From NCBI GenBank assembly GCA_017545365.1, contig JAFWOP010000017.1, forward strand, positions 1-44,752: 44,752 bases of DNA, in the 5' to 3' direction. The notes below the pieces were generated by a model, which saw only the letters and a program-made list of their open reading frames with translations, was not told the origin of the DNA and made no database searches. The DNA comes from Bacteroidales bacterium. GTDB taxonomy: Bacteria; Bacteroidota; Bacteroidia; Bacteroidales; P3. The translations under genes and the position numbers were made by a program. Of the stretch, positions 1-44,752 are shown piece after piece (position 1 is the stretch's first letter; every line of letters begins with the position of its first letter).

Positions 1-101
1 ATGGTGATTGTGTTGCTCACTTTCTTGACATCCACAATCTCAAAGCTGTCACGTAAGTCTTCGGGTAACAGCATTTTCAACAATTCTTTCGTGGCTTCCA
101 T
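1..101 (-). CDS. Transposase N-terminal fragment, probable ISAon1-like (runs off the window edge)
   Basis: Only the first 33 codons are inside the window. They begin at ATG 101-99 and read MEATKELLKMLLPEDLRDSF, followed by an EIVDVKKV stretch. A short leader of the form LLKLLLPE.L...FEIVD is typical of the ISAon1-family 'N-terminal region' protein of Bacteroidota insertion sequences. A TATTTTTG box (minus strand, 120-127) lies 18 bp upstream. The call rests on a short recognisable N-terminus and cannot be confirmed without sequence beyond base 1. No terminal inverted repeat could be identified between 102 and 212. Confidence 0.5.
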   Translation of the reverse strand, partial: MEATKELLKMLLPEDLRDSFEIVDVKKVSNTIT

Positions 102-212
102 ATTTTATCTTTTGTCTTGCAAAAATAATAATCTTTTCCGTGTTGTATACACAGGGTTATGAAGATGAACCAAAAATGCTGCCGAGGTCAGTGTTACAAG
201 ACGTAAGAGAAA

Positions 213-241
213 CGGGCAATCAAATGTTATTTGATTGCCCG
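213..241 (-). terminator. Intrinsic terminator of the tRNA-Arg gene
   Basis: A perfect 13-bp inverted repeat (CGGGCAATCAAAT / ATTTGATTGCCCG) with a 3-base loop is followed on the minus strand by TTTCTCTT. It lies 16 bp downstream of the tRNA 3' end, where a Rho-independent terminator is expected. Confidence 0.75.
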
Positions 242-257
242 CTTCTTATATGCCTCG

Positions 258-331
258 TGACTCCTGCAGGATTCAAACCTGCAACCTTCTGATCCGTAGT
301 CAGATGCTCTATTCAGTTGAGCTAAGGAGCC
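258..331 (-). tRNA. tRNA-Arg (anticodon ACG)
   Basis: The minus strand folds as a complete cloverleaf of 74 nt. The acceptor arm GGCTCCT pairs with AGGAGTC through one G-U pair, with discriminator A at 258. The anticodon stem TCTGA/TCAGA carries the loop CTACGGA, so the anticodon is ACG. The T arm has the loop TTTGAAT (GGTTTGAATCC). CCA is not encoded. A Bacteroidota-type promoter lies upstream and a strong hairpin terminator downstream, so it is probably a single-gene transcription unit. Confidence 0.95.
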
Positions 332-369
332 ATCTGCTTGCCTGAGTGTTTCTCTCTCAAAAGCGGTTG

Positions 370-400
370 CAAAGATACGACTTTTTTTTGACGTACCAAA
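370..400 (-). promoter_or_regulatory. Bacteroidota sigma-A promoter for tRNA-Arg
   Basis: On the minus strand TTTG (400-397) is followed after 19 bp by TATCTTTG (377-370). This matches the Bacteroidota housekeeping consensus TTTG-N19/20-TAnnTTTG. The tRNA 5' end is 39 bp downstream of the -7 box. The spacer contains an A-tract. Confidence 0.8.
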
Positions 401-476
401 TTTTTTTTCATTCTTTTTTCTCTTCTCCTGTCTAAAGCTCTAGAATAATGATGTTTGAGAAGGAATATTTTTTTGC

Positions 477-1016
477 CTACCGCATATTGGAGGGCTTGCA
501 TTTGTACACTTCTCGGTACAAAATATCGCGAATTTCGTCGAATTCCTCATCATCTATCTCGTATTTCGTCATAATAATCATAGGGACAGTAACTTGGTCG
601 CCATGATAAGAAGGCTGGAGATAATCCTGAGGATTGATAAAGAGCCCCATACTAGAGTAAAACTCAATACGGTTCTCGGAGGTCTCGTCGTGCGGGTGTT
701 CCACCTCCAGCACCACCTGCTGGGTCTGCTGTGAGAGGAAATTGAGGAAGACGGCCTTGCCAAGACCCTGGTTGCGAAGGTCTTCGTCGATGGCAAAATG
801 CTCAATATAGACAAAGTCGTCGAATGTCCAATAGGTAAGGATTCCTATGGGCTCGTCGCCGTCGTCGTTGGTGGCGACCATGAAATGAAATTTGTCTGTG
901 TTACGATGCTTCAACTCCCCGAAAGGAGGTCGTTCCTCGTCGGGAAAGGCCGATTCGAATAGATCTTTGGCGAAATGCGGATGGTCGGATTGCGAAAGGT
1001 CTGTTAACTGGATCAT
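477..1016 (-). CDS. GNAT family N-acetyltransferase
   Basis: A 179-aa protein with the GNAT fold signature. Hydrophobic strands lead into HFAIDEDLRNQGLGKAVF (about residues 73-90), where R81-N-Q-G-L-G-K87 is the acetyl-CoA pyrophosphate-binding loop. A later ENRIEFYSSMGL segment matches the C-terminal region where many family members carry the N...FY..xGF motif. Members transfer an acetyl group from acetyl-CoA to an amine; the substrate cannot be read here. The acidic tail (YEIDDEEFDEIRDILY) is unusual but not diagnostic. It is last in a four-gene minus-strand cluster, starting 18 bp after the outer-membrane protein gene. It probably acts in the cytoplasm. Confidence 0.85.
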   Translation of the reverse strand: MIQLTDLSQSDHPHFAKDLFESAFPDEERPPFGELKHRNTDKFHFMVATNDDGDEPIGILTYWTFDDFVYIEHFAIDEDLRNQGLGKAVFLNFLSQQTQQVVLEVEHPHDETSENRIEFYSSMGLFINPQDYLQPSYHGDQVTVPMIIMTKYEIDDEEFDEIRDILYREVYKCKPSNMR

Positions 1017-1034
1017 TTTGGGGTGGTGTATATA

Positions 1035-1958
1035 TTAAGATTTTTTGCCTAAGAACGAGAAGTTGTTGATGTTGAAACGGAAGAAGATAACATGTTGTAG
1101 AGAATAGCAGTCGTCCTCGTTATAGTCGAGGTATTTGGTCTGCGTATAATAGCAGGTGTAGCCGAAATCGATGGCTCCAGTGGGGATGCGGTAGCTGAGG
1201 GCCAACGTGCCAAAGCCGCCGATGCCGATGCCGCCTTGGTTGACATAGTCATAGGTGCCGACACCCGAATAGGGGGTCTGCCCGCCCCATACGTCAAGGA
1301 TACTGTACGACTTGCCACCCGCGTCAGGCACACGGATTTCATTCTTAGAGACCTTGGTATTGTTGAGGTCGAAGCCTCCGTCTATCTCCAAGTCGATAAC
1401 ACGTGTGAGGGGTATGCGTTTGGATATTCCCAGGTCGATGAAGATGCGGCGTTCCTGTCCATAGATGCCGCAAGTGACGTAATTGTTGGAACCCAGAATG
1501 CCCGTGCCGTTGTTGCTGGAGAGCTGAAAAAGACCCGCAGCAGTGACTTCGCTAAAGTCAAAACGGGCCAGCCACCCCCATCCGTTGTCGTACACATAGC
1601 GGAACCCGGCACCAATCTGAAAGGTGAGCTTGTAGTACATGTTGGCGTACTCGTCCACGCGGAACTCGCTATAGTCATGTATAGCACTGGGGGATATAAG
1701 CTGGTTGGTGACCAGATAGTCCCATATCTGTGTGCCGTAAAGCTCGCTGTTCAACACTCGGCGGAGGTCGTTGGGGCTGCCCGGCCTGCCGTTGTAGAAG
1801 TTGGCCTGCTTGTCGTTGGGTATCATCAGCCCTGCATCGATGGTGAGGTACAGGCCCGACAGCCGTGGCACATCATTGGTGGCCCGGCCCCTTTGGGCAT
1901 GGGTGGGGATGGCGGCAATCAGTAGGATAAGGATTAGAAGGGATAATCGATGGTTCAT
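1035..1958 (-). CDS. Secreted outer-membrane beta-barrel-like protein of unknown function
   Basis: A 307-aa protein with a clear signal peptide (hydrophobic core LSLLILILLIAAIPTHAQ, cleavage after about residue 21). The mature part consists of alternating aromatic/polar strands such as MYYKLTFQIGAGFRYVYDNG, WLARFDFSEVT, RIFIDLGISKRIP and GFGTLALSYRIPTGAIDFGYT. It ends in a hydrophobic strand (IFFRFNINNFSF) close to the C-terminus, consistent with a small beta-barrel in the outer membrane. I do not recognise a named family. Its ATG overlaps the stop of the ECF sigma gene (ATGA, 1955-1958), so the two are probably translationally coupled, and the barrel may be the product or partner of that sigma system. 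Confidence 0.65.
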   Translation of the reverse strand: MNHRLSLLILILLIAAIPTHAQRGRATNDVPRLSGLYLTIDAGLMIPNDKQANFYNGRPGSPNDLRRVLNSELYGTQIWDYLVTNQLISPSAIHDYSEFRVDEYANMYYKLTFQIGAGFRYVYDNGWGWLARFDFSEVTAAGLFQLSSNNGTGILGSNNYVTCGIYGQERRIFIDLGISKRIPLTRVIDLEIDGGFDLNNTKVSKNEIRVPDAGGKSYSILDVWGGQTPYSGVGTYDYVNQGGIGIGGFGTLALSYRIPTGAIDFGYTCYYTQTKYLDYNEDDCYSLQHVIFFRFNINNFSFLGKKS

Positions 1959-2566
1959 AGGCTGTGTTCGTGGGACTTCATTATTTCTGCCAGGAGCATC
2001 CGTGCACGGCGAAGCTGTATCTTGACTGTTCCCAAGGGGATGTGAAGCCGTTCGGCAATCTCCTCATACGACAGCTCCTCGAAATAGCGGAGCTGCACAA
2101 TGGTACGGTAGCGGGGCTTCAACTGGTTGACCACATTGCGCAGCAGTGTGCCCCGCTGTTGTGAGATGAGGGCCTCTTCGGGGTTGGCGTCAGGCGAAGG
2201 CATCGGGTACTCATAGACATCGTCGCCGCTCGTCACCGAGTAGTCTGCCAGCGGCACCGTCACCAGCCGCCGTTTGCGGATAAAGTCAATCCCATTGTTG
2301 CTGGCAATGGCGAAAAGCCACGTGGCAAAAGTGTTCTGAGGGGTATAGGAGTGGAGCTGGCAGAAAGCCTTGCCGAAAGTCTCGATGGTGAGGTCGTCGG
2401 CATCGGTGGGGTTGTGCGTCATGCGCAGGAGCATGAGGTATACAGGCTCGCGGTAGAAACGCATCAGGTCGGCATAGGCGCGCTGGTCGCCCTTCTCGCG
2501 GGCGGCCAACACCAGCTGGTAATCCCGCTGGGCCTTGTCGTTCTGCATAAATACTTCTGCCGTCAT
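1955..2566 (-). CDS. RNA polymerase ECF sigma factor (sigma-70 family)
   Basis: A 203-aa protein with the two ECF domains. Region 2 (about residues 25-95) carries HNPTDADDLTIETFGKAF and ATWLFAIASNNGIDFIRKRR. Region 4 (about 145-200) carries YRTIVQLRYFEELSYEEIAERLHIPLGTVKIQLRRAR, a helix-turn-helix that contacts the -35 element. The linker contains an acidic, proline-rich insert (DDVYEYPMPSPDANPEEA). It directs RNA polymerase to a small regulon. No anti-sigma factor (FecR- or RsbW-like) is adjacent. It lies 6 bp after the glycosyltransferase gene and overlaps the following barrel protein by 4 bp. Confidence 0.9.
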   Translation of the reverse strand: MTAEVFMQNDKAQRDYQLVLAAREKGDQRAYADLMRFYREPVYLMLLRMTHNPTDADDLTIETFGKAFCQLHSYTPQNTFATWLFAIASNNGIDFIRKRRLVTVPLADYSVTSGDDVYEYPMPSPDANPEEALISQQRGTLLRNVVNQLKPRYRTIVQLRYFEELSYEEIAERLHIPLGTVKIQLRRARMLLAEIMKSHEHSL

Positions 2567-2572
2567 CTCAGA

Positions 2573-3733
2573 TTAATTTTTCTTGGATAACGGAAGAATG
2601 GATAAAATAGTATTTGCAATCAAAAAATAAATTTCAAACAGAGGCGAAAGCCAATAAACCATAGGGGCGATGGCAAGCTTGTGGGTGGCCTGGGCCGTGG
2701 CCACAATCTGCCATGCCAGCTTCAGCACCAGCACTCCGACCAGCAGCTGCCAGGGCATCATCCCACGAAGGAAAAGCAACACCGCCGTCAGATAAAAGAG
2801 GAACACGCATAGCGGCCGCAGCAGCCTCCTGGCCTTGAGCCAGAAGCCATAATACTTGTGGGTGGACATCCTGTGCATGCGATAGGTGCGCCACTCGGCC
2901 ACAGTACGGCGCGGAGCCACCGTAGTGAAAGAGTCGGCCGAAAAGACCACCGCCGTGTTGTGGCGGCGGCAGTTCTGGTTGACAAACATGTCGTCGGCCC
3001 CGTCGGGGATGGCATAATGGTATATAAAGCCGCCGTTCTTCATAAAGAGGCTGCGGCGGTAGCTGAGGTTGCGCCCGTTGCCCGTAAACGGGGCATGGAG
3101 GAGGGCGGCACCAAGATACTCGGTGCTGTAGTCCATATTGTCGTACTGCTGGAACCAATTGAAGAGTGTCTTTTTACCCTGGACACCACAGTAGCCCAGC
3201 ACAATGTCCACATTCTTGCGGCCATAGCCCGCCACCATCTCGCGTATCCAGCCAAAGTGGGTGAGGTCGTTAGGCATACAGTCGGGCTCGGTGAGCAGAA
3301 GCAGGTCGTATTTGGCCGACTTGATGCCTATGGACATGGGGTACTTCTTGCCCTGATAGCCGCTGGCGTTCTCCAAAAAGGTCACCACCTTCAGATGCTT
3401 GTAGTTCTCGGCGAGCAACTTCAGTACAAAGGTGGTCTCGTCGGTGGACAGATAGTCCACCACCACCACCTCGAAGGTGGGATAGTCCTGCTCCAGCAGG
3501 TAGACCAGGTTGGTCTTCAGCCACCGCGAATCGTTCTGTGCCGTCAGCACCACCGACACCGGCGGGAGGCTCCCGCCCGACAGACCGGCCTCTTTCTTGG
3601 GCTGCCCCTGACGGACATGCCCCACACGGAAATAGAAGAGACCGTAATAAATGCAGAGGACAACCCAGCTGGCTGCCATAAAACACATCAGCACCATCGT
3701 GTAATGGTCTGTAAACATACTAGAAAAGTCCAT
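2573..3733 (-). CDS. Membrane-associated family 2 glycosyltransferase
   Basis: A 386-aa GT-A fold enzyme. One transmembrane helix (about 13-33) precedes the catalytic domain (PPVSVVLTAQND..., about 55-280), and two to three hydrophobic segments (LRPLCVFLFYLTAVLLFL onward) anchor the C-terminus. Visible motifs are VVVVDYLSTDETTF, the DxD-equivalent LLLTEPDCMPND, the acceptor-site region PDGADDMFVNQN and EWRTYRMHRMS, a Q/RxxRW-like loop. It transfers a sugar from a nucleotide-activated donor, probably to a cell-envelope glycan; the sugar is not predictable. It is first in the cluster with the ECF sigma gene. A TATTTTTG box on this strand lies at 3757-3764. Confidence 0.85.
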   Translation of the reverse strand: MDFSSMFTDHYTMVLMCFMAASWVVLCIYYGLFYFRVGHVRQGQPKKEAGLSGGSLPPVSVVLTAQNDSRWLKTNLVYLLEQDYPTFEVVVVDYLSTDETTFVLKLLAENYKHLKVVTFLENASGYQGKKYPMSIGIKSAKYDLLLLTEPDCMPNDLTHFGWIREMVAGYGRKNVDIVLGYCGVQGKKTLFNWFQQYDNMDYSTEYLGAALLHAPFTGNGRNLSYRRSLFMKNGGFIYHYAIPDGADDMFVNQNCRRHNTAVVFSADSFTTVAPRRTVAEWRTYRMHRMSTHKYYGFWLKARRLLRPLCVFLFYLTAVLLFLRGMMPWQLLVGVLVLKLAWQIVATAQATHKLAIAPMVYWLSPLFEIYFLIANTILSILPLSKKN

Positions 3734-3756
3734 TCCTTAATCGTAAAAAATATTTG

Positions 3757-3764
3757 CAAAAATA
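3757..3764 (-). promoter_or_regulatory. -7 box (TATTTTTG) for the glycosyltransferase cluster
   Basis: TATTTTTG on the minus strand lies 23 bp upstream of the glycosyltransferase ATG. Only the -7 element is convincing; no TTTG is seen 19-20 bp further upstream. It lies back to back with the tgt promoter at 3788-3795, so this is a compact divergent promoter region. Confidence 0.5.
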
Positions 3765-3787
3765 AGCAATATATTCGATTTTTTTCG

Positions 3788-3795
3788 TATCTTTG
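3788..3795 (+). promoter_or_regulatory. -7 box (TATCTTTG) for tgt
   Basis: TATCTTTG preceded by a T-rich spacer (tttttttcg) lies about 65 bp upstream of the preferred tgt start. No clear -33 TTTG is present at the standard spacing. Confidence 0.6.
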
Positions 3796-3859
3796 CACCA
3801 TGAAATATTAACTGCCTGTTCATAACTGTGTATTCTGAGTTGCTGAAATGTTGATAATT

Positions 3860-4990
<1,131 letters not shown>

Positions 4991-5023
4991 CCCAACGAAA
5001 AAAAAACTCATAGTCAACCAATT

Positions 5024-7969
5024 ATGAACAATATACCAATCATAATGAAACGTTTAAAGCTTTTGCTATTAGTCAGCGCAGTATGCTTCTGTTGCCCCGA
5101 AGTTTTCGCACAATCGGTATACTGTCCGGGATTTCACAATCCCACCAATTTCAACTCCAACCCCAGTGCCGCGGGTTCATGGTCGGCCCGTGTGGGCGAC
5201 CGAGTGCATGGCAGTAGTGGCAGCACAGGCACCAACGTGCTCAGCACCTGCAGCCGTCCCGACAAGACCCCCATCAAGGGACACGCCAACATCACCTCTT
5301 CATCACTCTACTCTGGCTACTGCCCCCACCGCTGCGGCTCCTGCAACCAGTGCTCACTCTTCGACGGCCACGACCAGCGGTTCCGCATCTACACCGCCGA
5401 AGATGCCGGGCTGGACCAGTTCACCATCAACAACGGACAAGGCATGCAGCGCATACCCCGCCGACACCTCACCAGCATCCGACTGGGCGACATGCGTGCC
5501 ACCGGCCAGTGCGTGAGCAATATCAACAGCAACGGCAACGACAAGGGTGCCGAAGCCCTCTTCTACACGATGAAGGTGGTGCCACAGAACTCGCTCCTGT
5601 TCATCGACTATGCCATCGTCGCCTGCCGCTATACCCACACCCCGGCCGAAGCGGGCGAATTCCTCATCCGCGTTTGCGGCAAGAACAGCACCACCGGGCA
5701 GTGGAACAACTTCCCCCTCAACGACAGCCTATGGTTCAACGTGCCCGCCCCCGCCATCGGCGGCACCCTGCCCGCCCCATGGGTCGAAGGACTGCCTGGC
5801 GGCCCGCAAGGCGCCACCACCTGCGGCTACTGCTACAAACCCTGGACCCGTTGCGCCGTCAGCCTCCTCGACTACCTCTACGACTCGGTGCGTGTGGAGA
5901 TGTACACCAGCGACTGCGTCTACGATGTCGACCCCATCTATGCCTACATCGCCGGCGACTGCCAACCCATGCAAATCACCTCCTCCGGCTGCCCGGCAGG
6001 CGAATCTAATGCCGTAGACACCCTCTCGGCGCCCAAAGGCCTGATATCCTATACTTGGTACGTATCCTCCACCGGCTACTCCGGCCCCACCGCCAACCCT
6101 ACCATGATGCAGACCCTCCCCTTCCGCATGGTACAGAACACCCTCACTCGCGTATACGAAGATGACGACCCCCGCGACACAAGCTACCGATATGTTGCTC
6201 GTACCGAGGACTTCATCGTCAGACAAGCATCCGACGAACACAACATCGGCGACACTGTCGGTGTAACCACGTTCAAATGTGTCATGACCTCCGCCATGGA
6301 CCCCCAAAAGCCTTTCCAATCCGTAGTCTACGCAACGGTCAGCAACACCAAACCCATTATCAACGCCTCAATAATACTCGACTGCGACAGCATGGCGCAC
6401 CTTGACGCACGAGCCTACATCCCCTACCAAGGCTGGGACGCACCCCGCGTGGTCGACAGCCTCACCTCATGGGTAGTGCACGACGGCAGTGCCGCAGACA
6501 CCCCGCCCATCGACACCCTTGTCGGAATGGAAGTCGACTACAAATTCCCCGACAGCAACAACCATGCCATTGTCCTCACCGTTTATACCAGCGACAGCTC
6601 CTGCAACACCAGCCGCACCTACGTGGTCAAACCCGCTGTGCGCCCCGACATCAAAATCGACATCAACAAGCGCATCCTCTGCGTGGGTGACAGCGCCATC
6701 ATCAGAGATACCACCAAAAACGTGGCTTCCCGCAAATGGGTCTTCGCCGACACCGTCATCAGCGACTCCATGCCCGGCTTCAACCTCGACAACACAGCCA
6801 CCATCACCCGCACTTTTGAAGAGTTCGAGAACCCCTTCATGCTCATCTGCTCAAAAGAAACCGTCTTCGACGACAACTTAAACGACGACAACGACTCCGT
6901 ATATATATGTTTCGACACCCTGTACGACACCATATATTTCTTCCGCGACCCTGAAATCACCTACAGCAACGACACCATCATCTGCAACGGACATGAAGCC
7001 CACGTAACCGCCACAACCCCCGTCTCAGGCTGCTCCTTCTCATGGTACCGCCACAAAGACCTCTCCGGCGAAACCCCGATATGCGAGGGCAACGTCCTCT
7101 ATGTGCGCCCCACACAGGAACGCACCCGCTACTACCTGAAGATAACGGTCGACTCCGTCGGCTGCGTGGCATGGGACAGCGTCGACATCTCCGTCATCTC
7201 CACCAAAATCACCGCCTACCCCTCTCACGCCAAACACTGCCCCGGCGACAGTGTCCTCCTGGTCGGTACCGGGGCCCTCAACTACGAGTGGTCCTCCTAC
7301 CCGCCCGACCCCGACCTGGCCAGACAGGCCCATAACGACTCCATCTACGTCTCCCCCAACGAAGACACCCGATACTACATGGTGGGCTATGCCGCCGACA
7401 GCTGCGACGTGGCCGCAATCAGCATCCTTGTACAGAACGTGCCCCTGCCCCTCATCAGCTACAACTACACGCCTAGCTACATCGACTCCGAAGTACCGAC
7501 GGTGAACTTCTCCGACCTCTCTCAAAACCGCGACCACACCCGCTGGGTCTTTGGCGACGGAGCCATCTCCACTGGCCAATATGTCACTCACCACTTCGAC
7601 ATCTACGCCGAGAACTGCAACACCATCACCATGCAGACCTACAACACACTGGGCTGCGCCAACGACACCACTTTCACCATCCCCATCGACACCTTCGGGT
7701 TCTACCGTCCCAACATCTTCACTCCCAACAAGGCCACCAACAACACCTTCTCCATCATCTGCCCCAGCGACCTCGACAAGTTCCATATCGCCATCTTCAA
7801 CCGTGGCGGCATGTTGGTCTTCGAATCCGACGACCAGCACTTCAGCTGGAACGGCACCAAGGACGGCACCCCGATGCCGCAAGGCACCTATCCCTACGTC
7901 ATCACCTACACACGCGCCGGCACCGTGTCGGAATACCGCGTCCACGGCACCGTGACCCTCATCCGTTAA
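5024..7969 (+). CDS. Large secreted protein with PKD-like region and T9SS type B sorting domain
   Basis: A 981-aa protein with a signal peptide (RLKLLLLVSAVCFCCPEVFA). An ATG at 5045 (MKRLKLL...) gives a more standard signal peptide than 5024 and may be the true start. The N-terminal third is Cys-rich (GYCPHRCGSCNQCSLFDGHD) and unlike any domain I can name. The middle holds repeated Ig/PKD-like segments; one near residues 825-885 has FSDLSQNRDHTRWVFGDG and typical turns. The last ~95 residues (FYRPNIFTPNKATNNTFSI, IFNRGGMLVF, WNGTKDGTPMPQGTYPYVI) are the CHU_C/gliding-associated domain. This domain sends proteins through the T9SS to the surface or medium. Function otherwise unknown. Confidence 0.85.
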   Translation: MNNIPIIMKRLKLLLLVSAVCFCCPEVFAQSVYCPGFHNPTNFNSNPSAAGSWSARVGDRVHGSSGSTGTNVLSTCSRPDKTPIKGHANITSSSLYSGYCPHRCGSCNQCSLFDGHDQRFRIYTAEDAGLDQFTINNGQGMQRIPRRHLTSIRLGDMRATGQCVSNINSNGNDKGAEALFYTMKVVPQNSLLFIDYAIVACRYTHTPAEAGEFLIRVCGKNSTTGQWNNFPLNDSLWFNVPAPAIGGTLPAPWVEGLPGGPQGATTCGYCYKPWTRCAVSLLDYLYDSVRVEMYTSDCVYDVDPIYAYIAGDCQPMQITSSGCPAGESNAVDTLSAPKGLISYTWYVSSTGYSGPTANPTMMQTLPFRMVQNTLTRVYEDDDPRDTSYRYVARTEDFIVRQASDEHNIGDTVGVTTFKCVMTSAMDPQKPFQSVVYATVSNTKPIINASIILDCDSMAHLDARAYIPYQGWDAPRVVDSLTSWVVHDGSAADTPPIDTLVGMEVDYKFPDSNNHAIVLTVYTSDSSCNTSRTYVVKPAVRPDIKIDINKRILCVGDSAIIRDTTKNVASRKWVFADTVISDSMPGFNLDNTATITRTFEEFENPFMLICSKETVFDDNLNDDNDSVYICFDTLYDTIYFFRDPEITYSNDTIICNGHEAHVTATTPVSGCSFSWYRHKDLSGETPICEGNVLYVRPTQERTRYYLKITVDSVGCVAWDSVDISVISTKITAYPSHAKHCPGDSVLLVGTGALNYEWSSYPPDPDLARQAHNDSIYVSPNEDTRYYMVGYAADSCDVAAISILVQNVPLPLISYNYTPSYIDSEVPTVNFSDLSQNRDHTRWVFGDGAISTGQYVTHHFDIYAENCNTITMQTYNTLGCANDTTFTIPIDTFGFYRPNIFTPNKATNNTFSIICPSDLDKFHIAIFNRGGMLVFESDDQHFSWNGTKDGTPMPQGTYPYVITYTRAGTVSEYRVHGTVTLIR

Positions 7970-7990
7970 ACCATAATTTCATTTGCATCC

Positions 7991-8025
7991 AGAAAGCCTG
8001 CCCTTCATGCCGGTGGCGGGCTTTC
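7991..8025 (+). terminator. Intrinsic terminator after the 981-aa T9SS protein
   Basis: The inverted repeat AGAAAGCCTGCC / GGCGGGCTTTCT has one T-G wobble in 12 bp and an 11-base loop. It is followed by CTTTCTCCTC and begins 22 bp after the stop codon. Confidence 0.65.
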
Positions 8026-8233
8026 TCTTTCTCCTCTCCCCAACCACACCCCCGCCTACCACCACCTTCGCCGCCACAACGCCCTTTTGACCCGTCTCTA
8101 CAACTATCTATTTTTAATATTGTTTCCATATTATTTACCACAAAGAAACAAGAACGAAACAGGCAACTGATATTCAAGAAAAAAACGTGAACAAACACAT
8201 TCGCCCTGCTCCTTTCGCACGGTTATGGAGACA

Positions 8234-8262
8234 CAAGAGAGCGCCGCAGGGGCGCTCTCTTG
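8234..8262. terminator. Strong hairpin between convergent genes, probable alaS terminator
   Basis: A perfect 12-bp stem (CAAGAGAGCGCC / GGCGCTCTCTTG) with a 5-base loop lies 32 bp beyond the alaS stop. There is no good T-tract on the minus strand, so it may act as a 3' end stabiliser or a bidirectional terminator. Between 8026 and 8233 I see only AT-rich, featureless sequence. Confidence 0.5.
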
Positions 8263-8293
8263 CATATTGATTTGAACTATTTCAAAAGGGAGG

Positions 8294-10921
8294 TCAGACC
8301 AGCTCGGCAGCGACCTGCATGGCGCGGTCGAGGCCGTCGAGGTTCTTGCCGCCGGCAGTGGCGTAGGCAGGTTGTCCGCCGCCACCGCCCTGCATCTCCT
8401 TGCCGGCAGTGCGGACGATGGTGCCGGCGTTCTTTCCGGCATCCACACGGTTCTGACCCAGGCACACCAGCAGCGAGGGCTTGTCGCCAAAGGCACTGGC
8501 AAGCACCACGGCCATGTCGGGATAGTCGGCACGGAGCGCAAGCATGGCATCCTTCAGCTGGCTGAGGTCGGCATCGACACGCTCGACCAGCAGCGCATTC
8601 TGCTGCAATTTGGAGGCGATACCTTTGACGAAGTCGGCCACCTGGGCCTTTTGGAACTGGTCCAGACGGGCACGAAGGTCGCCATTCTCCTCCTGCAGAC
8701 GCTGCACGGCGGAGGTGATGTCCTTGGGGTTTTTCAACAGCTCGCGGAGGGCTTCCAGCTGGTCCTGCATGGCGTTGTTGTACTGCTCGGCAGCCGAGCC
8801 GGTCACCGCCTCGATGCGGCGCATACCGGCAGCCACGGCGCCTTCGCTCACGATGCGGAACGAGCCAATATGGCCGGTGTTGGAGGTGTGGGTGCCACCG
8901 CAGAATTCGACGCTGTCGCCAAATTTTACCACGCGCACCTTGTCGCCGTATTTCTCGCCAAAGAGTGCCATGGCTCCCAGTTTCTGGGCCTCGGCAATGG
9001 GCATGGCGCGATGCTCTTCGAGGGCTATGGCACGGCGGATGTCGATGTTCACCTGCTTCTCCACCTCGCGGATTTCCTCACGGCTCATCTTGGCGAAATG
9101 GGAGAAGTCGAAACGCAGACGCTGGTCGTCGACGCTGGAGCCCTTCTGCTCGACATGTGTGCCCAGGACGTTGCGCAGCGCCTTGTGCAGCAAGTGGGTC
9201 GAGGAGTGGTTGCACTCGATGGCAAAACGACGGCATTTGTCCACCTCTGCTTTGAATTGAAAATCCAGGGTTGCGGAATGAGCGTTGAGGCAGGCCACGA
9301 ATTTGTCGGCAGGGACGATATGCACGCTCAGGTTGTTCTCCTTCTTGGTGTCCACCACGGGCAGCAGGTCGCCGCCGGGGGTGGTCAGGGTGCCTTGGTC
9401 GCCCACCTGTCCGCCGCTTTCGCCGTAGAAGGGTGTCTTGTCCAGCACCAGCTGGTAGAATTCCTTGTCCTTCACTTTCACATGGCGGTAGCGGACGATA
9501 TGCACGTCGGCAGTGAGGGTGTCGTAGCCAACAAACTCCTGGTTCACGCCGGGTATCAGTTCCACCCAGTCGTCGTTTTCGACGGCTGCTGCGGCACGGG
9601 AGCGTTCCTTCTGCTCAGTCAGGCCTTTCTGGAAGCCTTCCATGTCGACGGCCCAACCTTTCTCGGATGCCATCAGCTGGGTGAGGTCGATGGGGAAGCC
9701 GTAGGTGTCGAACAGCTCGAAGGCGAAGGCTCCGTCAATCACCTTGGCGGCATTATTTGCCTTAGCCACATAGTCTTCGAAGCGGTTGATGCCGTTGGCG
9801 AGGGTTTTGAGGAACGACTGTTCCTCTTCGAGGATGATGCGGCGGATAAGCTCGTGACCTTTGACCAGCTCGGCATACTGTCCGCCCATCTGGCTGACGA
9901 GGGTGTCGACCAGTTCGTTGATGAAGGGCTGCTTGAAGCCGAGGAAGGTGTAGCCGTAGCGGACGGCGCGGCGCAGGATGCGGCGGATGACGTATCCGGC
10001 CTTGGCATTGCTGGGCAGCTGACCGTCGGCGATGCTGAAGCTGACGGCACGCAGGTGGTCGGCAACGACGCGCATGGCCACATCGGCCTCGTGGTTCTGT
10101 CCGTAGGCGATGCCCGCCATTTGGGCTATCTTCTGGATAAGTGGCTGGAAGACGTCGGTGTCGTAGTTCGACTTCTTGCCCTGCATGACCATACAGAGGC
10201 GTTCGAAGCCCATGCCGGTGTCGATATGCTTGGCCTTCAGGGGTTCGAGGGTGCCGTTGGCAAGGCGGTTGAACTGCATGAACACGAGGTTCCAGATTTC
10301 GATGACGAGGGGGTTGTCCTTGTTGACCAGGTCGCGGCCGGGCACACGGCGTTTCTCCTCCTCGTCGCGCAGGTCGATATGGATTTCGCTGCAGGGGCCG
10401 CAGGGACCTTGTTCGCCCATCTCCCAAAAGTTGTCTTTCTTGGAGCCTTTGAGTATGCGGCTCTCGTCGATATGCTCCTTCCAGAAGTTATAGGCCTCGG
10501 TGTCCATGGAGAGGCCGTCCTTCTCGTCGCCGCCGAAGACGGTGACATAGAGGTTGGCCTTGTCGATATGCATCACCTCGGTGAGGAACTCCCAGCCGTA
10601 GGCGATGGCCTCTTTTTTGAAGTAGTCGCCGAAGGACCAATTGCCGAGCATTTCGAACATGGTGTGGTGGTAGGTGTCGTGCCCCACCTCCTCCAAGTCG
10701 TTGTGCTTGCCGCTGACGCGGAGGCACTTCTGAGCGTCGCAAGCCCGCGGATAGGGGGCGGGGGCATTGCCCAGGAAGATGTCTTTAAACTGGTTCATGC
10801 CCGCATTGGTAAACATCAGAGTGGGGTCATTCTTCAACACCATGGGCGCACTGGGCACGATGTGGTGTCCTTTGCTTTCAAAGAACTGCAGAAACTGGCT
10901 GCGTATTTCGTTACTGGTCAT
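8294..10921 (-). CDS. alaS: Alanine--tRNA ligase
   Basis: A full-length 875-aa class II synthetase that charges tRNA-Ala. Domains in order: catalytic core from residue 1 (MTSNEIRSQFLQFFESKGH, then NAGMNQFKDIFLG); tRNA-recognition region with AKAGYVIRRILRRAVRYGY; editing domain with CNHSSTHLLHKAL (HxxxH zinc motif) and the second metal half FCGGTHTSNTGHIG; and C-Ala/DHHA1 region ending in GGGGGQPAYATAGGKN, which binds tRNA and hydrolyses mischarged products. Nothing is missing. It follows the GroES-like gene by 53 bp and is probably co-transcribed with it. Essential cytosolic translation enzyme. Confidence 0.98.
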   Translation of the reverse strand: MTSNEIRSQFLQFFESKGHHIVPSAPMVLKNDPTLMFTNAGMNQFKDIFLGNAPAPYPRACDAQKCLRVSGKHNDLEEVGHDTYHHTMFEMLGNWSFGDYFKKEAIAYGWEFLTEVMHIDKANLYVTVFGGDEKDGLSMDTEAYNFWKEHIDESRILKGSKKDNFWEMGEQGPCGPCSEIHIDLRDEEEKRRVPGRDLVNKDNPLVIEIWNLVFMQFNRLANGTLEPLKAKHIDTGMGFERLCMVMQGKKSNYDTDVFQPLIQKIAQMAGIAYGQNHEADVAMRVVADHLRAVSFSIADGQLPSNAKAGYVIRRILRRAVRYGYTFLGFKQPFINELVDTLVSQMGGQYAELVKGHELIRRIILEEEQSFLKTLANGINRFEDYVAKANNAAKVIDGAFAFELFDTYGFPIDLTQLMASEKGWAVDMEGFQKGLTEQKERSRAAAAVENDDWVELIPGVNQEFVGYDTLTADVHIVRYRHVKVKDKEFYQLVLDKTPFYGESGGQVGDQGTLTTPGGDLLPVVDTKKENNLSVHIVPADKFVACLNAHSATLDFQFKAEVDKCRRFAIECNHSSTHLLHKALRNVLGTHVEQKGSSVDDQRLRFDFSHFAKMSREEIREVEKQVNIDIRRAIALEEHRAMPIAEAQKLGAMALFGEKYGDKVRVVKFGDSVEFCGGTHTSNTGHIGSFRIVSEGAVAAGMRRIEAVTGSAAEQYNNAMQDQLEALRELLKNPKDITSAVQRLQEENGDLRARLDQFQKAQVADFVKGIASKLQQNALLVERVDADLSQLKDAMLALRADYPDMAVVLASAFGDKPSLLVCLGQNRVDAGKNAGTIVRTAGKEMQGGGGGQPAYATAGGKNLDGLDRAMQVAAELV

Positions 10922-10974
10922 AATCGTTTGATATTTATTGCTCCGAGGACTCGAAAGTTTGGAGCTTCACTTAT

Positions 10975-11331
10975 TTAGAACTCGTCACGCTCGACGAGGA
11001 GGATGGCACTTTGTGGGACGATGAAGTATCTGTCGCCGTCGTACTTGATTTCGATGGCGTTCTTCTGGAGGAAGAGGGCGAGGTCGCCCGGCTGCACCTG
11101 AAGGGGCAGGTAGCGGGGGTCGTTGTCTTTGTGGTTCCACGACTCCCCCTCCTCCATATTGGGCAGGGGATAGCCGGGGCCGCATTTGAGGATGTAGCCC
11201 GACTGGACGTTCTCCTTGTCCTGGTAGCCAGCAGGCAAATAGAGGCCGCTTTTGGTGCGGTCGGTGGCGTCGTTGGGTTTTATCAACACCCTGTCGCCCA
11301 CCACAATAAGTTTTTCTAAATCTTTAGTCAT
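10975..11331 (-). CDS. GroES-like (Cpn10 family) protein
   Basis: A 118-aa protein starting at MTKDLEKLIVVGDRVLIKP. The longer in-frame ORF to 11421 is rejected because its extension spans the probable promoter -7 box at 11350-11357. The Cpn10 signature is present at the N-terminus (VVGDRVLIKPNDATDRTKSGLYLP) and in VQPGDLALFLQKNAIEIKYDGDRY...ILLVERDEF. Between them is an insert (GPGYPLPNMEEGESWNHKDNDPR) replacing the usual mobile-loop neighbourhood. It resembles a small GroES-like paralogue found beside other genes in Bacteroidota rather than the groES partner of groEL, and no groEL is nearby. It may assist folding; its real role is not established. Confidence 0.8.
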   Translation of the reverse strand: MTKDLEKLIVVGDRVLIKPNDATDRTKSGLYLPAGYQDKENVQSGYILKCGPGYPLPNMEEGESWNHKDNDPRYLPLQVQPGDLALFLQKNAIEIKYDGDRYFIVPQSAILLVERDEF

Positions 11332-11349
11332 ACACACAAATTGAATTTG

Positions 11350-11357
11350 CAAAAATA
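11350..11357 (-). promoter_or_regulatory. -7 box (TATTTTTG) for the GroES-like/alaS operon
   Basis: TATTTTTG on the minus strand lies 18 bp upstream of the chosen ATG at 11331. It supports that start because the longer ORF would be transcribed only in part. No convincing -33 element. Confidence 0.55.
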
Positions 11358-11410
11358 CAAAAAAAAAGTGAGAAGTGAGATAGTGGGGACGAAAAGTGAT
11401 TTTTTTTTCG

Positions 11411-11418
11411 TAACTTTG
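11411..11418 (+). promoter_or_regulatory. -7 box (TAACTTTG) for the fucosidase gene
   Basis: TAACTTTG after a T-tract lies about 54 bp upstream of the fucosidase ATG at 11473. It sits back to back with the divergent box at 11350-11357. Confidence 0.55.
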
Positions 11419-11472
11419 CATTTTGGCATGGCTGTGGCCAAGGCCATACTTATTATTGAAAACGACTACATT

Positions 11473-12912
11473 ATGATTAAAAAGAGCGTTCTATTATATC
11501 TTTTCCTGCTGTCCCTTATTCCCATTTCGAGAGTGTGGGGCCAGGAGGTGCAGGTACAACCCACATGGGAATCGATTAATCAGCGCGGCTATCCCCAATG
11601 GTTTCGGGATGCCAAACTGGGCATCTTCATCCACTGGGGCCTTTATTCCGTACCGGCATACTCCCACCCCGACGGCTACAGCGAGTGGTTCTACCGCGGC
11701 CTGATGACGGGCGACAGCACACGTGTGGCCGAGATGCAGCAGTTTAACCGCCGTTGGGGCTACCTGCTGGGCGACCAATGGAGCGGACGCCTCAGCAATA
11801 ACGACGCCGTGAAGCAGAACCCCAAAGTCACCGACCTCTACACCCTCTATGCCCAGACCTGGTTCGCCGAGCATTGGAACCCTCAGCAGTGGGCAGACCT
11901 GTTCGAGCGGTCGGGAGCCAAATACGTGGTGCTGGTCACCAAACACCACGACGGCTACTGTCTCTGGCGCAGCCGCTACCAGCCCAACTGGAACAGCGTG
12001 GTCACCGGCCCGCACATGGACATTGTGGACTCGCTCACCCGCGCAGTGCGTGCCAAGGGGATGAAGATGGGCTTCTACTATTCACTGACGGAATGGACCA
12101 ACGGGCTGCACATCTGGATGCAGGACCCCGACGACGCCATCGACGAGTACGTATCGCACTACATGATACCCCAGTTCAAAGAGCTGGTGTCGAAATACAA
12201 GCCCTCGCTCATCTTCACTGACGGCGAGTGGCGGAACACAGCCGAGCAGTTCCATGCCACCGAGCTTATCTCGTGGTATTACAACACCGTAGGCCCCGAC
12301 GCCATCGTCAACGACCGCTGGGGCAGCGGCACAGAGCACGGCTTCAAGACCCCCGAATACAAAGGGGCCATCAACGATACGGTGCGTCCTTGGGCTGAAT
12401 GCCGCGGCATCGGCCGCAGCTTTGCCTTCAACCGCAACGAGCCCCTGAGCAACTACCTCACCTCCGACTCACTCATCCGCCATTTCGTGAAGTTGGTGGC
12501 GGCTGGCGGCGGCATGACCCTCAACGTGGGGCCTGATGCCGACGGCACTATCCCCATGCTGCAGCAGGAGCGACTGATAGACTTGGGCAACTGGCTCAAA
12601 GTGAACGGCGAGGCCATCTACGGCTCACGCCCTTTCCGCAAGATGTGCGAACGCGACAGCACTATCTACTACACCCGCAACAACGGCAACCTGTACGCCA
12701 TCGCCACCCACCTCGACGGCAACACCATCATACTTAAAAACATCCCCCGCCCCGGCCTCCTCTCACAGGTGAAGCTCCTCGGATGTGACAAGCACATCAC
12801 GCACTACTACTTCGCCGGCAGCCTGTACATACGCCTCAACAACCTCACCTTCGAGGACATCAACAAGACCAAGGGCGCCTGGGTGTTCCGCATCACTAAA
12901 TACGACAACTGA
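11473..12912 (+). CDS. Secreted GH29 alpha-L-fucosidase
   Basis: A 479-aa glycoside hydrolase with signal peptide MIKKSVLLYLFLLSLIPISR, probably periplasmic. The GH29 signatures are in order: FRDAKLGIFIHWGLYSVPAY (about 45-63), GAKYVVLVTKHHDGYCLWRS (148-167) and GFYYSLTEW. The nucleophile motif LIFTDGEW has Asp250 as the expected catalytic nucleophile. GGGMTLNVGPDADGTIP is the conserved strand before the C-terminal beta-sandwich. The family releases terminal alpha-L-fucose with retention. The start at 11473 is preferred over an in-frame ATG at 11341 because it begins the signal peptide and lies downstream of the promoter. No SusCD pair is adjacent, so it is not in a typical polysaccharide utilisation locus here. 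Confidence 0.93.
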   Translation: MIKKSVLLYLFLLSLIPISRVWGQEVQVQPTWESINQRGYPQWFRDAKLGIFIHWGLYSVPAYSHPDGYSEWFYRGLMTGDSTRVAEMQQFNRRWGYLLGDQWSGRLSNNDAVKQNPKVTDLYTLYAQTWFAEHWNPQQWADLFERSGAKYVVLVTKHHDGYCLWRSRYQPNWNSVVTGPHMDIVDSLTRAVRAKGMKMGFYYSLTEWTNGLHIWMQDPDDAIDEYVSHYMIPQFKELVSKYKPSLIFTDGEWRNTAEQFHATELISWYYNTVGPDAIVNDRWGSGTEHGFKTPEYKGAINDTVRPWAECRGIGRSFAFNRNEPLSNYLTSDSLIRHFVKLVAAGGGMTLNVGPDADGTIPMLQQERLIDLGNWLKVNGEAIYGSRPFRKMCERDSTIYYTRNNGNLYAIATHLDGNTIILKNIPRPGLLSQVKLLGCDKHITHYYFAGSLYIRLNNLTFEDINKTKGAWVFRITKYDN

Positions 12913-13002
12913 GAGGGTGGCAAGCGGTAGGCGCAGAAGCTTGTTTGCAGCACTTCGCTCCCTCACTCCAAAAGATAATAAACACTAATAATCCTAGCAA
13001 TA

Positions 13003-13791
13003 ATGAAACAAATCATCCCTTTCTTTGCAGCCGTACTGCTTTTTGCCGCCAGCTGCCAAAAGGCTGACGACATCCAGCCCATCATCCCCGTCACACCTCC
13101 TGAGACCGACACCGTCCTGCCCAGCGACCCCGTACCCGCCCTCTTCTCCATCGGCGAGGGCATGCAAGTACGCTTCGCACCTGGCAACTTACAATACGCC
13201 AGAGGAGTATGGCGTTTTGCCGAGAATCAGACCGACAACCACTTGCCCTACAATGCCGATAACTGTGACCTCTTCAACTGGAGCACCACCAGCACCAACT
13301 GGGGACTGGAAAGCACCATCGACGTGCAAGACTATGAAAACCCCTTTGTCGATTGGGGCACCAACCCCGACATCGTTGCCACCTATGGCGATGGATGGAG
13401 GGTACTAGAGGTCTCAGAATGGTCCTACCTGCTAGAAGATCGCCTTGTGGACGGACAATCTGGCGAAGGCCACTCCTGGATTGCTGCCAACATCGACGGA
13501 CAGTACGGCATCATCCTCTATCCCGACGGCTACACCCAACAGACCACCACACTCGGCACGATACCCGACAGTTGTGTATTCTTGCCTGCTGAGGGCTGCC
13601 GCGATGGCAACATCATCTTCGACCGCAACATTATTGGTTACTACTGGTCCGCCACCACCACCCGCTGCCCCACAGGTGCCGCTTATATCAAATACCACCA
13701 ATCCAACTCCTCCACCCTGTTTGTGTTCAATAACGATATCACCGAACAAGGCTATTCAGTCCGCCTAGTCCGAGACGTTTACAAGAAGTAA
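13003..13791 (+). CDS. Lipoprotein with a FISUMP-like region, function unknown
   Basis: A 262-aa protein with a lipoprotein signal (KQIIPFFAAVLLFAASC, lipidated Cys18). The body reads GEGMQVRFAPGNLQYARGVW, then many Trp/Asn/Asp/Gly turns, and ends in GYYWSATTTRCPTGAAYIKY...GYSVRLVRDV. Proteins with 'VRFSPGNLQY...W.FA...YWSST...G.SVRLV' are abundant lipoproteins in Bacteroidales and resemble the Fibrobacter major paralogous (FISUMP) domain. It probably lies on the periplasmic or outer face of the outer membrane. It starts 90 bp after the fucosidase and may share its transcript. Confidence 0.65.
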   Translation: MKQIIPFFAAVLLFAASCQKADDIQPIIPVTPPETDTVLPSDPVPALFSIGEGMQVRFAPGNLQYARGVWRFAENQTDNHLPYNADNCDLFNWSTTSTNWGLESTIDVQDYENPFVDWGTNPDIVATYGDGWRVLEVSEWSYLLEDRLVDGQSGEGHSWIAANIDGQYGIILYPDGYTQQTTTLGTIPDSCVFLPAEGCRDGNIIFDRNIIGYYWSATTTRCPTGAAYIKYHQSNSSTLFVFNNDITEQGYSVRLVRDVYKK

Positions 13792-13821
13792 GGACGCGCA
13801 AAGAGCACCCTATGGTGGGGT

Positions 13822-14592
13822 TCAAATGATGTGTAGGGCAGTGAGGGCATACTCTATACCCTCCTCATCCACCGAGGTGGTGACATAGTCGGCGTGCGAC
13901 TTAACAGTGTCGTCGGCATTGCCCATCGCCACACCGATGCCGCAGTATTCCAGCATCTCGATGTCATTCCCACCGTCGCCAAAGGCGATACACTCTTCAC
14001 GTCCGATGCCGAAGTGTTTAAGCACACTCTCTATGCCCATGGCCTTGCTGTTGTCCATGTGCACCAAGTCGCTGAACTGAGGATGCCAACGAGGCAGACG
14101 GCAGTGGGGGAGCAAGTCAAGCACCTCCGCATCGCGCTCGGCAGGCATGACGGCAATTATCTGGAACACTTCATGCCCATACATCTCCTCAATGGGGTGC
14201 AGGGGCGGCATCTCGAACTCCAGCTGCCGGTGGATGGCATTGGCCACGGGGTCGTCGAGGGTGTTGATGGCCATCTCGTGTTCGGTAAAGAGCATGGTGC
14301 ATAGGTTGTTATCCTGGGCATAATGTAGCCAGCGGTCGGTCTCGGCCTGCGGTATGGGGTTGCGGAGCAACACCTGGTCGCCCACAAAGCAATAGCCGCC
14401 ATTCATAGTAACGTAGCCGTCGAAAGAGACTGGCATATCGGGTATGAGCACCTTAGGACGGCCCGACGCGATGAAGGTGTGAATGCCATGGGCATGCAAC
14501 GCTTGGAAGGCACGCACCGTACCCGCCGACACCCGATGGGTTTTGAAGCTCAGAAGGGTGCCGTCAATATCAAAAAAGGCCGCTTTAATCAT
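13822..14592 (-). CDS. HAD superfamily (Cof-type) phosphatase
   Basis: A 256-aa Cof/IIB-type HAD hydrolase. Motif I is FFDIDGTLLSF (Asp nucleophile and Asp+2 acid). Motif II is TFIASGRP. A C2 cap occupies about residues 80-185, including YGHEVFQIIAVMP. A Lys/Asn region (LVHMDNSKAMGIESVLKHFGI) precedes motif IV, CIAFGDGGNDIEMLEYCG. Members dephosphorylate sugar phosphates, nucleotides or FMN; the substrate is not predictable. Its ATG overlaps the stop of the PNP gene by 4 bp, suggesting translational coupling and perhaps a role in nucleoside or ribose-phosphate metabolism. Confidence 0.9.
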   Translation of the reverse strand: MIKAAFFDIDGTLLSFKTHRVSAGTVRAFQALHAHGIHTFIASGRPKVLIPDMPVSFDGYVTMNGGYCFVGDQVLLRNPIPQAETDRWLHYAQDNNLCTMLFTEHEMAINTLDDPVANAIHRQLEFEMPPLHPIEEMYGHEVFQIIAVMPAERDAEVLDLLPHCRLPRWHPQFSDLVHMDNSKAMGIESVLKHFGIGREECIAFGDGGNDIEMLEYCGIGVAMGNADDTVKSHADYVTTSVDEEGIEYALTALHII

Positions 14593-15419
14593 AGATGGTT
14601 AGGCAGTTTGGCAATCACCCTCTCGAATAGTGTGGTCATCTTCTCGGCAGCGAGGTTGGCCTGTTTCACCACGTCGTCGCCGTCGTTGAGGCAGATGTCG
14701 CTGAGGTCGTTGGACTGGTTGGTGATGATACTCATGCCGAAGATTTCCATACCGCAATGGCGGGCCACTATCACCTCAGGGGTGGTGGACATACCTGCGG
14801 CATCGCCTCCGATGGCTGCGTAAAAACGGTACTCGGCACGGGTCTCATAGGTGGGGCCTGTGCCGGCGACATAGACACCCTGCTGGAGCTTCTCGCCCAT
14901 TTGTGATGCCTCATCAAGGGCGAGTTTGCGGATGCGCGTACTGTAGACGGTGGTCATATCGGGGAAGCGCGGGCCGAACTCGTCCATGTTGGGGCCGATG
15001 AGCGGGTTAGGCAGAAGATTGATATGGTCGGTGATAACCATCATGTCGCCTACGCGGTAGGTGGGGTTGACTGCACCGGCAGCGTTGCTCACAAAGAGTA
15101 TCTTGACACCCAGACGGGCCATCACCCGCACGGGGAACGTCACCTCCTGCATGGTATAGCCCTCGTAATAATGGAAGCGTCCCTGCATGGCCATCACATT
15201 TTTTCCACCTAAGGTGCCGAAGATGAGGTTGCCCTTGTGTCCGATGGCGGTGGAGCGTTTGAAATTGGGGATGCCGGCGTAGGGGATGACCAGCTGGTTG
15301 GTGATATGGTCGGCCATAAGTCCGAGGCCGCTCCCCAGAATGATGGCAATCTGCGGCACTTCGCGGTTGCCCAAGCATTGGCGCAGGTATGCTACGGTTT
15401 CGTCTATCTTGTGTATCAT
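14589..15419 (-). CDS. Purine-nucleoside phosphorylase
   Basis: A 276-aa trimeric-type (PNP/MTAP family) phosphorylase that cleaves purine nucleosides with phosphate to give a free base and ribose-1-phosphate. Seen: the phosphate loop AIILGSGLGLM; MQGRFHYYEGYTMQEVTFPVR; the base-site strand FVSNAAGAVNPTYRVGDMM; GPTYETRAEYRF; AAGMSTTPEVIVARHCGMEI; and TNQSNDLS, with the Asn that contacts the purine ring. Length is normal for the family. It sits in a purine/nucleotide housekeeping run (rdgB, BFN, PNP, HAD). Confidence 0.95.
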   Translation of the reverse strand: MIHKIDETVAYLRQCLGNREVPQIAIILGSGLGLMADHITNQLVIPYAGIPNFKRSTAIGHKGNLIFGTLGGKNVMAMQGRFHYYEGYTMQEVTFPVRVMARLGVKILFVSNAAGAVNPTYRVGDMMVITDHINLLPNPLIGPNMDEFGPRFPDMTTVYSTRIRKLALDEASQMGEKLQQGVYVAGTGPTYETRAEYRFYAAIGGDAAGMSTTPEVIVARHCGMEIFGMSIITNQSNDLSDICLNDGDDVVKQANLAAEKMTTLFERVIAKLPNHL

Positions 15420-15456
15420 AGTGCTAAGTTTTACTGTTTTATTGGCTCAGATGAGG

Positions 15457-16011
15457 CTATTCATTTTTTAACTGGTTGATGAGCTTCATGATTTCGGCGG
15501 CCTGTTCATAGTCTTCGTTGGCCTCGCATTCTTCCAACTGCTGCTCCAGTTCCTCAAGTGTCACCTCCAACTTCATGTCCTTACGTGGCAGGTTATCGGT
15601 CAACGCCCCAGGGGCCATGGAGGTTTCCTCCAGCACTTGGCTGTTGATGAGGATGTCGCAATGCTGCATCATGGCCAACACGATGGCATCGCTGGTACGG
15701 CTGTCGATATGCTTCTCGGTGAAGCCGTCGCTGATGAGGAGGGTAGAATAGAAGATGCCCTCTTCGAAGCGGTCGATGGTCACCTTCTTCAGAGTTAGCA
15801 TGTATTCTTCTAGAATGGTGTTAAGGAGGTTGTGGGTCAATGGCCTGCGCGCCTTTTTCTGCTCGATGGCCATGATGATGGCCTGGGCCTCCGCCTCACC
15901 TATCAACACAGGCACATGCCGTCCGCACTCGGGGGCATCCAGAACTAGGATGTAGGAGTCGGTCATCGACATAGACTGCGAAATCTGTAGGGGATATACT
16001 GGGGTATACAT
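15457..16011 (-). CDS. Bifunctional nuclease family (BFN/DUF151) protein with UvrB/UvrC motif
   Basis: A 184-aa protein. Residues ~20-130 form the BFN domain (SYILVLDAPECGRHVPVLIGEAEAQAI..., DSRTSDAIVLAMMQHCDILI). The C-terminus (EVTLEELEQQLEECEANEDYEQAAEIMKLINQL) is a UvrB/UvrC-type coiled-coil hairpin. This two-part architecture is standard in Bacteroidota. BFN proteins were described as having DNase and RNase activity in plants, but the bacterial role is unproven. It begins 18 bp after rdgB and ends 37 bp before PNP, so is probably in one operon with both. Confidence 0.88.
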   Translation of the reverse strand: MYTPVYPLQISQSMSMTDSYILVLDAPECGRHVPVLIGEAEAQAIIMAIEQKKARRPLTHNLLNTILEEYMLTLKKVTIDRFEEGIFYSTLLISDGFTEKHIDSRTSDAIVLAMMQHCDILINSQVLEETSMAPGALTDNLPRKDMKLEVTLEELEQQLEECEANEDYEQAAEIMKLINQLKNE

Positions 16012-16029
16012 AATTCTACAATTCTGTTG

Positions 16030-16611
16030 CTATTGCTTTTGTGACAGATACTCACACAGTTTCTGAACCGCCAGACCGCGGTGGCTGATTTTGTTCTTCA
16101 CCTCCAACGGCATCTCGGCAAAGCTGACGGCAAAGCGGTCGGGCATAAAGACGGGGTCGTAGCCGAAGCCCTCTTTGCCATAACGTTCGGTGAGGATGAC
16201 GCCGTCGACGCGCCCTTCGAAATAACGAGGCACCCCCTGCTCTATCAGGCATATCACCGTGCGGAAGCAGGCCCTGCGGTTGGTCTTGCCATCTATAGCG
16301 GCAAGCAGCTTGTTGATGTTGTCGTCGAACGAGCAGTGCTCCCCGGCATAACGGGCACTATACACCCCCGGAGCCCCTCCGAGGGCCTCCACCTCCAGGC
16401 CAGTGTCGTCGGCAAAGCAGTCGTTACCTGTCCGCTCCCAGACCCACTGCGCCTTCTGCAGCGCATTGCCCTGCAAGGTGTCGGCCGTTTCGGGTATATC
16501 GCCTTCCAGCCCTACGTCGGCTAGGCTTTTCAACACGATGCCTGTGCCGACCAACTCTCTTACCTCGTGAATCTTATGCTTATTGTTAGTAGAAAAAATC
16601 AACGTTCTCAT
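16030..16611 (-). CDS. rdgB: XTP/dITP diphosphatase (RdgB/HAM1 family)
   Basis: A 193-aa nucleotide-pool sanitiser that hydrolyses dITP, XTP and ITP to monophosphates. Motifs: LIFSTNNKHKIHEVRELV (N-terminal substrate strand), FADDTGLEVEALGGAPGVYSARYAG (metal and base site), CFRTVICLIEQG, RVDGVILTERYGKEGFGYDPVFMP and the C-terminal KNKISHRGLAVQKL. The ATG at 16611 is used. An in-frame TTG at 16620-16618 would overlap the promoter -7 box TACTTTTG (16625-16618). That puts the expected transcription start within a few bases of the ATG, so the message may be leaderless or nearly so. Confidence 0.95.
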   Translation of the reverse strand: MRTLIFSTNNKHKIHEVRELVGTGIVLKSLADVGLEGDIPETADTLQGNALQKAQWVWERTGNDCFADDTGLEVEALGGAPGVYSARYAGEHCSFDDNINKLLAAIDGKTNRRACFRTVICLIEQGVPRYFEGRVDGVILTERYGKEGFGYDPVFMPDRFAVSFAEMPLEVKNKISHRGLAVQKLCEYLSQKQ

Positions 16612-16617
16612 AATGTG

Positions 16618-16625
16618 CAAAAGTA
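16618..16625 (-). promoter_or_regulatory. -7 box (TACTTTTG) for the rdgB operon
   Basis: TACTTTTG on the minus strand ends only 6 bp before the rdgB ATG. No TTTG at the usual upstream spacing is seen; the region is A/T tracts. The inferred start site falls at or next to the ATG. Confidence 0.6.
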
Positions 16626-16718
16626 CGAAAAAAAAATCAATTATCGATTTTTATTCTCCGCAACACACAATAAGAACCCGCAATTGTCGTTATGGTAAAG
16701 ATAAATAAATAATATATC

Positions 16719-18185
16719 ATGAAAAAGATTGCCTTTTTACTACTTTCTTTATGGCTGACCGTCACAGCGTTCGCCGCCGAGAAACAGTTGTCCGCTCTCT
16801 TTGGCTATTCGGCCTTCTACCTGCCCGAAAACAACCAGCCCTATGTGGAGACCTACCTCAACTTCAATGCCTGGACGCTGAACCTGGTGGCCGACGAGAC
16901 GGGGATGTACCGTGCCACCGTGGAGGTCACCCTCGTGGTTCGTAAGAACGACACAGTTGCTTATGTAAAGAAATACGAGCTCCACAGCCCCTACACCGCC
17001 AGCCCCGATGCTGACCAATTCACCTTCTTCGACCTCCAACGGTTCGCACTGGCCAACGGCATCTACGACATGGAGCTGACCCTTCGGGACAAGGCTTCCA
17101 ACCAGCCCCCATTCATCATGAACGACAAGCTGATAGTCTTCTACCAGAACCACAAACCCTCCATGTCCAACATTCAGCTGATGTCGTCCGCCACCCCCAC
17201 CGAACAGTCCAACATGCTCTCCCGCAACGGTTATGACATGGTGCCTTATATCAACGACTTCATACCTGCCGACATCACCGAGCTGCACCCTTACATCGAG
17301 GTGTACAATCTCGACAAGGAATTGGGCAACAGCGCCTACTCCATCTACCTCTCCATCCAGCAGAAGGAAACCGGTCGCCGCATACCCAGTTACGACAACT
17401 TCATCCGCCGCCATGCCGCCAGCTCTTCCGACCCGATATACACCACCATCGACATCTCCTCTCTGCCTTCGGGCAATTATGACCTGGTGGCCGAAGTGCG
17501 CAACCTGAAAGGCGAAGCCCTCATGAAGAAAACAATGTCGTTCCAACGTTCCAACCCCAACGTCACCAACGACGAGCAGGCCGAAGACTATGTTGCCAGC
17601 TCCTTCGCCGCCCTCATCACCGACCAAAAGCTGCTCAACTACTATATCAGCGCTCTCTACCCCATTGCGTCGACCCGTGAGGCATCCACGGCCGAGAAGA
17701 TTGTCAAAGGCGACAACCTCGCCGAGAAGCAGGCCTTCTTCTATCGTTTCTGGCTCAAGCGCGACATGCTGAACCCTGAAGGCAAATGGCAGGAATACCT
17801 GAAGCTGCTGCAATACGTGGACGAGCATTTCAGCTATCCCAAAACCCCCGGCTACATGACCGACCGCGGCCGCGTATACCTGCAGTATGGCCCGCCTAGT
17901 TTTGTGCGCTCTGAGAAGAACTTTGTCGGAGCCCTCCACATCAACGCTTTCGGCACCATCCACTATCTGCCTTATGAGCTTTGGCGCTACGACCTCCTCC
18001 CCAACGATTCGCCCAACCGCGTGTTCCTCTTCTGGGACGAATTCCGCAGCGGATTCTACAAACTGCTCAACTCAAACGCCCGCGGCGAAATCATCACTTC
18101 CAACTGGGAGCGTGTCCTCAGCCAGAACCAGCTGGAAGAAAACGTCCAGGGTGAGGTGGGTGTCCAATTTGAAAGAGGCTTTTAA
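16719..18185 (+). CDS. GWxTD domain-containing secreted protein
   Basis: A 488-aa protein with a signal peptide (KKIAFLLLSLWLTVTAFAA). The first ~280 residues are beta-rich and alternate like an Ig-type fold (YVETYLNFNAWTLNLV...). The C-terminal part holds the GWxTD region, seen as FFYRFWLKRDMLNPEGKWQE followed by YVDEHFSYPKTPGYMTDRGRVYLQYGPP and YELWRYD. Such proteins occur in Bacteroidota and related phyla; their function is unknown but they are exported. It is first in a five-gene plus-strand run. Confidence 0.85.
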   Translation: MKKIAFLLLSLWLTVTAFAAEKQLSALFGYSAFYLPENNQPYVETYLNFNAWTLNLVADETGMYRATVEVTLVVRKNDTVAYVKKYELHSPYTASPDADQFTFFDLQRFALANGIYDMELTLRDKASNQPPFIMNDKLIVFYQNHKPSMSNIQLMSSATPTEQSNMLSRNGYDMVPYINDFIPADITELHPYIEVYNLDKELGNSAYSIYLSIQQKETGRRIPSYDNFIRRHAASSSDPIYTTIDISSLPSGNYDLVAEVRNLKGEALMKKTMSFQRSNPNVTNDEQAEDYVASSFAALITDQKLLNYYISALYPIASTREASTAEKIVKGDNLAEKQAFFYRFWLKRDMLNPEGKWQEYLKLLQYVDEHFSYPKTPGYMTDRGRVYLQYGPPSFVRSEKNFVGALHINAFGTIHYLPYELWRYDLLPNDSPNRVFLFWDEFRSGFYKLLNSNARGEIITSNWERVLSQNQLEENVQGEVGVQFERGF

Positions 18186-18208
18186 TATCCCTACTAGCGA
18201 ATTAACTC

Positions 18209-19072
18209 TTGAAAGTTCTATCCGACATACTGTACTTCATCGTCTACCATCTGGTCCGCTACCGTCGTAAGGTGACAAGCAGCAACCTCCGCCACGCCTA
18301 CCCCGACCGCAGCGACAACGAACGCCGAACGCTGGAGAAGGCCTACTACCACCATATCTGCGACCTCATGCTGGAGGGCATCTACAACCTCTATGCCCAC
18401 CCCATGAGCATTATGAAACGCTACCGTATCGTCAACCACCACCTCGTCAACCAATACTACGAACGAGGGCAAAGCGTCATCCTCATGTCGGCCCACTACA
18501 ACAACTGGGAGTACATGATTACCTCGCTCAACTACCAGCTCATGTACCACGGCGTGGGCGTAGGCAAGCCGCTAAACGACAAGTTCGTGGCCAACTACAT
18601 CACACGCCGCCGGGGCCGCTTCGGCACCGAGATAGTCGACCAGACCAACGTAAGGCAGACCATCGAGTACTACCAGCAACACCATGTGCCAGTAGCATAT
18701 ATGATGCTCTCCGACCAGTCGCCCAACGACGTCCACAAGTGCTATTGGACCACCTTCATGCATCAGGAGACACCCTTCATCTACGGAGCCGAGTATTTCG
18801 CGCGCAAGTACGACATGCCCGTGCTCTACTACGAAGTGACCAAGATGCGCCGAGGGTATTACGAGGTTAAATTCTCCACCCTCTGCGACAAGCCCAACGA
18901 GGTGCCCCAATACAGCATCGTTGCCGACTACATCCAGCGGCTGAACCGCACCATCGACGCTGCCCCTCAGTACTGGCTCTGGTCCCACCGCCGTTGGAAA
19001 CGCACCCGCCCCGCCGATGTGCCACTCCACAACCACATCACCGACAACTCCCTCTCCAACCTAACAGCATAA
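18209..19072 (+). CDS. LpxL/HtrB-like lysophospholipid acyltransferase, N-terminally short
   Basis: A 287-aa protein of the late lipid A acyltransferase family. The catalytic HX4E motif is MSAHYNNWEYM (His96, Glu101), followed by GVGKPLNDKF, RRGRFGTEIVD, MMLSDQSPND and QYWLWSHRRWKRTRP near the end. The family adds a secondary acyl chain to lipid A (or to an aminolipid in Bacteroidota) at the inner membrane. The start is odd. The only plausible codon is TTG at 18209, two codons after an in-frame TAA, and the protein begins inside the usual 'LSDILYFIVYHLVRYRRKV' region. About 20-25 hydrophobic N-terminal residues seen in relatives are therefore missing. Either the start is genuine and short, or a frameshift separates a lost N-terminus. 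Confidence 0.82.
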   Translation: MKVLSDILYFIVYHLVRYRRKVTSSNLRHAYPDRSDNERRTLEKAYYHHICDLMLEGIYNLYAHPMSIMKRYRIVNHHLVNQYYERGQSVILMSAHYNNWEYMITSLNYQLMYHGVGVGKPLNDKFVANYITRRRGRFGTEIVDQTNVRQTIEYYQQHHVPVAYMMLSDQSPNDVHKCYWTTFMHQETPFIYGAEYFARKYDMPVLYYEVTKMRRGYYEVKFSTLCDKPNEVPQYSIVADYIQRLNRTIDAAPQYWLWSHRRWKRTRPADVPLHNHITDNSLSNLTA

Positions 19073-19084
19073 AAACACCTGACA

Positions 19085-20089
19085 ATGAGAATTGCAGTCG
19101 TCATACTCAACTGGAACGGGAAGCACATGCTCGAACAATTCCTTCCCTCCGTCACCGCCTACACCACCGGCGATGCCGAAGTGATTATTGCCGACAACGG
19201 CTCCACCGACGACTCCATCGCCTTCCTCCACGACCACTACCCCACCCTCCGCATCATACAGCTCGACAAGAACTACGGCTTCGCCGACGGCTACAACCGC
19301 GCCCTTGCCCAAGTGGATGCCGACTACTATGTGCTTCTGAACGACGATGTGGAGGTGACACCCAACTGGACCGTCCCTGTCATCGAGCAGATGGAGCGCA
19401 ACCCTCGCACCGCCATCTGCCAGCCCAAGCTGCTCATGTACGACCAGCGCGACACCTTTGAATACGCCGGCGGCGCTGGCGGCTTCATCGACAAATACGG
19501 CTACCCATTCTGCCGTGGCCGCATCTTCACCACCTTGGAGAAAGACCTCGGCCAGTACGACGACCCACGCGAGATATTCTGGGCCTCCGGTGCGGCCATG
19601 TTCGTGCGTGCCGACGTATGGAAAAAGCTGGGAGGACTGGACGGAGAATTCTTCGCCCACATGGAAGAGATAGACTTCTGCTGGCGTGCCAAGAATGCGG
19701 GCTACCGCGTCGAATACTGCCCCCTCTCAACCGTCTACCACGTAGGTGGCGGCACCCTCCCCAAATCCAACCCCCACAAGACCTATCTCAACTTCCGCAA
19801 CAACATCGCCATGCTATACAAGAACCTGCCCCAACGCCAACTGGCATGGGTGCTCGTCTGCCGCATGGTGCTGGACTACGTGGCCGCCTTCAAATTCCTC
19901 CTCGAGAAGAACCCCAAGGAATTCCAAGCCGTCGCCAAAGCCCACCGCGCCTTCTTCCAATGGAAGCCGAAACTCAAAAGCCGCCGCAACCGCGACGCCA
20001 AACCCGTCAGCTGCACCCTCAACAGCCTGCTGCTGATTCACTACTACCTGCTCCAGAAGAAACATTTTTCAAAGTATAACAACCTATAA
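19085..20089 (+). CDS. Family 2 glycosyltransferase (rhamnosyltransferase-like)
   Basis: A 334-aa GT-A enzyme: RIAVVILNWNGKHMLEQFLPS at the N-terminus, VIIADNGSTDDSIAFL (nucleotide site), DADYYVLLNDDVEVTP (DxD variant), FWASGAAMFVRADVWKKLGG and EEIDFCWRAKNAGYRVEYCP (catalytic-base region). This NDDVE/EEIDFCWR layout is typical of WbbL/rhamnosyltransferase-like enzymes that build cell-surface polysaccharide. Acceptor and sugar are unknown. It lies 12 bp after the acyltransferase and 3 bp before gltX, consistent with one transcript for envelope-glycolipid work. Confidence 0.88.
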   Translation: MRIAVVILNWNGKHMLEQFLPSVTAYTTGDAEVIIADNGSTDDSIAFLHDHYPTLRIIQLDKNYGFADGYNRALAQVDADYYVLLNDDVEVTPNWTVPVIEQMERNPRTAICQPKLLMYDQRDTFEYAGGAGGFIDKYGYPFCRGRIFTTLEKDLGQYDDPREIFWASGAAMFVRADVWKKLGGLDGEFFAHMEEIDFCWRAKNAGYRVEYCPLSTVYHVGGGTLPKSNPHKTYLNFRNNIAMLYKNLPQRQLAWVLVCRMVLDYVAAFKFLLEKNPKEFQAVAKAHRAFFQWKPKLKSRRNRDAKPVSCTLNSLLLIHYYLLQKKHFSKYNNL

Positions 20090-20092
20090 GAC

Positions 20093-21628
20093 ATGAGAAA
20101 AGTACGCGTTCGTTTTGCGCCCAGTCCCACAGGCCCGCTGCACATCGGCGGCGTCCGCACTGCATTGTACAACTACCTCTTCGCCCGTCAGAATGGCGGC
20201 GACATGATACTACGTATCGAAGACACCGACCAGACCCGATTCGTGCCGGGTGCCGAAGACTATATCATCGAAGCCCTCGACTGGCTGGGCATCAAGTTCG
20301 ACGAGGGTGTCCACCTCGGCGGCAACTACGGCCCCTACCGCCAGAGCGACCGCAAACCCATCTACCGCCAGTACGCCGACCAACTGCTCCGCGACGGCTG
20401 GGCCTACTACGCTTTCGACAAGCCCGAAACCCTCGATGCAAAACGCAAAGAATTCGAGGCTCAGAAGAAGACCTTCCAATACGACTGCAACACCCGCGGC
20501 ATGATGGAGAACAGCCTGTCGCTCCCCGCCGACGAGGTGCAGCGCCGACTGGACAGCGGCGAACCCTACGTGGTGCGCTTCAAATTCCCCGACAATATCG
20601 ACATCACCGTCCACGACCTCATCCGTGGCGACGTCACCATGAACAGCCGACTGCTCGACGACAAGGTACTCTTCAAGTCCGACGGCATGCCCACCTATCA
20701 CCTTGCCAACATCGTCGACGACCACCTGATGGAAGTCTCCCATGTCATCCGTGGCGAAGAGTGGCTGCCCTCCGCACCCCTCCACGTCATGCTATACAAG
20801 GCTTTCGGCTGGGAGGACTCCATGCCCCAGTTTGCCCACCTGCCCCTGCTGCTCAAACCCGACGGCAACGGCAAGCTGAGCAAACGCGACGGCGACCGCC
20901 TCGGCTTCCCCGTCTTCCCGCTCGACTGGCACAACCCAGAGACAGGCGAAGTATCCAGCGGCTACCGCGAACGCGGCTACCTGCCCGAGGCCGTGGTCAA
21001 CATGCTCGCCCTCCTCGGCTGGAACCCCGGCAACGACCAGGAGCTGATGACCATGGACGAGCTGATAAAGCTCTTCAGCATCGAGCATATCAGCAAGAGC
21101 GGTGCCAAGTTCAACGTTGAGAAAGCGAAGTGGTTCAACCACGAGTACCTTCAGAAGTGCTCCGACGAGCGCATCGCCGAGATGTTCCTTCCCCAACTCA
21201 AGGAACATGGCATCGACGCACCAATGGACTATGTCGTCAAAGTCTGCGGCATGATGAAGGAGCGTATCTCCTTCCCAAGCGAGCTGTGGGACCAGACCCA
21301 CTACTTCTTCGTCGCACCCACCGAATACGACCCCAAGGCCGTCGCCAAACGGTGGAAATCCGGCATGACCACCCACATGTCCAAGGTAATCGAAATCCTC
21401 AACACCGTCCCCTTTGAGTACAACGCCATCCATCAGGCTCTCCTCGAGGACTACATCAAAGGCCACGAACTCAACATGGGCCAAATCATGAACTCACTGC
21501 GTCTTGCCGTCGTCGGCACCACCGTCGGCCCCGACATGCTCACCCTCGTCATGACCATCGGCAAAGAGGAGACCATCGCCCGCGTACAGCGCGCCATCGA
21601 CACCCTAGGAGAAATAGAAAATCAATAA
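20093..21628 (+). CDS. gltX: Glutamate--tRNA ligase
   Basis: A 511-aa class I synthetase that charges tRNA-Glu. The HIGH motif is in [21 protein letters not shown]. The RIEDTDQTR motif, the [18 protein letters not shown] strand and the KMSKS equivalent [10 protein letters not shown] are intact. The C-terminal anticodon-binding domain runs from about 340. The family's usual length is 480-510, so it is complete. It is unusually embedded in an envelope-biogenesis run, starting 3 bp after the glycosyltransferase stop. Confidence 0.97.
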
Positions 21629-21698
21629 TTAACAATGTTGTCCGACTAGTCTGACACGTCCGACTAGCCCAACCCCATCCAAAAAAAACAAACCCACA

Positions 21699-22502
21699 AT
21701 GGAAATCCATCAAGACCTCAACAAACCCGTCGACGACAACAGCATCGACACCATCGAAATGAAAGAAACCCAAGAGCAGCACCCCGCCAATCCCGAACCA
21801 CTGCCCCGGCCAGAAGAGAGTCCCGCAACCCAACCCACCTGCGACCACACCGAGCAAAACTGTCGCAAAGGCCATTGCCACACCTGTCTAGCAGTCCTCA
21901 ACATCCTGTTCCTCATCGGACTCGTAGTCCTCTACATCCTTCACTTCACCGGCACTGGCACCCCAAGCAAAGTCAATCCCAATGCCTCCATGCCCGTCAT
22001 CCCTGAAGACGGACAATTGAAAGTGGCCTGTGTCGACAGCGACTCCCTGCTGGCCAAATACCAGTACGCCATCGACCTGCAGGAAGAGCTCAACCGCTAT
22101 AAAGAAGCACAAGAGAAGAGCTACCAGCAGCAGATGACCCAGTTCCAGAAGGACTATCAGAACTTCCTCCAAACCGGCGAGAACATGACCCTCAGCCAGC
22201 AACAGGCCAAGGAAGCCGAGCTCAAACAGCGTGCCGAGAAACTCAGCACCCTCGAAGCCGAGCTCACCAACAAAGTCCTTCAGAAGCAGATGGACTCCAA
22301 CATCGAACTCCTCAACCGCATCTTCGCCTTCGTGCGTGAGTACAATGCCGACAACCAGCAGTTCGACATCATCCTCCGCAAGACCTTCAACGACTCCCCC
22401 ACCCTCTACATGAACCCCGCCATGGACATCACCGACGAAATCATCGAGGGCCTTAACAACGAATACAAGTCCGTCAAAGCCAAGAAGAAATCCGCAAAGT
22501 AA
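21699..22502 (+). CDS. OmpH/Skp-like protein with N-terminal cytoplasmic tail and membrane anchor
   Basis: A 267-aa protein. Residues 1-60 are acidic and Pro-rich, ending in a small Cys/His cluster (CDHTEQNCRKGHCHTC). One transmembrane helix follows (about 63-82, LNILFLIGLVVLYILHF). The rest is periplasmic: DGQLKVACVDSDSLLAKYQY is the OmpH start motif, then a long coiled coil (about 110-205, rich in Gln/Glu/Lys), and an end domain. Skp/OmpH proteins chaperone outer-membrane proteins. Here the signal peptide is replaced by an anchored tail with possible metal-binding residues. A perfect hairpin follows the stop. Confidence 0.75.
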   Translation: MEIHQDLNKPVDDNSIDTIEMKETQEQHPANPEPLPRPEESPATQPTCDHTEQNCRKGHCHTCLAVLNILFLIGLVVLYILHFTGTGTPSKVNPNASMPVIPEDGQLKVACVDSDSLLAKYQYAIDLQEELNRYKEAQEKSYQQQMTQFQKDYQNFLQTGENMTLSQQQAKEAELKQRAEKLSTLEAELTNKVLQKQMDSNIELLNRIFAFVREYNADNQQFDIILRKTFNDSPTLYMNPAMDITDEIIEGLNNEYKSVKAKKKSAK

Positions 22503-22529
22503 AACACACTGGCTTTCATCCCCAATATA

Positions 22530-22572
22530 GATTCGTACCGATTTGGAGTTGCTCTCCAAATCGGTACGAATC
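22530..22572 (+). terminator. Long perfect hairpin, probable end of the GWxTD-OmpH operon
   Basis: A 19-bp perfect inverted repeat (GATTCGTACCGATTTGGAG and its complement) encloses a 5-base loop, beginning 27 bp after the OmpH-like stop. It is followed by ATTAATAG rather than a T-run, so termination is likely but not proven. The fragment GATTCGTACGG recurs near 27821. Confidence 0.6.
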
Positions 22573-22682
22573 ATTAATAGACCAACGTACAGCCCTTCTT
22601 GTAAGCAACTCCATATGTATCGCTCACAACCTCTGTCCTCTGTCATTACGCACCGTAGACCCCATCTACTACAATAAGGCCA

Positions 22683-22902
22683 TGCTTATCTTCTATAAGC
22701 AAAGATGATGGAAAGGGGTTGAATTCACTCTTTCTAAGACAGGAAAAGGATTTGTCTGAGTTCGTTTTTGGCTATTGGAGCCTAAAACGAACTTTGGACG
22801 AGTTTAGTAGGTTATTAGAAGGAGCGAAATTGCCTTTTGAGGAGATTGAACGACAACTGCTGTAGATACTTTTGTACGATAGGTGCGAAACGGCAGTTGT
22901 CG
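22683..22902. repeat. Cluster of three further inverted repeats in a gene-free gap
   Basis: Between the OmpH-like gene and hydE (about 410 bp without a gene) there are, besides the hairpin at 22530: TGCTTAT/ATAAGCA with a 5-base loop (22683-22701); AGTTCGTTTT-GGCT / AGCC-AAAACGAACT with one T-T mismatch (22759-22793); and CGACAACTGC / GCAGTTGTCG enclosing 32 bases (22851-22902). The last lies immediately after the hydE stop and may help end that transcript. No ORF with coding character is seen here. Confidence 0.5.
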
Positions 22903-22912
22903 TCAATAATGT

Positions 22913-23947
22913 TTACTCCTTGTAGTCGCCGCGGTCGACGGTGCTTTCGAATCCAATCTTGCGGATGCGCTGCTCGGTGCAGGCGCGGCATTCGGCAGCC
23001 TCCTCGCCGGTGCATATCTTGTTGTCGTAGATGGCGTAGTCTTTGCGGTGGGTGCGTGGGGAAAGGTTGGGCATGATGACGTTGGCACCGAACTGGATGC
23101 CCAGCTCGCGCCCCTTGGGATGGAGGGTGCCGAGGGCTGTGGTGGCGGGCAGGAGCACATGGGGGTGCAAGAGCCGTATCAGCGCCAGCAGGCGCAGGGT
23201 GGTCTCCACCTTGCCGTTGGGGAAGCCTTCGAAGGGAGTGTTGTGGGTGGAGACGAAGGGACCTATGCCCACCATCTGAGGCTGGAAGGAGCGGATAAGC
23301 TGGAGGTCGGCATAGAGGGTGTCGACCGTCTGGTAGGGTGACCCCACCATGAATCCACAACCTACCTGATAGCCTATCTCCTTCAACGCCTGAAGGCAGT
23401 CCATGCGGTGCTGCCACGACATCTCGGCGGGGTGCAGCTTGGCATAGTGTTCGGGATCGGCGGTCTCGTGCCTTAGAAGGTAGCGGTTGGCACCGGCATC
23501 ATACAAGGCCTGGTAGCTTTCGCGGCTGCGCTCGCCCAACGACAGGGTGATGGCGCAGTCGGGATAGCGTTGGCGGATGGTGGCCACGATGCGGCACATG
23601 CGCTCATCGTTGAACCAGGCATCCTCGCCCCCTTGGAGCACGAAAGTGCGGAATCCGAGGGCATGGCCCGTTTCGCAGCATTCGTAGATTTCCTCCTCCG
23701 TCAGCCGGTAGCGCACCGCCTCCTTGTTGCTACGCCGCAGACCGCAATAGAGGCAGTCGTTCTTGCAATAGCTGGAGAGCTCCACCAGTCCGCGCATGAA
23801 TATCTTGTTGCCATAGACGCTGTCGGCCACCTCGCGGGCAGCATGGCGCAGGTATTCGATGCTCGCCTTGTTGTCGGTGGTGAGTATCAGCTCAAGCTCC
23901 TCGATGGTCAAATCACGACGCTCACGAATCTTGTCTATCACATTCAT
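22913..23947 (-). CDS. hydE: [FeFe] hydrogenase maturation radical SAM enzyme HydE
   Basis: A 344-aa radical SAM TIM-barrel protein. The iron-sulfur motif is LSSYCKNDCLYCGLRR (Cys61, Cys65, Cys68). Further family motifs are FVLQGGEDAWF, LSLGERSRESY, GANRYLLRHETADPEHYAKLHP, GYQVGCGFMVGSPYQT and GPFVSTHNTPF. The pattern fits HydE better than BioB or PylB. HydE helps build the diiron subcluster of [FeFe]-hydrogenase together with HydF and HydG. Neither of those nor a hydrogenase gene is in the window. It starts 15 bp after the HMA protein stop and is probably the last gene of the TonB-receptor operon. Confidence 0.9.
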   Translation of the reverse strand: MNVIDKIRERRDLTIEELELILTTDNKASIEYLRHAAREVADSVYGNKIFMRGLVELSSYCKNDCLYCGLRRSNKEAVRYRLTEEEIYECCETGHALGFRTFVLQGGEDAWFNDERMCRIVATIRQRYPDCAITLSLGERSRESYQALYDAGANRYLLRHETADPEHYAKLHPAEMSWQHRMDCLQALKEIGYQVGCGFMVGSPYQTVDTLYADLQLIRSFQPQMVGIGPFVSTHNTPFEGFPNGKVETTLRLLALIRLLHPHVLLPATTALGTLHPKGRELGIQFGANVIMPNLSPRTHRKDYAIYDNKICTGEEAAECRACTEQRIRKIGFESTVDRGDYKE

Positions 23948-23962
23948 TGCCTTCGGTCCTTT

Positions 23963-24292
23963 CTATTTTTTTCCTTTTACTTTCTCCACGGGCTTGTCGC
24001 TCACCACCTTCACCTCGTAGCCTATCTTGGCAAAAGCCGCCGTCAGTTTCTTCACGTCGGTCTTCGAAGGGTTATAGGTAATGGTGACCTGCTGTTTCTC
24101 CAGGCTGGTTTCAATATTACGCACGCCCGGCTCGAAGCGGATGTTCTCCTTGATTTTCTTTTCGCAGTTTTGGCAGTGCATCTCAGGCGTGGTGGTCACC
24201 ACCAGCACCCGCAACTCCTTGCCGCCACCGGTATTGGCCGACACTCCCATGGCTACAAACAAAGCCATCATAATTATCAAAAGACGTTTCAT
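23963..24292 (-). CDS. Secreted heavy-metal-associated (HMA) domain protein
   Basis: A 109-aa protein with a signal peptide (KRLLIIMMALFVAMGVSA) and one HMA ferredoxin-like domain. The metal-binding motif is TTPEMHCQNCEKKIKENI (MHCxxC), followed by GVRNIETSLEKQQVTITYNP and LTAAFAKIGYEVKVV. In cytosolic relatives the two Cys bind Cu(I) or another soft metal. Here it is exported, so it may hand metal to or take metal from the TonB-dependent receptor 33 bp upstream. The Lys-rich tail (KPVEKVKGKK) is unremarkable. Confidence 0.9.
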   Translation of the reverse strand: MKRLLIIMMALFVAMGVSANTGGGKELRVLVVTTTPEMHCQNCEKKIKENIRFEPGVRNIETSLEKQQVTITYNPSKTDVKKLTAAFAKIGYEVKVVSDKPVEKVKGKK

Positions 24293-24325
24293 ATCATTTA
24301 TTATTTACGAGTTACATTAATCTGT

Positions 24326-26329
24326 TCATATATTCATCCGCACACCCGCATAGCCCATGATGCCGTGCACTGGTCCCCATATCATGGTAGGTTCGAAGGT
24401 GGGGTTCCAGGGGTCGGCGGCATTGATGACGGGCAAGGGCTGGCGGTAGTTGGTCAGATTCTCGCCACCCACATACAGCGAGATGTGGCGGAAGCGGCGC
24501 GTGAACTGGACGTTCAGCTGGGGATAGGCGGGGAAACGCTCGTCCCACGACATGCTGCCGTCCTCCATCCGATAGGGGGTGGGCATGCGTCCGCCGCCGT
24601 TCAGCTGAAGAGTCACATCCAGCTGCAGCAAGCCCATATAGGGTTTCCATGCCACGGTGAACAGCCCTTTGTAGCGCGAGGTGAGGGGCTTTTCCATCAG
24701 CTGTCCGCCGTAGGTGCAGCGCACGTCGTTGTAGCGGAAGGCGGCCGTGAGCTCTAGTTCCTCGTCGAAGTCGATGGAGCCGTCCACTTGCGCCGTGTGC
24801 GAATACGAGAGGCCGTCGAGCATCGCGATGTTTATCTTGGAGGGGTCGGAGTCATAGTCCGCCACCAGCTGGTTGAAGAAATGTGTGTAGTAGTATTCGG
24901 CATTCAGTTTCAGGGTCTGGTCGCCTAGGGGGATATAAAAAGCTGCCGAGAGGCCGCTGTTCCACGCATCCTCCATGGCCAGATTTTGAGCCACAGAGAC
25001 CGTGCGGCCCGAAGCCAGCAGGTAGTGGTTCTCGGCCCAAGCGTGAGGAGAGCGGTAGCCCTTGCCGGTGGATAGGCGCAGCGTCACCACGTCGCTCACC
25101 ATCCATTTCACGTGAAGGCGTGGGGTGACAAAAGCACCATACAGACTGCTCTTGTCGGCCCGTAAGCCCGCCATCACAGTCAGACGGTAGGAGGGCTTAT
25201 AGGTGTACTCGGCATACACACCCGGCACCACTTCGGATTGCTGATTCATCAGAAGATAGCCGCCTAGTATCGAATCGGGCACACGCACAGGCCACACCCG
25301 CTCGTCCTTCCCCTGCATAAGCAGGCTGAGGCCGGCAGAAAGCTGATGGTGGTCGTTGAACTCGTGCTCGAGCATCAGGCGGGAATACAGGTCCCTGTTG
25401 TTGGTGGAAAAGTAACGTCTCCCGAACTCCCCTCTCAGGTTATAAAGACTGCCGGTGGCCATCAGTGCGACATTGGTGTTGTGTTCATAGTCCAGTAGCA
25501 GGGCATGCTTCATGTACGCCTCATAGCGGTTGGCATTCAGCTCCACACGGAAGGGGTTATCGGTCACCGACGGCATCTGTCCGCCCTCGCGCTTCTCGCG
25601 CATCAGGCCTATGCCGCCATGGAAGATATAGCGTCCGTTCACATATTTCCAGCGGTTTTGTGCGTGCCACTGGCCGATGGCGGGCGAGTCGTGCCAGCCG
25701 TCGTGGTTCATGTCATGGTGCATCCAGGCCTTCTCGCCGTGCAGCAGCAGCTCGGTACTGAGGTGGTGGTTCAAGTGCAGGTTGGCAACTACGTTGCCTT
25801 CGGTCTTCAAGCGGCTGTCGGTAAAGAGGTTGATATTAATGCCCGGCTCGCGGTCGGGTTTCTCATACTCCACATTAATCTGTCCTGTAATGCTCTGAAA
25901 GCCGCTTTTCACACTGGAAGCGCCTTTGCTCACCGAGATGCTGTTCATCCACGCCCCCGGCACATAGTTCAGCTCGTAGGGCGATGTAGCTCCCGCGAAG
26001 CAGGGCAGGTTCTCAATCATCATCTGCACATACTGGCCGCTCAGTCCCAGCAGCTTGATTTGGCGGGCACCCACGGCGGCATCGCTGTAGTTCACATCCA
26101 CGCTGGGATTGGCCACGAAGCTCTCGCCCAAGTTGCAGCAGGCGGCGCGGAAGAGGACGTCCTGACCCATCTTCTGACCATTCTCGGCCCCGCCCAAACG
26201 GGACACCCCTTCGGCTCGCGACCTTACGCTCACCTCGTTGAGGGTGGTCTTTTGGATTGTGTCCTGTTTCTGCGCCTCGGCACATAGCACCACGCACAGC
26301 AACAGGCATAATAAAATAAATTTCTTCAT
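24326..26329 (-). CDS. TonB-dependent outer-membrane receptor, probable metal or metallophore uptake
   Basis: A 667-aa protein starting at MKKFILLCLLLCVVLCAEAQ (signal peptide). An in-frame start at 26377 is rejected because it precedes this. After a TonB-box-like region (TTLNEVSVRSRAEG) comes the plug (about 45-160: GESFVANPSVDVNYSDAAVG, IKLLGLSGQYVQMMIENLP, ISVSKGASSVKSGFQSITGQ). A ~500-residue barrel ends in YVGGENLTNYRQP...GIMGYAGVRMNI. The N-terminal carboxypeptidase-like domain of SusC proteins is absent, and no SusD is present. Neighbouring HMA and Cys-rich genes point to metal transport rather than glycans. Confidence 0.9.
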   Translation of the reverse strand: MKKFILLCLLLCVVLCAEAQKQDTIQKTTLNEVSVRSRAEGVSRLGGAENGQKMGQDVLFRAACCNLGESFVANPSVDVNYSDAAVGARQIKLLGLSGQYVQMMIENLPCFAGATSPYELNYVPGAWMNSISVSKGASSVKSGFQSITGQINVEYEKPDREPGININLFTDSRLKTEGNVVANLHLNHHLSTELLLHGEKAWMHHDMNHDGWHDSPAIGQWHAQNRWKYVNGRYIFHGGIGLMREKREGGQMPSVTDNPFRVELNANRYEAYMKHALLLDYEHNTNVALMATGSLYNLRGEFGRRYFSTNNRDLYSRLMLEHEFNDHHQLSAGLSLLMQGKDERVWPVRVPDSILGGYLLMNQQSEVVPGVYAEYTYKPSYRLTVMAGLRADKSSLYGAFVTPRLHVKWMVSDVVTLRLSTGKGYRSPHAWAENHYLLASGRTVSVAQNLAMEDAWNSGLSAAFYIPLGDQTLKLNAEYYYTHFFNQLVADYDSDPSKINIAMLDGLSYSHTAQVDGSIDFDEELELTAAFRYNDVRCTYGGQLMEKPLTSRYKGLFTVAWKPYMGLLQLDVTLQLNGGGRMPTPYRMEDGSMSWDERFPAYPQLNVQFTRRFRHISLYVGGENLTNYRQPLPVINAADPWNPTFEPTMIWGPVHGIMGYAGVRMNI

Positions 26330-26426
26330 TACTGTAAGGATTTGAAAGTTACAATTCTCTATTTTTCTCATGACCATGTCATCAGCAGAGCCTGCCCACG
26401 GAAGCCGTCTGCTAAGAATTGAATCA

Positions 26427-26798
26427 TCAAACCCTCATCACAGGGCAGTTGCCCGCCAGCCATCCTGGCGGCCCGCCACAGTTGCCGTCACGTCGCATAC
26501 AGGCGGCACCGGCTGGGGTAGGCTGTTGCTGCACCGTAGGCCACTCATAGCACACCACGGCATAATCCATCACAACGGCCCCCACCTGAGGCGCAGGTTG
26601 CGACACATCGGCGGTAGATACTGGCGACACCGTGACAACCATACAGCTGCTCCCACGGGCACAACAGCCGCTGTCCTCGATGCTGAGCAGGCTCACCCTA
26701 CCCGAACAGGAACAACGCTGCCAGCCTATGCCGCCAGCCCCAAAGACCAGCAGCAGAAGCACCGACAGTGACACCATGATATGTGACAGCCTTTTCAT
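26427..26798 (-). CDS. Small Cys-rich membrane or exported protein, first in the TonB/HMA/hydE operon
   Basis: A 123-aa protein, ATG at 26798 (a GTG at 26822 is less likely). It has a hydrophobic N-terminal segment (MKRLSHIMVSLSVLLLLVFG) and then paired cysteines: RCSCSG, SGCCARGSSCM, and near the end CMRRDGNCGGPP...GNCP. It recalls the short 'HYC_CC_PP'-type proteins found beside metal TonB receptors in Bacteroidota, but the HYC motif itself is not seen, so I leave the family open. Nine or more Cys in an exported protein suggest metal binding or disulfides. It lies 97 bp upstream of the receptor. Confidence 0.6.
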   Translation of the reverse strand: MKRLSHIMVSLSVLLLLVFGAGGIGWQRCSCSGRVSLLSIEDSGCCARGSSCMVVTVSPVSTADVSQPAPQVGAVVMDYAVVCYEWPTVQQQPTPAGAACMRRDGNCGGPPGWLAGNCPVMRV

Positions 26799-26985
26799 CG
26801 CCCTAATAACGCATCTGGACACATATTATTGCACCACACCGCATTTTTTACACAGAGCTAGGCATGCAAATTGAACTTAGGAAAACGACTACCCTGCAAT
26901 GGTCGAATCCTAATAGCAGTGTACGTTTCGCGATAAAATGAAGAAGAGTTTTTTCTCTTTTTTATTCTCATATCAGAAAAAAGCG

Positions 26986-26993
26986 TATTTTTG
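26986..26993 (+). promoter_or_regulatory. Possible orphan -7 box (TATTTTTG)
   Basis: TATTTTTG followed by CAAATGC lies in the gene-free stretch 26799-27295, about 300 bp before the next start. No -33 element is clear. A second TATTTTTG lies at 27172-27179, about 116 bp before the lipoprotein ATG, and is a better candidate for that gene. Apart from these and a 9-codon ORF at 27102-27131, I see nothing in this stretch. Confidence 0.3.
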
Positions 26994-27295
26994 CAAATGC
27001 AAACCGACAGTTTATGGTTTGCAAAGAAAGCGCATTTTCGCCTTATTCCGTCCATTGAGAACTTCGACATATCTCTAAGTAAAACAAGGAATAGAGAGAA
27101 GATGAATTACTGCTGTGGTGCGTATTCGTAATTATTACGATACATCCATGGTGGAGCAATTCACCGAACTTTATTTTTGTTTTACAGGGAGTCGAAGCCC
27201 TTCAATGGAAAAATAGGGACGCAATGGATGGCTCCACTTTCTTCTTTTATGGCACCCCGACGAGCCTCGTCGTGCAAACAAAAAAACACAATACT

Positions 27296-27790
27296 ATGAC
27301 AAACAAATTAAAAGTATTTGCAATGCTATTCTGTATTGCGTTGTTCGGGACATTCAGTTCCTGCACAAAAGATGATGGCGGGTATTCTATGCCTTCAAAC
27401 GACAACGAAATCTACAACCTCCTTATCGGCAAATGGAGGGTGCAGATGAACAGTGTACAAGAATTGCCTTTCTACGATATTAATCTTTCTTGGACAGGGA
27501 CATTGTGGTTTAAGGAGTCTGGAGAATTGGAGGCAAATGGCGTGTGGCAAGAAATTGATTCTGATGGAAATCCCCATTCAGTATCCTGGTCTGGAATAGG
27601 CTCTTTCGCCCTATACAAACGTCATCTTGATATGGTTGTACCAAATTATGTGATGACTAATGGCAGCCTATTCGACTACAGTTGTACTATTCATTCTATT
27701 ACTGAGAGTAACATGACAATGTGGGGGAGCGGTAACAGCGGTATTTGGAACTTGGCTTATAAATTCCAGTGTACGAAAATTGAAGAATAA
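27296..27790 (+). CDS. Lipocalin-like lipoprotein of unknown function
   Basis: A 164-aa protein with a lipoprotein signal (NKLKVFAMLFCIALFGTFSSC, lipidated Cys23). The mature part begins near NLLIGKWRVQMNSVQ and continues with strands SWTGTLWFKESGELEANGVWQ, WSGIGSFALY and IHSITESNMTMWG. This 'L.GKW.....' opening with alternating strands is the pattern of small lipocalin-like domains common in Bacteroidales. No ligand can be inferred. Base composition is clearly more AT-rich than the flanking genes, and it sits alone in a repeat-rich gap; it may be a recent acquisition. The ATG at 27296 is chosen because it begins the signal peptide. Confidence 0.65.
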   Translation: MTNKLKVFAMLFCIALFGTFSSCTKDDGGYSMPSNDNEIYNLLIGKWRVQMNSVQELPFYDINLSWTGTLWFKESGELEANGVWQEIDSDGNPHSVSWSGIGSFALYKRHLDMVVPNYVMTNGSLFDYSCTIHSITESNMTMWGSGNSGIWNLAYKFQCTKIEE

Positions 27791-27974
27791 TTTATATTCT
27801 GATTATAATAGTAACGATTAGGATTCGTACGGAAGCTAACATTTATGGGGAGATGGTATAATACATTGAAACAATTCTAAAAATAGGAATTAACAATCGG
27901 CCACAACCAGACCTCCCCCTATAAAGTTAACACATTCCATTGTAAGTCCTCGAAGAGGCAACAGTACATTGTAC

Positions 27975-28075
27975 TTCACACATCTGTCGCCCTTTCGGGG
28001 CTTAACATGTCGTAATCACCGGTGCATGGGCTACTATTCCTGCATTGTGTTCTCTCGTCCCCTTTGGGGACTTTC
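27975..28075. repeat. REP-like intergenic repeat with small GC hairpins
   Basis: The stretch contains CGCCCTTTCGGGGC, a GTCCCC/GGGGAC hairpin with a TTT loop (28057-28071) and a 'gcatgggctac...tgcattgtgt' segment. This is the style of the degenerate extragenic repeats at 43167 and 44588 and of repeats common in Bacteroidales genomes. The rest of the gap 27791-28200 shows no gene. Confidence 0.45.
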
Positions 28076-28202
28076 AACCAACAAACTTGACACAACAAGA
28101 AATGGGAAGTCAAAAAGGCCAAAGGACTGGTAAGACTATCGGCAGGTGTGCAAAACCAGGAAAAGCCAGCAGCTTTTTTTTCGTGATGTGCGAAAGAATA
28201 TG

Positions 28203-28210
28203 TATCTTTG
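28203..28210 (+). promoter_or_regulatory. -7 box (TATCTTTG) for the 162-aa gene
   Basis: TATCTTTG is preceded after 19 bp by TTTCG (28179-28183), a partial -33 match. It lies 190 bp upstream of the ATG at 28400, predicting a long 5' leader. Confidence 0.6.
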
Positions 28211-28287
28211 CAGTACATAATAAAAAAAGAAACCATGCGTTAAGTAGTTTGTACCCATAGTTTTTAATTGATAAAACCTTGCTGTAC

Positions 28288-28362
28288 CGGATGCCAAAAG
28301 CATCCGTTGCAGGGGCGGTGTGTCCCTGTAGCGGAGAGAAATTTGACATAAAAAGGCATCCG
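28288..28362 (+). promoter_or_regulatory. Candidate structured RNA leader with alternative hairpins
   Basis: Within the ~190-nt leader of the 28400 gene, CGGATGC (28288-28294) pairs with GCATCCG (28300-28306) over a CAAAA loop. A second stem follows, GCAGGG/CCCTGT (28309-28314 with 28324-28329). A third segment, GGCATCCG (28355-28362), can pair with CGGATGCC (28288-28295) over 8 bp instead of the first hairpin. Two mutually exclusive folds are the hallmark of riboswitches and attenuators. No known class is recognised; it could also be a dispersed repeat that happens to lie here. Confidence 0.4.
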
Positions 28363-28399
28363 AGAGCAACGTATTATCCATTTCAAAATCTAAAAAACT

Positions 28400-28888
28400 A
28401 TGAGAAAAAGAATCAAACGCAATGGCACCCTGATGGCTTCGAGCAACGGCAGACAGACCCATCTGAGGCGGGAGCAGCTCAGGGTGTTGGAAAAGGACTT
28501 CCAGAAGCAGCTGGTGCACTACCACCAGCGGGTAAAAGAGGGCTACGAATGGGAGACCGACGAGCCTGCGGTGATGCGCGGCGAGAGCATGGTGATGGAG
28601 GAGTACAGCGACAAGCTCTGGGACTTGGGACTGCACGTGGAAAGCCTGATGCAGCTGATGCAGGCGGCCACGCATCTAATTGACTGGGAGCATGTGTTCA
28701 TCGGAGCTGACACCAACTACCACCACCGCAATCTCTCACGCTTCCGCCACCTCGTGAGCCGCTGCTGGGAGCGTGTACGCGAAGACCCCACGCTGGAACC
28801 CCTGCTGGCAGAAAGCACTGCCTATGACTGGTTCCTCGAGATAGAACGGAAATACGCCCACTGCAAAGGCACCGGCTGGATAGGCTAA
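28400..28888 (+). CDS. Protein of unknown function (162 aa)
   Basis: I do not recognise it. It is soluble-looking with no signal peptide or membrane segment. It starts basic (RKRIKRNGTLMASSNGRQ), then is largely helical and charged (LRREQLRVLEKDFQKQLVHYHQRVKEGYEW). A Trp/His/Arg-rich middle (DWEHVFIGADTNYHHRNLSRFRHLVSRCWERV) and YDWFLEIERKYAHCKGTGWIG complete it. GC content and codon use match the core genes, so it is probably real. It has a good -7 box and a long structured leader, and its stop is 17 bp from the convergent stop of the Card1-like gene. Confidence 0.7.
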   Translation: MRKRIKRNGTLMASSNGRQTHLRREQLRVLEKDFQKQLVHYHQRVKEGYEWETDEPAVMRGESMVMEEYSDKLWDLGLHVESLMQLMQAATHLIDWEHVFIGADTNYHHRNLSRFRHLVSRCWERVREDPTLEPLLAESTAYDWFLEIERKYAHCKGTGWIG

Positions 28889-28905
28889 AAAACAAGGCCC
28901 TACGG

Positions 28906-30087
28906 TCAGTCGAGCTCGCCCGTGATGCGGCGCATCTGCTCCGCCACGCGGGCCATAAGGTCGGCGTTGACCAGCGTCCCCTTGGGGCAAAGGGTGATGC
29001 CCATGATGGCGGCCACCGTCTGCAGGCGGTGGTCGTAGTCGTTCTTGAGGGTGAAAATGTAAGAATGGCTGGAAGGTCCTAGGAAAGACTCCTTGAGGGC
29101 CGAGGCCTTGTAGACTATCTCATTGAACATGTGGTCGGAAGCCACACCCGTCTTGCACTCCACGACAAAGAGCGTGTTGGCCTTGATGAAGACCACGTCC
29201 AGCTCGTTGTTGTGCTGGGTGCCGGGCCGCGCTATGCGCACCCCGATGGCTATCTGCTGGGGATTGACCAGACGCAAGAGAATATAGTAGACATACTCCT
29301 CGAACCAGCCGCCGGTGAGGTAGTCCACCTCGTCGGGCTGCAGCATCTCCTTTTGGCTAGGCACAAAGCCGAAGGCAGAGAGCAGGGCGGGCAGACCGGG
29401 GACGGCATTGTGATGGTGGGGGCCGCCAAAGGTGATGTCGTGGATAGGCCGTGGGCGGCGCATACCACGGTAGTTGACGCGCAGCTGCTCGATGGCATCG
29501 AAGGCACGGTGGGGCAGGCGCCGTGTGCGGAAGCATTCGAAGACGCGCAGGGCATCCGCCTCGCTGCGGATGGGGCGGTGGGAGCGCTCATGGAGGTCGT
29601 GGTTAAGTCCGTGGAGCCTGAAATACTCCGACATGGTCATGCGGTAGCGGATGGGCTCGATGGTGTCGGCATCGTCGTCGGGGTTCCCCACCGCCTTGGG
29701 GTCGAAGGGTGAGTTGATGATGAGGTTCTCACGCGTCTGCACGTAGAAGAGGCGGGCGTCGAACTGTGCAAAGACATGCTGCACGGCCAGCGCCAGATAC
29801 CGGGTGCCGCCCGCCAGGTTGACCCAGTACTCGGTCTCGGGCGACAGCCGCGACTGGAGCCGTCGGCTGATGCGTTCGTAGATGTAGCTGTCTTCGTCGC
29901 GCTTGAAGGCGACGAAGTTGATATGCTCTTCGGGCAGGCGGAACAATGCCGCATAGCGGGCCAGCAGCTGGCGGTTCTCGCGGGTGGCTATGAAGAGGAG
30001 CCGGTCGCCCTCCTGATAGTACTGCTTCAGGAAGAGGTAGGCGGCCAATGGCTCGTCGGGGTCGAATATGTTGACTAGTGTTTTCAT
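28906..30087 (-). CDS. Card1/Can2-like CARF-domain PD-(D/E)XK nuclease (DUF1887 type), without CRISPR
   Basis: A 393-aa protein beginning at MKTLVNIFDPDEPL. An in-frame ATG at 30105 is rejected for the ATGA overlap at 30087-30084. The N-terminal half looks like a CARF ligand-binding domain: Rossmann-type strands (DRLLFIATRENRQLL, HINFVAFKRDE) and the ligand-loop motif WVNLAGGTRYLALAVQHVF (about 89-106). The C-terminal half matches the Card1/DUF1887 nuclease: TGGWFEEYVYYILL, then NNELDVVFI (Asp297) and TLFVVECKTG (Glu310, Lys312), the D-x12-ExK core of PD-(D/E)XK enzymes. Characterised Card1/Can2 proteins are activated by cyclic tetra-adenylate from type III CRISPR Cas10 and cut nucleic acid. 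No Cas10, other cas gene or CRISPR array is in the window. It overlaps a T9SS cargo gene by 4 bp. Confidence 0.8.
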   Translation of the reverse strand: MKTLVNIFDPDEPLAAYLFLKQYYQEGDRLLFIATRENRQLLARYAALFRLPEEHINFVAFKRDEDSYIYERISRRLQSRLSPETEYWVNLAGGTRYLALAVQHVFAQFDARLFYVQTRENLIINSPFDPKAVGNPDDDADTIEPIRYRMTMSEYFRLHGLNHDLHERSHRPIRSEADALRVFECFRTRRLPHRAFDAIEQLRVNYRGMRRPRPIHDITFGGPHHHNAVPGLPALLSAFGFVPSQKEMLQPDEVDYLTGGWFEEYVYYILLRLVNPQQIAIGVRIARPGTQHNNELDVVFIKANTLFVVECKTGVASDHMFNEIVYKASALKESFLGPSSHSYIFTLKNDYDHRLQTVAAIMGITLCPKGTLVNADLMARVAEQMRRITGELD

Positions 30088-32060
30088 TTCAATACTTCTA
30101 TGCACCCCTGGTGCTGGGTGGCGTGGTGGATGCCGCGACCTACAAAGCGGTAAAAGTAAGTGCCGGCAGGGATGCGGCGCTCGGCAGGGTTCCAGAACTG
30201 GTCGTCGCGGCTGATGTTCTCGGCGCGGTAGACGATGCGGCCGGTGCGGTCGGCGATGACGAGCGAATTATAGGGGAAGCAGTGGTTCTCCACCAGCCCG
30301 CCGATAACGAAACGGTCGTTGATGCCGTCGCCGTTGGGCGTGACCACGTTGGGGAAAGTGAGCGAGCTGTCGCAGTGATCGCCATTCCAAAAGATATAGA
30401 GGTTATAGTATACGATGCTGTCACACCCTGCCTCGTTGACAAGGAGGAAGGGCAGGTTGCTTACCGTATCGGTGAAAAGGCTGTCGAGGAAGGCCCAAGG
30501 CAGCTGGCCTTCCATGATGGTGTCGTAGATGGCGGTGTCGCTGGCGGGGATGACGAAGAGGCGGCAGGTAACGATGCTGTCCTGTCCAAGGCTGCCGGGC
30601 AGGACAACGTTGAAGACTGTGTCGCCAAAAGCGGTAATGCCATGCAGCGTGTAGGGCAGCTGGTCGGGGCAGATGTAGTAGAGGGTGGTGTCGTAGATGT
30701 TGTCGACGACGGTGAGGTGGTAGTAGAGAAGGGTGTCGCATGCGGGCAAGACACCCTGCAGCAACAAGGTGTCAATTACCGAAGCGGTGAAGGCGTGGCC
30801 GCGGAAGGACCAAGGGAGCTGGTTTTCGACAATGGTGTCGTACCATGTGAGCGTGTCGTCGGGGATAAGCCGGAGGATATAATAACGCATCGTGTCGCAA
30901 TCGAAAGAGCGGATATTGGCCGAGTCGACACCCGGATGGAGGAAGGTGAGCGTCCCCCAGTGGTAGGGCAGCTGTGAGTGGCAGATGCTGTGTGTCATGG
31001 TATCGCGGACAAAGCAGCCGCATTTGGGGCCAGTGAGTAGGATGCTGTCGCTCGCCCAGCATTCGCCCAGCATCTCCAAACGGTTTATGCAGAGATATGG
31101 CACCGTCTTGTAATAGGCTGTAGGGGTCTCATAAAAGCGGAATATCGCCACACCGTGTGGCCGTGGGACGAAGTTGAAGTGATGGGTACTGACGTTGCTT
31201 TGTGTTGGTGGCACATTGGTCTGGGGCAGCTCTATCGATGCAAAGACCAGCGTGGTGTCGCGCAGCGGAATGTTATGTCCCATGGAAAAGAAATGATGCG
31301 CGGTGTCGTCTATATGAATGGAATAGACGATAGAGGGCAGCGCGGCTAATGAGTCACTGTGGTATCCGTTGTAGAAGTAGCGGAAACGGGAGGTATTGAG
31401 TATAAAGGTGTGGTTGCGAATGGGGTTCCACATCATGATGGTGTCGACATAGAAAGGGCTATATGCGGTGTCGAAAGGCACCTGGCACAGCGACTGCGTA
31501 AGCATGTTGGCCACTGAAGAAATTTGAGTGGGGTCGTAATCGAAGAAGGGCGGCACCGAGTCGCCATAGCAGCGTAGCGTGTCGGTGCGGATAATCATTG
31601 AATTTGAGTAGTTGGGCATGGTCAACTCAGGACAGAGCAGTTGTGGATTGGCGTTCATAGTGATGCTCCTAGGGCTGCAGAGGTCGCCGTCTGAGGGCGA
31701 GTCGATATAGTCATATCCAGTATGTGAGCGGACAAAGCCCGGCTTTTGCCAGTGGAACAGATTGATGTCGTGAAAATAGGCTGAAAGCTTGACCATGACG
31801 GTATCGCCACAGCCGAGGGTGACCCACTGCTCCTCGGCGGTGCTGTCGGGGAAGAGCGAGGAAGGATACCAGAACAAACTGTCGGCCCCTGCGGTCGCCC
31901 TCAAATGATAGCGTACCGAATCCAACTCAGGCGCGATGCCGGGGAGCAGCACCGTGTCCTCCACAATGAAATGCACCTCACAACTGTAAGGTATCTGCGC
32001 ATGGGAGGCCGTAAAGGCCAGCAACATGGGGAGAAGCATCAGGTATAATCGTTTCGGCAT
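30084..32060 (-). CDS. Secreted repeat protein with T9SS type B sorting domain
   Basis: A 658-aa protein with signal peptide (KRLYLMLLPMLLAFTASHAQ). The middle contains at least two imperfect ~75-residue repeats built on YDTIVENQLPWSFRGHAF / YDTIMEGQLPWAFLDSLF and CDTLLYYHLTVVD / CDSIVYYNLYIFW. A related half-repeat (SICHSQLPYHWGTLTF, YICPDQLPYTLHGITAFGD) is also present. The last ~90 residues (LTFPNVVTPNGDGINDRFVI, SLVIADRTGRIVYRAENI, RIPAGTYFYRFVG) are the CHU_C/gliding-associated domain that directs T9SS export. Function otherwise unknown. It follows the DUF389 gene by 22 bp, and its TGA overlaps the ATG of the Card1-like nuclease. Confidence 0.87.
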   Translation of the reverse strand: MPKRLYLMLLPMLLAFTASHAQIPYSCEVHFIVEDTVLLPGIAPELDSVRYHLRATAGADSLFWYPSSLFPDSTAEEQWVTLGCGDTVMVKLSAYFHDINLFHWQKPGFVRSHTGYDYIDSPSDGDLCSPRSITMNANPQLLCPELTMPNYSNSMIIRTDTLRCYGDSVPPFFDYDPTQISSVANMLTQSLCQVPFDTAYSPFYVDTIMMWNPIRNHTFILNTSRFRYFYNGYHSDSLAALPSIVYSIHIDDTAHHFFSMGHNIPLRDTTLVFASIELPQTNVPPTQSNVSTHHFNFVPRPHGVAIFRFYETPTAYYKTVPYLCINRLEMLGECWASDSILLTGPKCGCFVRDTMTHSICHSQLPYHWGTLTFLHPGVDSANIRSFDCDTMRYYILRLIPDDTLTWYDTIVENQLPWSFRGHAFTASVIDTLLLQGVLPACDTLLYYHLTVVDNIYDTTLYYICPDQLPYTLHGITAFGDTVFNVVLPGSLGQDSIVTCRLFVIPASDTAIYDTIMEGQLPWAFLDSLFTDTVSNLPFLLVNEAGCDSIVYYNLYIFWNGDHCDSSLTFPNVVTPNGDGINDRFVIGGLVENHCFPYNSLVIADRTGRIVYRAENISRDDQFWNPAERRIPAGTYFYRFVGRGIHHATQHQGCIEVLK

Positions 32061-32082
32061 GGTCGGACAAATTCAGTTGTGG

Positions 32083-33438
32083 CTATTGGTAACTCGCGGC
32101 GGACTGGATGATAACCACCTGCTCCCTGCCCAGCCGCACGCGGAGCCAAGCCTTTAGCCGCTCTATTTCGGCCTGAGAAAGAGGCGTGGCGGCCTCCAGC
32201 AGAACGGTGTACTGGTTGCCCGACTGGGCATTGGCATCTGACGAGAGCATGCGGGCATTGCCCAACAGCACACGGCTCACCGACGGGTACTGCACCATGA
32301 TTTCGCGCGCCACCGCATCGTTCAAGTCGTCGTGCGAACGGAAAGCGGCCAGCGTGTCGGACAGCCGCCTTACCGAATCGGCCAAGGCTGCCTGCCGTTC
32401 TTCGCTGCTCTTTACAAAGTCCTTGACAAGACCCGTTTCCAACTCGGACAAACTGGCGGCCAGATTGTTGTCGTTAATGATAATCTGGTTGCGGAAGATA
32501 CCGTAATCCTCGGCCTTGTTGTAGAAACTTTCCATCTCCTGCTCCGTGGGGACCGAACCCGCCACGAAGAGTTCCACCGTGGCATGCTTGGCAGAATAAT
32601 GGGTCTTATAGTCATATATGAAGGTGCGCCCGATAGTCCTATTGTCCATAACCAGCTGCTGCACATGGCGGTTAAAGTTGCTCTCACGCACAATTTGCAC
32701 TGCGGAAAAGATGCTGGGCACAATAACCACAAGCAACACTATTGTGACCGACCGTTTAGACAATCGTCGGCGGGCGTCGCTCTCTGCCACCACCGGGTAC
32801 TTTAGATATTTGACTGTGAGGAATGTGGCCAATGCTATAAATACACTATTAATGAGGAAAAGATAAAGGGCGCCAAAGATATACTGGACATTGAACAACG
32901 ACAAACCATAACCGACAGTACACAATGGCGGCATCAGGGCCGTGGCGATGGCCACCCCGCTGATGACCGTGCCTTTCTTCTTGCGCGACTGCTCCAGGAT
33001 GCCGGCAAAACCACCAAAGAGGGCGATAAGCACATCATATATCGTCGGATTGGTCCTGGCCAACAGCTCGGTTGGATTTTCCAATCGCAAGGGCGACAGC
33101 AGAAAATAAACCAACGATGCCCCTATGCTTATCACCACCATGACGAAATAATTCTTCAGCGACGACCTCACCAAACGGTTGTCCTGAATAGCAAGCCCGA
33201 AACCAAAGCCCAAAATGGGGGCCATCACAGGCGAGATAAGCATGGCACCGATGATAACAGGGATAGAATTGACATTCAGACCCACCGATGCTATCACAAT
33301 GGCACAGGCCAGGATAAACACATTAGCCCCCTGAAAACGGATGCCGCTGCGGATATTGGCCGCAGCTCCTTCGCGGTCGAGGTCGTCGGACATGTTCACC
33401 AGCCTCAGCAATCTATACTTTAAGCCTTTTTGAGACAT
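32083..33438 (-). CDS. DUF389 family membrane protein
   Basis: A 451-aa protein with the DUF389 core: GIRFQGANVFILACAIVIASVGLNVNS, PVIIGAMLISPVMAPILGFGFGLAIQDN, NYFVMVVISIGASLVYFL, GVAIATALMPPLCTVGYGL and YIFGALYLFLINSVFIALATFLTVKY. This is five to six transmembrane helices in the first ~240 residues. The soluble C-terminal half (about 260-450) contains a coiled-coil stretch (SLSELETGLVKDFVKSSEERQAAL) and a repeated small domain. The family is a conserved but uncharacterised inner-membrane protein. It is first in the run leading to the T9SS protein and the CARF nuclease. No clear promoter box is seen in 33439-33500. Confidence 0.88.
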   Translation of the reverse strand: MSQKGLKYRLLRLVNMSDDLDREGAAANIRSGIRFQGANVFILACAIVIASVGLNVNSIPVIIGAMLISPVMAPILGFGFGLAIQDNRLVRSSLKNYFVMVVISIGASLVYFLLSPLRLENPTELLARTNPTIYDVLIALFGGFAGILEQSRKKKGTVISGVAIATALMPPLCTVGYGLSLFNVQYIFGALYLFLINSVFIALATFLTVKYLKYPVVAESDARRRLSKRSVTIVLLVVIVPSIFSAVQIVRESNFNRHVQQLVMDNRTIGRTFIYDYKTHYSAKHATVELFVAGSVPTEQEMESFYNKAEDYGIFRNQIIINDNNLAASLSELETGLVKDFVKSSEERQAALADSVRRLSDTLAAFRSHDDLNDAVAREIMVQYPSVSRVLLGNARMLSSDANAQSGNQYTVLLEAATPLSQAEIERLKAWLRVRLGREQVVIIQSAASYQ

Positions 33439-33693
33439 TCTGCATTGTGTTTGATACTATGTAAACGCAAAAAGAACGAAAAAATTGTGTCGTCCCCTCA
33501 ACAAAAGCAAAGGGTGCCCACCGTGGCGTCTATAAGCAAAAACGCTACAGCTCAACCACATATTTTACACATCCACCCTATTCCGTCTCTATTTCGCCCC
33601 TACACTATTTCTGAAGCAGAGAGAAAAGCGAAAGAGATGGGTGGGGAGAACGAAGGAAAGCAGAAGATAAAGCACGGTGGCGGGGTGAAACAG

Positions 33694-33723
33694 AAAGGGT
33701 GCCCCCGATAGGAAGCACCCTTT
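33694..33723 (-). terminator. Intrinsic terminator of the methylmalonyl-CoA decarboxylase operon
   Basis: A 9-bp stem (AAAGGGTGC / GCACCCTTT) with a 12-base loop is followed on the minus strand by TTTCTGTTTC, starting 20 bp beyond the oadB-type stop. The rest of the gap 33439-33693 holds nothing I can support as a gene. Confidence 0.55.
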
Positions 33724-33743
33724 TGTAGGTATGATTCGTGCGA

Positions 33744-34916
33744 TTAGTGCAGGAATGCGAGGAGGATACCAGCCGCAACGGCGGAGCCCACCACGCCAGC
33801 CACATTGGGGCCCATGGCGTGCTGGAGGAGGTAGTTGGTCTTGTCGTATTCGAGACCCACGTTGTTCGACACACGGGCGGCATCGGGCACTGCGCTGACG
33901 CCGGAGTTGCCGATGAGGGGGTTGATTTTGTTGCCCTCCTTGAGGAAGAGGTTGAAAATCTTCACGAACAGGACACCGAAGAAGGTGGCGACAACGAATG
34001 AGAAGGCACCAAGGCAGAAGATGAGCACCGAACGGCCGGTGAGGAACGTGGTGGCCTGGGTAGAGGCACCGACGGTGATACCGATGAGAAGGGTGCAGAT
34101 GTTGACGATGGCGTTGCTGGCCACTTCGCTCAGACGCTTGGTGACGCCACACTCTTTCAGCAGGTTGCCGAAGAAGAGCATACCCAGCAGCGGCAGACCG
34201 CTCGGCACGATGAAGGCGCAGAAGAGGAGGCCGACGATGGGGAAGGTAATCTTCTCCAGCTTGGACACCTGGCGCGGCGGTTTCATGCGGATACGGCGTT
34301 CCTTGTCGGTGGTCATCAGCCGCATGATGGGCGGCTGGATGACGGGGACGAGGGCCATATACGAGTAGGCCGAGACAGCGATGGCTCCCATCAGGTCAGG
34401 AGCCAACTGGCTGGAGAGGAAGATGGCCGTGGGACCGTCGGCACCACCGATGATGCCGATGGCTCCGGCCTCGTTGGGGGCGAAGCCCAAGGCCAAGGCT
34501 CCGGCATAGGCGGCAAAGATACCCACCTGCGCGGCAGCACCGATGAGGAACAGCTTGGGGTTGGAGAGCAGGGCAGAGAAGTCGGTCATGGCCCCGATGC
34601 CCAGGAATATGAGCGGCGGGTACCAGCCGTTCTGCACGCCGTGATAGAGGATGTTCAACACGGAGCCTGTCTCATAGATGCCGATTTTCAGACCTGGATA
34701 AAAAGGGATGTTGCCCACCAGCATACCGAATCCTATCGGGACAAGGAGCAGCGGCTCAAATTCGAACTTGATACCCAGGAAGATGAATGTCAAGCCGAAA
34801 AGAATCATGATGATGTGGCCCCATGTGACGTTGGCGAAACCCGTGTACTGCAGAAACTGCATCATCTGGGTCGACATGAAGTCCATGAAACCACCTGTTG
34901 CTAATAAGCTGAACAT
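33744..34916 (-). CDS. Sodium-pumping decarboxylase beta subunit (MmdB/OadB family)
   Basis: A 390-aa polytopic membrane protein. It removes CO2 from carboxybiotin and couples this to Na+ export. Family motifs: FIFLGIKFEFEPLLLVPIGFGMLVGNIP, YPPLIFLGIGAMTDFSALLSNP, EAGAIGIIGGADGPTAIFLSSQLAP (the conserved Asp-containing segment expected in sodium/biotin coupling), YSYMALVPVIQPPIMRLMTT, and the C-terminal STQATTFLTGRSVLIFCLGAFSF with NPLIGNSGVSAVPDAARVSNNVG. It is the last gene of the mce-mmdA-OadG-biotin carrier run, so the complex is methylmalonyl-CoA decarboxylase rather than oxaloacetate decarboxylase. It starts 32 bp after the biotin carrier. Confidence 0.95.
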   Translation of the reverse strand: MFSLLATGGFMDFMSTQMMQFLQYTGFANVTWGHIIMILFGLTFIFLGIKFEFEPLLLVPIGFGMLVGNIPFYPGLKIGIYETGSVLNILYHGVQNGWYPPLIFLGIGAMTDFSALLSNPKLFLIGAAAQVGIFAAYAGALALGFAPNEAGAIGIIGGADGPTAIFLSSQLAPDLMGAIAVSAYSYMALVPVIQPPIMRLMTTDKERRIRMKPPRQVSKLEKITFPIVGLLFCAFIVPSGLPLLGMLFFGNLLKECGVTKRLSEVASNAIVNICTLLIGITVGASTQATTFLTGRSVLIFCLGAFSFVVATFFGVLFVKIFNLFLKEGNKINPLIGNSGVSAVPDAARVSNNVGLEYDKTNYLLQHAMGPNVAGVVGSAVAAGILLAFLH

Positions 34917-34948
34917 TTTATTCTAGTTATTAAGGTTTGACTGGGTTA

Positions 34949-35401
34949 TTAACTGATGACGATGAGGGTGTCGCCTTCGAGGACGCTGTCGCCCTTGCGG
35001 ACGTTGACCGAGGTGACGGTGCCGTCGGTATCGGCCTCGATGTTGTTTTCCATCTTCATGGCTTCGAGGAGTACGACGCGCTGGCCGGCCTTGACTGTAT
35101 CACCCACATTGACGAAGACGTCGAGGATGGTGCCGGGGAGCGGGGTAGTGACCTTGGTGCCGCCAGCCGCGCTGTTGGGGTTGGGGGCCGAGGCACGCTG
35201 CACGTCGCCTGCGGCAGCGGCCACACGGGGGGCCGGGCTGTTGCTGACGATGGTGGTGCGGGGTTTCTGTGTACGCATCTCCTTGTCGACAGTGACGACG
35301 TAGGGGGTGCCGTTGACATCCAGTTTGATTTCCTGACCTTCAACCTCGTTGATGTCGACGTTGTAGTCAGTGCCATTTATTTTGAATTTGAAATTTTTCA
35401 T
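34949..35401 (-). CDS. Biotin carrier (biotin/lipoyl attachment) subunit of the decarboxylase
   Basis: A 150-aa protein starting at MKNFKFKINGTDYNVDINEV; an upstream in-frame ATG at 35476 lies inside the OadG gene and is rejected. Residues 1-45 form a small N-terminal domain, 46-80 an Ala/Pro-rich flexible linker, and 81-150 a biotinyl domain with EAMKMEN (biotinylated Lys116). The swinging biotin carries CO2 from the carboxyltransferase (37023-38582) to the membrane beta subunit (33744-34916). It starts 14 bp after OadG. Confidence 0.95.
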   Translation of the reverse strand: MKNFKFKINGTDYNVDINEVEGQEIKLDVNGTPYVVTVDKEMRTQKPRTTIVSNSPAPRVAAAAGDVQRASAPNPNSAAGGTKVTTPLPGTILDVFVNVGDTVKAGQRVVLLEAMKMENNIEADTDGTVTSVNVRKGDSVLEGDTLIVIS

Positions 35402-35415
35402 AGTTCTATTGCTTG

Positions 35416-36438
35416 TTATTTTCTCGCTGAGAAATATTGATTCATATTGTAGAATTTGGCATTCCATGGGGTCCATGCACGCTCCACCTTCTGGATGGTG
35501 ATGACGGTTTCCTCCTCGTCGTGCAGGTCGGCATCGTAGGCATAGATGGCGGCGGCAATGGCGGCATACACCTCACCGGCCACATCTTTGCTCTTGGCAG
35601 GTGCGACGGCCTCGCCCTTGGCGGCAGCCTTTTTGCTCTTGCGGTCCTGCACCTTCATGATGGCGGCGCCGTAGCCCTTCATGATGAAGCAGATGCAAAT
35701 CAGGGCAAAGAACACTACGGCAATGGCCACCATGGCCAGACCAGCACCGTGGGGGTCGGAGGCCTGGATGCGCTCCGACTGCTTGGGCACATGGTAGTGG
35801 AATGTGCCGACAGTATTGGCGTTCTCGATGCCGCCGGCGATGTCGACAAAGCTGAGGTCGTAGCCCACGGGATTTTTGCCGACGACGACAATCTCGCCGT
35901 CTTCCACATTGAAATGGAAGGCATAGGAGACATGGGGGAAGCCGACGACCGATACGGCGCGGAGGCTGTCCACCTCGCCCTCGCCGCTTTCGCACTGGCC
36001 GGGACACATGCTGACGAATGCCAGGTAGGATGAGTCTTTCTGTGAAGAGGCCAGCACAAGCATCTTGTCGCCTAGCACCGACACCGACACCGGGCGCAGG
36101 ATGTTCTTGAGGTCGTGGCGGCCTTTGAAGACATCAGTGACAAAACGGCCAACGCGGCGCACCCCGCCGTCTTCGCGCACCAGGAGGTCTACTGCGCAGT
36201 CGATGCTGTCGACCAGCACATACGCCTTCATGGCAGGCACATAGCACGCTTTCACCGGAAGGAGGCTGAGCGGCATATCGGCATCGTGATGATGGTGCAT
36301 CGGGCCGTGCTCAATCATTTCCATGTCGGGGGACGGCTGGGGAGGCTGGTGGTGCCTGGTAGGACGCGCCACTGCCGTGCCCGCCACCAGTAGGAAGCCG
36401 ACAAGGAATGTGACTATGGGTTTGATATGATATTTCAT
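35416..36438 (-). CDS. OadG-family gamma subunit with large exported N-terminal domain
   Basis: A 340-aa protein. A signal peptide (KPIVTFLVGFLLVAGTAVAR) precedes a His-rich segment (EHGPMHHHHDADMP) and ~170 residues of beta-rich sequence (AYVLVDSIDCAVDLLVREDG, PVSVSVLGDKMLVLASSQ, VEDGEIVVVGKNPVGYDLSFV). Then comes the OadG transmembrane helix (GLAMVAIAVVFFALICICFIM, about 235-256) and a cytoplasmic tail with EVYAAIAAAIYAYDADLHDEEETVITI. The gamma subunit holds the sodium-pump complex together. A typical OadG is only ~80-120 residues. The periplasmic extension with its HHHH cluster is not explained by that role. Confidence 0.85.
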   Translation of the reverse strand: MKYHIKPIVTFLVGFLLVAGTAVARPTRHHQPPQPSPDMEMIEHGPMHHHHDADMPLSLLPVKACYVPAMKAYVLVDSIDCAVDLLVREDGGVRRVGRFVTDVFKGRHDLKNILRPVSVSVLGDKMLVLASSQKDSSYLAFVSMCPGQCESGEGEVDSLRAVSVVGFPHVSYAFHFNVEDGEIVVVGKNPVGYDLSFVDIAGGIENANTVGTFHYHVPKQSERIQASDPHGAGLAMVAIAVVFFALICICFIMKGYGAAIMKVQDRKSKKAAAKGEAVAPAKSKDVAGEVYAAIAAAIYAYDADLHDEEETVITIQKVERAWTPWNAKFYNMNQYFSARK

Positions 36439-36500
36439 TTTCTTGTAATCGGATTAAACAATCAAAATGTAGCGTTTCTTCTTGGCTGTAGGCCGTAGAC

Positions 36501-36540
36501 TGTAGAGTGTCGCCACCGGAATGGCTTGAGGCACTCTACA
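36501..36540 (-). terminator. Hairpin between the Cys-rich lipoprotein gene and OadG
   Basis: TGTAGAGTG (36501-36509) pairs with CACTCTACA (36532-36540) over a GC-rich loop, in the 128-bp gap inside the decarboxylase operon. It could be a leaky terminator or an mRNA processing/stability element. A smaller GGGGT/ACCCC hairpin (36962-36976) lies on the other side of the Cys-rich gene. Confidence 0.4.
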
Positions 36541-36566
36541 TTCTACTTTCTACATTCCCTTAGTGC

Positions 36567-36941
36567 TTATTTCTTCTCTGCGCACTCTTTCTTGCAGCCT
36601 TCGTGGTTGCCCTTGCAGCCTTCGTGGTTGCCTTTGCAGCCTTCGTGGTTGCCTTTGCAGCACTCGTGCTTGCCTTCGCAACCTTCGTGATTGCCCTTGC
36701 AGCAAGCGGTGTCGCCAGCGTGGAGCTTGCAGCAGCAATTCTCATTGGTGCAGTTCGCACATTGGGTGGCAGCGCAGGTGGTGTCCTCGCAGTTGCACTG
36801 GTGGTGGCAGCACTCATGCTCATGCTCGCAGCAGACCTCGGTGGTATCGGTGGCCTGTTCAGCGGGGGCATTGTTGTTGCAAGCGGACATACCGAAAGCA
36901 AAAGCGGCAGCGACGATAGCAGTTAAGAAAACTTTCTTCAT
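36567..36941 (-). CDS. Cys/His-rich heptad-repeat lipoprotein, metallothionein-like
   Basis: A 124-aa lipoprotein (signal VFLTAIVAAAFAFGMSAC, lipidated Cys21) containing 22 Cys and 10 His. After a short acidic spacer come CCEHEHECCHHQCNCEDTTC, CANCTNENCCCKLH and five heptads of the form GNHEGC[K/E] (residues 83-117; the second is GKHECCK). The composition strongly suggests binding of several soft metal ions at the cell surface or in the periplasm, but no family is recognised. It lies inside the decarboxylase operon, between the carboxyltransferase and OadG genes, with a hairpin on each side. A link to the His cluster of the OadG extension is only a guess. Confidence 0.8.
   Translation of the reverse strand: MKKVFLTAIVAAAFAFGMSACNNNAPAEQATDTTEVCCEHEHECCHHQCNCEDTTCAATQCANCTNENCCCKLHAGDTACCKGNHEGCEGKHECCKGNHEGCKGNHEGCKGNHEGCKKECAEKK
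36591..36695 (-). repeat. Tandem 21-bp repeats encoding GNHEGCK heptads
   Basis: Five adjacent 21-bp units within the Cys-rich lipoprotein gene encode heptads GNHEGCE, GKHECCK and three GNHEGCK. The last three units are almost identical at DNA level (CAGCCTTCGTGGTTGCC on the plus strand), so copy number probably varies by slippage between strains. Confidence 0.85.
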
Positions 36942-37022
36942 TTTGTTGTGTGTTGTTTTGTGGGGTGAAGAACCCCTGGTTAATAATGAATAAATATACT
37001 ATACAACTCTTTTTGTCAACGA

Positions 37023-38582
37023 CTACAACGGGATGTTGCAATGTTTCTTCATCGGCAGGTTATCCTTCTTGGTGGCAAGCACCTGCAGGGCGCGGATGAC
37101 GCGGAAGCGGGTGTTGCGCGGCTCGATAACGTCGTCGATGTAGCCATACTTGGCCGCATTGTAGGGGTTGGCAAACTGGTCGTTGTATTCCTTTTCTTTC
37201 TGTGCGATGAACTTGGCTTTCTCCTCGGGGTCGGTGATTTCCTTCAGCTGACGGCCATAAAGCACCTCGGTGGCGCCGCTGGCACCCATGACGGCAATCT
37301 GTGCCGTGGGCCATGCGTAGTTGATGTCGCCGCGGAGCTGTTTGCAGCTCATCACGATATGTGCGCCGCCGTAGCTCTTGCGGAGGGTGACGGTGACCTT
37401 GGGCACCGTGGCCTCGCCGTAGGCGAAGAGCATCTTGGCCCCATGCACGATGACGCCATTGTATTCCTGGCCCGTGCCGGGGAGGAAACCGGGGACGTCG
37501 ACGAGGGTGACGATGGGGATGTTGAAGGCGTCGCAGAAGCGCACGAAGCGGCCGCCCTTGCGCGAAGCGTTGCAGTCGAGCACGCCGGCCATGGCCTTAG
37601 GCTGGTTGGCCACCACGCCGACACTCACGCCGCCGAAGCGGGCAAAGCCTACCACCAGGTTGGGTGCGAATTTCTCATGCACCTCAAGGAATTTGCCGTC
37701 GTCGACGATGGCATGGATGATATCCTTCACATCGTAAGGGGCGTTGGGATTCTCGGGGATGATGCTGTTGAGGCTGTCCTCCAGACGGTCGATGGGGTCG
37801 TTGGAGGGGACGAAGGGAGCCTCTTCGAAGTTGTTCGATGGCAGATAACCCACCAGATTGCGGATCAGGGCCAGGGTGTCCTCTTCCGTTTCACCCACGA
37901 AATGGGCCACGCCGCTCTTGGTGGCATGCACCATGGCACCGCCCAGTTTGTCAACGGTGACATCTTCGCCCGTGACGGTCTTCACCACCTTGGGGCCGGT
38001 GAGGAACATGTAGCTGTTCTCTTTGGTCATCATGATGAAGTCGGTGAGTGCGGGGCTGTAGACAGCACCACCGGCGCAGGGGCCGAAGATGGCGCTGATT
38101 TGGGGCACTACGCCGCTGGCCAGGATGTTGCGCTCGAAAATCTGAGCGTAGCCAGCCAGCGAGTTACAGCCTTCCTGAATACGCGCTCCGCCCGAGTCGT
38201 TGAGGCCGATAACGGGAGCACCCGTCTTCATGGCCTGGTCCATGATTTTGCAGATTTTCAGCGACATGGTCTCGCTCAAGCTACCGGCAAAGACGGTGAA
38301 GTCCTGTGCGAAGACGTAGACCGGACGGCCGTCGATGGTGCCGTAGCCAGTGACCACGCCGTCGCCCAAGAACGACTGTTTCTGCATGTCGAAATTGACA
38401 CAACGATGGGTGACAAACATGTCGAACTCCTCGAACGAACCCTCGTCAAGGAGGAGGGCGATACGCTCGCGGGCAGTCAGCTTGCCCTGCTCGTGCTGTT
38501 TGTCGATGCGCTTTTGACCACCGCCCATTTTGGCTTCACTTCTCTTGTCGAGAAGTTCTTTTATTTTTTCTTCAAATGCCAT
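37023..38582 (-). CDS. mmdA: Acyl-CoA carboxyltransferase subunit (methylmalonyl-CoA decarboxylase alpha / PCC beta type)
   Basis: A 519-aa carboxyltransferase with two crotonase-like domains. N half: [55 protein letters not shown] and [18 protein letters not shown] (CoA site). C half: [51 protein letters not shown] and the biotin-site region around [17 protein letters not shown]. It transfers CO2 from (S)-methylmalonyl-CoA to the biotin carrier, giving propionyl-CoA for propionate formation. The same family also serves propionyl-CoA carboxylase; the OadB/OadG context decides for the decarboxylase. It lies 154 bp after mce. Confidence 0.95.
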
Positions 38583-38736
38583 ATTTGAAAAGTTATTAGG
38601 GTTATTGAATGTGGTTTCGCTCCCGGCGTTAGCCGCCGTTCGCTCCGCCCAGAAATTCTTTTTTTAACGTGTTAGTTCGTTAATGCGTTTATGTGCTAAT
38701 CGATTCACAAATTCACACATTCACACATTCAAAAGA

Positions 38737-39144
38737 TTATTTGCAGCAGAACTCGGTGAGGACACCCAGGGTGCTCTTAGGATGCAGGAAGCCGATGTGC
38801 AGCCCCTCGGCACCGCCACGGCTCTGTTGGTCGATGAGGCGGATGCCCTTCTCCTTGGCATCGTTCAGTGCCTGGTCGGTATCCTCCATGCAGAAGGCGA
38901 TGTGGTGCATGCCGCCCTTGCCGCCGTTTTTCTCAATGAAGGCAGCAATGGTGCTTTCGGGGCAGGTGGGCTCCAGCAGCTCAATTTTCACTTCACCGCA
39001 CTTGAAAAAGGCGGTTTTCACTTTCTGGTCGGTTACTTCTTCGATAGCGTAGCATTTCAGACCCATGACGTCTTCCCAATAGCGGATAGCCTCGTCAAGA
39101 TTGGTCACGGCAATGCCGATGTGTTCAATGTGCGAAGGTGTCAT
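38737..39144 (-). CDS. mce: Methylmalonyl-CoA epimerase
   Basis: A 135-aa glyoxalase-fold enzyme that interconverts (R)- and (S)-methylmalonyl-CoA. Both betaalphabetabetabeta units are visible: IEHIGIAVTNLDEAIRYWED (metal His) and KCGEVKIELLEPTCPESTIAAF (metal Glu), then GKGGMHHIAFCMEDTDQAL (metal His) and the final GFLHPKSTLGVLTEFC (metal Glu). It heads the methylmalonyl-CoA decarboxylase operon, behind a well-formed promoter. The 154-bp gap to mmdA contains an 'attcacac' low-complexity run and no gene. Confidence 0.95.
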   Translation of the reverse strand: MTPSHIEHIGIAVTNLDEAIRYWEDVMGLKCYAIEEVTDQKVKTAFFKCGEVKIELLEPTCPESTIAAFIEKNGGKGGMHHIAFCMEDTDQALNDAKEKGIRLIDQQSRGGAEGLHIGFLHPKSTLGVLTEFCCK

Positions 39145-39237
39145 TTTGTGTAAGATTTTTATTTTTTACTATTGTATTTATAATTATCCCTTTAAAACTA
39201 GCTAATACTCAGCCCACTATTCACCCACTTGAAAATA

Positions 39238-39269
39238 CAAAAATACGAACATTATTTGACATACACAAA
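39238..39269 (-). promoter_or_regulatory. Bacteroidota promoter for the mce-mmd operon
   Basis: On the minus strand TTTG (39269-39266), a 20-bp spacer, then TATTTTTG (39245-39238) match the phylum consensus. The predicted leader before the mce ATG is roughly 85-90 nt. Confidence 0.7.
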
Positions 39270-39492
39270 AAAAGTTGCACCCACTTCGCATTATTTAAGA
39301 TTCTCATGTCAAAAGGACATCGCGCGAACCGGGATGCCGCCACAGAGAAGTATGCTTAAGTTTGGTAATTGTTCGCCCTCACACGCGAAGGCACAGCGAA
39401 CCAATCTCTCAAAAGCGGTTGCAAGATTACGAAGATTTTTTGAATCAGTGAAGAAAAAATCGCAAATATTTCGCCGTATGCGTAAAAATGTG

Positions 39493-39500
39493 TAATTTTG
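39493..39500 (+). promoter_or_regulatory. -7 box (TAATTTTG) for the AAA-ATPase-like gene
   Basis: TAATTTTG lies 43 bp before the ATG at 39544, with TTTCG about 19 bp upstream as a weak -33. Otherwise the gap 39270-39492 contains only a 20-base match to the region upstream of tRNA-Arg (39405-39424). Confidence 0.5.
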
Positions 39501-39543
39501 CATTTCGAAAGAGGCTGACTCAAGTTGACATAATTATTGCATC

Positions 39544-41130
39544 ATGGAAATCAATCGTCGCAAATATCCTGTTGGTATTCAAACCTTTGAAAACATCATC
39601 AAAGATAGTTATATCTATGTTGATAAAACAGACTTGGTATATAAATTGGCTCATACGGCCAAGTATGTTTTCCTCAGCCGCCCACGCAGGTTTGGCAAAT
39701 CGCTCCTATCCACTACCCTTTGCTCCTATTTCCGGGGCGACCGAGAGCTGTTCGAAGGCTTGAAGATAATGGACTTTGAGTCGGAATGGAAGAAATACCC
39801 CGTCATTCACTTGGATTTGAGCACCGCCAAAGGACAGGACTCCCCCCAAATGCTGCAACAACGTCTTTCCCTTTTAATCAAACCTTACTTTGAACAGTAT
39901 GGCAGAGATCCTGAGGAGAAAACACCTGGTGCACAATTACAAGGTACCATCACTCGTGCAAATAAACAGAGTGGAACAAATGTCATTCTGATTATTGACG
40001 AATACGATGCCCCGCTGCTCGAAGTGCTGCACGAGAAGGAGCAACTGGAGGGAATGCGCAAAGTGATGCAGGAATTCTACCAGCCGTTGAAGGCCTGCGA
40101 GCGGATGGTTCAGTTCTGCTTCCTCACGGGCATTACTCGGTTCAGCCAACTCAGCATCTTCTCCACCCTCAACAACATCTTGAACGTCTCGATGGACCCC
40201 GCATTCGCCACCATCTGCGGCATCACAGAGAAAGAACTGACCACCGAGATGAGCGAGGACATCGCCCTACTGGCAGAAGAGTACGAGTGTACTTTCGATG
40301 AGATGCACGAAAGGCTGAAAAAACAATACGACGGCTACCACTTCTCGGAGAACTCCGAAGAAGTGTACAACCCATACAGCCTGATGAACTGTTTCCTCCA
40401 ACGAAAGATAAAGAACTACTGGTTCGAAAGTGGCACTCCTACCTTCCTCTTCCAACAGATGAAGCGGTTCAAGACCGACATCACCAAGATGGACGAGATT
40501 GTGGCTTCTGAGGCCGCATTCTACCGTCCCACCGAAAACCTCACCGATGCCCTGCCACTACTCTATCAAGCCGGCTATCTCACCATCAAGGAATACAAGC
40601 CCCGCTTGAAGGCCTACAGCCTTCAAATCCCCAACAAAGAAGTCCGCATCGGCTTCACCGAGGGGTTGTTGCCAGTATATAGCGGACTGACTAGCGACTC
40701 GGTGAAACTTGGCTGTGCCTACAAGATGTGGGACGCTCTCGAAGAGGGCAACGTCGACCTCGCCATGAACGAACTCAAGGCCTTCCTTGCCGGAGTGCCC
40801 TACGTCGAAGGCTTCAAGGAAAAGCTAAAGGATGCCGCCACAAAAGAGGGCTTCTACGAATGCACCTTCTACCTCATCCTCTCCATGCTCAACGTATATG
40901 TGCAGACGCAAGTGAAATGCCGCACTGGCCGCACCGACATGATTGTCCTTGCCGACAAAGCCATCTACGTGTTTGAATTCAAAGTGAACGACACCACCGA
41001 TGCCGCACTGGCACAAATCAACGAAAACAAATACGCCGAGCAATTTGCCACCGACAGGCGCGATATCGTCAAAGTAGGTGTCTCATTCGACATTGACACA
41101 TGGACTATCAAGGAATGGAAAGTGGAATGA
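39544..41130 (+). CDS. AAA-ATPase-like / PD-(D/E)XK nuclease superfamily protein
   Basis: A 528-aa protein of the large Bacteroidota family with an N-terminal AAA-ATPase-like domain (PF09820 type) and a C-terminal PD-(D/E)XK domain (PF08011 type). Seen: YPVGIQTFENIIKDSYIYVDKTDLVY at the start, an atypical P-loop FLSRPRRFGKSLL (about 44-55), Walker B VILIIDEYDAPLL (about 150), and near the end RTDMIVLADKAIYVFEFKVN (Asp, then Glu-x-Lys). Many paralogues occur per genome and they behave as accessory genes; a defence or mobile role is suspected but not shown. It is full-length and its stop faces the dxs stop 29 bp away. Confidence 0.9.
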   Translation: MEINRRKYPVGIQTFENIIKDSYIYVDKTDLVYKLAHTAKYVFLSRPRRFGKSLLSTTLCSYFRGDRELFEGLKIMDFESEWKKYPVIHLDLSTAKGQDSPQMLQQRLSLLIKPYFEQYGRDPEEKTPGAQLQGTITRANKQSGTNVILIIDEYDAPLLEVLHEKEQLEGMRKVMQEFYQPLKACERMVQFCFLTGITRFSQLSIFSTLNNILNVSMDPAFATICGITEKELTTEMSEDIALLAEEYECTFDEMHERLKKQYDGYHFSENSEEVYNPYSLMNCFLQRKIKNYWFESGTPTFLFQQMKRFKTDITKMDEIVASEAAFYRPTENLTDALPLLYQAGYLTIKEYKPRLKAYSLQIPNKEVRIGFTEGLLPVYSGLTSDSVKLGCAYKMWDALEEGNVDLAMNELKAFLAGVPYVEGFKEKLKDAATKEGFYECTFYLILSMLNVYVQTQVKCRTGRTDMIVLADKAIYVFEFKVNDTTDAALAQINENKYAEQFATDRRDIVKVGVSFDIDTWTIKEWKVE

Positions 41131-41159
41131 CCAATCTAATTCGTTACCACGTTAAGCCA

Positions 41160-43076
41160 TTAATCCGATAGCCCGATTCGCACACCTTTGCACACCGCAA
41201 TGATACTTTCCGTGTCTATCCCGCAGTCTTTGTGGAGCTGGGGTACGGGGCCGTGGGTGACAAAATGGTCGGGTAATCCGAGGATGGTGACAGGCATGGT
41301 GTGGCCTTGGGCTGCATAATATTCGAGTACGGCACTACCCAAACCACCTTTTTTCACGCCGTCTTCCACGGTGACAATGCGGCGGAAGCCACGCTCAACG
41401 AGGCTGTCGAGGAGTGCAGTGTCAAGCGGCTTGAGGTAGCGCATGTCGTAATGCGCCACGCTCAACCCCTCCCCTTCTAGTTGGTGGGCAGCCTCAAGGG
41501 CCGCATTGCCCACATGACCGATAGAGAGTATCGCCACATCGCTGCCTTCGTGCATACAGCGCGCCTTGCCTACCTCCAACTTGACGAATGGGCTCTTCCA
41601 GTCGGGATGGATGCTGAGGCCGCGGGGATAGCGTATCGCCACCGCGCCTTGGTCGGGCAGCTGGGCGGTGTACATCATGTTGCGCAGCTCGTGTTCGTCC
41701 ATAGGGGCGCAGATGGTGAGATTGGGGATAGGGCGCAAATAGGCGAGGTCGAATGCCCCATGGTGTGTGGGACCGTCGTCGCCGACGAGTCCGGCACGGT
41801 CGAGACACATGACCACGGGCAGACGCTGCAGGGCCACGTCGTGTATCACCTGGTCGTAGGCCCGCTGCATGAAGGAGGAGTAGATGTTGCAGAAGGGGAG
41901 CATGCCTTGTGCCGCAAGGCCTGCTGAGAAGGTGACGGCGTGCTGCTCGGCGATGCCTACGTCGAATGCCCGCTTGGGCATCCGTTCCATCATCAGGTTG
42001 AGCGAACAGCCGGTGGGCATGGCGGGGGTGATGCCGACTATCTTGGGGTTACGCTCGGCCAGCTCGATGATAGTGTAGCCGAAGATGTCTTGGTATTTCA
42101 GGGGCTTGCCATTGGAGGAGCCTTTTATCTGCGCGCCTGTCTCGGCATTGAAGAGGCCTGGGGCATGGTAGGTGACGGGGTTGCGCTCGGCGGTCTTCAG
42201 CCCTTTGCCTTTCTTGGTGACGATGTGCAGGAGCTTGGGACCCTTGATTTCCTTGAGTTGTGTGAGAACTTCGACGAGGTCGACGACGTTGTGTCCGTCG
42301 ATGGGGCCGAAATAGCGGAAACCCAACGACTCGAAGAGGTTGGGGGCTCCCAGCGCGGCTGTCTTGGCCAAGAAGGTGGCCCGTTGGAAGAAGCCCAGTG
42401 ACTTGGCCTTGCGCGATGCGGGTTGGGCGGTGTCGCCGTCCAGCTTGCGCCAGAGGGTGTCTTTGATGCGGTTGTAGCGGCGGGAGGTGGTGATGCGGGT
42501 GAGGTAGTGGCTCAGGCCGCCGACGGCCTTGTCGATACTGATGCCGTTGTCGTTGAGCACCACCAGCATGTTGGCCTTGGAGGCACCCGCACAGTTGAGG
42601 GCCTCGAAGGCTTCACCGCCGGTCATAGCGCCATCGCCGATGACGGCAATATGCTGTCTCGTATGGTTGCCCTGCAGCGAGGAGGCCACCGCCATCCCCA
42701 GGACGGCACTGATGGAGGTGGAGCTGTGCCCCGTGCCGAAGGCGTCGAAGGGTGACTCCTCCCTCTTGGGGAAGCCGCTGATGCCGCCGTAGGTGCGGAT
42801 GGTGGGGAAGAGGTCGCGACGGCCGGTGATGATTTTATGGGAGTAGGCTTGATGACCCACGTCCCACACCAGCTTGTCGTCGGGGGTATTGAAGACATAG
42901 TGGAGAGCGAGGGTGAGCTCCACTGTGCCAAGGCTGGAGGCCAGATGCCCCGGATGCTGCGAGAGGGTGCCAATGATATAATGCCGCAGCTCTAAGGCCA
43001 GCTGTTCCAAGTCTTGAACCGGCAGAGCCCGCAGGTCTTCTATGCTATTGATATTTTCTAAAATAACACCTGTCAT
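41160..43076 (-). CDS. dxs: 1-deoxy-D-xylulose-5-phosphate synthase
   Basis: A 638-aa thiamin-diphosphate enzyme that condenses pyruvate and glyceraldehyde-3-phosphate, the first step of the MEP isoprenoid pathway. Motifs in order: PGHLASSLGTVELTLALHYV, WDVGHQAYSHKIITGRR, GHSSTSISAVLGMAVASSL, the ThDP site VIGDGAMTGGEAFEALN with later LNDNGISI, FRYFGPIDGHNV, then the pyrimidine-binding domain with FDVGIAEQHAVTFSAGLA and DRAGLVGDDGPTHHGAFDLAYL. The C-terminal transketolase domain is complete. Monocistronic as far as visible. Confidence 0.97.
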   Translation of the reverse strand: MTGVILENINSIEDLRALPVQDLEQLALELRHYIIGTLSQHPGHLASSLGTVELTLALHYVFNTPDDKLVWDVGHQAYSHKIITGRRDLFPTIRTYGGISGFPKREESPFDAFGTGHSSTSISAVLGMAVASSLQGNHTRQHIAVIGDGAMTGGEAFEALNCAGASKANMLVVLNDNGISIDKAVGGLSHYLTRITTSRRYNRIKDTLWRKLDGDTAQPASRKAKSLGFFQRATFLAKTAALGAPNLFESLGFRYFGPIDGHNVVDLVEVLTQLKEIKGPKLLHIVTKKGKGLKTAERNPVTYHAPGLFNAETGAQIKGSSNGKPLKYQDIFGYTIIELAERNPKIVGITPAMPTGCSLNLMMERMPKRAFDVGIAEQHAVTFSAGLAAQGMLPFCNIYSSFMQRAYDQVIHDVALQRLPVVMCLDRAGLVGDDGPTHHGAFDLAYLRPIPNLTICAPMDEHELRNMMYTAQLPDQGAVAIRYPRGLSIHPDWKSPFVKLEVGKARCMHEGSDVAILSIGHVGNAALEAAHQLEGEGLSVAHYDMRYLKPLDTALLDSLVERGFRRIVTVEDGVKKGGLGSAVLEYYAAQGHTMPVTILGLPDHFVTHGPVPQLHKDCGIDTESIIAVCKGVRIGLSD

Positions 43077-43166
43077 TTTCCGAATTCGTCAATTCGTTAT
43101 TTCGCAATTCGATAAGTCACACATTTACGCATTAACGCCATCAATACTTTTCACCCCTTTAATCAT

Positions 43167-43418
43167 CGCTCTAGTGTAAAGTATGACTGACTTCCCCCAT
43201 ATTGGGTTGAGATCGTTGATTTCTCCGCTTTCGCGATGCTCAGCTATCGAAAGTCTACTGGATTTTCTTCACTCCGAGACGCTAAGCAGTATGCATTTTA
43301 CCCACCCCACACTGCACCGAAATAGGGCTGCTCCCTTTGTCCGCGACCTCATTTCTGTTTGTATGGGGTTATTGAGAATCAGCCTCCTCGAGGCTGTTGA
43401 AAATCAGTCATATATTGC
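43167..43418. repeat. Dispersed extragenic hairpin repeat, copy 1
   Basis: It begins TCGCTCTAGTGTAAAGTATG and ends with the hairpin CAGCCTC-ctc-GAGGCTG (43380-43396) followed by TTGAAAATCAGTC. It aligns in parts with the copy at 44588 (shared segments: CGCTCTAGT.TAAAGTA.GACTGA, GACGCT.AG.AGTA, CCCCACACTGC, TGGGGTTATTGA, AATCAGTC) but carries extra sequence, including CTTTCG/CGAAAG. It fills the 350-bp gap between dxs and the secreted protein. The upstream part 43077-43166 is low-complexity 'attcgt/cacat' sequence. Confidence 0.7.
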
Positions 43419-43427
43419 ATTAGAACC

Positions 43428-44528
43428 TTAATCATTATTCACTTGGTAGCTGGGGGCCGCCTTCTCGATGGGTTTGTCGAAGTCCTTATTCAGTTTCTTG
43501 TCGTTGACACGTCCTTGTGCGCCTTGTCGCAATTCCCACTTTCCGTCGACAAAGACGTATGCCAGCTCCACACCCGAGGGCACATAATACTGGAAAAGGC
43601 CTTCCATGCCGGGTACTTGGGGGGCCACCTCGTCAAAGATAATCATCTTGTATTTGGTGTCGGTGACCTTCTGGGTGGGGCCTGACGCTACCCGCTCGCG
43701 CATAGCACCGGAGGTGCGTGCGGCTGTCTCTACCACACGGCTGCGGCGTCCGCTTCCGCGCCCCCGCCGGTTGCGACGAGAAGGTGTGTAGCGTGACGAG
43801 GAGCCCCGACCGGTGCGCTTGGCCCGGATGCGCTCGACGGTACGCACATACTGCTCCTCATACCTCACATTGACCATTGCCTTGTCGGTATATTCCAACA
43901 CCACGCGGCGCAGGTTGCGCTCCTTGCGGAAGAGGTTCTGTCCGAACTGGGGCTGGCTGCCGCCCGACTTGAAGCAGATGGGCTCGATGACCTGTCGCTG
44001 GGTGAGGTTGTCCACCCCGCTCCAACCCAGGAGGGTGTAGTAGTTCTTCCCTTCATAGCTGGTGGTAACGAGCTCCTGATAGACGGCTCCGTACCAGTTG
44101 TCGTGCGTCAGCATCGACTCCTGCCGATTGACGATGTCCTCAGACCTGTCACTAAGGAGGTACACATCGTACTGGCCAGTCTTTTCGTTCAGTGCCTGAA
44201 CCACGCCGAAACACTCGTACTCTCCGGCATCGTTGACCACGGGCCAGGTGAAGATGCGGAACTTCTTGTCGGGTGCGGTCAGGACCGATATTTTGTAGTC
44301 GAAGTCCCACTGCCAGCGGAATGAGCCCGCCTCGGCCAGAGCCTCGGTAAGAAGCTGCAGGGCCGTCTCGTTGGCATGATAGCGTTGGTTGTCGGTGGGG
44401 GCATTGTACACCTCTTCGAAGACACTCATCAGCTGAGACTGATAGTCAGCCATCAGCTGTTTGTCCTGCGCCGACAGGTGCGGCACGGACACAAGAACCG
44501 CCGTTATGAAAAGTATTACCTTGCGCAT
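43428..44528 (-). CDS. Secreted protein of unknown function with a basic Arg/Ser/Gly-rich linker
   Basis: A 366-aa protein with signal peptide (RKVILFITAVLVSVPHLSAQ). Residues ~25-230 form a globular part (YNAPTDNQRYHANETALQLL, KKFRIFTWPVVNDAGEYECFGVVQ, NYYTLLGWSGVDNLTQRQVI, QFGQNLFRKERNLRRVVLEY). Residues ~232-275 are a very basic linker (RAKRTGRGSSSRYTPSRRNR and onward). A C-terminal module (MIIFDEVAPQVPGMEGLFQYYVPSGVELAYVFVDGKWEL) follows. Without the linker it resembles hypothetical exported Bacteroidales proteins that I cannot name. It stands alone, bracketed by two copies of a hairpin repeat. No convincing -7 box is seen before its ATG. Confidence 0.75.
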   Translation of the reverse strand: MRKVILFITAVLVSVPHLSAQDKQLMADYQSQLMSVFEEVYNAPTDNQRYHANETALQLLTEALAEAGSFRWQWDFDYKISVLTAPDKKFRIFTWPVVNDAGEYECFGVVQALNEKTGQYDVYLLSDRSEDIVNRQESMLTHDNWYGAVYQELVTTSYEGKNYYTLLGWSGVDNLTQRQVIEPICFKSGGSQPQFGQNLFRKERNLRRVVLEYTDKAMVNVRYEEQYVRTVERIRAKRTGRGSSSRYTPSRRNRRGRGSGRRSRVVETAARTSGAMRERVASGPTQKVTDTKYKMIIFDEVAPQVPGMEGLFQYYVPSGVELAYVFVDGKWELRQGAQGRVNDKKLNKDFDKPIEKAAPSYQVNND

Positions 44529-44587
44529 ATTAATTATAATCTAACGCCACAATATTGTTTTTATTATTCCCAATGCAAAAAAAAGTT

Positions 44588-44748
44588 CGCTCTAGTATAA
44601 AGTACGACTGATTTTTTCCAATCTTTCCCATTGTCGCGTCCCTCCGGGACGCTGAGTAGTAGGGTTTTCGTTGACCCCACACTGCGTTCCTTGTGTGGGG
44701 TTATTGAAATTCAGCATCTTCGATGCTGTTAAAAAATCAGTCTTTTAT
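44588..44748. repeat. Dispersed extragenic hairpin repeat, copy 2
   Basis: It contains three compact hairpins: GCGTCCC/GGGACGC (44636-44652), CCCCACAC/GTGTGGGG (44675-44700) and CAGCATC-ttc-GATGCTG (44712-44728), followed by TTAAAAAATCAGTC. The same framework as the copy at 43167 is present. The terminal hairpin differs by a compensatory pair (A-T here, C-G there). No gene is seen from 44529 to the window end. Confidence 0.7.
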
Positions 44749-44752
44749 CAAA

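Follow-up and report, generated by a model that had tools for sequence, protein, structure and literature searches.

Nucleases of the Card1 kind, which are activated by a signal, normally serve CRISPR immunity. The closest described proteins are Card1 and Can2 (PF09002 plus PF23400; PDB 6wxw, 6xl1 and 7bdv), and passages of one study give Ser19, Thr42, Lys99 and Tyr118 as the conserved cA4 contacts in Can1 and Can2 (PMC7969007). The same passages treat VC1899 (PDB 1xmx), an orphan DUF1887 protein that has Val and Asp for the Tyr and Thr contacts and weak activity without cA4 regulation, as an orphan CARF protein maybe cast adrift from CRISPR. Genes unlinked to CRISPR-Cas exist in each CARF family according to the corresponding sections of PMC4012209, and there, as here, they include members of PF09002; those sections mention neither a clade within Bacteroidales nor vertical inheritance nor a change of motif. 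The term 'orphan' is absent from the main text of PMC11229360 and PMC12669027. Our literature search, which had most subscription journals outside its scope, retrieved no title on the Bacteroidales clade described here and no paper joining CARF, CRISPR-independent and cyclic oligonucleotide. Orphan CARF proteins such as VC1899 are thus already known, and what is new here is a clade with an altered motif.

We have analyzed such an orphan in a Bacteroidales genome. It resembles Card1 and Can2 in domain order, fold over the full length, PD-(D/E)XK residues, CARF core and the Tyr contact. Unlike them, it has no type III locus nearby, and in most genomes of its clade Cas10 was not detected; the motif reads A-G-G-[TSN]-R instead of T-G-G-T-K, the Ser contact is mostly replaced by Asp, the loop is longer and acidic, and no Csx20 neighbour was found.

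The nuclease gene and its surroundings

The window, i.e., the whole stretch of 44,752 nucleotides that was analyzed, contains the following features (residues are those of the nuclease).

28906..30087, minus strand: orphan Card1/Can2-type CARF nuclease gene, 393 aa
29707..30087, minus strand: CARF domain, residues 1-127
29797..29823, minus strand: CARF signature VNLAGGTRY, residues 89-97
29653..29718, minus strand: acidic loop that follows the CARF core and is longer than in linked relatives, residues 124-145
29038..29337, minus strand: PD-(D/E)XK nuclease core, residues 251-350 (PF09002 match, residues 253-351)
29293..29313, minus strand: GGWFEEY motif, residues 259-265
29152..29208, minus strand: catalytic NELD...ECK, residues 294-312 (Asp297, Glu310, Lys312)
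30084..30087, minus strand: ATGA, shared by the stop codon of the upstream gene and the start codon of the nuclease gene
30084..32060, minus strand: gene upstream of the nuclease and overlapped by its start; the product has a CHU_C type IX secretion signal
32083..33438, minus strand: DUF389 membrane protein, upstream neighbour, also present in part of the near clade
28400..28888, plus strand: convergent 162-aa gene with no Pfam match, homologues next to the nuclease in 12 further loci (39-81% identity)

The initial annotation had claimed a Card1-type identity, and this was borne out by the profiles, with PF09002 and PF23400 matching at 59.1 and 33.7 bits (curated cut-offs 26.4 and 24.6), and by structure comparison, in which the fold is that of Card1 across the full length. 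Membership in the DUF1887/Card1 sequence family (PF09002 plus PF23400) is certain in practice.

The gene lies in a housekeeping stretch of chromosome with aminoacyl-tRNA synthetases, Dxs, TGT and a carboxyltransferase. None of the 38 other window ORFs picked as likely genes matched a PADLOC family at 1e-5 and no CRISPR array appeared among the short-spaced direct repeats of the window, in agreement with the annotation, which had seen no CRISPR locus. An Rfam scan of the window returned one tRNA and nothing else. Among the same 38 ORFs there were an AAA-ATPase_like and a PDDEXK_9 match, on one ORF each and perhaps on the same one. Separately, six 42-nt copies in steps of 21 nt were found at 36571-36717, inside a minus-strand ORF of 124 aa (36567-36941) with repeat units that by eye resemble Gly-Asn-His-Glu-Gly-Cys-Lys and possibly bind metal.

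The -4 overlap with the upstream gene was the same in 13 of the 30 loci examined, the window included. In three further loci (L022, L024 and L026) there is a one-base overlap between the nuclease start and a gene whose product belongs to the same protein cluster in all three; in L022, the one member checked, it is phosphoglycerate kinase. We searched for a shared partner gene and rejected it: neighbours vary between sub-clades (the CHU_C protein, phosphoglycerate kinase, or sugar and ribonucleotide reductase genes), and therefore no partner was accepted. We do not regard the CHU_C-signal protein as belonging to the mechanism.

Two types of Card1 in Bacteroidales

Relatives were gathered as 34 loci from named genomes and by genome searches, with wider stretches fetched for some. 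One locus (L071, in G142) had a weak PF09002 match and no Card1 in its wider stretch and was excluded from the carriers. The 71 sequences were divided by their CARF motif into 47 with N-L-[AS]-G-G-[TSN]-R, including the window protein and one added by hand (L007), which we call orphans, and 24 others in 21 loci, mostly with T-G-G-[TN]-K. A-G-G-[TS]-R was also found in 117 of the best 120 database homologues. When the products of nine genes of the III-A locus L031 served as BLAST queries, homologues of its cas or Csx20 genes were found in 0 of the 47 orphan loci versus 18 of the 21 other loci, where a cas gene was near the nuclease in 11 (L031 itself among them) and Csx20 without a cas gene in 7 more. 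For L155 only the helicase matched; its genome (G101) has a Cas10 some 3 kb away from the nuclease. The contigs of L163 and L165, each shorter than 9 kb, gave no homologue of an L031 gene. Since some orphan loci are short and a single reference locus misses divergent cas genes, this result covers the near neighbours. A split by neighbours reproduces the motif groups except for L155, L163 and L165.

A tree was built with 68 of the 71 sequences (the second copies in L034 and L154 and the short L150 were left out). All 47 orphans fall on one side of a single branch with support 100/100, adjoining L030, L031 and L086 (support of the join 84/62). In L031 and L086 the nuclease, which is not of the orphan type, carries T-G-G-T-K and is part of a locus with Cas6, Cas10, Csm2-5 and Csx20. 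The root was set at the midpoint for drawing, and therefore a single escape of the clade from CRISPR is likely but unproven. L031 also has, between its Csm5 and its linked Card1, a gene (6310-7602) with weak pAgo-like PADLOC matches (2e-14), a homologue of which precedes Card1 in L030.

A conserved but different CARF pocket

The residues that align with Ser19, Thr42, Lys99 and Tyr118 are 9, 35, 96 and 115 in the orphans. At these places Asp is found in 38 of the 47 orphans (residue 9, whose placement depends on a one-residue gap that it adjoins), Thr in 28, Arg in all 47 and Tyr in all 47. The 22 linked sequences (L163 and L165 left out) have Ser in 18, Thr or Ser in 21, Lys in 21 and Tyr in 22. 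The window protein, with Asp9, Thr35, Arg96 and Tyr115, thus has two identical contacts, one conservative and one acidic. It also has Ala92 and Arg96 where the CRISPR-linked relatives have mostly Thr and Lys, a difference that is partly by construction as the motif itself decided which sequences were counted as orphans. Lys or Arg at the place of residue 96 is described as a general CARF feature in the relevant part of PMC4012209. With two of the four cA4 contacts kept and an Arg that retains the positive charge, cA4 could still be bound.

Over and above the contacts, Gly93, Gly94, Arg96, Tyr97, Tyr115 and Asn121 are invariant in 47/47 orphans. The span corresponding to residues 121-154 is 30 residues in 43 of the 47 (34 in the window protein and one other) versus 20-26 in 20 of the 22 linked sequences, and the longer loop that follows the CARF core is modelled with low confidence. 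In the nuclease, Glu263, Asp297, Glu310 and Lys312 are present in all 47 orphans; the last three, already named as the PD-(D/E)XK core in the initial annotation, are invariant in the 22 linked sequences as well.

Cas10 in the carrier genomes

The Cas10 palm domain was detected in 10 of the 31 genomes of loci L001-L034, and RAMPs marked the same 10; rpoB (PF00562) was recovered in 25 of 30 genomes. Cas10 was present in eight of 39 orphan-carrying genomes, leaving 31 without detectable Cas10, and was not found in six further carriers: G036, G059, G069, G162 (family draw), G393 and G537. The genome of the nearest relative (G001) gave neither Cas10 nor RAMP. Altogether, 8/45 orphan carriers have Cas10 versus 10/19 carriers of the other type in the order draw (Fisher p 0.007; of these 10, seven come from the order-draw search and the others are G029, G031 and G046). 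As Cas10 was found in only 10 of these 19, some of which have Csx20 next to the nuclease gene, the search must miss some systems or the systems be incomplete or broken. The absence of Cas10 from any single one of these assemblies therefore proves little. Even with this incomplete detection, orphan carriers lack Cas10 more often than carriers of the other type. Regarding other synthases, mCpol matches appeared in 4/39 orphan carriers, one of them above the cut-off and each inside the Cas10 stretch of that genome, and a SMODS CD-NTase in 3/39.

A different picture is obtained by comparison with non-carriers. Among 149 genomes of the family, 30 had a PF09002 match and 13 had Cas10 (all 13 are listed, and the draw was taken as the same in both searches). 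Cas10 was present in 6/23 orphan carriers versus 7/126 other genomes (Fisher p 0.006) and in 12/29 genomes with any Card1 versus 1/120 without, both counts ignoring kinship. Orphans may rely to some extent on passing type III systems. Taken further, the orphan would be a detached type III effector that still senses cA4, kept on standby and served in trans by transient type III systems, which is also one of the two options offered by the initial annotation. Besides this enrichment, the incomplete detection of Cas10, the Tyr contact and (in 28/47) the Thr contact, and the Card1s of III-A loci among the nearest relatives outside the clade are in its favour.

However, the 31 of 39 carriers without Cas10 and the rate below that of the other type argue against it, as do the Asp at the Ser phosphate contact in 38/47 and the vertical descent described below. 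There are moreover genomes that hold both types: in G004 and G017 the orphan is accompanied by a T-G-G-T-K Card1 that belongs to a type III-A locus (L086 and L031, respectively), and G016 has an orphan plus a T-G-G-T-K Card1 beside Csx20 (L030), on a contig other than that of its Cas10. The Card1 in the type III locus of G014 (L088) is divergent, and no Card1 was seen in the type III stretches fetched from G010 and G015 (L087 and L089). We regard the standby effector as rather unlikely, about one chance in four. From the count of carriers without detectable Cas10, the second Card1 of G004, G016 and G017, and the different pocket, the evidence leans toward the other option of the annotation, a different signal.

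One metagenome-assembled genome (G006) contained two orphan copies (L006 and L011), with 82% and 69% identity to that of the window, which could reflect a mixture of strains.

Distribution, descent and selection

The distribution is patchy, not universal. PF09002 matches of either type were found in 27 of the 99 genomes of the genus draw and in 24 of the 393 of the order draw, five of the latter with at least 42% identity over nearly the whole length. For 25 genomes we compared the Card1 and RpoB trees, and 15 of 22 splits were common (shuffled mean 0.3, maximum 3 in 500); the distances were also correlated (Mantel rho 0.76, reached by 0/5000 permutations). The orphan clade is thus inherited largely vertically, and its lineages have retained the nuclease over long periods, apparently mostly without CRISPR. 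An origin in mobile elements was rejected: no relative was confirmed in viral contigs (45 pattern matches) and none was found in plasmids or phages. We also sought the upstream CHU_C protein in 36 genomes (G001 and 35 members of the genus without a PF09002 match), and since among the matches listed only that of G001 was full-length, no empty site could be read.

In nine pairs chosen among 24 sequences dN/dS was 0.045-0.135 (one pair, L013/L014, near saturation), and six of them join genomes without detected Cas10. By parts, the values were 0-0.08 for CARF residues 1-123, 0-0.08 for the nuclease core (one pair saturated) and 0.07-0.28 for the middle, indicating purifying selection on both the CARF and the nuclease domains. 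Two other explanations can be weighed here. As proposed for VC1899, the published orphan of the family, the protein could be a degenerate remnant adrift from CRISPR, and Asp9 and Arg96 are common to both proteins. The low dN/dS and the catalytic residues invariant in 47/47 speak against this. VC1899 lacks, in whole or in part, the Gly93, Gly94, Tyr115 and Thr35 kept in the window protein: it aligns C-G with the G-G, and an orphan of its type would have kept no cA4 contact residue, whereas Thr35 and Tyr115 are both kept here. Purifying selection over the clade is a further difference from VC1899. We consider a remnant very improbable.

The protein could equally be a ligand-independent housekeeping nuclease, acting in repair or RNA turnover and using the CARF fold for dimerisation only. 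Vertical inheritance would fit, and so would the start inside the stop codon of the CHU_C gene and the one-base overlaps of L022, L024 and L026. But a domain kept for dimerisation only would hardly be constrained as strongly as the nuclease, nor hold six residues (93, 94, 96, 97, 115 and 121) invariant in all the orphans, and this explanation appears improbable too, if less so than a remnant.

A probable sensor nuclease outside CRISPR

The reading that we prefer, with a probability of roughly 0.57, is that of a ligand-gated nuclease that left CRISPR and is now independent of it, with an altered CARF pocket that answers a nucleotide signal other than, or additional to, cA4. Judging from the sequences, independence of the clade from CRISPR is likely and a changed ligand is plausible, so that the orphan nuclease probably answers a nucleotide signal different from that of its CRISPR-linked relatives. 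For the activation mechanism we infer, by analogy with Card1 and Can2, that the orphan would form a homodimer and that its CARF pocket would bind a small nucleotide different from cA4, or one in addition to it. This ligand is suggested by the Asp mostly found at the Ser place, the invariant Arg at the Lys place and the longer, acidic loop that follows the CARF core. Its binding would open the nuclease, which would then cut DNA and/or RNA, perhaps as a response to stress or phage, from a gene that seems tied into housekeeping operons. A more detailed version, somewhat short of an even chance, is that this Bacteroidales Card1 clade escaped CRISPR once and rewrote its pocket, becoming a vertically inherited sensor-nuclease for a non-cA4 nucleotide, cellular or phage-induced, made by a putative synthase.

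To our knowledge, nearly all that is understood of CARF domains concerns their role in receiving the cyclic oligoadenylates of CRISPR systems. The present clade, in which the nuclease is intact, the pocket is conserved yet different and most carriers have no detectable Cas10, offers a clean test of whether there is CARF signalling without CRISPR. Genomes with paired paralogues, such as that of Candidatus Colimorpha merdihippi (L018 and L031), supply the internal control. If true, the reading of a signal other than cA4 would represent a CRISPR-independent CARF signalling pathway.
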